Positions 1 to 64,000 of a stretch of 64,000 bases of DNA are shown one piece after another. The DNA is from Chryseobacterium sp. FH1. Its GTDB lineage: Bacteria; Bacteroidota; Bacteroidia; Flavobacteriales; Weeksellaceae. The stretch is from positions 1-64,000 of the forward strand of contig NZ_JPLZ01000001.1 of the NCBI RefSeq assembly GCF_000735135.1, read 5' to 3'. Under the pieces are notes generated by a model. That model saw only the letters and a list, made by a program, of their open reading frames with translations, was not told where the DNA came from and searched no databases. How positions within the stretch are numbered: the first letter of the stretch is position 1; every line of letters starts with the position of its first letter. The translations under genes and the position numbers were made by a program.

Positions 1-35
1 GCACTGATATCAATGCCGATTGCCGTTTTTTTCAT
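1..35 (-). CDS. Start of a probable ROK-type sugar kinase (partial, runs off the left edge)
   Basis: A minus-strand ATG at 33-35 opens a frame reading MKKTAIGIDIS up to the window edge, with no stop. A hydrophobic strand followed by G-I-D-I-S/G is how the phosphate-1 loop of ROK glucokinases and other actin-like ATPases begins. The divergent neighbour is a cytoplasmic alpha-amylase, so a glucose or maltose kinase would fit the context. Only eleven full codons are visible, so the family is inference. Another actin-fold ATPase such as an FGGY kinase could start the same way. Confidence 0.45.
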   Translation of the reverse strand, partial: MKKTAIGIDIS

Positions 36-468
36 AATTTTGAATTTACCAATTAAACAAAAGGAAAGAGAAACTTTCATTCAATTCAACTCCTTAATAA
101 TGGGCTTAGATCCCTAATTTCTATTTGAATCTCAATGAAAGAAAGAGCATTTAATTCTAAATCAAGCCATCGGTTTTTCCCGGAGCGGAGCAAAGTTTAA
201 TTAAATGCTTTTCTCTTTTCTAAATTTAATATTTTCCAATCATATTTTATTATTGCAAATCTAAAGGAGCGGAAATCCTTTTTTGTGGCTGGAATTAGCG
301 ATGGCAAAAAGATTGGGAGCGGAAGACGGATAAAGGCGCCCAAATAATTACCAGGCTTTCTCTCTTGATTCTTTTTACTTTTCTCTTGTTTCTTCCTCAA
401 TTTCCTTGGCTTGATATTTTCATAGAACGGAATATCTAATTAAATAATTTGAAAAAATCTACATTCTT
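36..468. other. Intergenic region between divergent genes, with an interspersed repeat
   Basis: No convincing gene is seen in these 433 bases. A 67-codon minus-strand frame at 197-400 is lysine-rich, has no family features and runs across a repeat, so I do not call it. The stretch around 266-352 carries copy 1 of the interspersed repeat with the core AGATTGGGAGCGGAAG followed by GGCGCCCAAAT. The promoters of the divergent sugar-kinase start and the amylase should lie here, but I found no clean TAnnTTTG box. Confidence 0.5.
266..352 (+). repeat. Interspersed repeat family A, copy 1
   Basis: The copy contains GGAAATCCTTTTTTG near the left end, AGATTGGGAGCGGAAG in the middle and GGCGCCCAAAT at the right end. 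The same order of blocks occurs at 19259-19371 on this strand, and inverted at 7702-7739 (core only) and 31165-31252. All copies sit between genes. Confidence 0.6.
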
Positions 469-1938
469 ATGAACGGAACGATGATACAGTTTTTCCATTG
501 GTACACCGATGGCGACTCATTCCTTTGGAAACATACAAAAGACCAAGCAACATATTTGTCGGACCTTGGGATTACTTCGGCCTGGCTTCCGCCTGCTTAT
601 AAAAGTACGAACGCAGGTTTTTCTGTTGGGTACGACCCTTACGATTTGTTCGACTTGGGGGAATTTGACCAGAAAGGTGGCGTTGCTACAAAATATGGAA
701 CGAAGGAGCAATATCTGGAAGCCGTGAAAGCGCTCAAAGAAAATAAAATTCAGGTGATTGCCGATGTGGTTTTGAATCACAAAGCAGGCGGTGACGAATT
801 GGAGAAATTCCGTGTGGTGAAAGTGGACGAAAATGACCGCGACAAGGTGATTTCTGATGTGATGGAAATTGAGTCTTACACCAAATTTACATTTCCTGGA
901 AGAGGTGACAAATATTCTAATTTCAAATGGGATTTCACTTGTTTCTCGGGTGTGGATTATGCGGAAGGTTTGGACCAGGCAATTTTTCAAATCTTCAATG
1001 ATTTTGGCGATGGCTGGGATGAGATTGTGGATACGGAAAAAGGAAATTACGATTATCTGATGTACAATGACATCGAGCATCGCAGTCCGTTTGTGCGCGA
1101 AGAACTGAACCATTGGGGGAAATGGTTTCACGATGAGACGGGATTTGATGGCGTGAGATTGGACGCTGTGAAGCATATTTCGCCCGGATTTTACAGAGAA
1201 TGGCTGACGCTCTTGCGCTCCAACACAGGGAAAGACATCTTTGCCGTTGGTGAGTATTGGGCGCCGGGATTGTTGCCACACTTGGAAGCCTATATTGATT
1301 CTACGGAAGGTTGTATGAGTCTATTTGACTCGTCGCTTCAGCATAATTTTCATACAGCTTCTAAAACGCCAGATTACGATTTGAGAAAGATTTTCAGCAA
1401 AACATTGGTAGGTTCTCATCCGGACAAATCTGTCACTGTGGTGGACAATCACGATACGCAACCGCTTCAGGCTTTGGAAGCGCCGGTGGAGACTTGGTTT
1501 AAGCCATTAGCTTACGCTTTGATTTTGTTGAGGAAAGATGGTTATCCTTGTGTTTTCTATCCAGACCTTTATGGCGCAAGCTACAAAGACAACGGGAGTG
1601 ATGGGAATGAATATGAAATCCATCTCGAGAAAGTGGATGCGATAGAAGAACTCATCAAAGCGAGAAGGGATTTTGCTTATGGCGAACAGAGAGACTACTT
1701 TGAAGATGCGAATTGCTTAGGCTGGATTCGTGAAGGTGATGATGAGCATTCTGGTTGTGCCGTCGTTCTAAGCAACAAAGATGCTTACCACAAACCAATG
1801 GAAATCGGGAAGCGATATGCTGGGCAAATCTTCTATGACTTCACCGGACATTTGGAAGATAAAATCACGATTGACGAAAATGGCTGGGCAGATTTTCCTT
1901 GTCCTGCGGGAAATGTGAGTATTTGGGTGGCAAATTAA
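469..1938 (+). CDS. Cytoplasmic alpha-amylase (GH13 subfamily 5 type)
   Basis: Hydrolyses internal alpha-1,4 bonds of starch or imported malto-oligosaccharides. The 489 residues form a complete GH13 (beta/alpha)8 barrel plus a C-terminal beta domain, the usual length for bacterial liquefying-type amylases. All four GH13 motifs are present: DVVLNH at about 99-104, GFDGVRLDAVKH with nucleophile D232, GEYW with acid/base E262, and VDNHD with D329. There is no signal peptide, so the enzyme should stay in the cytoplasm. A secreted GH13 enzyme 2.3 kb downstream and the divergent sugar-kinase start suggest outside cleavage, uptake, then inside cleavage and phosphorylation. The start is the first ATG of the frame and directly opens the family N-terminus. 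Confidence 0.93.
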   Translation: MNGTMIQFFHWYTDGDSFLWKHTKDQATYLSDLGITSAWLPPAYKSTNAGFSVGYDPYDLFDLGEFDQKGGVATKYGTKEQYLEAVKALKENKIQVIADVVLNHKAGGDELEKFRVVKVDENDRDKVISDVMEIESYTKFTFPGRGDKYSNFKWDFTCFSGVDYAEGLDQAIFQIFNDFGDGWDEIVDTEKGNYDYLMYNDIEHRSPFVREELNHWGKWFHDETGFDGVRLDAVKHISPGFYREWLTLLRSNTGKDIFAVGEYWAPGLLPHLEAYIDSTEGCMSLFDSSLQHNFHTASKTPDYDLRKIFSKTLVGSHPDKSVTVVDNHDTQPLQALEAPVETWFKPLAYALILLRKDGYPCVFYPDLYGASYKDNGSDGNEYEIHLEKVDAIEELIKARRDFAYGEQRDYFEDANCLGWIREGDDEHSGCAVVLSNKDAYHKPMEIGKRYAGQIFYDFTGHLEDKITIDENGWADFPCPAGNVSIWVAN

Positions 1939-1964
1939 TATTATATTTGATTTATAATTAATTT

Positions 1965-2369
1965 ATGCCAATGGAAAACTCAAACAAACCTCCAAAAGTA
2001 ACGGGCATAGGCGGAATTTTCTTTTTGTCTGATGATCCAAAGGAAACCAGAGATTGGTACGCAAAGAACCTTGGTCTTGATATGACCGAATGGGGCTCAA
2101 CTTTCGAGTCCAGAAATATAACTGACCCAGACGAAGTGAATCAATTGCAATGGAGTCCGTTCAAAAGCGGAAGCAGTTATTTTGAGCCTTCCAAAAAGGA
2201 ATTTATGGTCAATTACCGCGTTCAGAATATCGAGGAATTGGTGAAAAATCTAAGGGAAAATGGCGTCACTATCCTTGATGAGATTGAGGAATCTGATCAT
2301 GGGAAATTTGTTCATATCCTGGATTCTGATGGGAATAAGTTAGAGCTTTGGGAGCCGACTGATAATTAA
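1965..2369 (+). CDS. VOC (glyoxalase/bleomycin-resistance fold) family protein
   Basis: A 134-residue single-module vicinal-oxygen-chelate protein. VTGIGGIFFLSDDPKETRDWY near the N-terminus and HILDSDGNKLELWEP at the C-terminus are the two beta-alpha-beta-beta-beta half-repeats, with the terminal glutamate typical of the metal site. The first half has no obvious histidine ligand, so metal binding is uncertain. Such proteins can be lyases, dioxygenases or binding proteins, and the substrate cannot be named. It starts 26 bases after the amylase stop and may be co-transcribed. A second in-frame ATG at 1971 is a possible start. The gene ends at a bidirectional terminator. Confidence 0.8.
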   Translation: MPMENSNKPPKVTGIGGIFFLSDDPKETRDWYAKNLGLDMTEWGSTFESRNITDPDEVNQLQWSPFKSGSSYFEPSKKEFMVNYRVQNIEELVKNLRENGVTILDEIEESDHGKFVHILDSDGNKLELWEPTDN

Positions 2370-2394
2370 AATAATTGTAGCTAACACAATAAAA

Positions 2395-2425
2395 AAACCT
2401 CTCGAAAATCATTTCTGAGAGGTTT
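2395..2425. terminator. Bidirectional Rho-independent terminator
   Basis: A perfect 9-bp stem (AAACCTCTC / GAGAGGTTT) with a 13-base loop. It lies between the convergent VOC and deoC genes, with an A-run on the left and a T-rich tail on the right, so it can stop transcription from both sides. Confidence 0.8.
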
Positions 2426-2448
2426 GCATTTTTATATTAAGGATTCAA

Positions 2449-3192
2449 TTAATATCCACTTTCGCTTGAGCCTTCGCCAAGAAGTGCTTTTGCTGCAGAC
2501 GTTCCGATTCTTTGGATTCCTAAATTTATCATTTTTTCTGCATCTTCAGGCGTTTTTACGCCACCAGCCGCTTTCACGGGAAGTTTACCTGCATTGTCCA
2601 ACATGATTGCCACACCTTCAAAAGTAGCGCCGTTTGGTTTTCCGCCTTCTGTCACATAAAAACCTGTTGAAGATTTCACGAAGATCTTTGAAAAATCTTT
2701 TTCCTCAAAGTTTTCTTGTGCCCATTTCCAAATGCTGGCTGTCAGATCCGCAATTTGAGAATCTGTAAGTGCAGCGATCTCGATGATCCATTTTACAGTC
2801 TTGTCGAAATGCAGACCCAATTTGGTTCCTTCCACAAATTCTTTTTCGACCAAATCTAAATCTCCAGCTTTGAAAGCTTCATAATTAATGACGTAATCCA
2901 ACTCGTCCACGCCATCCAAAACCGCTTGGTTTGCTTCAGCTAATTTTTCATCCAAAGAATAAGTGCCTTCGTGAAAGCCGATAACCGTTCCTACCAAAAC
3001 TTCGGAATTCTGAGCTGTGAGGTAATCTTTAATTAACTTGACATAATTCGGACGGATCATTACTTCTTTAAAATTGTAAACGATTGCTTCATCTGTCAAT
3101 TCTCTTACTTTTTCAAAGGTTTGTTCTTCTGACAATCCAGACTGAGCGGGCGTTTTGAGATATGTTGAATCTAAAAATTGATTGATTTCCAT
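2449..3192 (-). CDS. deoC: Deoxyribose-phosphate aldolase
   Basis: Reversibly splits 2-deoxyribose 5-phosphate into glyceraldehyde 3-phosphate and acetaldehyde in deoxynucleoside breakdown. The class I aldolase signature is clear: the Schiff-base lysine in FVKSSTGF (about K173) and the second active-site lysine in VKAAGGVKT (about K207), followed by the phosphate-binding IGTSAA stretch. The 247-residue length is normal. I choose the ATG at 3192 (MEINQFLDST) because the eight codons upstream of it have no family counterpart. The upstream promoter contains a perfect palindrome, which suggests repressor control. Confidence 0.92.
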   Translation of the reverse strand: MEINQFLDSTYLKTPAQSGLSEEQTFEKVRELTDEAIVYNFKEVMIRPNYVKLIKDYLTAQNSEVLVGTVIGFHEGTYSLDEKLAEANQAVLDGVDELDYVINYEAFKAGDLDLVEKEFVEGTKLGLHFDKTVKWIIEIAALTDSQIADLTASIWKWAQENFEEKDFSKIFVKSSTGFYVTEGGKPNGATFEGVAIMLDNAGKLPVKAAGGVKTPEDAEKMINLGIQRIGTSAAKALLGEGSSESGY

Positions 3193-3226
3193 AGAAATAT
3201 ATTTATTGATTTTCACTAATAATGAA

Positions 3227-3256
3227 TAAAGTTAAAGCCTATTGATCAATAGCAAA
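3227..3256 (-). promoter_or_regulatory. Probable deoC promoter with a palindromic operator
   Basis: Reading the minus strand, TTTG (3253-3256) is followed after 18 bases by TAACTTTA (3227-3234), close to the Bacteroidota -33 TTG / -7 TAnnTTTG pattern. The spacer holds the 14-bp perfect palindrome CTATTGATCAATAG (3239-3252), a good candidate repressor or activator site. No experimental support is available. Confidence 0.5.
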
Positions 3257-3273
3257 TTTGTAATTACAAAAAT

Positions 3274-3306
3274 AAAAAAAGGACACAAATAATTGCATCC
3301 TTTTTA
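3274..3306 (-). terminator. Rho-independent terminator of the Lrp/AsnC gene
   Basis: On the minus strand AAAAAGGATGCA pairs with TGTGTCCTTTTT, a 12-bp stem with two G-T wobbles and a six-base loop, followed by a T-run. It separates the Lrp/AsnC gene from deoC, so the two are probably separate transcription units. Confidence 0.7.
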
Positions 3307-3324
3307 TGATTATATTGGTTCTTA

Positions 3325-3795
3325 TCAAACTTTTAGCTGTCTGCTGATGCTTTGCTCGAGAGAAAGAATTGTTTCTGTTCTGGTAACGCCTTTCAGTTTT
3401 TGGATTTTGTTCAGAATCTCCATCAAGTGATCATTGTCTTTGCAAAGTACTTTTAGAAAAATGGTGTAGTTTCCGGTTGTGTAATGCGCTTCCACCACTT
3501 CATTCACCATATTCAAATTTTTGATCGCGTCTTGGTAATGGCTTGGTTGATCCAAGAAAATTCCTATATAAGAAACTACTTTGTATCCAATTTTTCTAGG
3601 ATTAAGAAAAGAAATTGAATTTTCTATAACGCCTGCCTGTTCCAGTTTTTTGATTCTCTGGTGAACCGCCGTTGTAGAAATCCCTACATGTTTGGAAATG
3701 TGTGCAAGGGAAGTTTTTGCGTTATCCATCAACATATAGACTATTTCTTTGTCAACTCCGTCTAAATGGTATCCGGATTCAGATGCACTTTTCAT
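3325..3795 (-). CDS. Lrp/AsnC family transcriptional regulator
   Basis: A 156-residue feast/famine regulator of normal length. Residues about 13-60 form the AsnC-type winged helix-turn-helix (DKEIVYMLMDNAKTSLAHIS, then the recognition helix STTAVHQRIKKLE). Residues about 70-150 form the RAM ligand-binding/oligomerisation domain, with VEAHYTTGNYTIFLKVLCKD and a TETILSLEQS ending. Family members usually bind an amino acid and act on their own promoter and amino-acid genes. Target and ligand here are unknown. The gene is followed by its own terminator, and an AT-rich 421-bp region lies upstream. Confidence 0.9.
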   Translation of the reverse strand: MKSASESGYHLDGVDKEIVYMLMDNAKTSLAHISKHVGISTTAVHQRIKKLEQAGVIENSISFLNPRKIGYKVVSYIGIFLDQPSHYQDAIKNLNMVNEVVEAHYTTGNYTIFLKVLCKDNDHLMEILNKIQKLKGVTRTETILSLEQSISRQLKV

Positions 3796-4216
3796 AATTT
3801 ATAATAGATTTTAATGTTTTAAATATAACAAAAATAAAACAACAAAATAATTCTCATTAAATTTTAATTTTTACATTAATTTAAAAAAAATTAAAATTTA
3901 ATTAAAATAATTGTTTATTGTTTTTCATTTGGTTGTAAAATTATAGAAAATAATATGAATTATAAAAATATATCATACTTAATTTTTCAAAATCATATAA
4001 AATAGATTAAAAATAAACTTAGTTTCAAGTTGAGTTCAATGTTAAATTTGGGTTAATTCAAAATCAATAGATTATTAATAAAAAGATTAATTTTAAATTT
4101 AAAACAAACATAAAACATTATTAAACAACGAGTTAAAAACAAAAATCACCATTGATTAAAAAAAGTATTTTGAATCATGGAAAAATGATATATTTAAAAA
4201 CTTATATATAGACCCA
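3796..4216. other. AT-rich divergent promoter region
   Basis: This region lies between the divergent Lrp/AsnC gene and the secreted GH13 gene. It is almost entirely A/T with long A and T runs and shows no gene. A -33/-7 pair for the GH13 gene is listed separately. The Lrp side carries TATTTTTG- and TATATTTA-like boxes on the minus strand, but I cannot choose between them. Such a region could hold Lrp sites or be intrinsically curved. Confidence 0.45.
4170..4196 (+). promoter_or_regulatory. Candidate promoter of the secreted GH13 gene
   Basis: TTG at 4170-4172 and TATATTTA at 4189-4196 are separated by 16 bases, resembling the Bacteroidota -33/-7 pattern, though the spacer is a little short. 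The start codon follows 21 bases after the -7 box, implying a short leader. Confidence 0.4.
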
Positions 4217-7033
4217 ATGAAAAATTTTTACAACCTGATCGCATTCTTTTTTGCGATCCTAAGCTATGCGCAGACGCAGACGGTCACGTACTCGATCAGC
4301 CCACCTGCCTTCAACGAGGATGAATCTATTACCATCACTTTCAACGGTAGTAGCATCAATGAATCTACCTGGGGCGTTGCCAACAACGCTTTGTATCTGT
4401 GGAGCTGGTCATTTGACATCAACGATTCAAATAGCCAAGACTGTCCTACAAACGGATCATGGAATGCTTCCAGCGAAACCAACAAATTAACTTACAATGC
4501 TGGAAATGACACTTACAGCATCACATTTGTCCCAAGAACTTTCTACAACAGAAATGGAATTGGAAAAATCGGATTCCTCCTTAAAACTAAGACTGGAAAC
4601 GGACAATCCCAAGACATCTTCTCCGAAGTTGGAAGATTCCAATTTGTGAATGCTAATCCGAAAAATGGATCCGTTAATTTCGCACCTTCCGGAAGCAATT
4701 ATCCAATCATCTACAGTACATCTCTACCTGCAAATTATGAGATCAAAGCTAATGGAACAGTAATCCACACAGCAACAAATGTGTCATCCACAATTAAAAC
4801 TTTTAGTTTGACTGCCGATACACAAGTCGAATTAACTGCAACCAGTGTTGCGGATGGAACAGTTTTAACCTCGAAATTTTCTGTTTCTCCAACACCGGCT
4901 GTACAGACAGCAACGATGCCTTCTTACATGAGGCAGGGAATTAATTACGATCCAAATGATCCTACAAAAGTTGGTTTGGCATTGTATGCGCCTTTTAAAA
5001 GCTATGTTCACGTGATTGGAAGTTTCAACAATTGGCAGATTTCTTCTAACTATGTGATGAAGAGAGATACAAACAACACCAATTTATATTGGTTAGAAAT
5101 CACAGGATTGACACCTCAACAGGTTTATACTTTCCAATACAGAACCAGTGATGGTGTGAAAGTGGCGGATCCATATTCTACTTTGGTACTTTCTCCGGAT
5201 GACGATCCTTGGATTTCTTCTACTACTTATCCTGGATTGCCCACTTACCCAGCAGGACAACAATTTGATGTTTCTGTAATCCAAACAGCAAAACCTGCTT
5301 ACAACTGGACTGTTACAAGTTTCCAGAAACCAGCAAAACAAAACCTTATTATCTACGAAGCATTAGTAAGAGACTTCACGGCAGAACAAAACTGGCAGTC
5401 TATGATTGATAAAATCCCTTATATCAAAGGATTGAACGTCAACGCTATCGAGCTAATGCCAATTATGGAATTTGATGGAAACAACTCTTGGGGTTATAAT
5501 CCTGGATTCCACTTAGCTTTGGACAAAGCTTACGGAACACCGGAAAAATTCAAAGAATTTGTAGACAAGTGTCACCAAAACGGAATTGCCGTAATTTTGG
5601 ATATTGCACTAAACCACGCGACTGGAAGATCACCACTTCAAAGACTTTGGATGAATGATCCATCAGGAACTGGATATGGTTCTACAGCATCCAATAATCC
5701 TTATTTCAACCAATTGCCTACACACAGTTACAATGTGTTTAATGACTTCAACCATTCAAAACCAGACACAAGATATTTTGTGAACAGAGTTTTGGAACAA
5801 TGGATCAAAGAATATAAGGTGGACGGATTCCGTTGGGATCTTACAAAAGGATTTACCCAGAATTGTACTGCTTCTGACGAAGGTTGTACAGGTTCTTACC
5901 AACAAGACAGAGTGGACGTTCTGAAATTATATTCAGATTACCAATGGTCTCACGACCCAACTTCTTACATTATTTTCGAACATTTGGGAGGAAATCAAGA
6001 AGAGAAAGAATGGGCAAATTACAGACTGAACGAAGGAAAAGGCGTAATGATGTGGGACAACATCACTGGACCATACGGACAAAACACGATGGGTTATGAT
6101 GCCAACAGTAACTTCAACAGAGCTGATTTCGAAAACCACGAATTCAACGAAAGAAGAAATGTAACTTACGGCGAAAGCCACGACGAAGAGCGTTTGATGT
6201 ACAAAAACCTAACGTTCGGAAACGGAAATGTGAAAAACCTTTCTACAGCATTGGAAAGACAAAAAGCATTTGGCGCAGTGTTTCTAACGGTTCCAGGTCC
6301 AAAGATGATTTGGCAGTTTGGAGAACTTGGGTACGAATTCAGTATCAACAGATGTGAGAATGGAACCATCAGCAACGATTGTAGACTTTCTCCAAAACCT
6401 GTAGCATTCTCATTAGGTTACGATACCAATGCAGAAAGAAAATCCATCTACGACACCTGGGCAAAAATCTTGGAAATCAGATTATCAAGCCAAGTTTTTG
6501 ACACAACTACCTTCACTGTAGAATCTGGAAACTTGTTGCCAAGAATCTTCATTTGGAATGACGCTTTACCTACAAGCTCTTTGAAAAATGTTGTCGTAGT
6601 TGCCAACTTCACGACTACTGCACAGACAGTGACACCTAGCTTCCCATATTCCGGAACTTGGTACAACTTGATGAACAATACTTCTATGTCTGCAAGCGCT
6701 TCTACGACGGTAGTTCTACAGCCGGGAGAGTTTAGAATCTATGGTAACCAAACAGCTTTGGCAACAGACGAAACTAAAATTGACATCAACAAAACTTCAC
6801 TTCAAATTACTCAAAATCCATCAACAGATGGATTGTTGAAAATCAGATACAACAAAGCGAAAAACGGACAAATCAACGTTTTCGATATCAACGGAAAATT
6901 GGTTAAAACATTCGGCGTAAAATCTGCCAAAGGAGACGAAACACTCTCTGTCAATGGATTGACTTCTGGCATTTATCTGGTCCAGTTGAAATCAGATGAC
7001 GGCTTGGCAGTTTCCAAGCTGATCATCAAATAA
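4217..7033 (+). CDS. Secreted GH13 alpha-amylase/pullulanase-like enzyme with T9SS sorting domain
   Basis: An extracellular starch-degrading enzyme of 938 residues. In order: a signal peptide (hydrophobic 5-17, cleavage near SYA-QTQ); a beta-rich N-terminal region (about 20-230) with no family I can name; a CBM48-like module (about 248-350, with VIGSFNNWQ); a GH13 barrel; a beta domain; and a C-terminal type A T9SS sorting domain (about 853-938, NPSTDGLLKIRY to GIYLVQLKSDDG and a basic end). GH13 motifs are VILDIALNH (459-467), VDGFRWDLTKGF with nucleophile D541, IIFEHL with acid E588, and ESHDEE with D656. The SHDEE form and CBM48 place it nearer to branching enzymes/pullulanases than to plain amylases, so bond preference (1,4 or 1,6) is uncertain. 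It ends at a strong terminator. Confidence 0.9.
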   Translation: MKNFYNLIAFFFAILSYAQTQTVTYSISPPAFNEDESITITFNGSSINESTWGVANNALYLWSWSFDINDSNSQDCPTNGSWNASSETNKLTYNAGNDTYSITFVPRTFYNRNGIGKIGFLLKTKTGNGQSQDIFSEVGRFQFVNANPKNGSVNFAPSGSNYPIIYSTSLPANYEIKANGTVIHTATNVSSTIKTFSLTADTQVELTATSVADGTVLTSKFSVSPTPAVQTATMPSYMRQGINYDPNDPTKVGLALYAPFKSYVHVIGSFNNWQISSNYVMKRDTNNTNLYWLEITGLTPQQVYTFQYRTSDGVKVADPYSTLVLSPDDDPWISSTTYPGLPTYPAGQQFDVSVIQTAKPAYNWTVTSFQKPAKQNLIIYEALVRDFTAEQNWQSMIDKIPYIKGLNVNAIELMPIMEFDGNNSWGYNPGFHLALDKAYGTPEKFKEFVDKCHQNGIAVILDIALNHATGRSPLQRLWMNDPSGTGYGSTASNNPYFNQLPTHSYNVFNDFNHSKPDTRYFVNRVLEQWIKEYKVDGFRWDLTKGFTQNCTASDEGCTGSYQQDRVDVLKLYSDYQWSHDPTSYIIFEHLGGNQEEKEWANYRLNEGKGVMMWDNITGPYGQNTMGYDANSNFNRADFENHEFNERRNVTYGESHDEERLMYKNLTFGNGNVKNLSTALERQKAFGAVFLTVPGPKMIWQFGELGYEFSINRCENGTISNDCRLSPKPVAFSLGYDTNAERKSIYDTWAKILEIRLSSQVFDTTTFTVESGNLLPRIFIWNDALPTSSLKNVVVVANFTTTAQTVTPSFPYSGTWYNLMNNTSMSASASTTVVLQPGEFRIYGNQTALATDETKIDINKTSLQITQNPSTDGLLKIRYNKAKNGQINVFDINGKLVKTFGVKSAKGDETLSVNGLTSGIYLVQLKSDDGLAVSKLIIK

Positions 7034-7061
7034 GACAAAATAAATTTTTCAAATCAAAATG

Positions 7062-7094
7062 AAATCGCCTCGAACATTCGAGGCGATTTTTGTT
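7062..7094. terminator. Strong bidirectional terminator
   Basis: A perfect 13-bp stem (AAATCGCCTCGAA / TTCGAGGCGATTT) with a two-base loop, followed by a T-run. It closes the GH13 gene and overlaps the extreme end of the region after the convergent SRPBCC gene. Confidence 0.88.
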
Positions 7095-7096
7095 TT

Positions 7097-7627
7097 TTAT
7101 TTTTCTGCAAGTTCCTTCAGTTTTCCAAGACCTTCCGAGAATGACTTGTTCATTTGCCAGGTCATCATCGGTTTCATCGGTTTGAAAAGCGTTTCGATTT
7201 CATAATCAATATTCCAGGTCACTTTTGTTCCGGAACCTTCCGAAGCCAAAAGCAAATCAGAAGTTGCTGTATCATCCATTGGTTTGATGAAGTGCATACT
7301 TGTCGCCACTTTTTCATTAGGGACAATCGCAGTAATTTCCTGTTCGCCTTCGCCCACATCATCATTTCCTTTCCAAGTGTAGCCGTCACCCACTTCGCCA
7401 GTTGTGCCTTTGTAAGTCACAACCAGATTTGGGTCGTACTTCATCCAAGGATTCCAAGTGTTAAAAGCTTTCATAGAATTCACATTCTGCCAAACTTTTT
7501 CTTTCGGAGCATTGATAACGAGAGATTGTTCGTTATGACATTTGCTGTCGAAAAACAACATTGCAATCACGCAATAAGCAATGAAAATCGCTAAGATTAT
7601 GCCAATAATTTTCAAAAATTTCTTCAT
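7097..7627 (-). CDS. SRPBCC family protein with N-terminal membrane anchor
   Basis: A 176-residue protein. Residues 1-27 are a lysine-led hydrophobic segment that acts as a membrane anchor or signal. The rest matches the START/Bet v1-like polyketide-cyclase fold: SLVINAPKEKVWQNVNSMKA, then AFNTWNPWMKYDP, and an amphipathic C-terminal helix (SFSEGLGKLKELAEK). The fold makes a hydrophobic cavity for ligands and no catalytic residues can be named. The gene stands alone, convergent to the secreted GH13 enzyme. A close relative in many Flavobacteriia is annotated only as SRPBCC family. Confidence 0.82.
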   Translation of the reverse strand: MKKFLKIIGIILAIFIAYCVIAMLFFDSKCHNEQSLVINAPKEKVWQNVNSMKAFNTWNPWMKYDPNLVVTYKGTTGEVGDGYTWKGNDDVGEGEQEITAIVPNEKVATSMHFIKPMDDTATSDLLLASEGSGTKVTWNIDYEIETLFKPMKPMMTWQMNKSFSEGLGKLKELAEK

Positions 7628-7651
7628 AATTTACATAGTTTGAGTTACTAA

Positions 7652-7680
7652 CAAATCTAAAAAGAAATTAAATACAAAAA
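7652..7680 (-). promoter_or_regulatory. Candidate promoter of the SRPBCC gene
   Basis: The minus strand reads TTTTTG, then 15 bases, then TAGATTTG (7652-7659), a perfect TAnnTTTG -7 box with a slightly short spacer, about 25 bases before the start codon. Confidence 0.4.
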
Positions 7681-7734
7681 CTTTTCTTAGGGCAATATTT
7701 ATTTGGGCGCCAATTTCCGCCTTCCACTCCCGCT

Positions 7735-7798
7735 TTTTTGTCATTGCGAACCACGTTTGGCAATCAGTAGAACTTTTACAAAATCGCAATGACAAAAA
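7735..7798. repeat. Inverted repeat of the TTGTCATTGCGA type
   Basis: TTTTTGTCATTGCGA at 7735-7749 and its exact reverse complement at 7784-7798 enclose a 34-base loop. This sequence style is a widespread short interspersed palindrome in bacteria. It abuts repeat family A copy 2. Confidence 0.6.
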
Positions 7799-7879
7799 GA
7801 GCTCCGTTCAAACCTAACGAAGTGGTTCGCCGATTCAAATAAAATATATTCAAAATAGAGAGGCAAGTCGGGGCGCAAT

Positions 7880-7913
7880 TTTGTCATACTTTCAACTTTA
7901 GGTACTAAATTTG
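7880..7913 (+). promoter_or_regulatory. Probable promoter of the M3 peptidase gene
   Basis: TTTTG ending at 7883 and a perfect TAAATTTG at 7906-7913 are 22 bases apart, a full Bacteroidota-type match. Transcription would begin near 7920 and the 5' leader would contain the complete inverted repeat pair at 7937-8010 before the ATG at 8053. Confidence 0.5.
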
Positions 7914-7936
7914 TGATTTCAACCAAATAACAAAAA

Positions 7937-8010
7937 GGCTTCGACTCCGCTCAGCCTGACAGTTCGCATATAACAATTTATTAGCGATGTCACTCTCAGC
8001 GGAGTCGAAG
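7937..8010. repeat. Inverted pair of CTTCGACTCCGCTCAG repeats (family B)
   Basis: One element (7937-7962) and an inverted partner (7989-8010, CAGCGGAGTCGAAG) can fold into a long hairpin. Related elements lie at 9277-9301, 10984-11008, 15738-15801, 19003-19026, 22998-23067, about 23739-23762 and 63302-63326. The right element contains an ATG that falsely extends the peptidase frame upstream. Confidence 0.75.
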
Positions 8011-8052
8011 AGTCTCACATTAAATTTAAATAGTAAAAATTCAAATCAAAAT

Positions 8053-10152
8053 ATGAATCCACTTTTAGAAAAATTCAACACCAAATATACCTCATCACCT
8101 TTCAGCGACATCAAAGAAGAACATTACCTTCCCGCATTTCAGGAATTGGTAAAAACCGCTGAAAAAGAAATCGACGAAATCACACACAATCCAGAAAATC
8201 CATCTTTCGAAAATACAATTGAGGCAATGGCATTTTCCGGCGAACAATTGGACAGAGTTTCCAGTATTTTCTTCAATCTTAATTCAGCCGAAACCAACGA
8301 CGAAATCCAGAAAATCGCGCAAGATGTTTCACCACTTTTGACCGAATTCTCTTCCAAAATTTCTCAAAACGAAAAATTATTCGAAAGAATCAAAAACGTT
8401 TACGACCAAAAAGACACTTTGTCATTGAACGAGGAACAAAAAATGTTGCTCAATGAAACTTACAAAGGTTTTGTGAGAAGCGGAGCTTTATTAAATGAAG
8501 AAGACAAAAAGAAACTGGAGAAAATCAATATGGATTTGTCCATCAAGTCGCTTCAATTCGGACAAAATGCTTTGGCTTCGACCAACGCTTATTTCAAACA
8601 CATCACAAAAAAAGAAGAATTGAAAGGAATTCCGGAAGCGATTCTTGAGCAATACGAGGAAGATGCAAAGGAAAAAGATTTAGAAGGTTACGTGATTACA
8701 CTTCAATATCCAAGTTATCTTCCTGCACTGACTTATGCAGAAAACCGTGAATTGAGAAAAGAATTGGCATTAGCAAACGGAAAAAAATCCTTTGATGGCG
8801 GCGAATTTGACAATCAAAACCTCATCAAAGAAATCGTGAAACTTCGTCAGGAAAAAGCGGAATTGTTGGGTTATAAGAATTACGCAAATTTCGTTTTGGA
8901 GGAAAGAATGGCAAAATCGCCGGAAAAAGTGTTTGAATTCCTGAACGAACTTCTGGACAAAGCAAAACCATTCGCTCAAAAAGAAATCGAGGAATTAAAA
9001 ACCTTAGCAAAAGCCGACGGAATCGAAGAAATCCAAAGTTACGACCACGCTTTCTACGCTGAAAAATTAAGAAAACAAAAATTCGATATTGATGATGAAG
9101 AACTGAAACCTTATTTCCAATTGGAGAAAGTTCAGGAAGCAGTTTTTGGGTTAGCAGGAAAGCTTTTCGGATTAGAATTTAAAGAAATCAATGACGTTCA
9201 GAAATACCACGAAGATGTGAAGACTTATGAGATTTTTGAGGTTGGAAGCGGGAAGTTGGAAGATGGAAATGCAGAAGGCTTCGAGAACCTCAGCCTGACA
9301 AACGAAAAGCAAGAAGCCAAAAGCCAATCGCTAAAAGCAATTCTTTACGTCGATTATCATCCTCGGAAAGGAAAACGTGCCGGCGCTTGGATGACGAGTT
9401 ATAAAAATCAATACAAAAAAGACGGCGAAAATTCCCGTCCGCATATTTCAGTGGTTTGTAATTTTACAAAACCGACGAAAGACACACCAAGTTTACTGAC
9501 TTTCCAGGAAGTGACTACCTTGTTCCACGAGTTTGGTCACGCACTTCACGGCGTTTTGGCAGACACACAATATCCGAATCTGTCCGGAACATCCGTGAAA
9601 TGGGATTTCGTGGAATTGCCTTCTCAATTCTTAGAAAATTTCTGCTACGAACCAGAATTTTTGAAAACCTTCGCCAAACATTATCAAACCGGAGAAATCT
9701 TACCAGACGAAAAAATTGAGAAGTTATCTCAAAGCAAATCGTTTATGGAAGGCTATCAAACGATGAGACAAGTTGGTCTCGGCTTGTTGGATATGGCGTT
9801 TCATTCGGAAGTTGGAGAGTTGGAGCGTTTGAGCGTGAAAGAGTACGAAGTTGAAAAAACTGAGGCTACAAGTATCTATCCTTCGAATCCGGAAACGGCG
9901 ACTGCACCTAGTTTTTCACATATTTTCCAAGGTGGATATTCGGCTGGTTATTATTCTTACAAATGGGCGGAAGTTTTGGATGCGGATGCGTTTCAATATT
10001 TCAAAGAGAATGGAATATTCAATCCGGAAATTGCTTCAAAATATAAAATCCTTCTTTCTTGCGGCGGAACCAAGGACCCGATGGAATTGTTCAAAGCGTT
10101 CCGTGGAAGTGAGCCGAAAGTTGAGAGTTTATTGAAAAGAGCCTTCGGATAG
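8053..10152 (+). CDS. M3 family metallopeptidase (oligopeptidase A / dipeptidyl carboxypeptidase type)
   Basis: A zinc peptidase that degrades short peptides in the cytoplasm. It has 699 residues from the ATG at 8053, close to the family size of about 680. The thermolysin-like motif HEFGHALHG starts at H492, and the third zinc ligand should be E in the ENFCYEPEFL or following helix. N-terminal helices (NPENPSFENTIEAM, LLNEEDKKKLEKINMDLS) are typical. There is no signal peptide. The upstream 22 codons of the open frame come from a repeat, so I reject that longer start. Residues about 397-430 are an odd low-complexity insert, translated from three kinds of short repeat DNA, just before the conserved ILYVDYHPRKGKRAGAW block. 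Confidence 0.92.
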   Translation: MNPLLEKFNTKYTSSPFSDIKEEHYLPAFQELVKTAEKEIDEITHNPENPSFENTIEAMAFSGEQLDRVSSIFFNLNSAETNDEIQKIAQDVSPLLTEFSSKISQNEKLFERIKNVYDQKDTLSLNEEQKMLLNETYKGFVRSGALLNEEDKKKLEKINMDLSIKSLQFGQNALASTNAYFKHITKKEELKGIPEAILEQYEEDAKEKDLEGYVITLQYPSYLPALTYAENRELRKELALANGKKSFDGGEFDNQNLIKEIVKLRQEKAELLGYKNYANFVLEERMAKSPEKVFEFLNELLDKAKPFAQKEIEELKTLAKADGIEEIQSYDHAFYAEKLRKQKFDIDDEELKPYFQLEKVQEAVFGLAGKLFGLEFKEINDVQKYHEDVKTYEIFEVGSGKLEDGNAEGFENLSLTNEKQEAKSQSLKAILYVDYHPRKGKRAGAWMTSYKNQYKKDGENSRPHISVVCNFTKPTKDTPSLLTFQEVTTLFHEFGHALHGVLADTQYPNLSGTSVKWDFVELPSQFLENFCYEPEFLKTFAKHYQTGEILPDEKIEKLSQSKSFMEGYQTMRQVGLGLLDMAFHSEVGELERLSVKEYEVEKTEATSIYPSNPETATAPSFSHIFQGGYSAGYYSYKWAEVLDADAFQYFKENGIFNPEIASKYKILLSCGGTKDPMELFKAFRGSEPKVESLLKRAFG
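9241..9340. repeat. Cluster of short repeats inserted in frame in the M3 peptidase gene
   Basis: Within the coding region a purine-rich stretch (GGAAGCGGGAAGTTGGAAG), a family B element (9277-9301, GGCTTCGAGAACCTCAGC) and an AAGCCAAAAGCCAA stretch follow each other. Together they encode a polar insert of about 30 residues. The frame stays open and conserved peptidase sequence resumes at LKAILYVDYHP. Confidence 0.6.
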
Positions 10153-10153
10153 A

Positions 10154-10597
10154 ATGAGAAATACAGAAAACAAGAGTGAAAATCACTTAATTTATTTAAA
10201 GAAAGTTGACTTAATAGAGGACAATGGTATTTCGTTAAAATTTGACAACTTACCTGATTGGAACAAAAAGAACAATTTTTACAGGAATGATAGGTTTTAC
10301 GATTACTATGATACTATTGAAATTTATTTTATTAAAAACATTTCAAACTATTATTTGAATCTTAAAAGACTAATTGGCGAAATTATTTTCATTGAAAAAG
10401 AATCGATAAATATAATAAACTTTTGGGATGAGGATTTTGGCTCTGAAGATGCAAATACATTTGATTATTTGGACAATATCGAAATTAATAATTTGGAAAT
10501 AAAAAGAATTCCGAAAACTGAATATGACTGGAAAACTGATTATGTAAATCTTGAGAAAGTTTACTTAGAACTAATAAATAAAAAATCTAACTATTGA
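10154..10597 (+). CDS. Hypothetical protein, 147 aa
   Basis: I do not recognise this protein. It is acidic and rich in N, I, Y, D and K (for example NKKNNFYRNDRFYDYYDTIE), with no signal peptide or membrane segment. It looks like a small alpha/beta cytoplasmic protein. It begins one base after the M3 peptidase stop and overlaps the TTG start of ychJ by four bases, so it is probably translated as part of that operon. Its composition is far more AT-rich than the flanking genes, suggesting later arrival. Small acidic proteins of this kind are often immunity proteins, but nothing here proves that. Confidence 0.6.
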   Translation: MRNTENKSENHLIYLKKVDLIEDNGISLKFDNLPDWNKKNNFYRNDRFYDYYDTIEIYFIKNISNYYLNLKRLIGEIIFIEKESINIINFWDEDFGSEDANTFDYLDNIEINNLEIKRIPKTEYDWKTDYVNLEKVYLELINKKSNY

Positions 10598-10971
10598 ATT
10601 GTCCCTGCTGTTCCGGAAAATCCTACAAAGATTGTTGTCAACCTTATCACAAAAAAGAAAAATCTGCACCAACTGCTGAAGCTTTGATGCGTTCTCGTTT
10701 TTCAGCGTTTGCCATTCCAAATGGTGAATATTTGTGGGAAACAACGCTTCCATCGAAACGGAAATTCCATAACAAAAAAAGCTTGCAAGAATGGGGCGAA
10801 ATCAATGATTGGACGAAGTTGGAAATCGTGGATACGCCGTCAATGAACAAGGTGGAGTTCAAAGCGTTTTACACGGATGAAGATGGAAATCCGCAAGTTC
10901 ATCACGAGTTATCGACTTTCAAGACGATTCAGAATCGCTGGTATTATGTGAGCGGAGTATTTTTGGATTGA
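10594..10971 (+). CDS. ychJ: YchJ family protein with SEC-C motif, TTG start
   Basis: A 125-residue UPF0225/YchJ protein. The N-terminal SEC-C zinc-binding motif (CPCCSGKSYKDCC, residues 3-15) is found in SecA tails and is thought to bind zinc. The NTF2-like rest carries PTAEALMRSRFSAFA and the closing W-Y-Y-V-SG. The start must be TTG at 10594: an in-frame TAA lies at 10588-10590, only one CTA codon intervenes, and the SEC-C motif begins at codon 3. TTGA overlaps the stop of the preceding 147-aa gene, indicating translational coupling. The biochemical role is unknown in the family. Confidence 0.88.
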   Translation: MNCPCCSGKSYKDCCQPYHKKEKSAPTAEALMRSRFSAFAIPNGEYLWETTLPSKRKFHNKKSLQEWGEINDWTKLEIVDTPSMNKVEFKAFYTDEDGNPQVHHELSTFKTIQNRWYYVSGVFLD

Positions 10972-10983
10972 TTTTCATTAATG

Positions 10984-11008
10984 GGCTTCGAGAGCCTCAG
11001 CCTGACAA
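10984..11008 (+). repeat. Family B repeat, single element
   Basis: GGCTTCGAGAGCCTCAGC followed by CTGACAA lies just after the ychJ stop, between convergent genes. It is the GAGAGC variant of the CTTCGACTCCGCTCAG family. Confidence 0.65.
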
Positions 11009-11058
11009 TGGATAAAATTATCTACTCTTAGAAATGTCACTGAGGATGGAAATGTTCT

Positions 11059-11301
11059 TTACAATCCTTTTTTCTTCTTCTGTCTCAAAACATACAGATA
11101 CAAACTTTCCACTTTTGCTCTTGCCCAATCGGTTTTTCTCAGGAATTTCAGTGAGGAATTGATGCTTGGATTGTCGGCGTTGAAACATCGGATGTTGATT
11201 TGTTTCCCCAATTCTTCGAAACCATTATAATAATCCACCAATTCTTCCAAAATCGCGTCGAGTCTTTTGCCGTGTAAAGGGTCTTTCGAAGTTTGTTCCA
11301 T
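11059..11301 (-). CDS. VF530 family (DUF2132) DNA-binding protein
   Basis: An 80-residue protein matching the VF530/DUF2132 family over its whole length: DPLHGKRLDAILEELVDYY, then INIRCFNADNPSINSSLKFL and RKTDWARAKVESLYL. The family solution structure is a small helical fold suggested to bind DNA; its function in cells is not established. The C-terminus is a basic tail (RQKKKKGL). The gene stands alone, convergent to ychJ. Confidence 0.85.
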   Translation of the reverse strand: MEQTSKDPLHGKRLDAILEELVDYYNGFEELGKQINIRCFNADNPSINSSLKFLRKTDWARAKVESLYLYVLRQKKKKGL

Positions 11302-11448
11302 TTTGTAAAATTATTGATTTTAATGTAATTTTAAACGCAAAGTCTGCAAAGATTTTTTTTATAATGATTTAAAAAATATGTGAGGTTCGCAAAGGCGCTT
11401 CGCTCAGCTAAGGCTTGAAACGTATTAAAGCCTTTTTAAAATACTTAA

Positions 11449-11580
11449 ACCACAAAAGTCACAAAAGAATATTTTACAAAAGCTTTTCAAAAAGAACAAA
11501 AAAGGAAAGCTTAAGTATTACTCTTTTTTGAACTTCTGCTAAAGTTAAAAAACGTCATCACCTTTTGTAACTTTTGTGGT
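11449..11580. repeat. Inverted repeat, 19-bp arms (ACCACAAAAGTCACAAAAG)
   Basis: The arm at 11449-11467 and the reverse complement at 11562-11580 differ at one base and enclose about 94 bases. It looks like a non-autonomous palindromic element. Confidence 0.6.
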
Positions 11581-11652
11581 TGATGTAGAACTCAAAAAAG
11601 CTGTTAAAGACATTTTATTTTCTTGATGTAATTTCCGCTTCTCCTTATTTCA

Positions 11653-11660
11653 TATATTTG
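11653..11660 (+). promoter_or_regulatory. -7 box upstream of the SGNH hydrolase gene
   Basis: A perfect TATATTTG lies 17 bases before the ATG. The nearest upstream TTG is 27 bases away, too far for a canonical -33, so the promoter call rests on the -7 box only. Confidence 0.35.
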
Positions 11661-11677
11661 ATTATAAATCAGAAAAA

Positions 11678-12331
11678 ATGAAAATCCTAACTTTTATTAT
11701 CCTTTTATTTTCTACAATGTCTCACGCTCAGGACTTCGCCAACTTCGGCAAATATCAGAAACAAAATCAAGAAGTAAAATCCAAAACAACAACACCAAAC
11801 TCTGTATTGATGGGCGATTCTATCACAGAAGGCTGGTTTGCCACAGACCCGGAATTTTTCACCAAAAACAATTTCGTCGGAAGAGGAATTGGTGGTCAGG
11901 TGACTTCGCAGATGCTTTTAAGATTTCGGGAAGATGTGATTTTATTGAAGCCAAAACGCGTGATTATCCTCGCTGGAACCAATGATATTGCGGAAAATCA
12001 AGGTCCTATTTCTTTGGATAAAGTTTTTGGAAATATTGTTTCGATGGTGGAATTGGCAAAAGCAAATAATATTAATGTTGTCCTCTGTTCTGTACTTCCC
12101 GCTTCCGATTTCCCTTGGAGAAAAGGAATGATGCCCGCTGACAAAGTGATTACACTGAATCAAATGATAAAAGATTATGCTCAGAAAAACAAAATCACCT
12201 ACATCGATTATCACACGCCTTTGAAAGACGACAAAAATGGTTTGCCTAAAGAAATCGCAGAAGACGGAATCCACCCGAACAAACTGGGTTACGAAAAAAT
12301 GGAAGCCATCTTGATGAAAAATTTAAAATAA
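11678..12331 (+). CDS. Exported SGNH/GDSL hydrolase
   Basis: A 217-residue secreted esterase-like enzyme. The signal peptide (residues 1-18, MSHAQ) precedes the four SGNH blocks: VLMGDSITEGW (catalytic Ser), GRGIGGQ (Gly), AGTNDI (Asn) and EDGIHPNKLGY (Asp and His). Family members remove acyl groups from lipids, sugars or peptidoglycan; the substrate here is unknown. The next gene starts within its stop codon (ATAATG), so the two are translationally coupled. A TATATTTG box lies just upstream. Confidence 0.88.
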   Translation: MKILTFIILLFSTMSHAQDFANFGKYQKQNQEVKSKTTTPNSVLMGDSITEGWFATDPEFFTKNNFVGRGIGGQVTSQMLLRFREDVILLKPKRVIILAGTNDIAENQGPISLDKVFGNIVSMVELAKANNINVVLCSVLPASDFPWRKGMMPADKVITLNQMIKDYAQKNKITYIDYHTPLKDDKNGLPKEIAEDGIHPNKLGYEKMEAILMKNLK

Positions 12332-12732
12332 TGAAAAAGGCAATTGTTATCCTATTCTTTCTTATAAACAGTATTTTATCATTCGCTCAAAATAAAATTG
12401 ACAAAGATTTAGAAAAATGTTTGGCTCAAGATAATTCTACGGCTGGCCAAAGAAACTGTATCAATTCTGCTCAAAAATCCTGGGATAAAGAACTTAACAA
12501 ATCATATATTTCATTAAGCCAAAAACTTTCAAAAAATGGAAAAAAGGAATTGGTGGAAGCGCAGAGAAATTGGATTCTCTTCCGAGATTCTGAATTCAAA
12601 TTGATTGACAAATATTATTTTGATGTGAAGAAAGGAACAATATTTTACGTCATCGCAGAGAATAAAAAATTGGAGATTATAAAAGCAAGAGCAATTCAAA
12701 TAAAAGATTATGATTATCAATATGACTACTAA
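12331..12732 (+). CDS. Exported LprI-like (DUF1311) protein
   Basis: A 133-residue protein with a signal peptide (hydrophobic 5-19, cleavage near SFAQ). The mature part has the DUF1311 pattern: two cysteines about 15 apart (CLAQDNS to RNCINSAQKSWDKELN), then L-SLSQKLSKNGKKELVEAQ and RNWILFRDSE. LprI of mycobacteria inhibits lysozyme, and many relatives have no known role. The ATG overlaps the stop of the SGNH hydrolase gene by one base. Both products are exported, so a joint envelope role is possible. Confidence 0.8.
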   Translation: MKKAIVILFFLINSILSFAQNKIDKDLEKCLAQDNSTAGQRNCINSAQKSWDKELNKSYISLSQKLSKNGKKELVEAQRNWILFRDSEFKLIDKYYFDVKKGTIFYVIAENKKLEIIKARAIQIKDYDYQYDY

Positions 12733-12820
12733 TAATCGAATATTTAAGTAAAGTTCTATATTCATATTGTTAAAAAATGTATTTTTAGGAAAATAATTCT
12801 CCATTAAAACCAATAACACT

Positions 12821-14164
12821 ATGAAAATGAAACATCTACTTTTTGCTATCACTTTAGTATCGAGTTTGTGCCTCAAAATCAATGCTCAAATCCAGCCCAC
12901 CAAAATACTCATCAATAATGTCGAGATTTTCAATGGGATTGACAACAAACTTGTAAAAGGAAATATTCTGATTGAGGGCAACATCATTTCCAAGATATCC
13001 CAATCTCCGATTCCTACAGACAAATCTGGCTCTACCAAAATCATAGATGGACAAGGCAAATTCCTGATGCCAGGATTGATAGATGCCCACGTCCATTTGC
13101 TTTTTGAATCTGTTCCCAAAATGCAGGCGATGACATCAGATTTTGCAATGTTGAACTTGCTTGCCGCAAAAGCTGCAGAAAAACAATTGCTAAGAGGTTT
13201 CACCACCGTTAGAGATTTGGGAGGCGGTTCTCTGTCGCTTGCCAAAGCTATTGATATGGGATTGGTAACCGGACCTAGAGTCTATTCCAGCGGTGCTTTC
13301 ATCTCGCAGACCGGTGGACACGGCGACTTTGGATTGCCTACAGATGTTCCAAGAAAAATTGGAGAACTGTCTTACGCCGAAAGAAACGGAATGGTAGCTG
13401 TTGCAGATGGTGAAGATGCGGTATTATTAAGATCCAGAGAACAACTGAGACAAGGCGCAACGCAACTGAAACTGATGGCAGGAGGAGGCGTTTCCTCGGA
13501 CTATGACCCGCTAGACGTAACACAATATACAAGCAAAGAATTTGCAACAGCCGTTTCTGCGGCAGAAAACTGGGGAACATACGTCACTGTTCACGCCTAC
13601 ACACCTTTGGCGATAAAAACAGCGATAGATGCCGGCGTAAAATGTATCGATCACGGACAATTGGCAGATGAAGCCACGGCAAAATTGATGGCACAAAAAG
13701 GAATCTGGTGGAGCCTGCAACCTTTTTTGGATGATGAAGATGCCAATCCACTTCCGGCAGGATCTCCTAATAAACTTAAACAAATCGAAATGACAAAAGG
13801 CACGGCAACAGCTTATGCCTTGGCCAAGAAATATAAAATCAAAACAGCTTGGGGAACAGATGTTCTTTTTGATCCAAAGTTGGCTGAGAAGCAAGGAAAG
13901 CAACTCGCCAAATTGATCAACTGGTATCATCCTTTTGAAATTTTAAAAATGGCAACTTCCACAAACGCAGAACTCTTGAGAATGAGCGGAAAAAGAAATC
14001 CTTACCAAAAAGGAAATTTGGGAGAAATCACAGAAGGCGCTTATGCTGATCTGATTCTCGTAGATGGAAACCCTTTGAAGGAAATCAACTTGGTCGCAGA
14101 CCCTGAAAACAAATTCCTGATCATTATGAAAGATGGCGTGATCTATAAGAATATTTTGAAGTAA
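12821..14164 (+). CDS. Exported amidohydrolase (imidazolonepropionase-like / prolidase-like)
   Basis: A 447-residue metal-dependent hydrolase with a signal peptide (to about residue 22, INAQ). Metal-site motifs are LMPGLIDAHVHL, the lysine that is carboxylated in this superfamily (ATQLKLMAGGG), VHAYT, CIDHGQL and TAWGTDVLF, and the small beta domain flanks the barrel on both sides. Relatives are annotated as imidazolonepropionase-related or Xaa-Pro dipeptidases, and it is not the cytoplasmic HutI because it is exported. hutH follows 79 bases downstream, and both genes share a GTATTTTTAGG block upstream. The substrate, probably an N-acyl or dipeptide bond, is unknown. Confidence 0.85.
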   Translation: MKMKHLLFAITLVSSLCLKINAQIQPTKILINNVEIFNGIDNKLVKGNILIEGNIISKISQSPIPTDKSGSTKIIDGQGKFLMPGLIDAHVHLLFESVPKMQAMTSDFAMLNLLAAKAAEKQLLRGFTTVRDLGGGSLSLAKAIDMGLVTGPRVYSSGAFISQTGGHGDFGLPTDVPRKIGELSYAERNGMVAVADGEDAVLLRSREQLRQGATQLKLMAGGGVSSDYDPLDVTQYTSKEFATAVSAAENWGTYVTVHAYTPLAIKTAIDAGVKCIDHGQLADEATAKLMAQKGIWWSLQPFLDDEDANPLPAGSPNKLKQIEMTKGTATAYALAKKYKIKTAWGTDVLFDPKLAEKQGKQLAKLINWYHPFEILKMATSTNAELLRMSGKRNPYQKGNLGEITEGAYADLILVDGNPLKEINLVADPENKFLIIMKDGVIYKNILK

Positions 14165-14243
14165 TATCTAAATCTAAGATTCATATAATTTCCTGCCGTA
14201 AATTCTTACCGAAAAGTGTATTTTTAGGCAAAATTTTTTAGTA

Positions 14244-15731
14244 ATGATCTACGGAATCGATACGCTTGGATATCAGGATGTTTTGGAAATAGCACAAAAT
14301 CCATCGCTTGCAAAACTCAGTGAAAAATCAAAAGAACAAATTATAAAGTCGCAAAAGAATGTTCAAGAAATTGTAGCTTCTGACAGGACGGTTTACGGTA
14401 TCAATACAGGATTCGGACCACTTTGCGACACCAAAATATCAGAATCGGAAACAGCTCAACTTCAGCACAATTTGATTATTTCTCACGCCGTTGGTGTTGG
14501 AAAACCGATTGATAAGAATATTTCCAAAATAATGATAATTGCCAAGATCCACGCTTTGTCGAAAGGATTTTCGGGAGTTTCTTTGGACGTGATCGAGCGA
14601 TTGATATTGATGTTAGAAAAAGACATCATTCCTGTTGTTCCGGAGCAAGGTTCTGTTGGAGCTTCTGGAGATCTGGCGCCTTTGGCACATTTGGTTTTAC
14701 CTCTTTTGGGATTAGGCCAGGTTTGGGAAAATGATAAAACGGTTGAAACAGCTATAGTTTTAGAAAAGCACAATATTCAACCTTTAAAACTTGGTCCGAA
14801 AGAAGGTTTGGGATTGATCAATGGAACACAATTCATCCTCGCTCACGCCATTATTGGATTATCAAAATTTGAATATCTTTTGGATCTGGCAGACTTGACT
14901 GCGGCAATGAGCCTTGAAGCTTATCGAGGCTCTGCAAGTCCTTTCAAAAAAGAATTGCACGACATTCGTCCGTTTGACGGAAGCCGAAAAGTGGCAGAAA
15001 GAATGCGAAACCTCCTGAAAGATTCCGACAATCTGAAGTCGCACGAATTCTGCGACCGCGTTCAGGATCCCTACTCGATGCGATGTGTGCCACAAGTTCA
15101 CGGGGCTAGCAGAAATGCTTTTGAACATCTGAAGCAAATGGCAGACACAGAATTGAATTCTGTAACCGACAATCCAATTATTTTAAGTGCAGAAGAATCT
15201 ATTTCCGGCGGGAATTTCCACGGACAATTGATGGCTTTGCCTCTGGATTATTGTTCATTGGCAGCAGCTGAACTTGGAAATATCTCTGACCGAAGAAGTT
15301 ATCTTTTGTTGGAAGGGAAATACGGTTTACCTAAGTTATTAGTAGAAAGTTCTGGACTCAACTCTGGCTTTATGATTCCGCAATATACAAGTGCAGCATT
15401 GGTTACAGAGAACAAAACGCTTTGTTTCCCAGCTTCCGCAGATTCTATACCGACAAGTTTAGGTCAGGAAGACCACGTTTCTATGGGAAGTATTTCGGGA
15501 AGAAAATTCAATCAGATCCTTGGGAATCTTGAAAATATTTTGGCGATTGAATTAATGTTTGGAGCACAAGGTCTGGAATTCAGAAGACCTGCAGTTTGCT
15601 CGGAAATTGTTGAGAAGAATTATGCAATTATTCGTTCTGTAGTTCCGAAATTGGAAAATGACCGATTGATTGGTGAGGATATTTTGAAAATTGCTGATTT
15701 GATTAGAGAAAGAAAACTGATTGTAAATTAA
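14244..15731 (+). CDS. hutH: Histidine ammonia-lyase
   Basis: Converts histidine to urocanate and ammonia, the first step of histidine breakdown. The 495 residues match the aromatic ammonia-lyase family. The MIO cofactor comes from A140-S141-G142 in GSVGASGDLAPLAHL, and other active-site blocks are YGINTGFG, NLIISHAVGVGKP, NGTQF and RDPYSMRC-like QDPYSMRCVPQVHGA. The HNLIISH stretch is HAL-like rather than tyrosine/phenylalanine lyase-like, though substrate choice within the family is subtle. hutU, hutI and hutG are not in the window. It probably has its own promoter. Confidence 0.9.
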   Translation: MIYGIDTLGYQDVLEIAQNPSLAKLSEKSKEQIIKSQKNVQEIVASDRTVYGINTGFGPLCDTKISESETAQLQHNLIISHAVGVGKPIDKNISKIMIIAKIHALSKGFSGVSLDVIERLILMLEKDIIPVVPEQGSVGASGDLAPLAHLVLPLLGLGQVWENDKTVETAIVLEKHNIQPLKLGPKEGLGLINGTQFILAHAIIGLSKFEYLLDLADLTAAMSLEAYRGSASPFKKELHDIRPFDGSRKVAERMRNLLKDSDNLKSHEFCDRVQDPYSMRCVPQVHGASRNAFEHLKQMADTELNSVTDNPIILSAEESISGGNFHGQLMALPLDYCSLAAAELGNISDRRSYLLLEGKYGLPKLLVESSGLNSGFMIPQYTSAALVTENKTLCFPASADSIPTSLGQEDHVSMGSISGRKFNQILGNLENILAIELMFGAQGLEFRRPAVCSEIVEKNYAIIRSVVPKLENDRLIGEDILKIADLIRERKLIVN

Positions 15732-15737
15732 AAAAAT

Positions 15738-15801
15738 CTTCGACTCCGCTCAGACTGACACGTTTTTCTTATTTGAGATGTCATGCTGAGCGGAGTCGAA
15801 G
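15738..15801. repeat. Inverted pair of family B repeats
   Basis: CTTCGACTCCGCTCAG at 15738-15753 and the inverted CTGAGCGGAGTCGAAG at 15786-15801 can form a hairpin. The pair lies between hutH and the GNAT gene, and the right arm holds an ATG that falsely lengthens the GNAT frame. Confidence 0.75.
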
Positions 15802-15824
15802 CACATTTAATCATCTTTATATTA

Positions 15825-16271
15825 ATGAAAACCCTAAGAACAACTTCCGAAAACCCAGACTTCCAAAATCTCGTAAAACAACTGGATGCTTATCTCGCCA
15901 TAATGGATGGTGATGAACACGGTTTTTATGATCAATACAACAAAATTGATTCGCTAAAAAACTGTATCGTCATTTTTGATAATGATGAGGCCGTTGCTTG
16001 TGGCGCCATTAAAGCTTTTGATGAAAAATCGATGGAAGTCAAAAGGATGTTCACGCTTCCGGAACAACGTGGAAAAGGTCTGGCTTCTGCCATTTTAAAA
16101 GAATTAGAAACTTGGACTAAAGAATTAGGTTACGAAAAAACCATTCTCGAAACTGGAAAAAGACAAACCGAAGCTGTTGCACTTTATCAAAAATGCGGTT
16201 ACAAAATCATTCCCAATTATGGGCAATATGCAGGCGTGGAAAACAGCGTTTGCTTTGAGAAGGAATTATAG
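15825..16271 (+). CDS. GNAT family N-acetyltransferase
   Basis: A 148-residue acetyl-CoA-dependent acetyltransferase. Motif A is VKRMFTLPEQRGKGLASAIL, where Q/R-x-x-G-x-G/A binds the pyrophosphate of acetyl-CoA. ETGKRQTEAVALYQKCGYK is the motif B helix and beta-bulge. The acceptor is unknown. I start it at the ATG at 15825 (MKTLRTT) because the 14 codons upstream are translated from the family B repeat. The gene is convergent to the CarboxypepD_reg-like gene, with another repeat between them. Confidence 0.85.
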   Translation: MKTLRTTSENPDFQNLVKQLDAYLAIMDGDEHGFYDQYNKIDSLKNCIVIFDNDEAVACGAIKAFDEKSMEVKRMFTLPEQRGKGLASAILKELETWTKELGYEKTILETGKRQTEAVALYQKCGYKIIPNYGQYAGVENSVCFEKEL

Positions 16272-16276
16272 ATTTT

Positions 16277-16352
16277 CTCTCGCGGATTTGTAGATTTAGC
16301 AAATCTTTTTACAAATTAAATCTGCAAAATTTGCCTAATCTGCGGGAATTAT
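16277..16352. repeat. Interspersed repeat of the CTCGCAGATT...AATCTGCGAG type (family C)
   Basis: TCTCGCGGATTTGTAGATTT on the left and AATCTGCAAAATTTGCCTAA then TCTGCGGG on the right form a diverged inverted repeat between two convergent genes. Related copies lie at 19098-19131 (single arm) and 22149-22217 (both arms). Confidence 0.6.
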
Positions 16353-16373
16353 TTTTAGAACAATTTAAAAAAA

Positions 16374-17570
16374 TCAATTCCCAAACTGGTAATCCAAAGG
16401 CAACATTTTTGAAACATTTTGATTAGAAAAATGCTCTTCCAAAATCAACTGATCTGGCTCGGAAGAAAGACCTTCTTTGAAGATTTCAAATTCCAAAGCT
16501 TCGGGATGAAGGATCGACGATTGCGTGACAACTCCTCCAGATTTTACAAATTCCCCTTTTTTGATTTCATAGTAATACTTCTGATAATTCACCATCAGCA
16601 GATCTTCAAAGTCCAAAAACAACCTTCCATCTTTTCGTTTTGTAAACTCCGATTCCTTGATTTTGGTTTTTAGAATCGCCATCAGGAACTCAGAATTTTT
16701 ACTTTTCTTTTGCGAAATGGCTTCTAATTCGTCCGTCCAAGGCAACGTCGAATTCTGTGTTTTCTTGATGTTGAAATGGTCTTTCAGTTTCTGCAATTCG
16801 GCTTCCGAAGGATAATTTGGGTTTGGGATTCGTTTGGCGTGATTCACGATGAACCCTTCTTTTTCCAGCTCGTTGTTGTAAAGACTTCTAAAAAAGTGCA
16901 TCAGACTTCCCTTGTAAGCATTCATTCGATTCAGAACAATTTCTTTTCTGAAACTCGTCTCTTTGAAAAATGAAGTTCCAATATAACTGGTGCTTTTACT
17001 ATTAAAATCTGCCTGAAAATTGATCAGATTGTACTGAATCGTGTAACCCAATTTTTTATTTTCGATGACCAAAGTTTGTGGCGCCTTCACCTTCAAGAAC
17101 TTATTTTTTTTGTCGTAAGAAAACTTGAGCGTTCTTTGATTTTTGATTCTCACATCATCGCGATCGAAACCGATAAATTTATCCAAAAAATAATTAATAA
17201 AATCTTTGTAAGCCTTCTCTGTGTAAGGAATGATAATTACTTCCTCAATCTCGTTCTGCGGATTGATGACCACTTTTACGGTTTTCCCAATCGCTTGATT
17301 CAATGGGAAAATATTGGTTTCGTAGTTGTCTTTCTGGAAAATCAAGTTTCCACTTTTCTGACCTTGAACATCAAGTTTGAAACTTCCGTCATTGATTGAA
17401 AGTGTGGAGATCTTGGTTCCATCCAGATAAATATTGACATCAGAAACTGAAGAACCACTTTCGGTTTGAATCTTACCTGAAATGATCTGGGAATAAAACA
17501 ACAACGTCCCAAAGAAAAAAAATAAAAACTGTAAAAACTTCACGTGATATATTTTTTCGAATATAATCAA
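16374..17570 (-). CDS. Exported carboxypeptidase-regulatory-like domain protein
   Basis: A 398-residue protein. A signal peptide (hydrophobic FLQFLFFFFGTLLF, ending FYSQ) is followed by a CarboxypepD_reg-like beta-sandwich (about 30-110: ISGKIQTESGSSVSDVNIYL, then GSFKLDVQG). The large C-terminal region (YTEKAYKDFINYFLDKFIGF and on) is common in Bacteroidota but has no assigned function. Similar proteins are envelope or periplasmic. The ATG at 17570 gives a long N-terminus before the signal; a GTG at 17543 (VKFLQFL) is an attractive alternative start. The gene stands alone. Confidence 0.75.
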   Translation of the reverse strand: MIIFEKIYHVKFLQFLFFFFGTLLFYSQIISGKIQTESGSSVSDVNIYLDGTKISTLSINDGSFKLDVQGQKSGNLIFQKDNYETNIFPLNQAIGKTVKVVINPQNEIEEVIIIPYTEKAYKDFINYFLDKFIGFDRDDVRIKNQRTLKFSYDKKNKFLKVKAPQTLVIENKKLGYTIQYNLINFQADFNSKSTSYIGTSFFKETSFRKEIVLNRMNAYKGSLMHFFRSLYNNELEKEGFIVNHAKRIPNPNYPSEAELQKLKDHFNIKKTQNSTLPWTDELEAISQKKSKNSEFLMAILKTKIKESEFTKRKDGRLFLDFEDLLMVNYQKYYYEIKKGEFVKSGGVVTQSSILHPEALEFEIFKEGLSSEPDQLILEEHFSNQNVSKMLPLDYQFGN

Positions 17571-18111
17571 ATAAAAAAGAAATTTCTCCTAAGGAAAATC
17601 ATTTTGAAGTTCAATTTTGTTTTAATTCTAAAAAGCAAACCCTTTTACTATCAAGTAAAACCCTCCAACCCTTTGTAAAATAATGAATTTCGCTTGACTC
17701 CCGTTACGCGGTTTATTAAACTGCCCGATGATTACTTCAACTAACAAGATGCTTAGCTCAATTGAACAGTTCTCCATTTCAATGAAATATTTGAATCCCT
17801 TAACTAATTTCGAGAGATTATATTTTTGAAAATCCCAAAGAGATGACCTATTAATAGAAAACGAAATTACACTGTAAATAAAAAGCTCCGTAGGAGCGAG
17901 ATGTTTGTAGAAGCACAAGGATAAGCAAGTATAAGCTCTGTAGGAGCGACACATCCAATGCTAAATCACAGACAAAATATAGCACCTACGGAGCTCTAAT
18001 ATTTTGACGATTCACTTATTCTACAAACAGGTCGCCTCTACGGAGCTTTTTTATTTCTAATTTTGTTGTTTATTTAACAAATTTCTCCTGATGGAACATT
18101 CTTGGAAATAT
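17571..18111. other. Long intergenic region dominated by repeats
   Basis: No gene is supported. A 108-codon minus-strand frame (17628-17954) runs over the GCTCCGTAGGAGCG repeats and has no family features. The left half (17580-17880) is unremarkable AT-rich sequence. The right half is the repeat array listed separately. Confidence 0.5.
17885..18046. repeat. Array of four GCTCCGTAGGAGCG elements (family D)
   Basis: Two plus-oriented elements (GCTCCGTAGGAGCGA at 17885-17899, GCTCTGTAGGAGCGAC at 17935-17950) are followed by two inverted ones (CACCTACGGAGCTC at 17983-17996 and GTCGCCTCTACGGAGC at 18031-18046). ATGTTTGTAG flanks the first and CTACAAACAG the last, so the whole array is one large imperfect palindrome. 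Confidence 0.7.
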
Positions 18112-18939
18112 CTATCCGATTCTTAATGATGTCATACTCAATGAACCGCCAATCAACGAATCGTTGAACAAGGATAATTCTTCTGATTTGTCTTTCAGTC
18201 CGAGATTATATATCAACGGCAGATAATGGTCGGGCGTTGGAACGGCGTATTGCAAAAATGTACCTTGTTTTTGATAATCGATGAGTTTCTGAAAATCGCC
18301 GTCAAGAAGCCAATTGTTAGTTTTCTCGCGCGCTTCTATCGCCCAATCCCAGCCGGCACCAACAGTATCAATATTTTTCCAGTCGATCAATCTGAGGTTG
18401 TGAACGATGTTTCCACTTCCGATAATCAAGATTCCTTTTTCTCGAAGTTTGGACAATTTCTTCGCTAAGTCAAAATGATATTGTGGTGGTTTTGTGTAAT
18501 CTATGCTCAACTGAATAACAGGAATATCTGCATCGGGATAAAGATGACGAAGAACCGACCACGCGCCGTGGTCCAATCCCCAATTGTGGTCTTCTTCCAC
18601 CAAAACAGGAGACAATAATTCTGCAGTTTCTTTGGCCAATTCTGGATTTCCTTTTGCCGGGTACTGAACATCAAACAAGGCTTGTGGGAAACCGCCAAAA
18701 TCGTGAATGGTCTTCGGAAGTTCCATTGCTGTGACAAATGTACCGTTGGTAAACCAATGCGCCGAGATACAAATGATGGCATTCGGTTTTGGAATCTCTT
18801 TGCTGATGTTTCGAAAACCTTGCACAAAAATATTTTCTTCGATGGCGTTCATCGGAGAGCCGTGTCCGAGGAAAAGGACGGGCATTTTTTGTGTGGTTTT
18901 GAAGTTATCGGAGATGTTGGAAAGGTCGTTGAGGTTCAT
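18112..18939 (-). CDS. ygiD: DODA-type extradiol ring-cleavage dioxygenase family protein
   Basis: A 275-residue member of the LigB/YgiD family. Metal ligands expected in YgiD can be placed at H26 (LFLGHGSPMNA), H61 (SAHWFTNG), H180 (GSGNIVHNLR) and H238 (PTPDHYLPL), and H118/H124 lie in the DHNWGLDHGAW active-site loop. E. coli YgiD binds zinc and has weak 4,5-DOPA dioxygenase activity, and plant DODA makes betalamic acid. The physiological substrate here is unknown. I start at the ATG at 18939 (MNLNDLSNIS); the upstream 16 codons run through AT-rich spacer and have no counterpart. Confidence 0.85.
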   Translation of the reverse strand: MNLNDLSNISDNFKTTQKMPVLFLGHGSPMNAIEENIFVQGFRNISKEIPKPNAIICISAHWFTNGTFVTAMELPKTIHDFGGFPQALFDVQYPAKGNPELAKETAELLSPVLVEEDHNWGLDHGAWSVLRHLYPDADIPVIQLSIDYTKPPQYHFDLAKKLSKLREKGILIIGSGNIVHNLRLIDWKNIDTVGAGWDWAIEAREKTNNWLLDGDFQKLIDYQKQGTFLQYAVPTPDHYLPLIYNLGLKDKSEELSLFNDSLIGGSLSMTSLRIG

Positions 18940-19002
18940 TTTTGTTTTGTAAAAAGTAAAATGTATTGATGTAAAATGTATTTTCAAACCATTTTTCTAC
19001 TC

Positions 19003-19026
19003 CTTCGACTCCGCTCAGGATGACAG
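19003..19026 (+). repeat. Family B repeat, single element
   Basis: CTTCGACTCCGCTCAG followed by GATGACAG, upstream of the dioxygenase gene. No inverted partner is adjacent. Confidence 0.65.
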
Positions 19027-19141
19027 TAGAAAATAATTTGAAAATTTAATTAAAATTACTCCCTTTTAGGGTTGGGGAAATAATTTTGATGAAATTTTTC
19101 TCGCAGATTTGGCTGATTAAGCAGATTTTTATTGACATAAT

Positions 19142-19215
19142 ATTGTCATTCCGTAGGAATCTAAACTGTCGAGATTGACTTCGTAAAACACTTCGTTAGG
19201 TTTCCTGTGGAATGG
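19142..19215. repeat. TTGTCATTCCGTAGGAATC-type palindromic element
   Basis: TGTCATTCCGTAGGAATC at the left and GGTTTCCTGTGGAATGGCA at the right form an imperfect inverted repeat. It joins directly to repeat family A copy 3. Confidence 0.5.
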
Positions 19216-19258
19216 CAAACTTCGTGTTTATAACAAAGCTTGTTTTTATGTAGAATCT

Positions 19259-19371
19259 GCAGCCCGACTTGAGTGGAAATCCTTTTTTGCGTCTGCTCAA
19301 GTTCTATTTAGACAGAAATAGTCTGCAAAAAAGATTGGGAACGGAAGGCGGAAAAGCTGCCCAAATCATTA
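19259..19371 (+). repeat. Interspersed repeat family A, copy 3
   Basis: Contains GCAGCCCGACTTGAG, GGAAATCCTTTTTTGC, AGATTGGGAACGGAAGGCGG and GCTGCCCAAAT in the same order as copy 1 (266-352) and, inverted, copy 4 (31165-31252). It is the longest copy in the window. Confidence 0.65.
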
Positions 19372-19451
19372 CAATTGAAATCAAAAAAGCGTGAACAAAG
19401 TTGCTCTTGTTCACACTTTAAAAACTCAAACTATAAAAATACTATGATGTA

Positions 19452-19961
19452 TTATTGTTTTACGAACTGCAGTTCTCCTGCAATTTTCACTTCTTCGCTC
19501 ACCATCACACCGCCTGTTTCCAATGCTGCGTTCCAAGTAAGGCCGAAGTCTGACCTTTTGATCTTTCCTTCGAAGGAGAAACCTGCTTTAGTATTGCCCC
19601 AAGGATCCGAATTGATACCTCCGAAGTCCACGTCCAAAGTGATTTCTTTGGTAATGCCGTTCAATGTTAGGTTTCCAGTCACATCGCCGTTCAAAGTTGA
19701 AGCTTCGAAAGTGATTTTCGGGTTAGCTTCTGCGTTGAAGAAATCTGCTGATTTCAGGTGGTTATCTCTGTCTGTATTGTTGGTGAAGATAGAATCTGTA
19801 TCGATGAAAGCGGAAACTTTCGCGCTTGTGAACGTGTCATCTTCTGCGTCGATCTCTGCGTTAAAAGTTGTGAATTCTCCTTTCACGTTGGAAATCATCA
19901 AGTGTTTTACTTTGAAAGTGATCTCGCTATGCGTTGGGTCTAATAACCATTTAGTTGCCAT
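19452..19961 (-). CDS. YceI family lipocalin-like protein
   Basis: A 169-residue YceI protein. MATKWLLDPTHSEITFKVKH is the characteristic first strand, followed by FTSAKVSAFIDTDSI, NHLKSADFF, PKITFEAS, GNLTLNGITKEI and KRSDFGLTWN. The fold is an extended lipocalin that binds polyisoprenoid or other long lipids. No signal peptide is present, unlike the periplasmic E. coli protein, so this is probably the cytoplasmic version found in many Bacteroidota. A TAAATTTG box lies upstream on the same strand. Confidence 0.92.
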   Translation of the reverse strand: MATKWLLDPTHSEITFKVKHLMISNVKGEFTTFNAEIDAEDDTFTSAKVSAFIDTDSIFTNNTDRDNHLKSADFFNAEANPKITFEASTLNGDVTGNLTLNGITKEITLDVDFGGINSDPWGNTKAGFSFEGKIKRSDFGLTWNAALETGGVMVSEEVKIAGELQFVKQ

Positions 19962-19993
19962 AATTTTTAATATTTTGTTGATTAATTATAGTG

Positions 19994-20001
19994 CAAATTT
20001 A
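19994..20001 (-). promoter_or_regulatory. -7 box upstream of the YceI gene
   Basis: The minus strand reads TAAATTTG, a perfect Bacteroidota -7 consensus, about 33 bases before the start codon. No clear TTG is found at the -33 distance. Confidence 0.4.
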
Positions 20002-20104
20002 TAGCGCCGAGCTCCGCCTCACATTGATGTAAGTTAAGAATTACTTTTTTGTGAATTTTTTAACGATTGCCTTGTTTCGGCACAAAGATTTCTGTGTTGA
20101 AACA

Positions 20105-22132
20105 ATGAAAAAACTTTCCTTTCTATTTCTACTTTCCAGCGTGTTTTATTTTTCCCAGAAGAGCGATTCTGTGGCTTTGATTTCGGAAGTCAAAATCGAT
20201 GCTTACAAAAAACCGGTTTCATTTATTGCCTCTACCAAATCGGTTTCTGTGGTTTCGGAAAATTTGCTTTCTCAGAATCCGCCTGACCGCTTGTTGGAAT
20301 CTGTCAACCAAATTGCTGGTGCGAGAATGGAAGAACGTTCGCCGGGAAGCTACAGGATTGCGGTGCGAGGCAGTTCTTTGCGTTCGCCGTTTGGCGTTCG
20401 GAATGTGAAAGTTTATTTGGATGATTTTATTTTGTCTGATGCTTCGGGAAATACTTATTTTAATCAGATTTCGCCGGATTTAATTCATAAAATCGAGATT
20501 TACAAAGGTCCGGAAAGTGGTGATTTTGGTGCGGTGACTGGCGGAACTTTGTTGCTTCAAACTCAGAATTCTGATGACCTGTCTTTGAATCTTTCGTCTG
20601 GAAGTTATGGGACTTTTAATGAAAGTATAAATTTTTCAAAGCAATTGGGAAAGCACTTTTTCCAGGTTTATCAAAATTACTACAGAACCGATTCTTACCG
20701 CGAACAATCGGCGGTTGAGCGAAAACAGATTTTCATTAAGGATAATTTCAAATATTCTGACAAAGGAGAATTGAAGGCGATGCTCCTCTTCTCCGATTTG
20801 GATTATGAAACGCCTGGCGGACTGACTTTGGCGCAGATGGAAGCCAACAGAAAACAAGCCCGACCAGCAACGGCAACGCTTCCCGGAGCGAAAGAACAGA
20901 ATGCAGGAATCAGTAACAAAATGGTTTTGGCCGGACTTTCCAATCAATATCAATTGACGAACGGACTTTCACATTTTGTTTTGATTCAAGGCTCTTATGT
21001 CGATTTTGAGAATCCTTTCATTACCAATTTTGAAAACCGTTTTGAAAGTAATTATGCGTTGCGAACACACTTCAATTATAAAAAAAACTGGGACAAGGTT
21101 TCTGCGGAATGGCGATTGGGTTACGAAGGTGCGACCAATCCAATCTTCATCAAAAACTTCGACAATAACCGCGGAACAGAAGGCAATCCGCAGAATTTTG
21201 ATAAGCTGAGAAACAATTCCGGATTCTATTTTCTGTCGCAGAAATTGAATTTTAATGAGCGGTTATTTACTGATATTTCCATTAGTTTAAATTCTAATGC
21301 TTACAAATGGGAAAAGATTTTTCCGACTTCTGAAACTGGAAATGTAAAGTTCAAAAACCAATGGTTGCCGAATTTTGGGATGACCTATGTTTTGGACAAA
21401 GGATTTTCTGTGAGAGGGAAAATCGGGAAAGGAAACTCGGCGCCGACGAATGAAGAGATTCGTTCTTCCAACCAGGAATTCAATTTCAATCTCGTTCCGG
21501 AATATGGTTGGAATAAAGAAATTGGCGTACGGAAACAATTTGGGAATAGCATTTTCTTGGAAGTTAATTATTTCGATTTTCGAATGAAGGATGCGATTGT
21601 TCGAAGGCAGAATGAAGCTGGACAGGAATATTTTGTAAACCAGGGAAACACGGTTCAGAAAGGTTGGGAATTTCTTTTGGAATCGAAGCGTTTTGATTTA
21701 GAGAATAATGTTTTGAGTCATTTCAAATTCAGATTTTCGGGAAGCATTTATGATTTTAAATTTAAAAATTATGTTCAGGGAACTTCTGATTTCTCAGGAA
21801 ATACCTTGACCGGCGTTCCGAAAACCAGCATCAACAGTTTGTTGAATTTTACTTTCTTTAAAAAATTAGCCGTTGATTATTCTCAATTTCTGACTTCAAA
21901 AATTCCTTTGACAGACGCGAATTCTGTTTGGTCGGAACCAAGTTTGGTTTCGAATATCCAATTTCGTTATCCTATTAAATTCGAAAAAGCAAGGTTGGAT
22001 TTGTTTTTTCAAATCCAAAATTTGTACAATGAGGAATATGTTTTGGGATTTGACATCAATGCTTTTGGAAACCGATTTTATAATCCATCGGCAAAACGGA
22101 ATTTTGTATTGGGCGCGAATATTCAGTTGTAA
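20105..22132 (+). CDS. TonB-dependent outer-membrane receptor
   Basis: A 675-residue outer-membrane transporter. The signal peptide (MKKLSFLFLLSSVFYFSQ) is followed by a plug domain (about 25-150: VSVVSENLLSQNPPDRLLES, then GSYRIAVRGSSLRSPFGVRN and GPESGDFGAVTGGTLLLQ) and a 22-strand-type barrel that ends in the usual aromatic C-terminus (RNFVLGANIQL). There is no N-terminal CarboxypepD_reg domain and no SusD partner, so it is more like a siderophore, vitamin or metal receptor than a glycan SusC. The cargo is unknown. I use the ATG at 20105 because it begins the signal peptide. The frame is open 18 codons further upstream. Confidence 0.9.
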   Translation: MKKLSFLFLLSSVFYFSQKSDSVALISEVKIDAYKKPVSFIASTKSVSVVSENLLSQNPPDRLLESVNQIAGARMEERSPGSYRIAVRGSSLRSPFGVRNVKVYLDDFILSDASGNTYFNQISPDLIHKIEIYKGPESGDFGAVTGGTLLLQTQNSDDLSLNLSSGSYGTFNESINFSKQLGKHFFQVYQNYYRTDSYREQSAVERKQIFIKDNFKYSDKGELKAMLLFSDLDYETPGGLTLAQMEANRKQARPATATLPGAKEQNAGISNKMVLAGLSNQYQLTNGLSHFVLIQGSYVDFENPFITNFENRFESNYALRTHFNYKKNWDKVSAEWRLGYEGATNPIFIKNFDNNRGTEGNPQNFDKLRNNSGFYFLSQKLNFNERLFTDISISLNSNAYKWEKIFPTSETGNVKFKNQWLPNFGMTYVLDKGFSVRGKIGKGNSAPTNEEIRSSNQEFNFNLVPEYGWNKEIGVRKQFGNSIFLEVNYFDFRMKDAIVRRQNEAGQEYFVNQGNTVQKGWEFLLESKRFDLENNVLSHFKFRFSGSIYDFKFKNYVQGTSDFSGNTLTGVPKTSINSLLNFTFFKKLAVDYSQFLTSKIPLTDANSVWSEPSLVSNIQFRYPIKFEKARLDLFFQIQNLYNEEYVLGFDINAFGNRFYNPSAKRNFVLGANIQL

Positions 22133-22148
22133 TTTAAATTGAAAAATG

Positions 22149-22217
22149 TCTCGCAGATTTTGCTGATGACGCAGATTTATCATCTTAACCTGCTCGACTT
22201 GCAAAATCTGCGCGAGT
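22149..22217. repeat. Family C repeat, both arms
   Basis: TCTCGCAGATTTTGCTGATG at the left and GCAAAATCTGCGCGAG at the right form an inverted repeat between the convergent TonB receptor and DUF4130 genes. It may double as a transcription stop. Confidence 0.6.
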
Positions 22218-22218
22218 T

Positions 22219-22977
22219 TTAAAATTTCTCTGTTAAATATTTCCAATAACGTTTCGGGACGTGCTGAACGTGGAGTTTGATATTTTTCCGTTCCTTGATA
22301 TTGGTCTTCGTGAAATAACTTTTCCAAAGTTCCTGATAATTGACTTCTTCCTCGTGGAATTTCTGCTGATATTGATTCAGATTGAAGGACGAATCCGGAT
22401 AGAAAAATTCACAATCCTTTAAATCATAAAACAATCCGTAATGGCGTTTGAGGTCATAAATCATCCATTTCTGGTCAGCATATCGGTCTTTGAAATGTTT
22501 CCGGATCAAAGGCAGAACATCAAAATCAGGGTCGATTTTGGCGAAATAAATATCGTCTTTCATTTTCTCAAACCTGACAAACGCAGTCATCCGATGTCTT
22601 TCTCGACTGACTGATTTACAGATTTTTGAGATTTGAAGAATATCATCATTAGCGAAATTCTGCAAGACATTATCATCTGGACTTTTAATCGATTGCTGGA
22701 TGGCAGAAAAAATCAAATCTTCGGATTCCGGAAGTTCTGAGAGGAAAACCATCAGCAATTGTTTGATGCCAGACTTTCCGATGCTTGTTTCTAATTTCTT
22801 TAAAACTCTGTCAGATTTTTTGTTTTGCGTCACAACCTCGTGGATTTCGGCGAACATATTTTCCTGTTGAAATCTTTCTCTGTTTCTGATTTCCACGTCT
22901 TTATACTTGTATTCAAAAACTTCGAATACTGCGGTTAAAAGTCCGTCGAAACTGCCGTCGTAGAGGAGGGTTGTCAT
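22219..22977 (-). CDS. TIGR03915-type (DUF4130) putative DNA repair protein
   Basis: A 252-residue protein of the DUF4130/TIGR03915 family. Typical blocks are MTTLLYDGSFDGLLTAVFEV, SVSRERHRMTAFVRFEKMKD, FDVLPLIRKHFKDRYADQKW and MIYDLKRHYGLFYD. In the family this protein is encoded next to, or works with, a radical SAM protein of the TIGR03916 type, and in many genomes it is fused to a uracil-DNA-glycosylase-like domain. Here it stands alone with no glycosylase part. Its radical SAM partner lies 790 bases upstream on the same strand, separated by parDE. I start at the ATG at 22977; the 18 upstream codons come from a family B repeat. The activity is not established. Confidence 0.85.
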   Translation of the reverse strand: MTTLLYDGSFDGLLTAVFEVFEYKYKDVEIRNRERFQQENMFAEIHEVVTQNKKSDRVLKKLETSIGKSGIKQLLMVFLSELPESEDLIFSAIQQSIKSPDDNVLQNFANDDILQISKICKSVSRERHRMTAFVRFEKMKDDIYFAKIDPDFDVLPLIRKHFKDRYADQKWMIYDLKRHYGLFYDLKDCEFFYPDSSFNLNQYQQKFHEEEVNYQELWKSYFTKTNIKERKNIKLHVQHVPKRYWKYLTEKF

Positions 22978-22997
22978 TTTTAAATATATTGTTAACA

Positions 22998-23067
22998 CTT
23001 CGACTCCGCTCAGTGTGACATCGTATATCATTTCATTAGAATTGTCAGGCTGAGCAGAGTCGAAGCC
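22998..23067. repeat. Inverted pair of family B repeats
   Basis: CTTCGACTCCGCTCAG (22998-23013) and the inverted CTGAGCAGAGTCGAAG (23050-23065) lie between parE and the DUF4130 gene. The left element contains the false start of the long DUF4130 frame. The right element continues into the duplicated tail of the radical SAM gene. Confidence 0.75.
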
Positions 23068-23073
23068 TTTAAA

Positions 23074-23103
23074 TTAAAACAAAGTCAACTTCTGAGAAAA
23101 TTG
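23074..23103 (-). pseudogene. Duplicated 3' tail of the radical SAM gene
   Basis: The minus strand reads codons for QFSQKLTLF and a TAA stop. The intact radical SAM gene at 23768 ends QFSQQLTLF and TAA. Eight of nine residues agree, while several codons differ only at silent positions (TCT/TCC, TTG/TTA, CAA/CAG). Both copies are followed by an AAATTTAAA-like spacer and a family B element. It begins five bases after the parE stop. It is a fragment, not an expressed gene. Confidence 0.7.
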
Positions 23104-23108
23104 TTAAA

Positions 23109-23405
23109 TTAAAAATATCTCGGAACATCTCGACTTCCGTGGAGCACTCTTACAATTCGGATATCATTGTCCAAAATCCTGTAGAAAATGAGATGGTGGT
23201 CTTTTGGAAAGCTGTACAAACCTATTTTTATTTCATTTCGCGCTTTCCCTACTTCTGGATTTGTAAGCAAACTTTGAAAAACGTCTTCAATCTCAGTGAG
23301 ATATTTTTCCGCTTGTTCAAATCCAAACTCATTCATTGTATAATCGAAAATATCTTCCAAATCTACATCAGCAATTTCTGATAGAATGTAGAATTCTTTA
23401 GACAT
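23109..23405 (-). CDS. parE: RelE/ParE family toxin
   Basis: A 98-residue toxin of a type II toxin-antitoxin system. The RelE/ParE fold is shown by LSEIADVDLEDIFDYTMNEF, then FEQAEKYLTEIEDVFQSLL, the PEVGKARNEIKIGLYSFPKD beta strand and the closing FYRILDNDIRIVRVLHGSRD. ParE toxins poison DNA gyrase, while RelE relatives cut mRNA at ribosomes; the ParD partner favours the first. It overlaps the antitoxin gene by eight bases. The stop is followed directly by a copy of the radical SAM gene tail. Confidence 0.9.
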   Translation of the reverse strand: MSKEFYILSEIADVDLEDIFDYTMNEFGFEQAEKYLTEIEDVFQSLLTNPEVGKARNEIKIGLYSFPKDHHLIFYRILDNDIRIVRVLHGSRDVPRYF

Positions 23406-23634
23406 TGCTATTATCTTTCTTCTTAGATTTGATGATATCTTTTATCGACCTGAAACTTGAATTACCATCCCAACCTTTCTCAATTTCATTTCTCAAATCC
23501 TGAATAATGCGATGGCGATAAACTTCGTGGAGACGCAAAGCATCACGTACAACCTCGCTGGCATTCTGAAAATCCCCAGACTCTATCTGTTCGGAAATAT
23601 AATTTTCCTGCTTTTTTGTGAAACTGACATTCAT
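23398..23634 (-). CDS. parD: ParD family antitoxin
   Basis: A 78-residue antitoxin. Residues 1-45 form the ribbon-helix-helix DNA-binding domain (MNVSFTKKQENYISEQIESG, then NASEVVRDALRLHE), a ParD hallmark. The C-terminal half wraps the toxin. Antitoxin-first order and an eight-base overlap with parE are standard. A TAAATTTG box with an overlapping imperfect palindrome (23668-23686) lies upstream, as expected for autorepression by the ParDE complex. Confidence 0.9.
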   Translation of the reverse strand: MNVSFTKKQENYISEQIESGDFQNASEVVRDALRLHEVYRHRIIQDLRNEIEKGWDGNSSFRSIKDIIKSKKKDNSNV

Positions 23635-23667
23635 TTTAAATTCTTTCCTCGAAATTACAATTAATAT

Positions 23668-23686
23668 CCAAATTTAGCAAATATGG
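23668..23686 (-). promoter_or_regulatory. parDE promoter with overlapping operator-like palindrome
   Basis: The minus strand holds a perfect TAAATTTG (23669-23676). It lies inside the imperfect palindrome CCATATTTGCTAAATTTGG, whose arms match except at one position. An operator over the -7 box would block transcription when bound by ParD. Confidence 0.45.
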
Positions 23687-23738
23687 ACATATGAAAATGA
23701 TTCTTTTATAATGTCAAAAGCGATATTATTTCCTGTTT

Positions 23739-23762
23739 GTCAGGCTGATGCTCGCAAAGCCC
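23739..23762 (-). repeat. Diverged family B repeat after the radical SAM gene
   Basis: On the plus strand TGTCAGGCTGATGCTCGCAA then AGCC is the inverted, GCTCGC variant of the family. It aligns with the element at 23042-23067, and both adjoin a copy of the radical SAM gene tail. Confidence 0.6.
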
Positions 23763-23767
23763 AATAT

Positions 23768-25024
23768 TTAAAATAAAGTCAACTGCTGGGAAAACTGATT
23801 TTGGAACTTGGATTGACTTCCGCCGATAATTAATTTTCTCAAATTCAAATCGGTCAAATGTTTCAAGAATGGATTGCCATAACTAAAATCGATGAAATAT
23901 TTTGCACGATTGACAGCTGCACCTAACTTTTTCAAATTATCAATATTCAAAACCTGGAAACGTCTGGAACTGACAATCTTCATCGCCGTTTTCACTCCAA
24001 TTCCCGGAATTCTTAGAATCATTTTGTAATCCGCCGTTTGAAGATTGACAGGAAATTGGTCTAAGTGACGCAACGCCCAACTCAATTTTGGGTCCACTTC
24101 CAAATCCAGAAATGGCATATTGGAATCCAAAATCTCATCCGCTTTGAAACCATAAAAACGCATCAACCAATCGGATTGGTACAGACGATTTTCCCTCAAA
24201 ACAGGAACTTCCGCAGTGATTGCCGGCAAGCGATTGTCCGACGTGACAGGAATATAACCCGAATAATAAACGCGTTTCATTCCGTAATTTTGGTAGAAAT
24301 GGTCGGCGACTTTGATGATTTGCAAATCGTTTTCGTTGGTTGCGCCTACAATCATTTGTGTGGATTGACCGGCTGGCGCGAACTTCGGAACGCTTTTGAT
24401 GATTTTCTTCTCGTCTTTATATTGTTGAATTCCTTTTTGCACGATTCGCATCGGTTGTAGCATATCTTCCCGATTTTTGTCCGGCGCTAAAAGTTTGAGG
24501 CCAGATTCAGTCGGAATTTCAAGATTAACGGAAAGCCGGTCAGCGTAAAGTGCGGCTTCCTGCATCAAAATATCACTTGCTCCAGGAATCGATTTGAGAT
24601 GAATATAACCATTGAAGTTATGTTCGTTTCTCAGTTTTTTCGCGACACGAACCAAACGTTCCATCGTAGTATCTGCATCTTTGAAAATCCCGGAACTCAA
24701 GAACAAACCTTCGATGTAATTTCGGCGGTAAAAACTGATGGTCAAATCCACCACTTCTTCCACCGTGAAAGCGGCACGTTTGATGTCATTCGATTTTCTG
24801 GAAACGCAGTAGATGCAATCGTAAATGCAGTGGTTCGTCAAAAGGATTTTGAGTAGCGAAACGCATCGTCCATCCTCTGTGTAAGTATGACAAATTCCAC
24901 TGGCTGAACTGTCGCCCAATCCCCCATTATTTTTCCTTTTTCCGCCACTTGATGAGCAAGAAACGTCGTACTTTGCAGCATCAGCAAGTATTTCCAGTTT
25001 TTCTTTTGTGCGGTCAAAGTTCAT
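23768..25024 (-). CDS. Radical SAM protein, putative DNA modification/repair (TIGR03916 type)
   Basis: A 418-residue radical SAM enzyme. The 4Fe-4S cysteines are C66, C70 and C73 in CIYDCIYC, a CX3CX2C motif, preceded by SGICHTYTEDGRCVSLLKIL, which is typical of this family. The C-terminal part contains a helix-hairpin-helix-like segment (MILRIPGIGVKTAMKIVSSR), a common non-specific DNA-binding element. The family is tied by gene neighbourhood to DUF4130 and uracil-DNA-glycosylase-like proteins, hence the putative DNA repair label; chemistry is unproven. The DUF4130 partner lies downstream beyond the parDE module, and the last nine codons recur at 23074-23103. Confidence 0.88.
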   Translation of the reverse strand: MNFDRTKEKLEILADAAKYDVSCSSSGGKRKNNGGLGDSSASGICHTYTEDGRCVSLLKILLTNHCIYDCIYCVSRKSNDIKRAAFTVEEVVDLTISFYRRNYIEGLFLSSGIFKDADTTMERLVRVAKKLRNEHNFNGYIHLKSIPGASDILMQEAALYADRLSVNLEIPTESGLKLLAPDKNREDMLQPMRIVQKGIQQYKDEKKIIKSVPKFAPAGQSTQMIVGATNENDLQIIKVADHFYQNYGMKRVYYSGYIPVTSDNRLPAITAEVPVLRENRLYQSDWLMRFYGFKADEILDSNMPFLDLEVDPKLSWALRHLDQFPVNLQTADYKMILRIPGIGVKTAMKIVSSRRFQVLNIDNLKKLGAAVNRAKYFIDFSYGNPFLKHLTDLNLRKLIIGGSQSKFQNQFSQQLTLF

Positions 25025-25135
25025 ATTTTGGAAAATTTTATTTAGAAGAATTGAGCTATAAATTTACGTCAAAAATAAGTCCAATTAATTACAATTTTGA
25101 TAGTTTTTGTCAATTAAGGTACTAACGAAGAGACT

Positions 25136-26491
25136 TTAAACTTTATCAAAATATGCATTATATTTAGAAATATAATGGTCAAATTTTTCATAGGCAATTC
25201 TCAAACGATTGAAATTATTGTGTAAAAGCATACTTTTCTTACTTACAATTCTTATATCATTTTTTAAATTAATTATTTGAAACTGATAATCTTTTAATAT
25301 TTCCTCATCATTCAATTCTTTCATTATAGACTCAATCCTATTTATTTCTTCATAAAATAATGTTATCTGATTTTCATAAAGTGGTTTTAGAATGTCATAC
25401 TCTTCCTTCTTATCTAAGTAAATGAGGGTTATTCTCTCAAACTCTTGTAATGCAACAGGAAAAAACATTTTTGATATCTTTTCAATTTCTATAATATAAG
25501 ATTGCAAATTAATTAAGTCATTAATTTTAGTAATATCTTCAATAAAATCAATTGCGCCTAAAATTTTCTCTGTTCTAAATTCAAGCAATTCTTCTCCTCT
25601 CAAATTGACTCTTTTAAATGCTGGTATTTCATTTAAATTATTTTTTGAATAAATGTCATAAAAATCAAAATTATCATATTTTGAAATATTGATTAACCCT
25701 TCAATCATCAATCTCAATTCATCAATAATATAATTTTGAATAAATGTATCTAAATCATCTTCAATTAATTTAATTGTTTTATATGCAAAATCAACAACTT
25801 CATTCCAAGAACTATAGAATATGATTTTTTTATTCAAATCTCCTATTGAGTGATATTTTTTTGTATAACCATTTATTTCAAAAAATTTACAAAATCTATA
25901 ATATAACCAATCCGAAAAGGGTGTTATATTAACATTCTTATATTTAATAGTTACATAAAAATAACTTGCTCTTCCATAGCCGAAATTACTTTTAACTTCA
26001 AGACTAAAGTCTTCAGGGATTTGATATTTTGGATTTGACCAGCCTCCAATTTTATTTGAAATAATGAGAACATTCTTAGTTTCTCTTAATTTGGAAAAAA
26101 ACAAGTAATAATTAATTATATTTTTACGAGATTCCAAATATTCCAAAGCTTTTACTTTTAAAGAATTATAGGAAAATTCAGTTTTATCTTTTTTAATTTC
26201 AATAGAAAAAAAAGTATTAATTTTTACATAAAAATCAAATAAACTTATTTCAAGATTAACGAATGAATCACTTAAATCTCGACAATATGTAAATGATTTA
26301 TTTTGATATGGAAGAAAGATATTCCTAAGTGTATTATGAAAAAAAATAAAATCGTCTTTATCTTTTATAAATTGATTTTTAAAAACATCTAATTTTTCAA
26401 ATAAAAGATTCGGCACATTCAATTTTTCTTTCAAATATTCATTATTAATTTTTTTTAAAATATAAATTTTTTCATTCTCAAGTGTTTCCAT
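25136..26491 (-). CDS. Hypothetical protein, about 451 aa, AT-rich
   Basis: I do not recognise this protein. It is rich in I, N, K, E and F, has no signal peptide or transmembrane segment, and its C-terminal half (about 330-450) is strongly heptad-like (ERITLIYLDKKEEYDILKPL, then RIESIMKELNDEEILKDY), suggesting a coiled coil. The N-terminal half has a possible mixed domain with IISNKIGGWSNPKYQIPED and VNITPFSDWLYYRFCKFFE. Codon use is markedly more AT-rich than the neighbouring radical SAM and HMG-CoA reductase genes, a sign of foreign origin. The start at ATG 26491 is chosen over an upstream ATG that would extend into the divergent promoter. Defence or stress roles are possible but unsupported. 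Confidence 0.65.
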   Translation of the reverse strand: METLENEKIYILKKINNEYLKEKLNVPNLLFEKLDVFKNQFIKDKDDFIFFHNTLRNIFLPYQNKSFTYCRDLSDSFVNLEISLFDFYVKINTFFSIEIKKDKTEFSYNSLKVKALEYLESRKNIINYYLFFSKLRETKNVLIISNKIGGWSNPKYQIPEDFSLEVKSNFGYGRASYFYVTIKYKNVNITPFSDWLYYRFCKFFEINGYTKKYHSIGDLNKKIIFYSSWNEVVDFAYKTIKLIEDDLDTFIQNYIIDELRLMIEGLINISKYDNFDFYDIYSKNNLNEIPAFKRVNLRGEELLEFRTEKILGAIDFIEDITKINDLINLQSYIIEIEKISKMFFPVALQEFERITLIYLDKKEEYDILKPLYENQITLFYEEINRIESIMKELNDEEILKDYQFQIINLKNDIRIVSKKSMLLHNNFNRLRIAYEKFDHYISKYNAYFDKV

Positions 26492-26587
26492 AAAAGTTAG
26501 TTTTGTAACAACAAATCTACGAAAACTCACGCAAGCTATATTCAGCGTCCACCGAAATCCTTATCTTTACAAACATAAAATTTTACT

Positions 26588-27916
26588 ATGAACCATCAAC
26601 CGGTTGAAGGTTTTTCCAAATTGTCAAAACAAGGAAAAATCGATTGGCTAATCAAAGAATATCTCGACGGAAACAAAGAACACGAAACGGTTCTCACTCA
26701 ATATTGGAACGAAAATCCAGACCTTCAAAAACTGCACGACGAATTCTCGGAAAACACAATTTCCAATTTCTTTATGCCTTACGGAATTGCTCCAAACTTC
26801 CTGATAGACGGTAAACTTTTGGCGCTTCCAATGGCGGTTGAAGAAAGTTCTGTGGTGGCGGCAGCTTCCAAAGCGGCAAAATTCTGGATTGACAAAGGTG
26901 GTTTCAAAACAACGATTATCAACACAGAAAAACTGGGTCACACGCATTTTATCTTCAAGACCGAGGCTCATAAACTGCTTCATTTTTTCAATTTTAAACT
27001 GAAGAAAAAATTATTGGAGGCCACGGAAGATATTACCAAAAATATGCGTAACCGTGGTGGCGGAATTCTGAATATCAAACTCATCGACAAAACTGCTGAA
27101 CTGGAAGATTATTTCCAATTGAAAGCGAGTTTTGATACCGTGGATTCTATGGGCGCGAATTTCATTAATTCTTGTCTTGAACAATTCGGCAAAACTTTGA
27201 AAGAAGAAGTTGCCAACGAGGAAAGTTTCTCGCAGGAAGAAAAGGATTCGTTGCAAATCGTGATGAATATCCTTTCCAATTACACGCCGGATTGCATCGT
27301 AAGAGCCGAAGTTTCCTGCAAAATTGAAGATTTGAAAGACGATAGCGGGATTTCCAATGAAGAATTTGCGTGGAAATTCAAACGTGCGGTGACAATTGCA
27401 GAGATCGAACCTTACAGAGCAACGACGCACAACAAAGGAATTATGAATGGTGTTGATGCTGTGGTCATTGCAACCGGAAATGATTTCCGTGCGACGGAAG
27501 CTTGCGCACACGCTTATGCCGCAAGAAACGGAAAATATTCTTCGTTGACACATTGCACCACGGACAATGGGATTTTCAGATTTTGGATTGACTTGCCAAT
27601 TTCGGTTGGTGTGGTTGGCGGATTGACAAATCTTCATCCGTTGGTAAAATTCTCATTGGCTTTATTAGGAAAGCCATCTGCTCAGGAATTGATGAGTATT
27701 TTGGCGGTTTCTGGTTTGGCGCAAAATTTTGGAGCGCTTCGTTCTTTGGTGACAACAGGAATCCAGAAAGGTCATATGAAAATGCACCTATTCAACATTC
27801 TGAATCAATTTGGTGCGACGGAAGAGGAGAAACAGCATTTTGTGACCTACTTCAAAGACAAAACGGTGAGCCATCACGAGGTTATTGCGGAGTTGGAAAA
27901 ATTGAGAAATAAATAG
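26588..27916 (+). CDS. mvaA: Hydroxymethylglutaryl-CoA reductase, class II type
   Basis: Interconverts HMG-CoA and mevalonate. The 442 residues show the HMGR landmarks: the EESSVVAAAS loop (catalytic Glu at 85 or 86), DTVDSMGANF, TTHNKGIMNGVDAVVIATGN with catalytic K283, and a C-terminal GHMKMH with H396. These are the Glu-Lys-Asp-His residues of the family. The short single-domain form without membrane helices is class II, the bacterial type. In Flavobacteriia a mevalonate pathway supplies isoprenoids, so it may be biosynthetic despite the class II sequence. No other mevalonate gene is near. A small membrane ORF follows four bases downstream. Confidence 0.92.
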   Translation: MNHQPVEGFSKLSKQGKIDWLIKEYLDGNKEHETVLTQYWNENPDLQKLHDEFSENTISNFFMPYGIAPNFLIDGKLLALPMAVEESSVVAAASKAAKFWIDKGGFKTTIINTEKLGHTHFIFKTEAHKLLHFFNFKLKKKLLEATEDITKNMRNRGGGILNIKLIDKTAELEDYFQLKASFDTVDSMGANFINSCLEQFGKTLKEEVANEESFSQEEKDSLQIVMNILSNYTPDCIVRAEVSCKIEDLKDDSGISNEEFAWKFKRAVTIAEIEPYRATTHNKGIMNGVDAVVIATGNDFRATEACAHAYAARNGKYSSLTHCTTDNGIFRFWIDLPISVGVVGGLTNLHPLVKFSLALLGKPSAQELMSILAVSGLAQNFGALRSLVTTGIQKGHMKMHLFNILNQFGATEEEKQHFVTYFKDKTVSHHEVIAELEKLRNK

Positions 27917-27920
27917 ATTT

Positions 27921-28091
27921 ATGTTTGGACTCGCATTATCAGTATTAATCTTGATTTTCGGAATATTTTTGAGAACGACAAACAATCCCGGATTCGCAAG
28001 TTCGAAACGATTTTCTTGGCTGTTCATCATCTTGGGAATTATCACATTGGTTGGGAAAATTGTTATTTTATATCAAAAAGGGGAAATGTAA
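27921..28091 (+). CDS. Small two-helix membrane protein, 56 aa
   Basis: A short open frame beginning at ATG 27921, four bases after the HMG-CoA reductase stop. It translates to 56 residues with two hydrophobic segments (LALSVLILIFGIFL at about 4-17 and WLFIILGIITLVGKIVIL at about 33-50) separated by a polar loop with NNPGFASSKR. Close coupling to mvaA and the clean two-helix pattern support a real gene. I cannot name a family; a role in anchoring or regulating an isoprenoid enzyme would be guesswork. Confidence 0.6.
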   Translation: MFGLALSVLILIFGIFLRTTNNPGFASSKRFSWLFIILGIITLVGKIVILYQKGEM

Positions 28092-28122
28092 AACAAATCC
28101 TTTGAAGAGGTAAATTTCCAAG

Positions 28123-28155
28123 TTGGGAATATTGAGCAAGAAATAATTATATTTG
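28123..28155 (+). promoter_or_regulatory. Candidate promoter of the PIN toxin-antitoxin pair
   Basis: TTG at 28123-28125 and a perfect TATATTTG at 28148-28155 lie 22 bases apart, a good Bacteroidota match. The antitoxin ATG is only 15 bases beyond the -7 box, so the transcript would be nearly leaderless. Confidence 0.45.
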
Positions 28156-28170
28156 TATAAATAGTTGAAA

Positions 28171-28422
28171 ATGGAAACTTTAATTTTAAATAACGGCACA
28201 AAAAAAGATTTGGAGTTGCTTTTAGAGATTGCAAAAAAATTGGGTTTAAACTTAACTTTAGCAAAAAATGAATCTTCTGAAGACAAAAGAAAACGCCTTT
28301 TGGCACTCGCTGAAAAATTAGACAATTCTATCACTCCAAATAATATAACGATGGAGGAAATTGTGGAAGAATGCAACATCGTAAGAAAAGAGAATTATGA
28401 AAAAAGGAAAAATAATTCTTGA
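28171..28422 (+). CDS. Antitoxin of a PIN-type toxin-antitoxin pair
   Basis: An 83-residue protein. It contains an N-terminal METLILNN strand, a helix (LELLLEIAKKLGLNLTLAK) and a charged C-terminal tail (ECNIVRKENYEKRKNNS). It has the size and gene position of antitoxins that precede PIN toxins, but no DNA-binding motif is obvious and I cannot assign a named antitoxin family. It overlaps the toxin start by 26 bases. I use the ATG at 28171 rather than a TTG at 28165. Confidence 0.7.
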   Translation: METLILNNGTKKDLELLLEIAKKLGLNLTLAKNESSEDKRKRLLALAEKLDNSITPNNITMEEIVEECNIVRKENYEKRKNNS

Positions 28423-28801
28423 CACCAATATTTGGGTCTCTTATTTTTTCAACGGAAAGCTTAATGAATTATCTAAAATCATATTAGACAATGAATTGAG
28501 TGTTTTTACAACATCATTTTTAATTGATGAATTGAAAGATGTTCTTTCCAGAGAAAAAATCAAGAAAAAATTAAAATTCTCTTTAGATTCCTATATTGAT
28601 TTTCATCAACAAGTTACCGAACATTTTCAAATTACAGAAGAATTTGAAGGATGTCCTGATCCGAAAGATAATTTTCTTTTCGACCTTGCAATACAGTCAA
28701 AAGCAAAAACAATTGTAACTGGAGACAAAAAACTTCTTGATTTCAAAACTGAAAATATTTCTGTAATCTCACTTTCAGACTTCTTGCAGGATTTACTATA
28801 A
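28397..28801 (+). CDS. PIN-domain toxin (VapC-like nuclease)
   Basis: A 134-residue toxin of the PIN superfamily, a Mg-dependent RNase fold. Acidic residues expected at the active site can be placed in IILDTNIWVSYF (D9), FLIDELKDVL (D and E around 44-46), GCPDPKDNFLFDLAIQ (D94 to D101 region) and VTGDKKLL (D116). The motif spacing and length suit the subfamily annotated as putative toxin-antitoxin system toxin component, PIN family. The antitoxin gene overlaps by 26 bases, giving coupled translation. Confidence 0.88.
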   Translation: MKKGKIILDTNIWVSYFFNGKLNELSKIILDNELSVFTTSFLIDELKDVLSREKIKKKLKFSLDSYIDFHQQVTEHFQITEEFEGCPDPKDNFLFDLAIQSKAKTIVTGDKKLLDFKTENISVISLSDFLQDLL

Positions 28802-28824
28802 AATCAATATTTATTAAAATTTAA

Positions 28825-29211
28825 ATGAAAAACCTTACTCTAATCATCGGCGGAATCTACGGTTTATTGTCCGTAGTTCTTGGTGCATTTGGTGCGCACG
28901 CCTTCAAAAAAATATTATCAATCGAAAGACTGGAAAGCTTCGAAACGGGTGTTCGTTATCAAATGTATGCGGCGTTTTTCCTTTTGATTGTAGGTTATAT
29001 TCTAAAATTCGAAACGACTTCTGAAAAATGGATTTCCATTTTGATGATCGCGGGAACTTTTATATTTTCCGTGAGCATTTATTGTCTGGCTTTTCAGGAT
29101 GTTTGGGGCGTTAATTTGAAATTCCTTGGACCTATCACGCCACTTGGCGGATTGTTTATGATCATTAGTTGGGGAATGTTGATCTGGTATTTTGCTAAAG
29201 CTAAGTTTTAA
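28825..29211 (+). CDS. DUF423 family membrane protein
   Basis: A 128-residue integral membrane protein with about four hydrophobic segments (near 5-22, 46-62, 69-91 and 101-123). The family signature GGIYGLLSVVLGAFGAHAFK near the N-terminus and the later FETGVRYQMYAAF and LGPITPLGGLFMIISW blocks are clear. DUF423 (YgdD-like) proteins have no firm function. Together with the preceding 56-aa ORF it adds a second small membrane protein to this stretch. Confidence 0.9.
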   Translation: MKNLTLIIGGIYGLLSVVLGAFGAHAFKKILSIERLESFETGVRYQMYAAFFLLIVGYILKFETTSEKWISILMIAGTFIFSVSIYCLAFQDVWGVNLKFLGPITPLGGLFMIISWGMLIWYFAKAKF

Positions 29212-29223
29212 TTAGTATATTCA

Positions 29224-29334
29224 CCACATAGACACATAGTTATTTGTAGATTTTTAAGATAAAATAGTTGGACACTTGATTCTATTTTATCCTTAACAAA
29301 ACAAATATTTCGTTTTTCTATGTGTCTATGTGGT
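29224..29334. repeat. Perfect 17-bp inverted repeat (ACCACATAGACACATAG)
   Basis: ACCACATAGACACATAG at 29224-29240 and its exact reverse complement at 29318-29334 enclose 77 bases that themselves contain AAAATAG/CTATTTT. It looks like a short palindromic element between DUF423 and the next small gene. Confidence 0.65.
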
Positions 29335-29358
29335 TTAGTAATTTTAAATAGACTCTAA

Positions 29359-29619
29359 ATGTTCTTCATCTTCGGAATCAAAACCAAACTCGTAGGAAAA
29401 GAAGACCGTAAAGTACTGAAAAATGGCTTTATGGCAAATGCTATTGTGTCGGTTTACAAAAATTATTTCGAATTGTTTTTCATTCCGATATTTCCATTCA
29501 GTAAGAAATACAGCATTTACATTCCACATTCGGATGAGTATTATGAGACCGGATTTGGCTCTTCGAATATGCCGAAAGAATATCTGGAACTTTGTAAAGA
29601 AGTTGGAAGGAATTACTGA
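29359..29619 (+). CDS. Small hypothetical protein, 86 aa
   Basis: An 86-residue protein beginning MFFIFGIKTKLVGKEDRK. It contains a hydrophobic stretch FELFFIPIFPFSKKYSIYI, then a polar tail. The N-terminus resembles Bacteroidota proteins that start with an (F/Y)GxK strand before a zinc ribbon, but no cysteine pairs remain, so it could be a degenerate or truncated relative. A single cysteine occurs near the end (LELCKEVG). The function is unknown. It precedes a repeat-rich spacer and sucC. Confidence 0.55.
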   Translation: MFFIFGIKTKLVGKEDRKVLKNGFMANAIVSVYKNYFELFFIPIFPFSKKYSIYIPHSDEYYETGFGSSNMPKEYLELCKEVGRNY

Positions 29620-29639
29620 AAACCCAAGCTGTGTGAGCG

Positions 29640-29750
29640 ATGTTAGCGAAAATCCCAGAATACACGCTGGCTAAAGCCAGGCAATGAGGAATTGCAGCGG
29701 TCGTAGCGACCCAAGCGGCTGGAACTTAGCGCTGGCGAGGGACACACCCA
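29640..29750. repeat. GC-rich repeat block between genes
   Basis: GCTGGCTAAAGCCAGGC (29669-29685) is a near-perfect hairpin. GCGGTCGTAGCGACC (29697-29711) is a second one, followed by a GGCTGGAAC block and GCGCTGGCGAGGG. This stretch is far more GC-rich than its surroundings and looks like a mobile-type short repeat cluster. Confidence 0.5.
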
Positions 29751-29810
29751 GATAATAGTGAAAACTGATTTCAATCAGACATTTATATAATGTAATTCAT
29801 CACTTTTTCT

Positions 29811-29818
29811 TAAATTTG
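29811..29818 (+). promoter_or_regulatory. -7 box upstream of sucC
   Basis: A perfect TAAATTTG lies 40 bases before the sucC ATG. A clear -33 TTG is missing at the usual distance. Confidence 0.4.
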
Positions 29819-29857
29819 TGAATCTTATAAAATCTAAAAATTAATCAATAATATATT

Positions 29858-31051
29858 ATGAATCTTCACGAGTATCAATCAAAAGAGATTTTAGCAAAAT
29901 ACGGGGTTAATATCCAACGTGGTTTTGTTGCAAACAATGTGGACGAAGCTGTGTCTGCTGCCGAAAAACTTACTGCTGAAACTGGAGCGCAAGCTTGGGT
30001 AGTAAAAGCTCAGATCCACGCTGGTGGTAGAGGAAAAGGTGGCGGTGTAAAGTTCTCTCCAAATATGGACAAACTGAAAGAAAACGCTGGAAACATCATC
30101 GGAATGCAATTGATCACACCTCAGACTTCTGCTGAAGGTAAAAAAGTACATTCTGTTTTGGTAGCTGAAGATGTATATTATCCGGGAGAATCTGAAACTA
30201 AAGAATTTTACGTTTCTATCCTTCTAGACAGAGCTTTAGGGAAAAACACGATTGTTTATTCTACAGAAGGTGGGATGGATATCGAGCACGTTGCAGAAGT
30301 TACGCCTCACTTGATCCACAAAGAAGTGATCGATGCGGCTTACGGATTGCAAGGTTTCCAAGCTAGAAAAATTGCTTTCGGACTTGGTCTTGAAGGGAAT
30401 GCTTTCAAAGAATTCACAAAATTCATTACGTCTCTTTACAACGCTTACATCGGGATCGATGCTTCTCTTTTCGAGATCAACCCGGTTCTAAAGACTTCTG
30501 ACAACAAGATCATCGCAGTAGATGCAAAAGTAACTTTGGATGACAACTCATTGTTCCGTCACAAAGACCTTGCTGAATTGAGAGATACAAGAGAAGAAGA
30601 TCCATTGGACGTAGAAGCTGGCGAAGCTGGTCTTAACTTCGTGAAGTTGGACGGAAACGTGGCTTGTATGGTAAACGGAGCTGGTCTTGCAATGGCGACT
30701 ATGGATATCATCAAATTGTCTGGTGGAAATCCTGCAAACTTCTTGGACGTAGGTGGAACAGCTGATGCACAGAGAGTTCAAACCGCTTTCGGGATCATCT
30801 TGAGAGACCCGAACGTAAAAGCGATCTTGATCAACATCTTCGGAGGGATCGTAAGATGCGACAGAGTTGCGCAAGGTGTTGTAGATGCTTACCACGCGAT
30901 GGGAAGCCTTCCAGTACCATTGATCGTAAGATTGCAAGGAACCAACGCTGTAGAAGCTAAAAAACTAATTGACGAGTCTGGACTTCCTGTTCACTCTGCA
31001 ATTACTTTGGACGAAGCCGCAAACAAAGTAAAAGAAGTTCTTGCTAGCTAA
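29858..31051 (+). CDS. sucC: Succinyl-CoA ligase (ADP/GDP-forming), beta subunit
   Basis: The ATP-grasp beta subunit of succinyl-CoA synthetase in the TCA cycle, linking succinyl-CoA cleavage to ATP or GTP formation. The 397 residues carry MNLHEYQSKEILAKYGV, the nucleotide loop AQIHAGGRGKGGGVKF, the metal-site ALEINP-like FEINPVLKT, NGAGLAMATMD and the NIFGGIVRCDRVAQGV hinge region. Length is normal. The alpha subunit gene sucD is not adjacent, so the two are encoded apart in this genome. Codon use is strongly biased, with many GTT, AAC and GAC codons, as in highly expressed genes. The gene ends at a clear terminator. Confidence 0.95.
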   Translation: MNLHEYQSKEILAKYGVNIQRGFVANNVDEAVSAAEKLTAETGAQAWVVKAQIHAGGRGKGGGVKFSPNMDKLKENAGNIIGMQLITPQTSAEGKKVHSVLVAEDVYYPGESETKEFYVSILLDRALGKNTIVYSTEGGMDIEHVAEVTPHLIHKEVIDAAYGLQGFQARKIAFGLGLEGNAFKEFTKFITSLYNAYIGIDASLFEINPVLKTSDNKIIAVDAKVTLDDNSLFRHKDLAELRDTREEDPLDVEAGEAGLNFVKLDGNVACMVNGAGLAMATMDIIKLSGGNPANFLDVGGTADAQRVQTAFGIILRDPNVKAILINIFGGIVRCDRVAQGVVDAYHAMGSLPVPLIVRLQGTNAVEAKKLIDESGLPVHSAITLDEAANKVKEVLAS

Positions 31052-31074
31052 GAATTTTCTAAAATAAATATCAG

Positions 31075-31104
31075 ATCCGTTCAATTTTTTGAGCGGATTT
31101 TTTT
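31075..31104 (+). terminator. sucC Rho-independent terminator
   Basis: A 10-bp stem (ATCCGTTCAA / TTGAGCGGAT, one wobble) with a TTTT loop is followed by a run of T. Confidence 0.8.
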
Positions 31105-31164
31105 GTGTTTTGATTTGGGACAGCTATTTGACATTCGTCGAAACCGATTTATAGTCTTTTTTTA

Positions 31165-31252
31165 TGGCAGCTTTTCCGCCTTCCACTCCCGCTATTTTTC
31201 CCGTCGCATTTCCCGTCGCAAAAAATGAGCTTCGTTCAAGTCGGGCTGCAAC
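31165..31252 (-). repeat. Interspersed repeat family A, copy 4
   Basis: The inverted orientation reads CCGCCTTCCACTCCCG and later AAGTCGGGCTGCAAC on the plus strand. Block order mirrors copy 3. Inside, CCCGTCGCATTTCCCGTCGC is a short tandem duplication not seen in the other copies. Confidence 0.6.
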
Positions 31253-31397
31253 TTCGCGAAATACAACATTTGTCTGTAAATCCAAAACGGTCATAAGTTT
31301 GAGCTTTCCTTTCAAATTTGTTTTATTCGCCACATTTTCAGAATCAAATTACCAAAGCATCTATTTTTAATTTATATTTGTTAGAGAAAGAACACAT

Positions 31398-33977
31398 ATG
31401 GAAGTAGTATTACTCTTAGCGATTTTGATTTTCACCTTGATCATTTACAATAGAACAAATCAAAAACCCGCAGATCAGCAGCAAAACTTTAAACAACTCA
31501 ATAACAAGATCGATGATCTGAAAGAACAGATCTCAACCTTGCGATTCATCTTAAATGACTTGTCACGAACAACATCTAAAGAAGAAAAGCTTCCGATTGT
31601 TGAGGAAGAAAAACCTACAACAGACGTAGAACCAAAAATTGAGGAGCCGATTTTTGAGAAAACAATTATTGAAGAATCGATCACAGAGGAACAAGAAAGT
31701 GTAGAAAAAACAATTCCACAAGAAGAAGCACAAATCTCTCAAGTCGCCTTCAGTTCAAACGAAAATCCCGTTGTGGTCAGAGAAGAAATTCTTGAACCTG
31801 CAATTCCTATTATTTCAGAACCGATCGTTCCAAAAAAATCTTGGATAGAAAACTTTAAAGAGAAAAATCCAGACATCGAGAAATTCATCGGTGAAAACCT
31901 CATCAACAAGATTGGAATTTTGATCTTAGTTCTAGGAATCAGTTTCTTTGTGAAATATGCGATTGACAAAGATTGGATCAACGAACCTGCGCGTGTCGGA
32001 ATCGGGATTTTAAGTGGCGCCATCGTGATGGTCATCGCCCACCGATTGAAGAAAAACTACGTGGCGTTCAGTTCCGTTTTTGTGGCCGGAGCTATCAGTA
32101 TTTTTTATCTCACAATCGGAATTGCCTTCCACGATTACAAATTATTCAGCCAAACCGTTGCTTTCATCATTATGGTGGTGATCACCATTTTCAGTGTGCT
32201 GTTTTCGGTTTCGTATGACAGAAAAGAATTGGCGATTCTCTCCTTGATTGGCGGTTTTGCCGTTCCATTTATGGTCAGCACCGGCGAAGGCAACTACAAA
32301 GTTCTCTTCACCTACATTGCAATCCTGAACATCGGAATGTTGATCATTGCCTATTTCAAAAAATGGAATCTAGTGACTTTGTTGGCATTCATTTTCACTT
32401 GTGTCTTGTTCTCCGGATGGTTTGGCGTCGAGTATTCTGATAACAAGCTTCCGTATCGTGGTGCATTATTTTTCGCGACCATTTTCTATATCATCTTTAG
32501 CATTGCGACGGTGATCAACAATATCCGAAACAAAGGCGGATTCACGAAGATGGAATATTTCCTGATGCTGGCGAACACATTTTTCTATTTCGGAATGGGC
32601 GCAAGCATTATCCAAAGCTGGAAACCTGAGTTCAAAGGGCTTTTTACAATTGCTTTGGCTTTGTACAATTTGGTTTTCGCAATGGTTTTGTACCGAAAAT
32701 TTGGGATCAACAAGAATGCGATTTACTTTTTGCTGGGCTTGGCTTTGACTTTTGTAACCTTGACGATTCCTTTCCAGTTCAATGGAAATTACATCACCTT
32801 GTTTTGGGCTGGCGAAGCGGTTTTGCTATTATGGCTTTCTCAGAAATCGAAGATTTCGACTTTCAAATTTGGCGCGATCGTCGTTCAGATTCTGATGCTT
32901 TTCAGTCTGTTCATAGATTGGAATCAGTATTATCATGAGTTTACAGACATTACTTTAAAACCATTTTTCAATAAGATCTTCATCACAGGATTGGTGGCGT
33001 TGGCTTCTTTGGTGGCAACCTATTATTTATTAAAAAAAGAAAAAGAGATCACACATTTCTACTTCCTCGAGATCGATCCGAAAACATATCGAAATTCGGC
33101 GATTATCTTGTCGGTGATCATTGGTTATTTTGTTGGAATGTTCGAGGTCTTTTATCAGTCTAATGAATATATTACAAATTATTATTCGGCGACATCGCTT
33201 CCGGTTTTGTATCATTTTATCTTCAGTGCAGGATTGATTTTCTTTGTTTTAAAACGGAAAAACAACTTCAATACAAGCTTCGCCATTAGTTTGGCAGGAA
33301 TCAATATTTTGCTTTACCTGATCATCTACTTCCAACTGACGACAAATGAAATGGTTGAAAACATCACGCAATACACCTCAAACAAAACCGCTTATTTCAC
33401 ACACTATCTATTGTTGATGTGTCTAGGCTATTTCCTTTACATCATCGTTACAAACAGAGCAAACAACGAGTTTTCAAAATTCTTGAATCACAAATTTGCG
33501 CTGTGGCTTTTGGCTTTTTGTGTGGTCTATATTTTGAGCAACGAGGTGATGATCCACAGCTTGATATTCTCCGGCGACATCGTGGATCAGGCAGAATTGG
33601 CGAAAACCTACCCAATGAAAGACGGCCTTTACAATGCTGACAAAGTCTCATTTATCGACAATAAAATCTCATTAGCAAAAATTCAGATCATCAAAATTGG
33701 TTACCCTATTCTTTGGGGCGTTCTCTCTTTCATTTTCCTGATTGTCGGGATTAGAAAACAGAACAAACCTTTGCGTATTATTTCTCTTTCTTTATTAGGT
33801 TTGACGATTGCAAAACTCTTCTTATTCGACATTACAAACGTGTCAGAAACTGGGAAAATTATTGCATTTATTTTGCTGGGCGTTCTTATCTTAATTATCT
33901 CATTCGTTTATCAGAAAATCAAAAAACTTGTGATCGATGAGCAACCTCAAAACACAGACAATGAAGACCATATTTAG
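31398..33977 (+). CDS. DUF2339 polytopic membrane protein
   Basis: An 859-residue inner-membrane protein. An N-terminal helix (about 1-15) is followed by a coiled coil (QQQNFKQLNNKIDDLKEQIS and on) and a glutamate/proline-rich linker (about 60-150). Twenty or more hydrophobic segments then run from GENLINKIGILILVLGISFF to the C-terminus. This layout and the NKIGILILVLGISFFVKYAI block are those of DUF2339. The function is unknown; partners with DUF3999 are commonly adjacent, and here the DUF3999 gene overlaps the 3' end by 17 bases. A TATATTTG box precedes the gene. Confidence 0.87.
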   Translation: MEVVLLLAILIFTLIIYNRTNQKPADQQQNFKQLNNKIDDLKEQISTLRFILNDLSRTTSKEEKLPIVEEEKPTTDVEPKIEEPIFEKTIIEESITEEQESVEKTIPQEEAQISQVAFSSNENPVVVREEILEPAIPIISEPIVPKKSWIENFKEKNPDIEKFIGENLINKIGILILVLGISFFVKYAIDKDWINEPARVGIGILSGAIVMVIAHRLKKNYVAFSSVFVAGAISIFYLTIGIAFHDYKLFSQTVAFIIMVVITIFSVLFSVSYDRKELAILSLIGGFAVPFMVSTGEGNYKVLFTYIAILNIGMLIIAYFKKWNLVTLLAFIFTCVLFSGWFGVEYSDNKLPYRGALFFATIFYIIFSIATVINNIRNKGGFTKMEYFLMLANTFFYFGMGASIIQSWKPEFKGLFTIALALYNLVFAMVLYRKFGINKNAIYFLLGLALTFVTLTIPFQFNGNYITLFWAGEAVLLLWLSQKSKISTFKFGAIVVQILMLFSLFIDWNQYYHEFTDITLKPFFNKIFITGLVALASLVATYYLLKKEKEITHFYFLEIDPKTYRNSAIILSVIIGYFVGMFEVFYQSNEYITNYYSATSLPVLYHFIFSAGLIFFVLKRKNNFNTSFAISLAGINILLYLIIYFQLTTNEMVENITQYTSNKTAYFTHYLLLMCLGYFLYIIVTNRANNEFSKFLNHKFALWLLAFCVVYILSNEVMIHSLIFSGDIVDQAELAKTYPMKDGLYNADKVSFIDNKISLAKIQIIKIGYPILWGVLSFIFLIVGIRKQNKPLRIISLSLLGLTIAKLFLFDITNVSETGKIIAFILLGVLILIISFVYQKIKKLVIDEQPQNTDNEDHI

Positions 33978-35181
33978 TATACTTTCCATTCTTTTTGCGT
34001 TAAGCTTTTCCTCTGCGCAAAATTATCAGGGGAAGATGAATCCAGTTTCAGAAAGTGGTTTGCATCAAATTGTGATTTCTCCAGAATTGCGTTCTGCTTC
34101 TCAAAATAATTTAGATCATCTGAGAATTTTCGATGCGAAAAATAATGAAGTTCCTTACGTTCTTTTTGAGGGAAAATCTACGGATTTACAATATGAGAAT
34201 TTGACGATTTTATCAAAAAACGCAGTTCCAAATAAAGTCACGTCCATCATTGTTTCCAACGAAAAAGCGTTGAACCTAGATCATCTCACTTTAAAGATCG
34301 CCAACACAGATGTTGATAAAACCTACAGCATCAGCGGAAGCAATAACAACTTGGAATGGTTTGGCTTGGTCATTAATCAGAAGATCATAGGACTGAACGA
34401 TGCTGGTGAAAACTTCGTGGAGCGTGATTTTTCCTTTCCTTTGAATAATTACAAGTTCTTGAAAATTGATTTCATTGATAAGAATTCGCTTCCAATCAAT
34501 GTTTTGGAAGTTGGGTTGGAGAAAAATTATGCAATTAAAAAATCGAAGATAGAACTTCAAAATTTCGAGCAGAGAATCACGACTGATAAAAAGAATAAAC
34601 AAACGAAGATCCACTTCAGCTTCAAAGATCCTCAGGTGATTGACGCCATCAGTTTTGATATTTCGGCACCAAATTTCTATTTGAGAGAAGCACGAATTGT
34701 CATTAATAAAACTCGAATTCAGAAAAGAGCTGAAGTCAATTATGCTGAAACCATCAGCAATTTCCAACTCAATTCTAAAGTCAAAAACAGCTTTGAAGTT
34801 TCAGAATTGTTGGTCAAAGAATTCACGATTGAAATTGATAATCAAGACAATCCGGAATTGGAAATCAAGAAGATCTCATTTTTTCAAAATCCAGTGAGCA
34901 TTTTGTCCGACCTTAAAGCCAATGAAAATTACATTTTTAAAATCGATTCGAAGCTTTCTGCACCAGCTTACGATTTGGCACAGTCGGGCATTGATTTCAA
35001 TCAAAGTTACCCAGTTGCGACCATTTCAAATTTAAACAAAATCGACAATCCGAAAGATGCTGACTCATCTAAAACCTTTTGGCAAACACCTTTGTTTATG
35101 TGGCTTTGCATTGGTCTTGCGGTTTTGATCATTGGTTACTTTGCCATGACGATGATCAAGGATTTGAATAAGGAAAATTAA
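33961..35181 (+). CDS. DUF3999 exported/membrane protein
   Basis: A 406-residue protein. It has a signal peptide (MKTIFSILSILFALSFSSAQ), a long beta-rich extracytoplasmic part (including YSISGSNNNLEWFGLVIN, a lectin-like strand pair) and one C-terminal membrane helix (FMWLCIGLAVLIIGYFAMTM) followed by a short basic tail. This is the DUF3999 architecture. It overlaps the DUF2339 gene, so the two products probably form a complex in the inner membrane, with the beta domain in the periplasm. The start at 33961 is chosen because it opens the signal peptide; the eight codons upstream lie inside the DUF2339 gene. Confidence 0.83.
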   Translation: MKTIFSILSILFALSFSSAQNYQGKMNPVSESGLHQIVISPELRSASQNNLDHLRIFDAKNNEVPYVLFEGKSTDLQYENLTILSKNAVPNKVTSIIVSNEKALNLDHLTLKIANTDVDKTYSISGSNNNLEWFGLVINQKIIGLNDAGENFVERDFSFPLNNYKFLKIDFIDKNSLPINVLEVGLEKNYAIKKSKIELQNFEQRITTDKKNKQTKIHFSFKDPQVIDAISFDISAPNFYLREARIVINKTRIQKRAEVNYAETISNFQLNSKVKNSFEVSELLVKEFTIEIDNQDNPELEIKKISFFQNPVSILSDLKANENYIFKIDSKLSAPAYDLAQSGIDFNQSYPVATISNLNKIDNPKDADSSKTFWQTPLFMWLCIGLAVLIIGYFAMTMIKDLNKEN

Positions 35182-35205
35182 AATTCCAAATGTGAGTTTA
35201 ATGAT

Positions 35206-36057
35206 TTAATCTTTCGGAGGTTCGGAATTGGTGATGTTGATGCTTGTTGGCGTCACCAAGCTAATGTTTTCTTTCATTAACCTGTCATTGATTTTAATGA
35301 TGGCTTCGCTCTTTAGCTTTCCAAAATCACTTCCAATCTCCAGCCAGAATTTGACCTGCAAAGTGAAGACACCTTGCTTCACGGTGGTAATGATGACATC
35401 TGCAGAATCTGCCTTATCGACGTGTTGCAAACTTTTGATCTCATCCAATATCGCATCTTTTGCTCGACTTACATCTTCGCCCATCGGAACTTCGAAGTCA
35501 AAAATAATTCGGCGTTGAGGCGAAGCTGTGATGTTAAAGAATGGCGAATTGAAAATCACCTGATTTGGGATGTAGACTTTTTTTCCATCGTCGGTAATCA
35601 ACTTCGTCGTGAGCAATCCAATATCCTGAACAGTGCCGGAATTACCTCCAATCGTGACATAGTCGCCAATCTTGAAAGCCTTGTCCACACTGACCAACAT
35701 TCCGGAAAATATACTGGAAACCAAATCTTTGAGCGCAACCCCAGCAATTACACCGGCAACCCCCAAACTTCCCAAAAACTTCATAAAGAATCCACTGAAT
35801 CCCATGATCTCCAGTGCGATGAAAGTTCCCATGAGGATAATCAGGAATTTGAAAACCGAAATCAATGTTACAACTGAATCATTTTTAGTTTTCGGGAAAA
35901 ACTTGTGGAATAACATTACAGACCATCGGCTGAGATATTTGCTTGTGGTGAGGAAAAACAGGAAAATCAAAATTCCTACAACAAGCCTCGGCGTGAGCTG
36001 TGCAAAACTGATGTACCATCTTTGTAAGACGTTGTAAACTGTGTTTATATAATCCAT
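35206..36057 (-). CDS. MscS family mechanosensitive ion channel
   Basis: A 283-residue small-conductance channel. There are three N-terminal membrane helices; the pore-lining TM3 contains the Gly/Ala-rich FLGSLGVAGVIAGVALKDLV. The beta domain follows (KAFKIGDYVTIGGNSGTVQD, then LLTTKLITDDGKKVYIPNQV and FNSPFFN), and an alpha/beta cytoplasmic cage makes the C-terminus. Length equals that of E. coli MscS. It opens on membrane tension to release solutes during hypo-osmotic shock. It is a single gene, convergent to the DUF3999 gene. Confidence 0.93.
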   Translation of the reverse strand: MDYINTVYNVLQRWYISFAQLTPRLVVGILIFLFFLTTSKYLSRWSVMLFHKFFPKTKNDSVVTLISVFKFLIILMGTFIALEIMGFSGFFMKFLGSLGVAGVIAGVALKDLVSSIFSGMLVSVDKAFKIGDYVTIGGNSGTVQDIGLLTTKLITDDGKKVYIPNQVIFNSPFFNITASPQRRIIFDFEVPMGEDVSRAKDAILDEIKSLQHVDKADSADVIITTVKQGVFTLQVKFWLEIGSDFGKLKSEAIIKINDRLMKENISLVTPTSINITNSEPPKD

Positions 36058-36097
36058 TCTTAAGATTTTATGATTTCGTGCAAAGTGTCATTAAACT

Positions 36098-36123
36098 AAA
36101 AAACCGACAATGATGCCGGTTTT
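36098..36123 (-). terminator. Terminator of the outer-membrane barrel gene
   Basis: On the minus strand AAAACCGGCA pairs with TGTCGGTTTT around a TCAT loop, followed by T residues. It separates the barrel gene from mscS. Confidence 0.75.
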
Positions 36124-36145
36124 AGTATGTGTGTAAATCTAAGTA

Positions 36146-36736
36146 TTATTTTGCTTCGTTAGCAATTCTTTTTGCTTGTCCGCTTGGCAAATAGATACTA
36201 AATCCTACGTTGAAAGTAATGTTAGAATTAAGTCCTTCGTTACCGAAACCTGATTGTCCTACATATTTTACAAGACCTTCGATACCGATGTTAGGTGTAA
36301 TGAAGTAAGAATATCCTGGACCAACTCCGAAATCTAAACCTGTAGTTGAGTTTCCGCTTTCTACGGAAGAACCTCCAACACCTAAGTTACCTTCGAAGAA
36401 GAAACGGCCGTGGTTCAATAAATTATCAACACCAGCTTCTCCCGGAGAGATGAAGTAACGGCCTAAAGCTCCAACACCATAGTCGAATCTTGTTGGTGAA
36501 CCATTAGTCACTTTTCCAATCCCAAGGTTTACATAACCCCCTAAAGCTACATTATCCTTGATGAAATAAGCGGCCTTTGGCTGTAAAGCAATGCTGTAAC
36601 CTCCACCTGTATTAAGTCCAAAGTTACTTGAAAGTAAGCTACTTCCTACCATCCAATTTCCTTCTTGTATCTGTGCATTTGCGGTTGAGAATAATCCTGC
36701 TCCTAAAACTACTGCTCCTAATAATAATTTTTTCAT
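36146..36736 (-). CDS. Outer-membrane beta-barrel protein
   Basis: A 196-residue protein with a signal peptide (MKKLLLGAVVLGAGLFSTANA) and alternating amphipathic strands rich in Gly, Asn, Tyr and Phe. Examples are GGGYSIALQPKAAYFIKDNV, FGVGPGYSYFITPNIGIEGL and the closing NITFNVGFSIYLPS. It resembles the OmpX/OmpW-like porin-family proteins of Bacteroidota, with about eight strands. Cargo or binding role is unknown. It has its own terminator and a 384-bp upstream region containing hairpins. The short basic tail after the last strand (GQAKRIANEAK) is slightly unusual for a barrel C-terminus. Confidence 0.8.
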   Translation of the reverse strand: MKKLLLGAVVLGAGLFSTANAQIQEGNWMVGSSLLSSNFGLNTGGGYSIALQPKAAYFIKDNVALGGYVNLGIGKVTNGSPTRFDYGVGALGRYFISPGEAGVDNLLNHGRFFFEGNLGVGGSSVESGNSTTGLDFGVGPGYSYFITPNIGIEGLVKYVGQSGFGNEGLNSNITFNVGFSIYLPSGQAKRIANEAK

Positions 36737-36864
36737 ATTGTTAAATTTTTCGTTAATAATTATATAATCTTCATTTTACAAAGGTTGTGCCATTTCTATA
36801 AAATGTGATTTATAACAGCTATTAGACTTATTTAACTATAATTGTGATAAATTGAAAATCAGTA

Positions 36865-36887
36865 TTAAGCAACGATTTGTTGCTTAA
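36865..36887. other. Short perfect hairpin in the barrel gene leader region
   Basis: TTAAGCAAC and GTTGCTTAA pair around a GATTT loop. On the plus strand it is followed by A-rich, then T-rich sequence. It could be a leader structure, a protein site or a weak terminator; no choice is possible by eye. Confidence 0.4.
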
Positions 36888-37036
36888 ACAAAAAATAAGA
36901 TTTTTTTGTAGTTGGATGCAGACAGAAAAGCATAGCTCAAGATTGATAAATTGATCTTTAAAAGTTAACATTAAAAGTTTAAGAACCTATTTAAAAATTA
37001 TTGAAATATTCATTTTTAATTAATTTTTGTCTGCCC

Positions 37037-37099
37037 CCAACGCTAAAGGGAGCAAAAAACAATTAAAAATTCTTTCAAAATCACTCCCTTTAGCGTTGG
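37037..37099. repeat. 16-bp inverted repeat CCAACGCTAAAGGGAG
   Basis: The arm at 37037-37052 and its exact reverse complement at 37084-37099 enclose a 31-base AT-rich loop. The CTAAAGGG core recurs many times at 38606-38900 and at 61293-61490. It lies just after the last gene of the polysaccharide locus. Confidence 0.65.
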
Positions 37100-37120
37100 A
37101 AAAATAATTTTGAGAGAGTT

Positions 37121-38293
37121 TTAGACAGACTCTAATAACTCAGTGTATTTTTCTTTTAGTAATTCCCAAATCAACTCTTGTTTATAAATCATTATACTGG
37201 ATCGCGATTGTGATTGGAGTCGCGTATGAATATCTTTTTTGATGCCCAAAGACATAGCCTCCAAAAGTTTTTCTTTATTTTTGGAAGGAAAGATCAATCC
37301 GTTGTGCTGGTTCTGTATAATTTCGTTACATCCATTGATATCAGATACCAAGGCTGGGATTCCCATTGCCAAAGCCTGTAAAACCACATTAGGAAAACCT
37401 TCCCTGTAACTGGGAAATACCAGCGCATTGCTGATGGCAAAGTAAGGCCTGACATCTTTCTGAAAACCTACCGAAACTATGTCGGGATTTGTTTCTATCT
37501 CATTTAAAACATCTTGAGACAAAGGATCCAGATCTTGTTCCAAAGGACCTACTAGGAGGAGTTTGAGATTTGGGGAGTTGGTGGGTTGGAGAGCAGGTGG
37601 GTTGGAGAGTTGGAGGGTCTGGAATGCAGAAATCAATTCGTTGATTCCTTTGTCTCTTACCAATCTTCCTACGAAGATAAAAACGAAATCATCTTCTGCA
37701 ATATTTAAGTCTTTTCTTAATTGTGTTTTGGTCTCCTCAGAAAACAGAGCAGGATCAAAATGACCAAGGTCTATGCCGTTCACATTTCCATTTCCAATAA
37801 TGGTCAATGGTTTGTCTGTGATTTTAAAATTTTCCAGATCGGACTTCACACCTTGTCCTTCGGGAAAAATATTTGTGGCACAACGGCAAAGGATCTTGTC
37901 CATAAGGATCAGAATTTTTTGTAATACTCCTTCTTTGTAGGGGAAAACCAAGCCAGTAAAGGTATGAATTCTAACCGGGACGCCAGCCAGCTTCCCAGCT
38001 ATCATAGACAACAAACCGGCCTTTGGTGTGATAGAATGGATGATATCCGGTTTTTCTTTTCTGAAATAAATGTAAAGCTTAATCAGTGAAATCAAATCTT
38101 TGACGGGCGAAATCTGACGCTGAATTTCGATCGGATGTACTTTTACACCTTCTCTCTCCCTAACTTCATCCAAATCTGCACCTGAACCAGAAATTGCAGT
38201 AAGATCATAATACTGGTTGAGAAACTTGAGTTGCCCTTTGAGCAATATATTGAGAGACATGGGAACCGTTGCAATTCTGAAGAGCTTTTTCAT
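37121..38293 (-). CDS. GT4 family glycosyltransferase with in-frame repeat insert
   Basis: A 390-residue GT-B glycosyltransferase, the last gene of the surface-polysaccharide locus. The N-terminal acceptor domain (MKKLFRIATVPMSLNILLKG, then KPDIIHSITPKAGLLSMIAG) and C-terminal nucleotide-sugar domain (VFIFVGRLVRDKGINELISA, then SYREGFPNVVLQALAMGIPA, the EX7E motif) are both complete. It resembles the transferases that add the second sugar to the lipid-linked unit. Between domain strands, residues about 224-240 are translated from a GGTTGGAGAG-type repeat insert. I start at the ATG at 38293; the 39 upstream codons have no family match. A repeat-rich gap of nearly 800 bases separates it from the rest of the operon. 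Confidence 0.88.
   Translation of the reverse strand: MKKLFRIATVPMSLNILLKGQLKFLNQYYDLTAISGSGADLDEVREREGVKVHPIEIQRQISPVKDLISLIKLYIYFRKEKPDIIHSITPKAGLLSMIAGKLAGVPVRIHTFTGLVFPYKEGVLQKILILMDKILCRCATNIFPEGQGVKSDLENFKITDKPLTIIGNGNVNGIDLGHFDPALFSEETKTQLRKDLNIAEDDFVFIFVGRLVRDKGINELISAFQTLQLSNPPALQPTNSPNLKLLLVGPLEQDLDPLSQDVLNEIETNPDIVSVGFQKDVRPYFAISNALVFPSYREGFPNVVLQALAMGIPALVSDINGCNEIIQNQHNGLIFPSKNKEKLLEAMSLGIKKDIHTRLQSQSRSSIMIYKQELIWELLKEKYTELLESV
37571..37622 (-). repeat. Purine-rich repeat insert inside the GT4 gene
   Basis: The plus strand has GGGGAGTTGGTGGGTTGGAG, AGCAGGTGGGTTGGAGAG and TTGGAGGG in tandem. It encodes a Pro/Asn/Leu-rich linker (LQLSNPPALQPTNSPN) in frame. Removing it would still leave a joined ISAF..LKLLLVG core as in other GT4 enzymes. 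Confidence 0.6.
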
Positions 38294-38605
38294 TCGCTGG
38301 GAAATTTCTGCAAATATAGGAAAAGGTTGTGGGTGATGGATGTGGACTGCAGTTTCGACTAATAAGTAGTTTTCTAATAGCGCAAAGATTTCAATTTGCA
38401 TGAGCAACATGTACCCAAGTGTAAAAAAGTATCATTTTTTAATAGTCGTAGCATCAGGTAATTTTTTCCCTGGAAAATGTATCACGCTGTGTGTTGATAT
38501 CGTTTACCAAACCCCGTAATCTGACCGGCACCAAGTCGCATTATCCAAGCCTTATCGTGCGTTTATCCATACACCAACCCGCAAGGAGACGAATTTGACA
38601 TCCCT

Positions 38606-38900
38606 CCCCAGACCTAAAGGGGGTTACTTTTGATTTTACCCCAGCCCTAAAGGGGAGTCGCGACAGTACGCCAACCGTAGAGGGAGACGAATTTGACATT
38701 CTTCCCCAGCCCTAAAGGGAGTCGTATTGACGATTGCTTACTGTTGACCGCATGAAGTGGGTTACCCCAGCCCTAAGGGAGAATTTTCCACGGTGGGTAT
38801 CGGGTTATAATTCTTTGGTTTGGCTTTGCTTTCTATTTTTGAATTTGATCAATGTATACTCGAAAAAAAGTGGAAAACTTTCGCCCCAGTCCTAAAGGGA
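38606..38900 (+). repeat. Five CCCCAGCCCTAAAGGG elements
   Basis: Elements lie at 38606-38623, 38639-38655, 38704-38720, 38765-38780 and 38884-38900, all in the same orientation with spacers of 16 to 103 bases. Several are followed by AGTCG or AGAATTTTCCAC. The unequal spacing and lack of conserved spacer length argue against CRISPR. Confidence 0.7.
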
Positions 38901-38977
38901 GAATTTTCCACTTTGAGTATCGGGTTATAATTCTTTGGATTGGCTTTGCTTTCTATCTTTGAATTTGATCAATGCAT
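38784..38977 (+). repeat. Direct repeat of about 77 bp
   Basis: The unit at 38784-38860 and the unit at 38901-38977 share long identical blocks such as TATCGGGTTATAATTCTTTG and TTGGCTTTGCTTTCTAT, with only a few substitutions. Each begins with ATTTTCCAC and each is preceded by a CCTAAGGGAG-type element, so element plus unit were duplicated together. Confidence 0.7.
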
Positions 38978-39087
38978 ACAGCATGATTTCCGCTGGGATT
39001 ACTAGGGTGGTGGGTCGCGATTAGAAGATTGAATCAGTAATGTGCATCTTTGGACAATGATTAAAATCTAATAAATTAATTTCCTTT

Positions 39088-40128
39088 TTATCGAATAATT
39101 CTGGACTGAGAAAATTTTGATTTAAAAAAACTTGTTATCTTCTTTTCGAAAACTAAATAATAAATATAGCTAATAAAACAACAAACTGCTATTAATGTGA
39201 AAAATTCCAGTAGGGCTATAGGTTTAGATTTGGTAACTGGTATCAACCTAAACATTATCCCAAAAAATAATGTGTGTACAAGGTACAGGGAATAGCTCGA
39301 ATTACCAATCAACATTAATATGTTTTTCTGATTTATTTTCCAATTCCATACATGTATAGACAAATAAACTAAAATCGAACATGAAAGGGCTATAATAAGA
39401 TGAGAAGAAAACTTAAAAAATTCAAACTGATTTGTTCTCATCCACACGAAGGCACACAATAATAAAAGCACAGAAAAAACAGTTAAGTAAACATTAAACT
39501 TAATTTCTTTTTTTATTAAAACGGCAACCAAAAAACCTAGTATAAATTCTAAATTATACAAATTAAAAATTAAGTTAAAAAAAACATTATTAGATAGAGT
39601 CCCAAGGTAATTAACCAGAATTATTGCCACAACCCAGAAAGGAACAAAAACATTCCAGACTTTTGATGAAAAAAAATTGACGCTAAAAATAATATAAAAA
39701 AAAACTTCAAATACTAATGTCCACGCCACAACTAATGCCGTCTCTCCAAGTGGAAATAACGTTAATGAAGTTAAAACACTTATAGGCCGATCTACATTTG
39801 TAAGTGGTGTAAACTTATAAAGCAATAATACGATAACGGATATCGGGAGGTAAGGAATATAAATTTTAAAAATTCGGTTTAATATATAAGTCTTCAAGTA
39901 TGTTTTATTATTTTTATATTTATACGTTGTATAGGTAATAATGAAACCAGAAAGGACAAAAAAGAAGTCAACTCCATATTTGCCGTTTTTAGAAATAAAT
40001 TCTATAAAAGGTACGTTTAACTTGTAAATAAAATATTCAAAGTTAGCATATCCATGGTGAAACACTACTAATAAGCATGCTATTCCTCGAAAAATTTGTA
40101 ACATATCAAAATGTTGTTCTTTTATCAT
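39088..40128 (-). CDS. Acyltransferase-3 family membrane protein
   Basis: A 346-residue integral membrane acyltransferase with about ten hydrophobic segments. The family signatures are MLQIFRGIACLLVVFHHGYA near the N-terminus (the essential histidine pair), GVDFFFVLSGFIITYTTYKY and the late GNSSYSLYLVHTLFF. Such enzymes place acetyl or other acyl groups on polysaccharide sugars, using cytoplasmic acyl-CoA. It is the third of three acyltransferase-3 genes in this locus and the furthest downstream in the tight gene block. Two in-frame ATGs (codons 1 and 9) could serve as start. Confidence 0.87.
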   Translation of the reverse strand: MIKEQHFDMLQIFRGIACLLVVFHHGYANFEYFIYKLNVPFIEFISKNGKYGVDFFFVLSGFIITYTTYKYKNNKTYLKTYILNRIFKIYIPYLPISVIVLLLYKFTPLTNVDRPISVLTSLTLFPLGETALVVAWTLVFEVFFYIIFSVNFFSSKVWNVFVPFWVVAIILVNYLGTLSNNVFFNLIFNLYNLEFILGFLVAVLIKKEIKFNVYLTVFSVLLLLCAFVWMRTNQFEFFKFSSHLIIALSCSILVYLSIHVWNWKINQKNILMLIGNSSYSLYLVHTLFFGIMFRLIPVTKSKPIALLEFFTLIAVCCFISYIYYLVFEKKITSFFKSKFSQSRIIR

Positions 40129-40229
40129 ATCTTAATATAAATTAGGCGTAAAATTAAACAATGAAATATATGAATCAGCAGTAGTGCATTATAAAAAAGG
40201 TTATGTAAATCGCGCTATTTAGCGGGATA

Positions 40230-41276
40230 TCATGAGTTTTTTAATTTCAGAGTTGTATGAATAACACTTGCCAAAAGGTAAACCCCGATTGCCGATTTTC
40301 TTTTTGCAAATCCATAAAACAGCTTCCATTGCAAAGGCATTACAGCAACATCAAAATTTCTAAATGATTGTAGGTAAATTGGATCATCCAACAAAGATTT
40401 TATCTTCTGATATTTTTTGTATTCAGATTTTTTTGAGAGAACCTCGTTGAGAGAAACGCCAAGAAGTCCTAATGAAATTCTGTTATTAAGCGCTACTTGA
40501 AAACTTTCATCGCGATTGCTAATTTCCTTTTCAATCAATGAATATAGATTTTTCCATTTTTTGAGAAGGTCTGCATTATAATTGCTTGTCAGGGAAGTTT
40601 CGTTGTACTTTCTGTAGTAGTACAGGGGTTTATCCGTAACAAAAACATTACTGCAATGTCCCAGATATTGAATGTTAAAAAAAGCATCTTCGGTTCCAAT
40701 AAGTTTGGAATCCAAAAATTTGATATTAAAGTCTTTTATCAATTTTGCCCTATAAATCTTCCCCCAAGCTGTTACAAGACTATCAGCCTGTGTAGGATCT
40801 GCTAATTCTTTATCTGTAAGTCCTACCAATCGTCTTTGAATTATTTCGGCATTATAAAATCCTGATAGATTCAACACTCTCGGAAGTTCCTTATTTTTAA
40901 ACATCCTATTATATGAGCAACAATACAAATCTACCTTTTGATTTTGTTGAAAGGTTTCCTCAATCAAGTTGTGGGCAATCCAGTCATCATTATCAACAAA
41001 CATGATCCAATCGCTGCTAGAATTTTGCACTCCTACATTTCTGGTCTCAGACAAGCCTTTGTTTTTTTGATCAATTACAACGATACGATCATCCTGAGTT
41101 TTGTAATTTTCTAATATCTCTAATGTATTATCTGTAGAACCATCATTGACACAAACAATTTCTAAATTCTTATATGTCTGACTGATAATGCTATCAATAC
41201 ATTGATGGATATAATCTTTACCATTGTAGCAAGCAATTACGACTGATATTCTGGGATTATCTGCGACTAGTGACAT
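40230..41276 (-). CDS. GT2 family glycosyltransferase
   Basis: A 348-residue GT-A glycosyltransferase. The N-terminal 120 residues carry ISVVIACYNGKDYIHQCIDS, IVCVNDGSTDNTLEILENY and the metal-binding WIMFVDNDDWIA (the D-x-D site is DNDD). GTEDAFF at about 178 is the second acidic motif. The donor and acceptor sugars cannot be read from sequence. It overlaps the next upstream gene by 20 bases. Confidence 0.88.
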   Translation of the reverse strand: MSLVADNPRISVVIACYNGKDYIHQCIDSIISQTYKNLEIVCVNDGSTDNTLEILENYKTQDDRIVVIDQKNKGLSETRNVGVQNSSSDWIMFVDNDDWIAHNLIEETFQQNQKVDLYCCSYNRMFKNKELPRVLNLSGFYNAEIIQRRLVGLTDKELADPTQADSLVTAWGKIYRAKLIKDFNIKFLDSKLIGTEDAFFNIQYLGHCSNVFVTDKPLYYYRKYNETSLTSNYNADLLKKWKNLYSLIEKEISNRDESFQVALNNRISLGLLGVSLNEVLSKKSEYKKYQKIKSLLDDPIYLQSFRNFDVAVMPLQWKLFYGFAKRKSAIGVYLLASVIHTTLKLKNS

Positions 41277-42207
41277 AAGAAAACAATTTGTTTGATGTAG
41301 TAACTCCTAAAATTTTTATTATCTGAGATAATATTTTATTTCGTAATGATAACGGGTAATCTAAAACACTTATGTTGTTTTGGATAGTTTTTATTTCGTC
41401 AGAATTAAATGATTTTGCGAATATGACCAATAACAAAAAATGGAAGTTCAAATTGTAATAAAGATACTTGAGATCTGGATTTTCCTTAATTTTGGGCATC
41501 CACTTTTGGAGTGTGTAAAGGATACCCAAAATACTTTTGCTATCAAAACTAAAAGTTGCAGAATCCTTTCTGTTTTTTCGATAGATATAGAATGTGCGAT
41601 TTAGAAAAGCAATCTTTTTGCTGAACAAAAGAACAGAATATACCCAATCTATATCTTCAGCTTTGATTCCTTCCTTAAATGTAACATCATTACTTATCAG
41701 CAGTTCTCTTTTTGCACAAATGATCCAAGCCGCACCGGGGAATTTATTTTCTTTCACCAATTCTTCAATCAGCTCACTTTTTTTATAGCGCTCCAGCTTT
41801 TCGACATCATAATTGCCCCTACTGATTATCAATTCTCCAGTTGTTTCGTTCCTATCTTTACAACCATATATAATAATATCTGGGGCTTCCTTCATCTTGT
41901 TATCCAAAGCCTTTAATGCATTACTATCATCCCAATAGTCGTCCCCGTCCATAAAAATAATGTAATCACCTATCGCTTTTTGAAGTCCAAAATTTCTTGC
42001 TGATGATGCTCCGCCATTTGATTTGCTGTAGTACTTTACTTTCGTACTTGATAAATATTTTTTACAAATCTCCTCGCTGCCATCAGTTGATCCATCATTT
42101 ACAATGACGATTTCATAATCATCAAAATCCTGTCCTATCAGTGAGTCTAAACAATGTGATATGTATTGCTCTAAATTATAAACAGAAATAATTATGCTTA
42201 TTTTCAT
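41257..42207 (-). CDS. GT2 family glycosyltransferase
   Basis: A 316-residue GT-A glycosyltransferase: MKISIIISVYNLEQYISHCL, VIVNDGSTDGSEEICKKYLS, YIIFMDGDDYWDD (D-x-D as DGDD) and the later KAEDIDWVYSVLLFSKKI acidic block. It shares the ordinary two-part layout with its neighbour but is not a near copy of it. One base overlaps the upstream GT2 gene and 20 bases overlap the downstream one, so translation is coupled through all three. Confidence 0.88.
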   Translation of the reverse strand: MKISIIISVYNLEQYISHCLDSLIGQDFDDYEIVIVNDGSTDGSEEICKKYLSSTKVKYYSKSNGGASSARNFGLQKAIGDYIIFMDGDDYWDDSNALKALDNKMKEAPDIIIYGCKDRNETTGELIISRGNYDVEKLERYKKSELIEELVKENKFPGAAWIICAKRELLISNDVTFKEGIKAEDIDWVYSVLLFSKKIAFLNRTFYIYRKNRKDSATFSFDSKSILGILYTLQKWMPKIKENPDLKYLYYNLNFHFLLLVIFAKSFNSDEIKTIQNNISVLDYPLSLRNKILSQIIKILGVTTSNKLFSYVTSRR

Positions 42208-43094
42208 TAATTTCTTGTTTTAATTTTCAAATAAATAGTGAGTGCAATTCCAAAAGGAATGGCTAGCAATGTGTATGCTTTTTTGGGAGAATCGGAGAAC
42301 CAATCTCTTTTTTTTGCAATAATAGAACTCGAAACATAATGAACTGCATTTTTGAAAATAAATGCTGGCGTCACACGTGACATGCTCATATTCAGTTTCC
42401 TTAATTCGGCAAAACTTCTTGGACTGTTCATAAATTGATTCAGAATATTGTTTGCCATCCCGGTTTCCTGATAATCTACAAAGCAAAAATTCTTGTTGAG
42501 AACCAACATTGGTAGCTTTTCATCAACTTTCAAAAACAAATAGATGGGATTAAAGTTTTTTTCGCCTGGGAACACTTTCATAGGAGCCACCTCTTTTAGC
42601 AATTTGGTTTTATGAACCATTTTGACATCAGCATCGAACTTATATTTCGTTGCAAGCTCTGTAATGTACAGTTTATCAACCTCAGGAAGCATTCTGTTTT
42701 TAAGAGGTTTACCATCTAGATCATAATCTAATCCAATAATCCCTGCGACATCTTCTGATCCATTTCTTTCCCAAAACTTAGTTATATTTTCTACTCCATC
42801 TTCCGGCATAAAATCATCGGAATCTATGCATATGAAAAGTTCCGTGTCTGCTTTCTCAATTCCTAAATTGTATGCTGTATGGATTCCACCGTTTTCTTTA
42901 AAATAGCATTCTATTGGAATTTTATTTTCGGCCTTCCAATTTTCCACAACCGATTGGGTATTATCAGATGAGCCATCATCTATAATGAGCCATTTGAAGT
43001 TAGCATTTGTTTGACTCAAAAGACTGTTATATAATCTCTCTAAAAGATCTGCGCGATTGTATGCTGGTGTAAAAACGGTAAGTATTGGCATCAA
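42207..43094 (-). CDS. GT2 family glycosyltransferase
   Basis: A 295-residue GT-A glycosyltransferase with MPILTVFTPAYNRADLLERL, LIIDDGSSDNTQSVVENWKA, GGIHTAYNLGIEKADTELFI and CIDSDDFMPEDG (D-x-D as DSDD). The ADLLERLYNSLLSQT and N-x-G-x-H signatures match the branch that often adds a sugar in O-antigen or capsule units. The sugar is unknown. It follows the polymerase gene by 37 bases. Confidence 0.87.
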   Translation of the reverse strand: MMPILTVFTPAYNRADLLERLYNSLLSQTNANFKWLIIDDGSSDNTQSVVENWKAENKIPIECYFKENGGIHTAYNLGIEKADTELFICIDSDDFMPEDGVENITKFWERNGSEDVAGIIGLDYDLDGKPLKNRMLPEVDKLYITELATKYKFDADVKMVHKTKLLKEVAPMKVFPGEKNFNPIYLFLKVDEKLPMLVLNKNFCFVDYQETGMANNILNQFMNSPRSFAELRKLNMSMSRVTPAFIFKNAVHYVSSSIIAKKRDWFSDSPKKAYTLLAIPFGIALTIYLKIKTRN

Positions 43095-43131
43095 AATAAA
43101 TTGTTTTAGGTGAATAGTTTGCGTATTAGTA

Positions 43132-44220
43132 TTATATAGATTTCATATACATCAAATAAGTAAACATAAAATAAATCCAGATAATAATTCCCATCGTTTT
43201 ATAATGATCATCCCATAACTTATAACGCAACATGGGATATGCAATAACCGGCGCCATCAAAAACCACGATAGATATGCAAATCTATTGCTGTAATTAGCT
43301 GTGATCACTAAAATCCAAAATGCATTGGCTATTGTGTAGGTACCAAAAAGATGGATGTAAAAAATATCTGAGATCTTCTTTTTAAAAATAAAATAGATTC
43401 CTGACATAATTCCAAAACTGCTGTAAAAGACAAAATCCCATCTGAAACCACTGGCAGAGAACGATCCTTCTACCTGCTCCCCAGTAGCATAGCCTGCAGT
43501 TCGATCTTCGAACCCCAGCCCAAAAAAAAGACTCTGCCAAAACCCACCCCCTGCTAACGAAAGCGGAATGGCAAAAAGCCAGATATAAAGATATATTTTA
43601 GGGTTTTTATAAATTCCCGAAATGATAAATGCAGTGATCGGAATAATTAATGATGAGTGCGTCAGGAATGACAAAATGAATAGTGCATACATCCATATTT
43701 TCTTTTTATAATAACAAAGTGCTAAAAGAAAAAGAGAGGTCCCTATTCCGTTTCTAATGCCATTGACACCGTAAGCCCAAAAAGAAAATGAACAGACCAA
43801 CATAAAAAAAGAAAAGAACCAATATTTTTTGAAATACTTCTTTGAAAAAACGTAACATGGGAGTAAATATAAGAGTGCACACAGGAAGAAGAAATACTTT
43901 ACAGGCATTATTTTAGAGCACAATAGCATAAAATAATTAAAAATATAATCATTTGTGATTTCTGCTTTACCAGCATTCATCAAACTATAACCTTGTGCAT
44001 AAGTACCTGTATCACCAAAATATCTACCGCTAATAGGTCGAAAACCTATATATAAAACTAGTAATATTAACAATACGCCTCCAAAAATTGAAAAAAACTC
44101 CAAAGATTTACGATCTCGAATATCAAATATTAAAGAATGTCCCAGAACAAGCAAACTTACTATCAGCATGGTCTGATAATATATAAATGTATAACTCGAT
44201 AGTGGTATAAAATCAAACAT
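43132..44220 (-). CDS. EpsG family polymerase (Wzy-like)
   Basis: A 362-residue membrane protein with about eleven hydrophobic segments. The EpsG-type signature is FRPISGRYFGDTGTYAQGYS (about 66-85), an extracytoplasmic loop with conserved R, D and Y, followed by FFLCALLYLLPCYVFSKKY and RNGIGTSLFLLALCYYKKK. EpsG/Wzy proteins join lipid-linked repeat units into a chain on the outer face of the inner membrane. It is the only polymerase candidate in the locus, which supports a block-polymerisation scheme. One base separates it from the upstream GT4 gene. Confidence 0.83.
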   Translation of the reverse strand: MFDFIPLSSYTFIYYQTMLIVSLLVLGHSLIFDIRDRKSLEFFSIFGGVLLILLVLYIGFRPISGRYFGDTGTYAQGYSLMNAGKAEITNDYIFNYFMLLCSKIMPVKYFFFLCALLYLLPCYVFSKKYFKKYWFFSFFMLVCSFSFWAYGVNGIRNGIGTSLFLLALCYYKKKIWMYALFILSFLTHSSLIIPITAFIISGIYKNPKIYLYIWLFAIPLSLAGGGFWQSLFFGLGFEDRTAGYATGEQVEGSFSASGFRWDFVFYSSFGIMSGIYFIFKKKISDIFYIHLFGTYTIANAFWILVITANYSNRFAYLSWFLMAPVIAYPMLRYKLWDDHYKTMGIIIWIYFMFTYLMYMKSI

Positions 44221-44221
44221 A

Positions 44222-45424
44222 TTAATTTATATAGCTTTCTGCCGTTTTTTCTATCCTAAACTTTTTTAACAGTTCATCTTTATTATCTTTGAGCATACCC
44301 GTTATTTCCAAATAATTATCCTGGAGATAATCAAGTCCTTTCTGATATTGTTCTTCTTCTATGTTTAATATGTAATCTTGAGGTATTTCTATTTTTTCTG
44401 TGTTGAAACTAGGGCTTATGACCCCAGAATCTGTTATTACAAGACCTCTTATCTCTTCATTCTGTTCGAAGATCATCATTTCTTTTATTCCATCTGTACA
44501 GTTCGAGGTAATAATTGGCGTATCCAACGCAATAGCCTCTACAATCACATTTGGCGTACCTTCGTATAGTGATGACATTGCTAAAACTTTTGCTCTGACC
44601 AAGTATTTGTAAGGATTATTTTTGCGTCCCAAAAAATGAATGCGATCTTCTAGCCCCAATTCTTTGATTTGCTTTTCAAGAAAATCTATTACATCTTGAT
44701 TCCCGTCGCCAATAAAAACTAATTTTGTCTGATCTTTAAATTTGGAAATTGCATAGGCATTAATCAAATGCCAGGGTGACTTCTGAATCGTCAAACGTCC
44801 TAAAAATAAGATCACATTATTATCATCAAAAAGATCTTGTTCAAAATCGTTTTCTAGAGGCTCTTTGCTCAATAGTGCAATAGATTCGATATCATGAGGA
44901 TTGTATATAACATCCAGATTATCAAACTTATAATTAAAATTAGCAAGCAGATCTTCCTTGATAGCATTGCTGATTGCCACTACTTTCCAAAGTCTTTTAT
45001 AAATCGTTTTATAGCTCAATTTGAAAAACCTGTCCATCAGAGAATTGTTTGCCATCTCTATGCTTTTAACGGCGTGTATGCTTGCAATTTTCTTTTCTTT
45101 GGTTCGTGTCAAAGCACTGAAGCAATTTGCCATGTCACCAAAAGAAATGGTATAATCAATTTTTTCTGATTTGATAATGTCAGCTAATTTTCCCGGAATC
45201 GATAAATAAAACTTCAGTCTTTCAAACTTGGAATAAGCGCTGAAATCTTTTTTTGAGATAATAATCTCATCGTCCCCGAAATTGATAATATCAGATTCTT
45301 CCCCTATTATCTTAATACCTATTACTTTGTAATTTTTCTTCTTATAATACTGATAGAAGGAGTAAGCCACTCTTTCCATTCCTCCTACACTACCGTAGGG
45401 CATAAACAATGCTATCTTCTTCAT
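44222..45424 (-). CDS. GT4 family glycosyltransferase
   Basis: A 400-residue GT-B glycosyltransferase. The N-terminal domain opens MKKIALFMPYGSVGGMERVA, the typical Gly-rich acceptor loop. The C-terminal domain carries VILFLGRLTIQKSPWHLINA and SSLYEGTPNVIVEAIALDTP, the EX7E nucleotide-sugar motif. It uses a retaining mechanism in this family. It overlaps the next upstream gene by four bases (ATGA). Confidence 0.9.
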   Translation of the reverse strand: MKKIALFMPYGSVGGMERVAYSFYQYYKKKNYKVIGIKIIGEESDIINFGDDEIIISKKDFSAYSKFERLKFYLSIPGKLADIIKSEKIDYTISFGDMANCFSALTRTKEKKIASIHAVKSIEMANNSLMDRFFKLSYKTIYKRLWKVVAISNAIKEDLLANFNYKFDNLDVIYNPHDIESIALLSKEPLENDFEQDLFDDNNVILFLGRLTIQKSPWHLINAYAISKFKDQTKLVFIGDGNQDVIDFLEKQIKELGLEDRIHFLGRKNNPYKYLVRAKVLAMSSLYEGTPNVIVEAIALDTPIITSNCTDGIKEMMIFEQNEEIRGLVITDSGVISPSFNTEKIEIPQDYILNIEEEQYQKGLDYLQDNYLEITGMLKDNKDELLKKFRIEKTAESYIN

Positions 45425-46503
45425 ACCAGATTTTTAAAAAGTTGATCCCATTGTTTTGCTATCTCGGTTGGTTGATAAACGGTTACATTTTCTCGCGCGC
45501 TTTTACCGAAACGTATTCTTTTCTCTTTATCCTTTATCAAATCCATTATCTTAACTGCCAATTCTGAGATATCTTCTTTTTGTACTAGTAGACCATCTAC
45601 ATTATCTTCGATGATATCCGAAGGCCCATAATTACAGTCAAAACTCACACAAGGAACACCACAAGCCATAGCTTCTATCAGCACCATACCAAAACCTTCG
45701 AAACGGGACGACATCACAAATATAGAGCTATTGAGATACTGTTGTTCGATATGTGGATCCGGCGGAAAATGTTTTATATTGACGTGATCTAAGTCTTTAG
45801 TATTTAAAAAAGCCTGGTCTTCCTTACCATATAGTTCCAAAGTCCAGTCAGGAAATTGCTTATTTACAATTCCCCACGCTCTAACCAATAAGTCCTGTCC
45901 TTTCTGATAGGAAATTTTACCTACGCAGATCACTTTTTTGTTTTCCAAAGTAGATGTTTGGTCTGGATAAAAAGATAGAGGATTTGGAATCACCATCATA
46001 TTCTTTAGGCTTTGCCACTCATTTGTATTTCCATGAGTTAAAACAACAAATTTTGAAAAGTCCTGTGCTAAACTTTCCATAGCCATCCACTTGATCTTGT
46101 TGATGATCTTCTTTACGAAATTATCGTTTTCATTGGCCTCAATGAGTTTTGAGACATGTCTTTCATAAATGATTTTGCGTTTTGACTTCAAAATTTTTGG
46201 CACAAAAAAACCTTTCAGTCCGTCATCACAAACCGAGATGACATCTGGATCAATCTTTTCTATTTCTTGTTGTATCCCTTTTTTGTAAGATTTCCAATAT
46301 TGGATTGGATTTCCACCTACTTGGATTGATCTGGTTTTGATCCTATCACTAAACTTATAAAAACAATTTTCATCTTGATTGTTCAGCACCAAAATCGTCA
46401 CATCATAACCTAAATGATCAGCCAAAAATGAAGCTTTTACGGACAATACCCTTTCCAAGCCTCCGGCTCCATTGACGCCGTTGGTTATATAAAGTAACCT
46501 CAT
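45421..46503 (-). CDS. GT4 family glycosyltransferase
   Basis: A 360-residue GT-B glycosyltransferase: YITNGVNGAGGLERVLSVKA at the start, ISVCDDGLKGFFVPKI, VICVGKISYQKGQDLLVRAW and SSRFEGFGMVLIEAMACGVP (EX7E). The closing NYGPSDIIEDNVDGLLV is typical of enzymes annotated as GalNAc- or Gal-transferases in O-antigen loci, but the sugar is not certain. It overlaps both flanking genes by four bases. Confidence 0.9.
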   Translation of the reverse strand: MRLLYITNGVNGAGGLERVLSVKASFLADHLGYDVTILVLNNQDENCFYKFSDRIKTRSIQVGGNPIQYWKSYKKGIQQEIEKIDPDVISVCDDGLKGFFVPKILKSKRKIIYERHVSKLIEANENDNFVKKIINKIKWMAMESLAQDFSKFVVLTHGNTNEWQSLKNMMVIPNPLSFYPDQTSTLENKKVICVGKISYQKGQDLLVRAWGIVNKQFPDWTLELYGKEDQAFLNTKDLDHVNIKHFPPDPHIEQQYLNSSIFVMSSRFEGFGMVLIEAMACGVPCVSFDCNYGPSDIIEDNVDGLLVQKEDISELAVKIMDLIKDKEKRIRFGKSARENVTVYQPTEIAKQWDQLFKNLV

Positions 46504-47534
46504 TTGATGATTTTTAAAAGTTTATGATTGAAAAAGTTTATGATAAACGAGCTTCCTACGCACAACAAAACTAAGACAAAAAATATGATTATGGGATATC
46601 GGAATGAGTAGATGAAGCCGGGAAAAAAGATCATATAAAAAAACATATGCGTCAACCACATATTTGTAGAATGAGGTACCAGAAAATCCAAACCTTTTGA
46701 CAAAGACTTATTCAGATCCAATTGGCAAAACAAGAATATGAAGCACAATCCTGTAAATGGCGCAATAATAAAATTTGGAACGATGGCATGAGCCACAACT
46801 AATCCTAAAATTAATATGAAAATGATTGTGTTTTTAAATTTAATTTTTTTAAACAAGCTACTTACCAGCGTGTTCCATTTATATTTCAGCGCAAAAGCGC
46901 CTAACATAAACTGAAAAAGAGTACAGAAGAAATAAGTAAGATTCTCAATTACAACATTTAGGATTTCAAAGGTTGTTCTGCGTTCCCAGAATTCATTGAG
47001 TCTTAAATAAAAACAGATAACGTAAACAAAAAACAATATAATCAAATAAAGGAAAGGATTCAGCTTTTGCATCAATTTGAACCAGAAATTACTGGAAAGC
47101 ACAAAAATAACATATGTTGTAAAAAACCACCATGCACCATTGTATGATGTTTTAAAACCAATAAAATTCTCAACAAACTTTTTCATAGTACCAGGATATC
47201 CTGGATAATGTAAAATGAATCCGACAATCACCGGAAAAATTAAAACAACAATCCAATAATTGATATAAAGTTTTTTCAGTCTGATGAAGTTTTCTCCAGA
47301 ATAAACAGTTCTATTCTGTTGATACTTGTAATATAGTCCATAACCGCTCACAAAGGCAAAAATTGGCACACAGGCGTCGCAGAATAATGAGACATAAAAA
47401 GAAATGGGATGTTTTCCGATAAATAATAGGGGTTCAAAAAGCCCCTTATGACCTCTATTGAAAAGATGTAAACAAAGCATCATCAATATAGCGACGACTT
47501 TTAAATGATTAGATTGCTTAATGGAGATTTCCAA
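46500..47534 (-). CDS. Acyltransferase-3 family membrane protein
   Basis: A 344-residue membrane protein with about ten hydrophobic segments. SNHLKVVAILMMLCLHLFNR replaces the usual R-x-x-A-x-x-x-V-x-x-x-H block, with the histidine kept. VPIFAFVSGYGLYYKYQQNR, SYNGAWWFFTTYVIFVLSSN and VPHSTNMWLTHMFFY follow. It belongs to the acyltransferase-3 superfamily, more distant than its two relatives in the locus. It may transfer an acyl group onto the growing or finished glycan. It overlaps the downstream GT4 gene by four bases. Confidence 0.82.
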   Translation of the reverse strand: MEISIKQSNHLKVVAILMMLCLHLFNRGHKGLFEPLLFIGKHPISFYVSLFCDACVPIFAFVSGYGLYYKYQQNRTVYSGENFIRLKKLYINYWIVVLIFPVIVGFILHYPGYPGTMKKFVENFIGFKTSYNGAWWFFTTYVIFVLSSNFWFKLMQKLNPFLYLIILFFVYVICFYLRLNEFWERRTTFEILNVVIENLTYFFCTLFQFMLGAFALKYKWNTLVSSLFKKIKFKNTIIFILILGLVVAHAIVPNFIIAPFTGLCFIFLFCQLDLNKSLSKGLDFLVPHSTNMWLTHMFFYMIFFPGFIYSFRYPIIIFFVLVLLCVGSSFIINFFNHKLLKIIK

Positions 47535-47623
47535 TTTTATGATTATTATTTTAAAAATTTGTTTGTATAATTCTAGCTCAATACATCCCTCTCGTTCTCT
47601 GTGTTAAAATATTTTAGAGAGTT

Positions 47624-48733
47624 TCAGTGTGTAGATTTTTTATAATCATTTTTCTTCGATTTTAAAAAAAACATCTTTAATCTAAAAGATATAGGATTTT
47701 CAAAATATCTGAATGAGAGCAATCCAAAAGCGAACGAAACTATAATCATAAATATACCAATTATCCAATTATATATACCAAAGTACTCGCTTAATTTCAC
47801 AATTGCTAAAACGCCCACATTCTCATGAATGAGGTAAACAGCATATGATGCAATACCTAGTTTACTTATAAAAGGTAATCCCAAGAAAGCCAAATAAGCT
47901 GGTCTATATATAAAAATTAAAAAAACAAAATAACTGATAAAACAAAATAAAATTGTTTGCCATTTCAACCCCAACAAAAGTGTCTGCACAAGAAACACCA
48001 CCGTGAAAATTATTAAGTTTTTTGTTTTCTTAAACTTATACAATTGAAGCAGTTGCATTCCTAAAAAAAACCATAATATATATTCTGAAATATTGAAAAT
48101 ACCTATCAATTTTCTCATAAACTGATAGATTTCGTCTCCTATAATTGGTGCTAAAAAGTTCTTTCCCGTAGCTGAAATAAAAACATAATGGCATACAATA
48201 AAAAAAACAGATAGAATACCAAAATTTCTATTTAAACTTATTCTGTTTATAAAGAACAGCATTGCAACAATGATATAGAAACTAATTTCTACCCACAAAG
48301 ACCAATAAGCCCCATCGATATATGCAAAATCCCACCCGGTAAATTCATTAATCAATGCAGGCGAAAGAAAGGAATTCGAAAATATCAGATTACTTATTTT
48401 TTGAGATTTTACAAACAATCCTTTATCATCAAAAATAGTCATAATTAAAAATGTAACGAATGAACATAAGGCCATCGCAGGCCATAATCTGATCCATCGT
48501 CTTTTCATAAAATCTATAAAACCAGTACTCTTATCTAATGTAAGCGTTATTACAAAACCCGAGATAATGAAGAAAAACTGGACACCTAGGTAACCGTATT
48601 GAAATATCCCTTTGTCGATGTTTTCATACTCAATATAACCTTTCACAGAATAACGGCTGTAATAATGGTATAATAAAACCATTAGTATGGCTATCACTCT
48701 TAAGCCGTCTAAAATATTGACTCTTCTTTCCAC
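47624..48733 (-). CDS. Acyltransferase-3 family membrane protein
   Basis: A 369-residue acyltransferase-3 protein. ILDGLRVIAILMVLLYHYYS (catalytic His), YLGVQFFFIISGFVITLTLD, MKRRWIRLWPAMALCSFVTF and the later LGIASYAVYLIHENVG are all standard family blocks. Ten or so hydrophobic segments follow. Likely O-acetylation of a sugar residue. An 89-base gap separates it from the next downstream gene and a one-base gap from the upstream GT2 gene. Confidence 0.88.
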   Translation of the reverse strand: MERRVNILDGLRVIAILMVLLYHYYSRYSVKGYIEYENIDKGIFQYGYLGVQFFFIISGFVITLTLDKSTGFIDFMKRRWIRLWPAMALCSFVTFLIMTIFDDKGLFVKSQKISNLIFSNSFLSPALINEFTGWDFAYIDGAYWSLWVEISFYIIVAMLFFINRISLNRNFGILSVFFIVCHYVFISATGKNFLAPIIGDEIYQFMRKLIGIFNISEYILWFFLGMQLLQLYKFKKTKNLIIFTVVFLVQTLLLGLKWQTILFCFISYFVFLIFIYRPAYLAFLGLPFISKLGIASYAVYLIHENVGVLAIVKLSEYFGIYNWIIGIFMIIVSFAFGLLSFRYFENPISFRLKMFFLKSKKNDYKKSTH

Positions 48734-48734
48734 C

Positions 48735-49706
48735 CTATTTCTTCTTTAGATTCAATACCAAATTAGTAAGCCTTGGGAAATTGTTAAGTCCCCATTTTAC
48801 CAGATGCATCTTTCCTGTTGTTTGTGCCTTAATAGGAAAAAAATCAGCCTTTTCTAATAAATCAATATTTTTGATAAAATCCTCGTTTTTGTACTTATAA
48901 AATACCAAATGGTTGAATACGATCTGCTTCAAAGATTCCAATTTTTTCTGTATCCCTAGATACAATTCTGGATCATGAGCTTCTATGGTTTTTCCAAACT
49001 TTACAAGTGAATTTCTTACTTCTATAATCGATTGGAAATATTTGTAACGCTTTCCAGCATCTTGAGTATTGGTAAAAGAATTTCTATATTGGACATAATT
49101 ATAACCAATCAGATCCAAATATTTCACTGTTTTGACATAAAACAAGATCTTCGGCAGAATCTCAGAATCCTGCATATTAATCCTCTCTTTGAAAACAATA
49201 TTATTCTTCAAAAACAAATCCTTCCTGAAGATGTATTGCCATGTGTAATTCTTTTCATAATTGAGAACATAATATTCTGACCCCGAAAGAATGGAATTGA
49301 TATAGTTATCTGGATAGGCTTTGTATAGAACTTTACCACTTTCATCTGAGACATTATAATTAATACAATACAGATCTAGATCTTGCTTGATATTCTCTAC
49401 TATAACTTCTAAGCAACCAGGTTCAATATAATCATCACCATCAATCATCCAAACATACTTTCCATTTGCATTCCGGACACCGACATTTCTGGATGCACCC
49501 AGACCTTGATTTTTTTGTTGAATGATATTCAGATTTTGATTATCTGCTTTCATTCTCAAAATTTCTTGTAATGTCTGGTCGGTGGAGCCATCATCTACTA
49601 CCAAGATTTCAATATTTCTGTACAGATTTTCATCATAACAGGAAAGGATACATTTTTCTATGAATGCTTCTACGTTGTAAGCGGCGATGATAATAGATAA
49701 AAGCAT
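48735..49706 (-). CDS. GT2 family glycosyltransferase
   Basis: A 323-residue GT-A glycosyltransferase: MLLSIIIAAYNVEAFIEKCI, EILVVDDGSTDQTLQEILRM, YVWMIDGDDYIEPGC (D-x-D as DGDD) and the INMQDSEILPKILFY second acidic site. The NVGVRNANGKYVW block is a family constant. It overlaps the upstream GT2 gene by one base. It is not a near copy of the two GT2 genes that follow upstream. Confidence 0.88.
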   Translation of the reverse strand: MLLSIIIAAYNVEAFIEKCILSCYDENLYRNIEILVVDDGSTDQTLQEILRMKADNQNLNIIQQKNQGLGASRNVGVRNANGKYVWMIDGDDYIEPGCLEVIVENIKQDLDLYCINYNVSDESGKVLYKAYPDNYINSILSGSEYYVLNYEKNYTWQYIFRKDLFLKNNIVFKERINMQDSEILPKILFYVKTVKYLDLIGYNYVQYRNSFTNTQDAGKRYKYFQSIIEVRNSLVKFGKTIEAHDPELYLGIQKKLESLKQIVFNHLVFYKYKNEDFIKNIDLLEKADFFPIKAQTTGKMHLVKWGLNNFPRLTNLVLNLKKK

Positions 49707-50611
49707 TAGAAGATATTCTTTATTATTTTGGGGTTATTTATCAATTTTCTCAAAAAGGAATAATTTGTTTTTAATCGATTGATGAAATGGTCTTTGGTTT
49801 TACTATTATATTCCGTCCAAGTGTAAAGTGCTGCATTTTCAAAATACCAAAGATAACAATCTGCAAAAACCCTTTGGTATATTTTTTTGTACTTATTAAG
49901 ATTATATTCTTCGGTTTCTAAATAAAGAAGAATATCTTTTCTCAAGCCAATATAATTATTGATTATTGATTTTACTTTATTTTTATCTTGCGTTCTGGTA
50001 ATGGAAAACTCTGTCGCGTAGATATTTGTTAAAATTTTATCCAAAGGTGAAAAACGACTGTTATTCTTCAATAATGCAAATGCCAAAGCTGAGTCTTGTG
50101 AGGAAGATAGATTTTCATCCCAACCATTGACAGATACCAAGGCTTCCTTCCTAAATAAATTAGAACTTGTAATACCAATTTTGCTCATCATCAATGCTTC
50201 CCAAATGTCATTTTTTATGATGTAATGAGAATTTACAGAATCTATTTTTACTGAATGATAGGGGGAATATACTGCATCCATACTATCGTCTATATGAGCG
50301 ATTTGAGTTTGTAATTTCTCTGGCAGTAGCTCATCGTCAGCATCTAAGAACTGAATCCATTCTCCTCCTGCTTCATACAAACCTTTATTTCTTGCTGCAG
50401 GAGCACCTTTTTTCTTTTCGTCAAGAACAATAATATTTTTAGTAGAATTACTTTTCTGAATATCTAGTAATCTTTCCCATGTATCGTCCGTAGAATTGTT
50501 ATTCACTAATATCAATTCCCAGTTCTTCCAGGTTTGAGAAAACACGGAATTTACTGCTCGGTCTATTGTAGTAACAGAATTGTGACAGGGAATGATAATG
50601 GAGAGAAGCAT
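49706..50611 (-). CDS. GT2 family glycosyltransferase, duplicate A
   Basis: A 301-residue GT-A glycosyltransferase: MLLSIIIPCHNSVTTIDRAV, LILVNNNSTDDTWERLLDIQ, WIQFLDADDELLPEKLQTQI (D-x-D as DADD) and GITSSNLFRKEALVSVNGWD. It is clearly a tandem paralogue of the next upstream gene: the VNSVFSQT, NNNSTD, ILDEKKKGAPA and GEWIQFLD blocks agree nearly residue for residue, while the C-terminal thirds differ. This suggests duplication followed by change of acceptor. It lies five bases downstream of its copy. Confidence 0.9.
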   Translation of the reverse strand: MLLSIIIPCHNSVTTIDRAVNSVFSQTWKNWELILVNNNSTDDTWERLLDIQKSNSTKNIIVLDEKKKGAPAARNKGLYEAGGEWIQFLDADDELLPEKLQTQIAHIDDSMDAVYSPYHSVKIDSVNSHYIIKNDIWEALMMSKIGITSSNLFRKEALVSVNGWDENLSSSQDSALAFALLKNNSRFSPLDKILTNIYATEFSITRTQDKNKVKSIINNYIGLRKDILLYLETEEYNLNKYKKIYQRVFADCYLWYFENAALYTWTEYNSKTKDHFINRLKTNYSFLRKLINNPKIIKNIF

Positions 50612-50616
50612 ATTAA

Positions 50617-51498
50617 CTATTTGAAAAGTGATATCATAAGTAACAGATTTTTCTTAAATCCACTCAAAAAGTTTTCCTTAGAATAGGAATTATAAATCAA
50701 TATTGTTTTGAAAGGAAAATCCCGAAAGGTTTTAAATGCATTAAACTCTAATGCATTATTATATGTATTTTTATAGAAAGAATATTTTTCGTTAAGTTTT
50801 AAATGCTCTAATATCTTGCTTCTTAAAACAGCAAAGTTTTTAAATCTCTCCAGAATCTTGCTTTTTTCATTAGAGATAGAGTTTTCCTGATCGTGAATGT
50901 ATGCCAAAGGCGTATTGTATGGAATTGCAATACCCGTTTTCTTAGAAATCCTAAACATCAAATCATATTCTTGGGAAGAAGTTAAATTTTCGCTCCATCC
51001 GTTAACCGCTAAAACAGCCTTTCGCCTAAAAAGATTTGCGCTAGTAATACCCATTTTGCTTAAAATCAAAGCTTCCCAATAATCTTCAGAAATTTCCTTA
51101 TCTACAATTTCTTTTTTATTGTTTAATTCATTGATCCTTTTGTAGGGAGAATAAACAATATTGACATTTTCACTTACAATAGATAATTGTTTCTCTATTT
51201 TCTTAGGCAATAATTCATCATCCGAATCCAAGAATTGGATCCATTCTCCTTTTGCGGCATGTAAGCCTTTATTTCTCGTTGCGGGCGCACCCTTCTTCTT
51301 TTCGTCTAGGATTGTAATCTTCCTCTCAGGATTAAGATTTTTGATTTCATTTAATTTTTTCCAAGTAATATCCGTAGAGTTATTGTTTACCAATATCAAT
51401 TCCCAATTCTGATAGGTCTGAGAAAAAACAGAATCAACAGCTCTATCTATTGTTGATGCACAATTATGACAAGGTATTATTACTGAGACTAGCATCAT
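50617..51498 (-). CDS. GT2 family glycosyltransferase, duplicate B
   Basis: A 293-residue GT-A glycosyltransferase: MLVSVIIPCHNCASTIDRAV, NNNSTDITWKKLNEIKNLNP, ILDEKKKGAPATRNKGLHAA and WIQFLDSDDELLPKKIEKQL (D-x-D as DSDD). It pairs with the downstream gene at 49706-50611 as a tandem duplicate. The second acidic block SSQEYDLMFRISKKTG differs from SSQDSALAFALLKNNS of the partner, a change close to the acceptor site. It overlaps the pyruvyl transferase gene by four bases. Confidence 0.9.
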   Translation of the reverse strand: MMLVSVIIPCHNCASTIDRAVDSVFSQTYQNWELILVNNNSTDITWKKLNEIKNLNPERKITILDEKKKGAPATRNKGLHAAKGEWIQFLDSDDELLPKKIEKQLSIVSENVNIVYSPYKRINELNNKKEIVDKEISEDYWEALILSKMGITSANLFRRKAVLAVNGWSENLTSSQEYDLMFRISKKTGIAIPYNTPLAYIHDQENSISNEKSKILERFKNFAVLRSKILEHLKLNEKYSFYKNTYNNALEFNAFKTFRDFPFKTILIYNSYSKENFLSGFKKNLLLMISLFK

Positions 51499-52601
51499 AC
51501 AAATGTTTTGGAGATCATGTCTAAAATAGAACGATCATTGTTATTTATGAGATCCTTAAGACCTAGTTTATGAATATCTTTATCTTTAATAATTTCAGCC
51601 ATTTTCAAAATATTTTTTGAATGATCATCTAAGGATGATAATAAATAATGATTTAAGTTATTATCCTTATAAATATTAATTATTTTATCATTATCTCCTG
51701 ATATTATTAAAGGGAACGCTATCGTCTGTTGCACCATTCCCAATAAAAGGACATGCAATCTATTACTAATGATATATTCCGCATCTCTGTATAAATCGGA
51801 TGCATCTTGTAAATTTAGCTTCTTATCAATAAATTCTATATCAAATGTATCTGAGAGATTATCAAATATCTCTACTGCAGGGTCTCTATCAAATTTGACC
51901 TGGTAGACCATCTTTATTTTTTTGTCTTTAGGTAAAATTTGCTTCAAGTGTTCTATAATTGGTCTGAGATAATTCGAATCATGTTGAGAGCCGAATTTAT
52001 TAGATCTAAAACTAAGAATAATATAAGGATCTTCTTTGTCTTTTAATGAAGAAGTATTTTTATAGCTCCATGCAAGATCAGGCATTAGTTCCATATTACG
52101 AAAATGAAATTTTTTTCCTAAAGAAAATGATTCTGCATCTCTAACAGCGTATTTTTTATAAACTGTCGTGTAGAAAAACTCTGCCAATGTGTTCAACCAA
52201 TCAAAAGGACCAATTGAAAATCCAAATCTCAATATAGTAAGACCATTTCTTTTTAATTTTCTTAGAAATCTGGTGATCAAGAATCCATGGTCTCCATAAA
52301 GTGCACTTTTGTATCCGCTACGACTTGTATGACCTGGATGGATGACCAAAAAAAATTTGTAAAGATCTTTCTGTTCATCCATTTGAGATTGTAGATAATC
52401 ATAGAATTTTGATGAAGTGTTAGATGACAATCTCTCTGCTTCTAATACACCGATTTCTTCCAAAAACCAATCAGGTTTCTTCTCATCATTGATAATGAGC
52501 TCACCTTGCTTTCTTAATTCGTCTAATAATACTTTATTGATCAAGACGTCACCTGTATTATCTATCTGAGAAGCTGGTAAAAAAAATATTTTATTCTTCA
52601 T
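51495..52601 (-). CDS. Polysaccharide pyruvyl transferase family protein
   Basis: A 368-residue protein of the CsaB/pyruvyl-transferase superfamily, which adds a pyruvate ketal to a sugar using phosphoenolpyruvate. Family blocks are FLPASQIDNTGDVLINKVLL at the start, LRFGFSIGPFD, MPDLAWSY, YIILSFRSNKFGSQ and the late YIISNRLHVLLLGMVQQTIA. A pyruvyl group would put a negative charge on the glycan. It overlaps the upstream ABC transporter gene by one base and the downstream GT2 gene by four. Confidence 0.87.
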   Translation of the reverse strand: MKNKIFFLPASQIDNTGDVLINKVLLDELRKQGELIINDEKKPDWFLEEIGVLEAERLSSNTSSKFYDYLQSQMDEQKDLYKFFLVIHPGHTSRSGYKSALYGDHGFLITRFLRKLKRNGLTILRFGFSIGPFDWLNTLAEFFYTTVYKKYAVRDAESFSLGKKFHFRNMELMPDLAWSYKNTSSLKDKEDPYIILSFRSNKFGSQHDSNYLRPIIEHLKQILPKDKKIKMVYQVKFDRDPAVEIFDNLSDTFDIEFIDKKLNLQDASDLYRDAEYIISNRLHVLLLGMVQQTIAFPLIISGDNDKIINIYKDNNLNHYLLSSLDDHSKNILKMAEIIKDKDIHKLGLKDLINNNDRSILDMISKTFV

Positions 52602-54400
52602 TAATTTAGATTTTGCAATTGCACCATTCTATTGAATTTTGGTGATTTCGTCATCACTTCTTCAAAACTCCCTACCGCTTCTATGTTACCATTTTCCAAA
52701 AGACATATTTTATCTGCCTCTTTGATTGTTGAAAGGCGGTGCGCCACCACTATGATTGTATAATATCCATGAAGATCATTGATACTATTCTGGATAAAAT
52801 TTTCTGTTTCAGAATCTAATGCAGATGTGGCTTCATCCATTACTAAAATATCCACGTCTTTGAAAAGTTCTCTTGCGATTGTAATCCTTTGTTTCTGTCC
52901 GCCAGATATTAATAATCCATTATCTCCTAATGGGGTATTTTCTTTCTCGGGAAGATCATTCATAAATTCTAGTAATGAAACTTTTTCCATCACCTTTTGG
53001 AATTTAATCCTATTTTCTGGTGATCTGTCTGCCCAAAATGTGACATTGTTATAAACGTCATCATTATAAATCACTGGCTCTTGTGTAATGTATCCTATTC
53101 TACTTCTGAAGCTATTCAGTTCCAATTGACCATATGATTTATGATCAATTTTGATCTCACCCGAAATTGGTTCTATCAAACTTACTATTAAATTAGCGAT
53201 TGTCGATTTGCCTGAACCACTTTCACCGACAAAGGCAATAGTTTCGTTTTTCTTAATTTCCAAATTAATATTATTCAGTACTTTTTTTGATCCATAAGAA
53301 AAATCGATATTTTCTAATTTTATTGCAGTAGTAAACCCACTGTATGACTCTTTACCAACAAAAATTTCTTCACTTTTTTTCAATTGTAGATTGAAATCAT
53401 TTATCAGCTCTATAGAACCAACATTCTGCATAAAAGACTGCCAACCACTTTGGACTATCATTAATCCACTCAGTGCTCTGTAAAATAATAAAAGGGCAAG
53501 AATAATTGAACTCAATGTTGCACCCATCCAATAGATCTGTATAAGAATAGCACCTGAAATAATCACCATCAATAATGGCTCACGGACGCTTGCTGTAATT
53601 GCCTGATTTTTCCCAATGCGTCTGTTCATTCCTTCTATATCTCTCATCACATCAACAATCTTATTGGTGTAAAGGCCAAAACCAGAGGTTGATTTGAGAT
53701 ATTTGAAAGATTGAATGGCCTGGATGATATAGCCACTAAATAAATTGCCACGTTTAGAAATTAGGACAGACGTTTCTTTAATCAATTGATTCATTCTTTT
53801 GAAAATCATATTGGAAAGAAAACCTCCTACAATAATAAACAAAGCAAACTGCCAGTTAGCTATGAAAGCTAGAACCACATAAGTACTTAAAAGTATAATT
53901 GCTTTTGATGTGTTCAGAAACTGAATCATTGCATTGAGGTTTTTTCCCACTTCTGCAGTTACCGTATTTTGGATAATACCAGAGTCCAGTTTGAGAAAGC
54001 CTTTGTAACTCAATTTTTTTAATAAATCAATCTGATTTAAACGCAAAGAAATCATATACTTTTGGCGAAGGTCTACTTGCTCCATCATCAAAACGTAATT
54101 GAGCAAACCTTTTAGTGAAAAAATAACAATAATGAGTAAAAGTACCGTCAGCAAATTAACAGGGATACCTAAAGATGCATATCCATCCAAGATAAAAGAC
54201 ATCCCACCAAGACTTTCCGTTTGAGAATTCGGGGCATCACCTCCCACCATTTGTAAAAGAGGTATGAACAAAGCCAAACCAATCCCATCAAATAACCCTA
54301 ATAAAACCGATAGAAAAATATTGACTATCAACTTTATTCCCATGGCTTCGTAGAAATACTTGAAATAACCGATTGGGGTATGTTTTAAAACTTTACTCAT
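52601..54400 (-). CDS. ABC exporter, ATP-binding and permease protein (PglK/MsbA-like)
   Basis: A 599-residue half transporter of the type IV exporter class. Six membrane segments (about 20-320) are followed by an ATPase domain: Walker A GESGSGKST at about 390-398, Q-loop TQEP, signature LISGGQKQR near 496-504, Walker B DILVMDEATSALDSET near 512-525 and switch histidine in VVAHRLSTIK. Proteins like PglK and MsbA flip lipid-linked oligosaccharides or lipids. No Wzx flippase is visible in the locus, so this protein is the best candidate for moving the repeat unit across the membrane. I use the ATG at 54400; a TTG six codons upstream is less likely. It overlaps the SGNH gene by eight bases. Confidence 0.87.
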   Translation of the reverse strand: MSKVLKHTPIGYFKYFYEAMGIKLIVNIFLSVLLGLFDGIGLALFIPLLQMVGGDAPNSQTESLGGMSFILDGYASLGIPVNLLTVLLLIIVIFSLKGLLNYVLMMEQVDLRQKYMISLRLNQIDLLKKLSYKGFLKLDSGIIQNTVTAEVGKNLNAMIQFLNTSKAIILLSTYVVLAFIANWQFALFIIVGGFLSNMIFKRMNQLIKETSVLISKRGNLFSGYIIQAIQSFKYLKSTSGFGLYTNKIVDVMRDIEGMNRRIGKNQAITASVREPLLMVIISGAILIQIYWMGATLSSIILALLLFYRALSGLMIVQSGWQSFMQNVGSIELINDFNLQLKKSEEIFVGKESYSGFTTAIKLENIDFSYGSKKVLNNINLEIKKNETIAFVGESGSGKSTIANLIVSLIEPISGEIKIDHKSYGQLELNSFRSRIGYITQEPVIYNDDVYNNVTFWADRSPENRIKFQKVMEKVSLLEFMNDLPEKENTPLGDNGLLISGGQKQRITIARELFKDVDILVMDEATSALDSETENFIQNSINDLHGYYTIIVVAHRLSTIKEADKICLLENGNIEAVGSFEEVMTKSPKFNRMVQLQNLN

Positions 54401-55307
54401 TTTCTTTAATTTTATCAATCACCCATTTGTTATAAACATCCACTCCTTTCTGATTGATATGGCTGTCATCCATAAAATATTGTGAAGGTAAAAATCCAAC
54501 ATCATTATAATTGTAGTACTTCCCGATAGAATGCATAATGCTGTTTATCTCCTTATTGTTACTATAGCTCTTGTATCTCTCTTCTGGTAGCGGAGCCTGA
54601 AAAAGAAAAACTTTAATTCCTTTCTTTTCTGCATCTGTAACAATATTTTTAAGGGCTACAATATTCTTTTCTTTAATTTCCAAAGCTGTTACTTTGTATT
54701 TTTTCTTATCTTCTTTCACTCCAAAATTAGATACATAACCACCATCTACATACTTGTCATTATGAGAAATTCTACTTTTCACATTCCGTGCATTACCAAA
54801 TACCTGAAAATATATTAATGAATTTATAACTCTAATATCGCTACCATTAATACCCTCTGCAATAAAACCAAGATTATTATAAAATATAGGTAACACATTC
54901 AAGTCACCTTCTTCACTATTTTTTGTCAAGAGAATAGGATAAATATCTATTAATATAATTTTAGGGGATATTTCAACTATATAATTATTATAAATAAATT
55001 CTGTTAAAATTGGTGTTTGAGAACTGCTTCCTAAATTTAAGGTTCTCATTCCAACATTGTTGAAAATTCGATTATCGTAACCTCGGTAAGCATGTGAAGA
55101 ACCAAAGATAGCTAAATCTATAGAATCACTTTTTTTTAAATCTAAATATCTCTTTTCAGAAAAATCGTTTGCGGAGATTTTATTCTCTACCAAAATATTT
55201 CCATTTAAAATTTTAGGACTAAGCTTCCCTACAAACAAAATTGCAAGAACATAAAACAGACTTGCAAATAATGAAAAAAGCACTACCGACTTTATAAACT
55301 GTTTCAT
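54393..55307 (-). CDS. Membrane-anchored SGNH-like protein (AlgJ/DltD-type partner of MBOAT)
   Basis: A 304-residue protein with an N-terminal membrane anchor (about 5-28) and an extracytoplasmic SGNH-like domain. Blocks are IDLAIFGSSHAYRGYDNRIF (catalytic Ser in GSSH), NLGSSSQTPILTEF, ILIDIYP and DDSHINQKGVDVYNKW (Asp and His). The gene follows the MBOAT gene by nine bases, so the two form a transacylation pair like AlgI/AlgJ of alginate or PatA/PatB of peptidoglycan. The MBOAT protein brings the acyl group across the membrane and this protein moves it onto the glycan. The exact acyl group is unknown, probably acetyl. Confidence 0.78.
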   Translation of the reverse strand: MKQFIKSVVLFSLFASLFYVLAILFVGKLSPKILNGNILVENKISANDFSEKRYLDLKKSDSIDLAIFGSSHAYRGYDNRIFNNVGMRTLNLGSSSQTPILTEFIYNNYIVEISPKIILIDIYPILLTKNSEEGDLNVLPIFYNNLGFIAEGINGSDIRVINSLIYFQVFGNARNVKSRISHNDKYVDGGYVSNFGVKEDKKKYKVTALEIKEKNIVALKNIVTDAEKKGIKVFLFQAPLPEERYKSYSNNKEINSIMHSIGKYYNYNDVGFLPSQYFMDDSHINQKGVDVYNKWVIDKIKENE

Positions 55308-55316
55308 ATTAAGGTT

Positions 55317-56768
55317 CTAAAATTGGAAATAGATAAACTCAGCACTTTCGGACGGCATGTACATCCCAATTAAGAAGATAATTATTGCATAAAAACCCCA
55401 TCTGAGAATTCTGTAATTGCCTAAACCAAGCTTCTCAATAGCAAAATTATTTCTTCTTCCCGACCATTCGATAATGATGAAAAACACAAGCAACAAGACT
55501 GTTATAATCGCCCTTTTATCAAACAACACAGATGGTACAGAAATTAAGCTTTTTGAGAACATCCCAGATATATATTCTATCGCATGTCCCACAGATTCCG
55601 CCCGGAAAAAAATCCAAGCAAAGCAAGCCAATGCAAATGTAAGCAACATTTGGAAAAACTCTTTGAGGTTTGGCAAAGAAGAATCATTTGCAACAATCTC
55701 AATATTGTTTCGATTGGTCCTCATTAACATTGATGGTACGATAAACAAAGCGTTAAGTGCGCCCCACACGATAAATGTCCAATTGGAACCGTGCCAGAAA
55801 CCACTCACAACAAATATGATAAAAGTATTCCTAATTCTCATCCAATTGCCTCCTTTGCTACCTCCCAATGGGATATACAAATAATCTTTGAACCAAGATG
55901 AAAGTGAGATATGCCATCTTCTCCAAAATTCTGCAATGTCTCTGGAAAAATATGGAAAATTAAAATTCTTCAGCAATTCTATTCCCAATAATCTGGCACT
56001 TCCCAAAGCAATATCGGAATAGCCAGAGAAATCACCATAGATCTGAAATGCAAAAAATACAGCTCCTAAAACCAAATTGCTACCAGATTGATTTGCAGAA
56101 TCATTGAAGATCTGATTTGCAAACACCGCACAATTATCCGCAATCACCATTTTTTTGAACAGTCCCCAAAGTATCTGCCGAAGACCATCTGCCGCCTGAG
56201 TATAATCAAAGACCCTGGGCTTTTCTATTTGTGGCAATAGATGAGTCGCCCTTTCTATAGGCCCCGCAACCAATAGCGGAAAGAAGCTAACGAAAAGCGT
56301 GTAATCTACAATGTTAAAGGTCGGTTGAATCCTCTTGTTATAGATATCAAAAACATAGGACAAGCCGTGAAAAGTATAGAACGAAATTCCGACAGGTAAA
56401 ATAATACTTAAGGTAAAATAATTTGCTTGGAATCCAAAATTAGCGAGCATCTCGGAAAAACTATCAATAAAGAAATTGTAGTATTTAAAAAATCCTAAAA
56501 ACCCAAGATTGATCCCGACACTTAAAATTAACCAAAATTTTTGGAGACCCTTTGTCTTGGCTTTGTAGATCATTATTCCTGAATAATAATCCAGAGCAGT
56601 AGAAAAAGCCAGCAAGAATACGAACCGCCAATCCCAGCAACTATAAAAATAGTAGCTAACAGCTAAGAGAAAAATATTTTGAAATTTCAGTCTCGTATTG
56701 AGTACAAACCAATAAACAACAAAGACAAAAGGTAAAAAACAAGCGTAAGCCAGCGAGTTAAAAAACAT
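55317..56768 (-). CDS. MBOAT family O-acyltransferase
   Basis: A 483-residue polytopic membrane protein of the AlgI/DltB class. Blocks are MFFNSLAYACFLPFVFVVYW, LPVGISFYTFHGLSYVFDIY, LLVAGPIERATHLLPQI, FRRW-like EFWRRWHISLSSWFKDYLYI and FVVSGFWHGSNWTFIVWGAL, with catalytic histidine at about H326. All family-defining residues are present. Length is normal. It works with the SGNH-like protein encoded directly after it. It begins eight bases after the tyrosine autokinase stop. Confidence 0.93.
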   Translation of the reverse strand: MFFNSLAYACFLPFVFVVYWFVLNTRLKFQNIFLLAVSYYFYSCWDWRFVFLLAFSTALDYYSGIMIYKAKTKGLQKFWLILSVGINLGFLGFFKYYNFFIDSFSEMLANFGFQANYFTLSIILPVGISFYTFHGLSYVFDIYNKRIQPTFNIVDYTLFVSFFPLLVAGPIERATHLLPQIEKPRVFDYTQAADGLRQILWGLFKKMVIADNCAVFANQIFNDSANQSGSNLVLGAVFFAFQIYGDFSGYSDIALGSARLLGIELLKNFNFPYFSRDIAEFWRRWHISLSSWFKDYLYIPLGGSKGGNWMRIRNTFIIFVVSGFWHGSNWTFIVWGALNALFIVPSMLMRTNRNNIEIVANDSSLPNLKEFFQMLLTFALACFAWIFFRAESVGHAIEYISGMFSKSLISVPSVLFDKRAIITVLLLVFFIIIEWSGRRNNFAIEKLGLGNYRILRWGFYAIIIFLIGMYMPSESAEFIYFQF

Positions 56769-56775
56769 ATCAATT

Positions 56776-59103
56776 CTAAGATTTATTTCTATTAAAAAAT
56801 TTTCTCAGTCGATTTTGTGGTTTGTTGTAGGAATAATAGCCATAGCCATATTTGTAGCCATACTTGGAATATTCTGGTTTTACATTATTCAGCGCAAACA
56901 CCATATTGTGAATCTGGTTGTCTCTTCTGAAATTTTGGGCAAATGATAACATTTCATTATCGGTAAATTCAGATTTGACAGTGTAGATGACCAGATCTGC
57001 GATATCTACCAAGTGCAAAGAATCACTTACCAGCATTACTGGGGCAGAATCTAATATAATATAATCATACTCTTTTTTAAGCAAATCAATCATATCATCA
57101 AACTTCTTCATATCCAGCAAATCATTTGGATTGGGTGCTGATGCCCCGCTGAAAAGAATATCCAAATTATCATCAAGACCTGACTTTACAATAAAATCTT
57201 GGACCATCCCATTATTTGACACGAGATAATCTGTCAAGCCTTTTAAACTTTTATTGATGAAACGGTGCAACTGTGGATTTCGGATATCTGCGCCTATCAA
57301 CAGTACTTTACCGCTTCCAGACAAACTGAGTGCTGTGTTCGCAGAAATTGTCGTCTTACCTTCTCCTTTTACAGAAGATGTAACTAAAACAACACCGCCA
57401 CTGTGGATCTCCTTGGATCTGAGTATAAACTTTAGATTAGAAATTAGGATCCTGAAAGACTCTGCAAATATTGTAAAATCGTTTTTTTCTATCAATGCAT
57501 TGCTATTGTCTGAAATTGGAATCTCAGCAATAATAGGAATTTGTGGCACCACATTTTCTAAATCCTCTTTTGTTCTGATTTTATTGTCTAATATCCGTAT
57601 CAGAAAAATGATTGCCAATGGTAATAGAAAACCGACTACAAGTGAACCGGTTCTGATCTGGCTGTAATTAGGAGAGACTACGCCGACGGTGTAGGCAGGA
57701 TTTACGACTTTGGTTTTTGGAGCCGTCACCGCCAAAGTGATTGCATTCTCCTCTCTCTTCTGCAAGAGATACAAGTATAGCGACTCTTTTAAATTGCGCT
57801 GTCTCTCTATGTTCCTAAAAGTTTTTTCCTGCGTTGGATACTTGTTGATAGAAGCCTTGTCCTCGCCCATTTCAAAATTGGTCTGCCCCAATCTTCTCTG
57901 GATCTGTGTCCGGTTTTCGTTGATATTTTTACGTATTGCCAAAGCAAGCTCTGATAACTCCTTGTCAAAAGCCTTGATCGCCGGGTTGGCTGTGGTCGCT
58001 TGTTTTAGTGTCCTCTTTTTCGTCAAAAGTAGGTCATTATATTTTGACAAAAGCGTTTCTGTAGGCGCGGAAAGTCCAAGTCCAGTTGGAAACAATTGTT
58101 CTTTTCCTGTATCCATCATGTTTGCTAACGCATTAAAAACCTCTAGTTGCACTGATTGGTTAAAAACATTTTCTACATTACCCGACAATCTGTTGACCGC
58201 AATATTTGCCTGCACATCTAAGTCTGTAATTTTGTTTGCCTTCTTGAAATTTTCTTTATCCGTCTCAATAACGTTCAAATCTGCAGAGATCAAATCCAAT
58301 CTATCATCAATGAAATCAGCCGTGTTCTGCGCTTCGATATTCTTATCATTTACGCCATCTATATTGTATTGGTGGCAAAGTTCGTTTAGGATATCCTCAG
58401 ATCTCTTCGGCACAAAACCAACGAGGCTCAAATCCATCAACAAGCCTGTGACTATCTGAGGTTTAACGCCACTTTCCAAAGATTTCACAACACTATCTAG
58501 GCTTTTAAATGACACCTTAAGTCTGTATGGTGTAGAATCTGGTTTTCTGCTAATAATTACAGTTCCAAGGGGTAGCAATGCAGGCTTGCCATATTGAAAA
58601 GTATTTTTTCCATGTGATAGAGGCCCTTCTACCAGTCTGTAAGAATCATTGTTAACAGGCTCTATATAGTATGAAGCACCGCCAAAATCAGGTTTTTGAG
58701 AAACAATCTGACCATAAAATGGTGATTTATCATATAATTCTACTTCTCTGATCTTGCCGGTCACAGAAAATACAACATTAAGATTTAGATTTTTTGTAAC
58801 TTTCTCCAGAATTGGTTTTGATACAATAATTGCAGTTTCACCCTGCAAGTCATCTCCTCCACTCACGCCCATTCCAAGGCTTTTAAGATCCCCTAATGCG
58901 CCTGCACTAGCTTTGGATTCCTGAAACAAAAGTGTGGTTTTGGAAAGATATTGTGGCTGTGTGTATTTTAAGTAGAAATAAGCTGCCAGATAAAATAATA
59001 TCATGCTAACAACTACCAATGGCCAAAATTTCAAAAAGCGTAATATTTCTTTTTTGAAATTTATGCTTTTTCTCTGACTTATGTCTTGGTCTAATAATTC
59101 CAT
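56776..59103 (-). CDS. Polysaccharide biosynthesis tyrosine autokinase (Wzc-like)
   Basis: A 775-residue inner-membrane protein that controls chain length and export. It has an N-terminal membrane helix (about 25-45), a long periplasmic Wzz-type domain with coiled coil (about 50-500, including YNDLLLTKKRTLKQATTANP), a second membrane helix near 495-515 and a cytoplasmic BY-kinase domain. The kinase has Walker A VKGEGKTTISANTALSLSG near 578-590, Walker A' VLLIGADIRNPQ and Walker B YDYIILDSAPVMLV. The C-terminus holds the tyrosine cluster (YSKYGYKYGYGYYSYN) that is autophosphorylated. The cognate phosphatase (Wzb) is not in the window. It lies eight bases after the export lipoprotein gene. Confidence 0.93.
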   Translation of the reverse strand: MELLDQDISQRKSINFKKEILRFLKFWPLVVVSMILFYLAAYFYLKYTQPQYLSKTTLLFQESKASAGALGDLKSLGMGVSGGDDLQGETAIIVSKPILEKVTKNLNLNVVFSVTGKIREVELYDKSPFYGQIVSQKPDFGGASYYIEPVNNDSYRLVEGPLSHGKNTFQYGKPALLPLGTVIISRKPDSTPYRLKVSFKSLDSVVKSLESGVKPQIVTGLLMDLSLVGFVPKRSEDILNELCHQYNIDGVNDKNIEAQNTADFIDDRLDLISADLNVIETDKENFKKANKITDLDVQANIAVNRLSGNVENVFNQSVQLEVFNALANMMDTGKEQLFPTGLGLSAPTETLLSKYNDLLLTKKRTLKQATTANPAIKAFDKELSELALAIRKNINENRTQIQRRLGQTNFEMGEDKASINKYPTQEKTFRNIERQRNLKESLYLYLLQKREENAITLAVTAPKTKVVNPAYTVGVVSPNYSQIRTGSLVVGFLLPLAIIFLIRILDNKIRTKEDLENVVPQIPIIAEIPISDNSNALIEKNDFTIFAESFRILISNLKFILRSKEIHSGGVVLVTSSVKGEGKTTISANTALSLSGSGKVLLIGADIRNPQLHRFINKSLKGLTDYLVSNNGMVQDFIVKSGLDDNLDILFSGASAPNPNDLLDMKKFDDMIDLLKKEYDYIILDSAPVMLVSDSLHLVDIADLVIYTVKSEFTDNEMLSFAQNFRRDNQIHNMVFALNNVKPEYSKYGYKYGYGYYSYNKPQNRLRKFFNRNKS

Positions 59104-59111
59104 TTAAAATA

Positions 59112-59894
59112 TTAACGGGTGAATCTAATTAACAAAACTGCTAAACTCATTGCCACTGCTAACAACTGCAAAAATAAAGCTCTGTTGGGGTTGGTATTAT
59201 TGGCTGCGATCTGTGCATTTTTGTCTGGCTCCACATACAAAATATCATTCTGTTGCAAGTAGTAATAAGGTGAATTCACAATGCTTCGGTCTGAAAAATC
59301 CAAACTGATCAATGTATCCTTCTGACTTTGTTCAGAATACCGGAGGAGCTTCACATTTGTCCTGTCTGCTGAAGGACTCATATCGCCAGCCAAAGCCATC
59401 GCCTGAAATAGATTCAACTTTTCGTTGTTGGTTGTTTTCTGACCAGGATTGCCAACTGACCCTAGAACACTAATGCTAAAATTGGTCAGCTTAACATCTA
59501 CTCTCGGATCTGTCAAATAGATTTTCAAACGTTCCTCCAAATCTTGCTCCAATTGCTTTTTTGTCATTCCAAGACAGTAAACCCTACCCAAAACCGGCAT
59601 TGAAACATAGCCTTCTGTTGAAACTGTATACTGACTTGCCGAAGCTGCTGAAGCCGTGGCCTCCGGATCATTTGTAGAAGTCATCGAAGGCAAATTGAAT
59701 GGTTTGACCGCCAACTCATCGAAGGCAGAAACTTTGATATCCAAAACATCTGCTTCTTTAATTATTAGCCCTGTATATCTTGCCTGATTCACTTCCTGCT
59801 CGAAGTTATGATTGCTCATGTAGATCATATTCTGTTTTGGCTTACAAGCAAAAGCCAGTAAAAAGATGAGCAGTAGAAATATCTGTTTTTTCAT
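59112..59894 (-). CDS. Polysaccharide export lipoprotein (Wza-like)
   Basis: A 260-residue outer-membrane export protein. The lipobox LLAFAC puts the acylated cysteine at residue 17. The poly-export domain (about 35-135: YTGLIIKEADVLDIKVSAFD, then STEGYVSMPVLGRVYCLGMT and YLTDPRVDVKLTNFSISVLG) and an SLBB domain (about 140-220: GEVNNPG-like GSVGNPGQKTTNNEKLNL, LLRYSEQSQ, YYLQQNDILYVEPDK) follow. A C-terminal helix (ALFLQLLAVAMSLAVLLIRF) would insert in the outer membrane. Partners are the Wzc-like kinase just downstream and the porin-like gene upstream. Confidence 0.92.
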   Translation of the reverse strand: MKKQIFLLLIFLLAFACKPKQNMIYMSNHNFEQEVNQARYTGLIIKEADVLDIKVSAFDELAVKPFNLPSMTSTNDPEATASAASASQYTVSTEGYVSMPVLGRVYCLGMTKKQLEQDLEERLKIYLTDPRVDVKLTNFSISVLGSVGNPGQKTTNNEKLNLFQAMALAGDMSPSADRTNVKLLRYSEQSQKDTLISLDFSDRSIVNSPYYYLQQNDILYVEPDKNAQIAANNTNPNRALFLQLLAVAMSLAVLLIRFTR

Positions 59895-59942
59895 TTTAAA
59901 ATCTGCAAAACTAAGTTTTTTTTCGCAGTCGTAGTCGGAAGA

Positions 59943-60599
59943 TTAGTTAGTCTCGCCAATATAGTAGCTAAGTCCAACACCTAAAAATCTGTTGTATGTA
60001 TTCTGCAGCGTGTAATCTGAGTATACTGTGGAAAGACCTCTGTCAAATCTAATAAATACCTCGATTTGGTCATTGATTCTTGAACCTGCTTTCACTGACA
60101 GTCCATAGCCAAATGTATTGATCTTTCTGCCCAGTCCAAATTTCGCAGGATCCTGACCAGCCAATGTAGCCTGCATCACCGCATTTCCTTCGTCCTGTTT
60201 TTCTGATACTAAAAATTCTAGTTTTGGCCCAGCCATAAAATAGATGTCGCCTTTGTATCCTTGACTTCTCATGTAATATTTGATATACAACGGTACTGCA
60301 ACATAAATATTACTATACTTCTGCATATCAACTTTGTCCTCATTCCAATCTCCACGCTCCCCTATCGTTGAAACCTCCAGTTGTGGCGTCAAATACAACC
60401 AAGCTGAATCATAAATATCGTTAGGCACTATCGCAAAATCTGCAAATATCCCAAGACTTCCTCCAAAATTACTTTTAGAAATACCATGAATACCTGCAAT
60501 AGAGCCATTGTGAAAACTTCCTGTTGCACCATACTTAATCGCCTGTGCATTGGTAAACCCTAATATTAATAGAGCGAATATGATCGATAGTTTCTTCAT
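59943..60599 (-). CDS. Outer-membrane beta-barrel protein at the head of the polysaccharide operon
   Basis: A 218-residue protein with a signal peptide (MKKLSIIFALLILGFTNAQA) and barrel-like strands: YIKYYMRSQGYKGDIYFMAG, RKINTFGYGLSVKAGSRIN, QIEVFIRFDRGLSTVY and the terminal FLGVGLSYYIG. The family is the porin-family/OmpA-like barrel group of Bacteroidota. It starts the minus-strand gene run 48 bases before the export lipoprotein gene, so it is probably in the same operon and may help the glycan cross or attach to the outer membrane. That role is inference. Confidence 0.78.
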   Translation of the reverse strand: MKKLSIIFALLILGFTNAQAIKYGATGSFHNGSIAGIHGISKSNFGGSLGIFADFAIVPNDIYDSAWLYLTPQLEVSTIGERGDWNEDKVDMQKYSNIYVAVPLYIKYYMRSQGYKGDIYFMAGPKLEFLVSEKQDEGNAVMQATLAGQDPAKFGLGRKINTFGYGLSVKAGSRINDQIEVFIRFDRGLSTVYSDYTLQNTYNRFLGVGLSYYIGETN

Positions 60600-60714
60600 T
60601 GAATTTTAGTTAATCAAATTTGGGACGAAATTAAGAATATTTTATTAATTTTAAGAAAATAATTTAAAACAGTTATCAATTGATATATTAAATTAAGTTA
60701 ACTTTAAATCTTTA

Positions 60715-61176
60715 TCATTTATTAATCAGGTCTAAAACCACATCATATTCATACCCTTTAGATAATAAGTGGCTGATGGTCTTGCTCTTTTTCTGGTAAT
60801 CTTTCAAACCTTTTTTCGTCGCAGAATAATTTTCAAACAGCCGAATGATTGTTTTTTCATAATCTGAAGAATCAATCTCATCCATACAATTGGCGATCAG
60901 TTTTTCCGTGATTCCTTTCATCTTAAGATTCATCTTGATCTTGTTTTTGCCCCAATGCTTGATGTAAAACTTCCCACGGATATAACTGCGTGTGAACCGT
61001 TCTTCATTCAGATAATTCTCCTTCATCAAATAAAGAAAAATCTCATCCTTGGCTTCAGGAATCAACAAAAAATCCCGCATCTTCTGTTCCACCTCAGCAT
61101 GACAGCGATCCTGGTAAACACAATAATTCACCAGTTTCTGCCTGATCTCTTCGAAGGTGTAGGATTTTTTTTCCAT
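60715..61176 (-). CDS. recX: RecX family regulator of RecA
   Basis: A 153-residue RecX protein, which binds RecA filaments and blocks their growth. Three-helix repeats of the family are visible: SYTFEEIRQKLVNYCVYQDR, YLMKENYLNEERFTRSYIRG, HWGKNKIKMNLKMKGITEKL and KKSKTISHLLSKGYEYDVVL. Length is normal. recA is not nearby. The 115 bases after its stop lead to the start of the polysaccharide operon, but the operon promoter was not clearly seen. Confidence 0.9.
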   Translation of the reverse strand: MEKKSYTFEEIRQKLVNYCVYQDRCHAEVEQKMRDFLLIPEAKDEIFLYLMKENYLNEERFTRSYIRGKFYIKHWGKNKIKMNLKMKGITEKLIANCMDEIDSSDYEKTIIRLFENYSATKKGLKDYQKKSKTISHLLSKGYEYDVVLDLINK

Positions 61177-61235
61177 TGGATTAGCTATATTGTCAAATTT
61201 AAACGCAAAGGCACAAGGCTATTTTTAAATACTGT

Positions 61236-61490
61236 ATGTTTTAAGGCACAAAGTTTAACTTTCTAAATAATGGTGTACTCGATTTTCTTTGCCCCGACCC
61301 TAAAGGGTGGAAAATCGATTTTACATAATTAGAAAATTAAGTTTAACACAAAGACACTAAGAGCAATTATGAAAAGCTTTGTGTTTTAAGGCACAAGGTT
61401 TAACTTCGTTAAAAGGACTTTGTCTGCTTTCTAAATAATGTGTGCAAGTCGATTTTCTTTGCCCCGGCCCTAAAGGGTGGAAAATCGATT
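61236..61490. repeat. Imperfect direct repeat with CGATTTTC...GAAAATCG hairpins
   Basis: Each unit ends in CGATTTTCTTTGCCCCG, CCCTAAAGGG and GGAAAATCGATT, in which CGATTTTC and GAAAATCG can pair. The units are separated by about 65 bases. The AAACGCAAAGGCACAAGG stretch at 61201-61219 is a further flanking repeat type. Confidence 0.6.
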
Positions 61491-61510
61491 GGCAACGGAT
61501 AAACCCAAAC

Positions 61511-61542
61511 AAAAAAGAATGGACGAACTTGCCCATTCTTTT
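61511..61542 (-). terminator. glyA Rho-independent terminator
   Basis: AAAAGAATGG and CCATTCTTTT form a perfect 10-bp stem with a 10-base loop. The minus-strand transcript ends in a T-run. Confidence 0.8.
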
Positions 61543-61563
61543 ATTGTCAAGTCTGATATTTTA

Positions 61564-62832
61564 TTAATAATTGAAAAGTGCGTGACCTTCCATTAATTCA
61601 TTCACTTTCTTTCTTACAGAAGTCAAAACCTCGTCATTTGAGATATTATCAACCACTTCGGAGATCAAGCCTGCGATTGTCTCCATATCATTTTCTTTCA
61701 AGCCTCTGGTTGTGATTGCCGCTGTTCCAAGTCTGATTCCGGAAGTTGTAAATGGTGATTTGTCATCAAACGGCACCATATTTTTGTTACAAGTGATGTC
61801 GGCTTTTACTAAAGCTTTCTCCGTTTCTTTTCCGTTCACATTTTTATTGCGAAGGTCGATCAACATCAAGTGGTTGTCTGTTCCACCACTTACGATTTCG
61901 AAACCATTATCCACCATAGATTTTGATAGTGCCTGAGCATTAGCCTTAACTTGCTTAGCATACACTTCAAATTTAGAATCAATCGCTTCAGCAAATGCCA
62001 CCGCTTTCGCCCCAATCACGTGCTCCAAAGGACCACCTTGGATTCCCGGGAAAACGGCACTGTCCAAAACAGCACTCATCAATTTGGTTTCGCCTTTTGG
62101 CGTTTTATGTCCATATGTATTTTCGAAATCTTTGCCCAACATAATCATGCCGCCTCTTGGACCTCTCAAGGTTTTGTGAGTCGTAGTCGTCACCACGTGG
62201 CAATGTTCAAATGGATTGTTTAAAAGTCCTTTAGCTACCAAACCAGCTGGATGTGCAATATCTGCCCAAAGCGTCGCACCGATTTCATCTGCTACTTCTC
62301 TGAATTTTGCATAATCCAAATCTCTGGAATATGCTGAGAACCCAGCGATCAACATTTTCGGTCTTTCTCTCAAAGCGACTTCTCTCATTTGGTCATAGTC
62401 GATCAAACCAGTTTCTCTCTGCACGCCGTAGGAACAAACTTCATATTGGATTCCGGAGAAATTAACCGCAGAACCGTGCGTCAAATGTCCTCCCATAGAA
62501 AGATCCATTCCCATCACCTTATCGCCTGGCTTTAGGATTGAAAGATAGATCGCCGCGTTGGCCTGAGAACCAGAATGTGGCTGTACATTCACATAATCAA
62601 CACCGAAAAGTTCTTTCGCTCTGTCGATTGCCAATTGCTCCACCTGGTCCACCACTTCGCAACCGCCGTAATAACGTCTGCCAGGATAGCCTTCTGCATA
62701 TTTGTTGGTTAATACACTTCCCATCGCTTTCATCACATTTTCGGAAACAAAATTTTCCGAAGCGATCAATTCGATTCCGTGGGTCTGTCTTTCTCTTTCT
62801 TTTTCAATGAGGTCAAAGATAGGGTCTTGCAT
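61564..62832 (-). CDS. glyA: Serine hydroxymethyltransferase
   Basis: The PLP enzyme that converts serine and tetrahydrofolate to glycine and 5,10-methylene-tetrahydrofolate, feeding one-carbon metabolism. The 422 residues are complete: [51 protein letters not shown] and the PLP lysine K220 in [26 protein letters not shown] and [17 protein letters not shown] follow. It is a single gene with a terminator and a TATTTTTG box upstream. Confidence 0.96.
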
Positions 62833-62849
62833 TTTAGATTTATTTTTGT

Positions 62850-62857
62850 CAAAAATA
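62850..62857 (-). promoter_or_regulatory. -7 box upstream of glyA
   Basis: The minus strand reads TATTTTTG, a TAnnTTTG match, 18 bases before the glyA start codon. No clear -33 TTG is seen. Confidence 0.35.
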
Positions 62858-62995
62858 AGAAATTCTGAAGATATTTTTATAACTTTCGCCGATTAACATT
62901 TAGTTAATATCATTGACATCTTTTGGAAATTCAAACTTTCCTTAGTGCGATGCCACAACATTTGACCTTTAAAAAAAATAATAAATACCTACAAT

Positions 62996-63292
62996 ATGAA
63001 TTCTAAGAAAAAATATAAAAAAGAGCTTCTGAAATCTTTAAAATATATGGAAGCGGCGGAAAGTACTTCTCTGAAAGTAATGACCAATCTAATGTTGCTT
63101 AAAGAATTAAAGGAAAACAACATCAGCTTCAAAAAAGGCGATGTCTTTTCTTTTGAAGACAATATCTTCGACTACAGCGAGGACAAAAACGTCCGCATCC
63201 TTGCCAAACTTCGCAAGAAGACGATGAAGGCGATGAACAAACTGGTTGAGAATAATAATTTCAAGGACAAGGAGCTGAAGTTTTTGGCCTAA
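62996..63292 (+). CDS. Hypothetical protein, 98 aa
   Basis: I do not recognise this protein. It is highly charged and mostly helical by appearance, with lysine-rich ends (MNSKKKYKKELLKSLKYMEA and KLRKKTMKAMNKLVENNNFK) around an acidic centre (GDVFSFEDNIFDYSEDKN). It has no signal peptide or membrane segment. Complete start and stop, clean spacing and a following bidirectional terminator support a real gene. A small nucleic-acid-binding or regulatory role is possible but unproven. Confidence 0.6.
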   Translation: MNSKKKYKKELLKSLKYMEAAESTSLKVMTNLMLLKELKENNISFKKGDVFSFEDNIFDYSEDKNVRILAKLRKKTMKAMNKLVENNNFKDKELKFLA

Positions 63293-63301
63293 GCTTGTTT
63301 T

Positions 63302-63326
63302 TGGTCTTCGAGAGCCTCAGACTGAC
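63302..63326 (+). repeat. Family B repeat, single element
   Basis: GTCTTCGAGAGCCTCAGACT then GACAA, the GAGAGC variant, lies just after the 98-aa gene. A CCCCTCCAAGGGAGGGG palindrome follows at 63365-63381. Confidence 0.6.
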
Positions 63327-63395
63327 AATAACCACCCCGACAAAAATTCAAAGAATTTTTGTCGCCCCTCCAAGGGAGGGGAATTTTATAAAACA

Positions 63396-63428
63396 AGAAA
63401 GCCGGAATTGTAATTATTCCGGCTTTCT
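63396..63428. terminator. Bidirectional terminator
   Basis: A perfect 13-bp stem (AGAAAGCCGGAAT / ATTCCGGCTTTCT) with a seven-base loop and T-rich tails on both strands, between the 98-aa gene and the convergent T9SS protein gene. Confidence 0.85.
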
Positions 63429-63434
63429 TTTATG

Positions 63435-64000
63435 TTATTTTTTAATAATCTTCTGTGCTTTATTATCATTGATCTTTAGATAATAAACATCTGGAGCAAG
63501 ACTTTCCACATTGATTTCCGGATTTTTACTATCAAATTTCTGCTGTTTTACTAATTTTCCAGAAACATCGGTAATTGCGATGGAAGTAATCCTTTCCTGA
63601 CCTTGAATTTTCAGGATTTTCTGTACAGGATTTGGATAGACTTTGAAAGCGAGATTTCCAGTTTCTGTTGTAGAAAGCAGGTCCGTATTTCTAAAAAACA
63701 TTTTGTCACCGACTGGATTTGTGATGGTCAAATATTCTGCGTTTGTTTCCACCAAATATTCATAATTATATTTCTGACCAACGTAAAGTCTGTAAAAATC
63801 CAACATTCTTGTATCATAGGCATTTACAGCATCGCTGTTTTCGCCTTGATAAATAAATGGAAACTGACTGTATTGGTATGTAAAAGAGTTTTCATTACTG
63901 GTAAAAGTTACCGCACAAGACCCTGAATTGTAATATCTTGGATAGAAATAATAATTCCCATTGCTGTAGAGCATCTGAGATTCTAAAATATTTACAGGAG
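63435..64000 (-). CDS. T9SS type A sorting domain protein, C-terminal part (partial)
   Basis: The frame has its stop at 63435-63437 and stays open to the right edge of the window, beyond an internal ATG at 63974, so this is the 3' part of a longer gene. The last 80 residues are a T9SS type A C-terminal domain (FKVYPNPVQKILKIQGQERI, then SIAITDVSGKLVKQQKF and the closing DVYYLKINDNKAQKIIKK). It directs export through the type IX system and usually cleavage and attachment to the cell surface. The catalytic or binding part lies outside the window and cannot be named. Confidence 0.87.
   Translation of the reverse strand, partial: PVNILESQMLYSNGNYYFYPRYYNSGSCAVTFTSNENSFTYQYSQFPFIYQGENSDAVNAYDTRMLDFYRLYVGQKYNYEYLVETNAEYLTITNPVGDKMFFRNTDLLSTTETGNLAFKVYPNPVQKILKIQGQERITSIAITDVSGKLVKQQKFDSKNPEINVESLAPDVYYLKINDNKAQKIIKK

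Follow-up and report, generated by a model that had tools for sequence, protein, structure and literature searches.

The window, that is, the whole stretch of 64,000 nucleotides from Chryseobacterium sp. FH1 that was analysed, carries on its minus strand a radical SAM gene (TIGR03916, rSAM_link_UDG; 23768-25024), followed by a parD antitoxin gene (23398-23634), a parE toxin gene (23109-23405) and a DUF4130 gene (TIGR03915; 22219-22977), the last being a conserved neighbour of radical SAM on its downstream side. Named close relatives at this locus include E. lactis, E. xixisoli and E. tenax, and by these the window most likely belongs to an Epilithonimonas genome. ParE matched PF05016 at 4.5e-21, and ParD matched PF03693 at 2.6e-7 and TIGR02606 with 56.8 bits (cut-off 46.2); by their domains and adjacency the two genes form a ParDE toxin-antitoxin pair of putative activity. 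An imperfect palindrome upstream of parD (TCCAAATTTAGCAAATATGGA, 23667-23687, strand unassigned), similar in nine parDE leaders, is probably the ParD operator, as predicted here. The far part of the window's parD leader also resembles that of a relative, G005 (5 of 1000 shuffles), a resemblance driven in part by a REP-like motif. Elsewhere in the window, a 464-aa protein adjoining the radical SAM gene (25136-26530, minus strand) matched nothing in Pfam (E <=0.1) or in PADLOC (E <=0.01). Two overlapping small genes on the plus strand (28165-28801), the first product without a Pfam match and the second with a PIN domain (PF13470, 4e-16), possibly represent a second toxin-antitoxin pair.

The sequence-only reading of this DNA had proposed that parDE is bracketed by two copies of the radical SAM gene end, and the alignments bear this out. 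The gene ends in QFSQQLTLF-stop (tail 1, 23768-23797), and 5 nt past the parE stop the same strand reads QFSQKLTLF-stop (tail 2, 23074-23103), a relic second copy identical to tail 1 at 26 of 30 bases. Three of the four differences are silent and one changes Q to K, which fits an old event rather than a fresh target-site duplication, as had been argued. A gapped alignment of the two tails extends through the following repeat over 65 columns with a score of 48, which none of 5000 dinucleotide-shuffled pairs reached; the largest shuffle score was 31, so that the earlier concern that the similarity might be no better than that of shuffled AT-rich sequence falls away. The second-best place for the tail 30-mer in the window gave 20 of 30 matches. 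Open reading frames of at least 50 aa between the tails comprise parD, parE and two opposite-strand frames overlapping these, and domain searches found no recombinase among them; this search covered the stretch between the tails only.

What follows the tails is of a different nature. The 60-bp direct repeats described earlier hold up in their tail part, whereas their repeat part is a REP half that occurs throughout the genome; nor are the spacers alike, as had been supposed, TTTAAA following tail 2 and ATATTG tail 1. The repeats behind the tails, once taken to be the same, are differing variants: that after tail 2 (23043-23067, minus strand) has one mismatch to the query used and is paired with an inverted partner upstream of DUF4130 (22996-23020, plus strand), and that after tail 1 (23738-23761, minus strand) is a 24-nt variant with three mismatches to GGCTTCGAGAGCCTCAGCCTGACA. 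With up to two mismatches allowed, the REP half had 85 matches across the window's genome (G000), against none for a control pattern. Only the tail, not the trailing repeat, is specific to this place, because the latter is such a genome-wide element. Sixty of the 85 halves pair up on opposite strands, giving 30 pairs whose starts lie 32-86 bp from each other; REPIN-like pairs in the window lie at 7937-8012, 15736-15803 and 22996-23067. Three Y1_Tnp (RAYT-like) genes scored over the cut-off in the same genome, and one REP half was found in the locus of one of them. With its many halves, inverted pairs and RAYT-like genes, this Weeksellaceae genome carries a REPIN-like system. REPINs are described as inverted pairs of short repeats occurring with a RAYT gene (PMC3116915), and the 30 pairs and three Y1_Tnp genes agree with what that source sets out; the difference is that such a system accounts for the repeat behind tail 2, not for the tail itself. 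In another relative (G004, locus L023), two near-identical REP-type stretches flank parDE, one beginning exactly at the radical SAM stop codon and the other at that of parE.

The radical SAM gene was present in 50 of 118 relatives, 20 of 23 genomes of the genus and 265 of 320 genomes of the family, part of the last being read at the junction. Altogether 148 loci were read downstream of the gene, of which 125 were distinct after removal of 23 duplicates. Three of the 79 first-round loci (L075, L076 and L081), in which the script did not place the stop codon, and two fragments of G001 (L088 and L089) were left out; in nine of the 125 junctions no DUF4130 gene was found in the stretch covered and the first 1400 nt were scanned. 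The gap to DUF4130 was under 30 nt in 30 junctions, many from other genera and two from Epilithonimonas (L021 and L025); these two, in the same genus as the window, are empty junctions, with 5 nt between the radical SAM stop and the DUF4130 start. The other junctions have spacer or cargo there, the cargo being parDE (22), a gene here called X (15), an S41 peptidase gene on the reverse strand (PF03572; four distinct loci) or further cargo. Gene X encodes about 141 aa with a match to PF20383 (DUF6678-like) below its cut-off, and was seen at L010, L012, L020, L027, L090, L107, L108, L110, L111, L114, L115, L120, L127, L136 and L153. It mostly alternates with parDE at the junction, and both it and the S41 gene commonly begin or end 2-3 nt past the radical SAM stop. 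Radical SAM and DUF4130 are conserved neighbours enclosing a cassette that is bound to the locus and exchangeable, and that may be parDE, X, the S41 gene or nothing. In 13 genomes of genus g20 (L090-L102 among the loci), taken as Chryseobacterium from its named loci, the radical SAM protein was 95-97% identical to the window's among the matches listed, the remaining g20 genomes listed giving about 85-89%; the higher values would point either to exchange across genera or to a genus border drawn in the wrong place.

Second tails were recognised in four of the 22 parDE junctions, three clear and one decayed. Scores in G000, G014, G020 and G008 (E. tenax) were 40, 64, 51 and 24, respectively, reached by none of 300 shuffles in each case. 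In all four, 4-5 nt separate tail 2 from the parE stop, so a single old event is the simplest reading. The G008 copy, with 30 of 42 matches, barely exceeds its largest shuffle score (23), and was accepted on the strength of its position and of its full length without gaps. The G014 copy is the longest and cleanest, with 42 nt of which 38 match its own tail 1; against a genus consensus written by eye it matches at 41 of 42 positions, compared with 38 of 42 for the G014 tail 1. Tail 2 is shortened in G000, lacks its stop codon in G020 and is heavily changed in G008. Among these genomes the radical SAM gene diverges by 20-36% at fourfold sites, and an unconstrained tail would therefore be expected to decay; that of G014 is far better kept than such divergence would predict.

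In G000, G020 and G008, a REP-type repeat and DUF4130 come, in that order, after tail 2, and the parDE-less locus L024 reads true tail, REP, DUF4130. Behind tail 2 in G014 (L162) lies instead of the REP a TPR gene of 270 aa, 0 nt from DUF4130, which occupies that position in G014 only among the 23 genomes of the genus. The best match of its product outside G014 in these genomes was 37% identical over part of its length, and 12 others of the 320 family genomes had matches at E <=1e-25, with identities of 32-38% among the matches listed. A recipient allele with the order radical SAM-TPR-DUF4130, which might have given rise to the G014 arrangement, was looked for and none was found.

No second tail was accepted in the other 18 parDE junctions or in 103 distinct junctions lacking parDE; two tails in genomes without parDE had been named as contrary to the proposal. 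For L029, L133 and L150, where parE is interrupted, the region taken as following it begins at a premature stop, and the whole-gap scan covers them. Matches scoring 22-28 in parDE-less junctions fell inside gene X (L114, L010 and L107) or inside the S41 gene (L014, L026, L018 and L016). A spacer match in L100, also without parDE, scored 22 (1 of 100 shuffles) with 30 matches and covers nearly the whole tail directly past the true stop; it was provisionally judged to be chance, as the stretch resembles spacers of other Chryseobacterium loci (L092 and L095). The strongest exception among the 18 is L102, where a match 53 nt past parE scored 30 (4 of 300 shuffles in one run, 0 of 100 in another); since it spans only half of the tail, the first, it was likewise judged to be chance. 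Could AT-rich sequence and a common repeat then have produced tail 2 itself? The REP half is common in the genome, and spacer matches about as heavy as that of G008 occur elsewhere, as in L100 and L102, but the window shuffles and the recurrence of this tail, identically placed, in three further genomes refute chance similarity for the window, leaving it a negligible probability.

Relatives of ParE at E <=1e-15 were found in 25 of the 320 family genomes, namely seven of Epilithonimonas, 16 of g20 and two of a third genus. In 23 of the 23 carriers from Epilithonimonas and Chryseobacterium no more than 1 kb separates this ParE subfamily from radical SAM, and the sole further copy listed in both genera, in G285, is only 40% identical. 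The pair resembles other members of the ParDE type II toxin-antitoxin family in its matches to curated models and its overlapping genes, and differs in being bound to one locus in these two genera. Distances for ParE correlate with those for DUF4130 (Mantel r 0.74, 19 taxa, 0 of 5000 permutations), which fits mainly vertical descent, a re-import of parDE not being required. As ParE is bound to the locus and its distances track those of DUF4130, parDE has long resided at this address and is no recent chooser of the site. In L133 (G278), L150 (G287) and L029 (G041) parE looks interrupted or frame-broken at the same junction, so the pair seems to have been lost in place. A phage or plasmid source of parDE was also considered and set aside: the exact tail pattern occurred in 0 viral contigs, ParE matched no record of the phage collection, and the plasmid search gave 827 records, all below 60% identity.

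Tyrosine recombinases of genomic islands integrate at the 3' ends of genes, leaving the end of the target gene on both sides. The window shares this last feature, and the start of the unrelated cargos X and S41 2-3 nt past the radical SAM stop would also suit a small element that integrates site-specifically, carrying and rebuilding the 3' end of the gene. Such an integration, one of two routes offered in the sequence-only reading, nevertheless finds little to sustain it. Most parDE alleles are one-tailed, a border direct repeat of the target end being seen in four of the 22 junctions only; the 15 X loci and four S41 loci likewise gave no accepted second tail, the copy decays, and the stretch between the tails has no recombinase frame. 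The confinement of the ParE subfamily to one locus and the viral, phage and plasmid searches point the same way. Entry of parDE by means of an integrase is accordingly disfavoured, and site-specific integration is regarded as very improbable.

In a tree of radical SAM and sucC, the four tail-2 genomes form a clade with G021 and G003 (support 100), and these two carry gene X in place of parDE. The successive outgroups G018, G016 and G010 have the S41 gene and lack parDE, so parDE may, judging from this tree, have been regained in the clade. Parsimony costs for parDE absent or present at the root were 6 and 7, 9 and 9, and 12 and 11 for gain weights of 1, 2 and 3, respectively, so that parsimony favours neither state throughout. 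G018 falls outside the clade on the sucC tree (94) and inside it on the radical SAM tree (99); this conflict and the scattered cargo would fit either exchange at the locus or repeated loss. The spacer before DUF4130 appears mosaic by eye, its last 21 nt being common to G020 and the X-bearing G003, which, together with the placement of G018, would again be consistent with exchange at the locus.

The nesting of G021 and G003 among tail-2 genomes invites a further explanation, in which the ancestor had the order radical SAM-tail-parDE-tail 2-X-DUF4130, recombination between the tails removed parDE in G021 and G003, and X was lost in G000, G014, G020 and G008. X begins 2 nt past the radical SAM stop in G021 and G003, and G005 does have parDE followed by X at the site; but none of the loci read has both tail 2 and X, and the 39 nt that separate parE from X in G005 showed no significant likeness to a tail (69 to 893 of 2000 shuffles, depending on the scoring scheme). 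Such an ancestor is considered improbable.

A single position within the tails also bears on the history. Where tail 2 is readable here (G014 and G008) it has TTY CAG AAY, and CAG is likewise found in the tails of other Epilithonimonas loci (L016-L027); CAA stands in the resident tails of G018 and of the clade that includes the window (L009-L015), as it does in four Chryseobacterium tails (L092, L093, L095 and L101). One position in two tails is thin evidence, and the tail is too short for firm dating or placement, but the position would point to a radical SAM allele that is older or different as the source of tail 2. It bears on the main rival to recombination between alleles, a local copying event, according to which parDE was inherited and the final 42 nt or so of radical SAM were long ago copied to a place just after parE, by template switching or slippage, or by tandem duplication followed by deletion. 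Inheritance of parDE is in keeping with the parallel divergence of parE and DUF4130 and with the absence of this ParE subfamily elsewhere in the two genera, save for the G285 copy. On the other hand, a copy bearing CAG would have to predate the change to CAA in the clade, and the successive outgroups lack parDE. Local duplication is therefore thought rather unlikely, though it is the alternative to be taken most seriously.

The reading preferred, by a slight margin over doubt, traces tail 2, as a scar, to recombination between two alleles of the radical SAM/DUF4130 locus. Behind it stand two homologous tails, single-tail and empty alleles, and a locus-bound ParE. In the ancestor of the clade, the incoming DNA would have consisted of the 3' part of a radical SAM gene and then parDE. 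On one side a homologous crossover would have taken place inside the radical SAM gene; on the other, just after parE, the DNA would have been joined illegitimately, lacking extended homology, about 42 nt upstream of the resident radical SAM stop. The incoming tail would thereby complete the radical SAM gene, and the resident tail would stay as tail 2 before the old DUF4130 upstream region, if the direction is as supposed, later decaying in three of the four genomes. The order tail, REP, DUF4130 after parE fits what insertion upstream of a resident tail would leave. Entry of a segment carrying a related gene tail, the other route offered at the outset, is thus the best reading of the second tail, but a donor allele was not found: the nearest parE outside the clade, that of G005, is 82-84% identical in nucleotides to those of G000, G014 and G020 and 79% to that of G008.

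Integration of foreign DNA by homology on one side and an illegitimate join on the other is known as homology-facilitated illegitimate recombination (HFIR), described in the transformable bacteria Acinetobacter baylyi, Pseudomonas stutzeri and Streptococcus pneumoniae (PMC6382021). The import favoured here would share with HFIR, as that source presents it, one homologous side and one illegitimate join; it differs in that it is deduced from an old scar alone, with the junction after parE seen and no donor found.

More broadly, and tentatively, the junction in Epilithonimonas and Chryseobacterium could be an integrase-free site of cassette exchange, where cargos would swap by recombination in both neighbouring genes and imports would occasionally rebuild the radical SAM 3' end, leaving a datable tail scar. 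When a small insert is flanked by two copies of a gene end, an integrase need not be implied, and a short 3'-end scar can record such a cassette exchange. Lacking mobility genes of its own, a toxin-antitoxin pair can stay at one chromosomal address in two genera, and parDE at this fixed address has yet been lost, swapped and perhaps regained.
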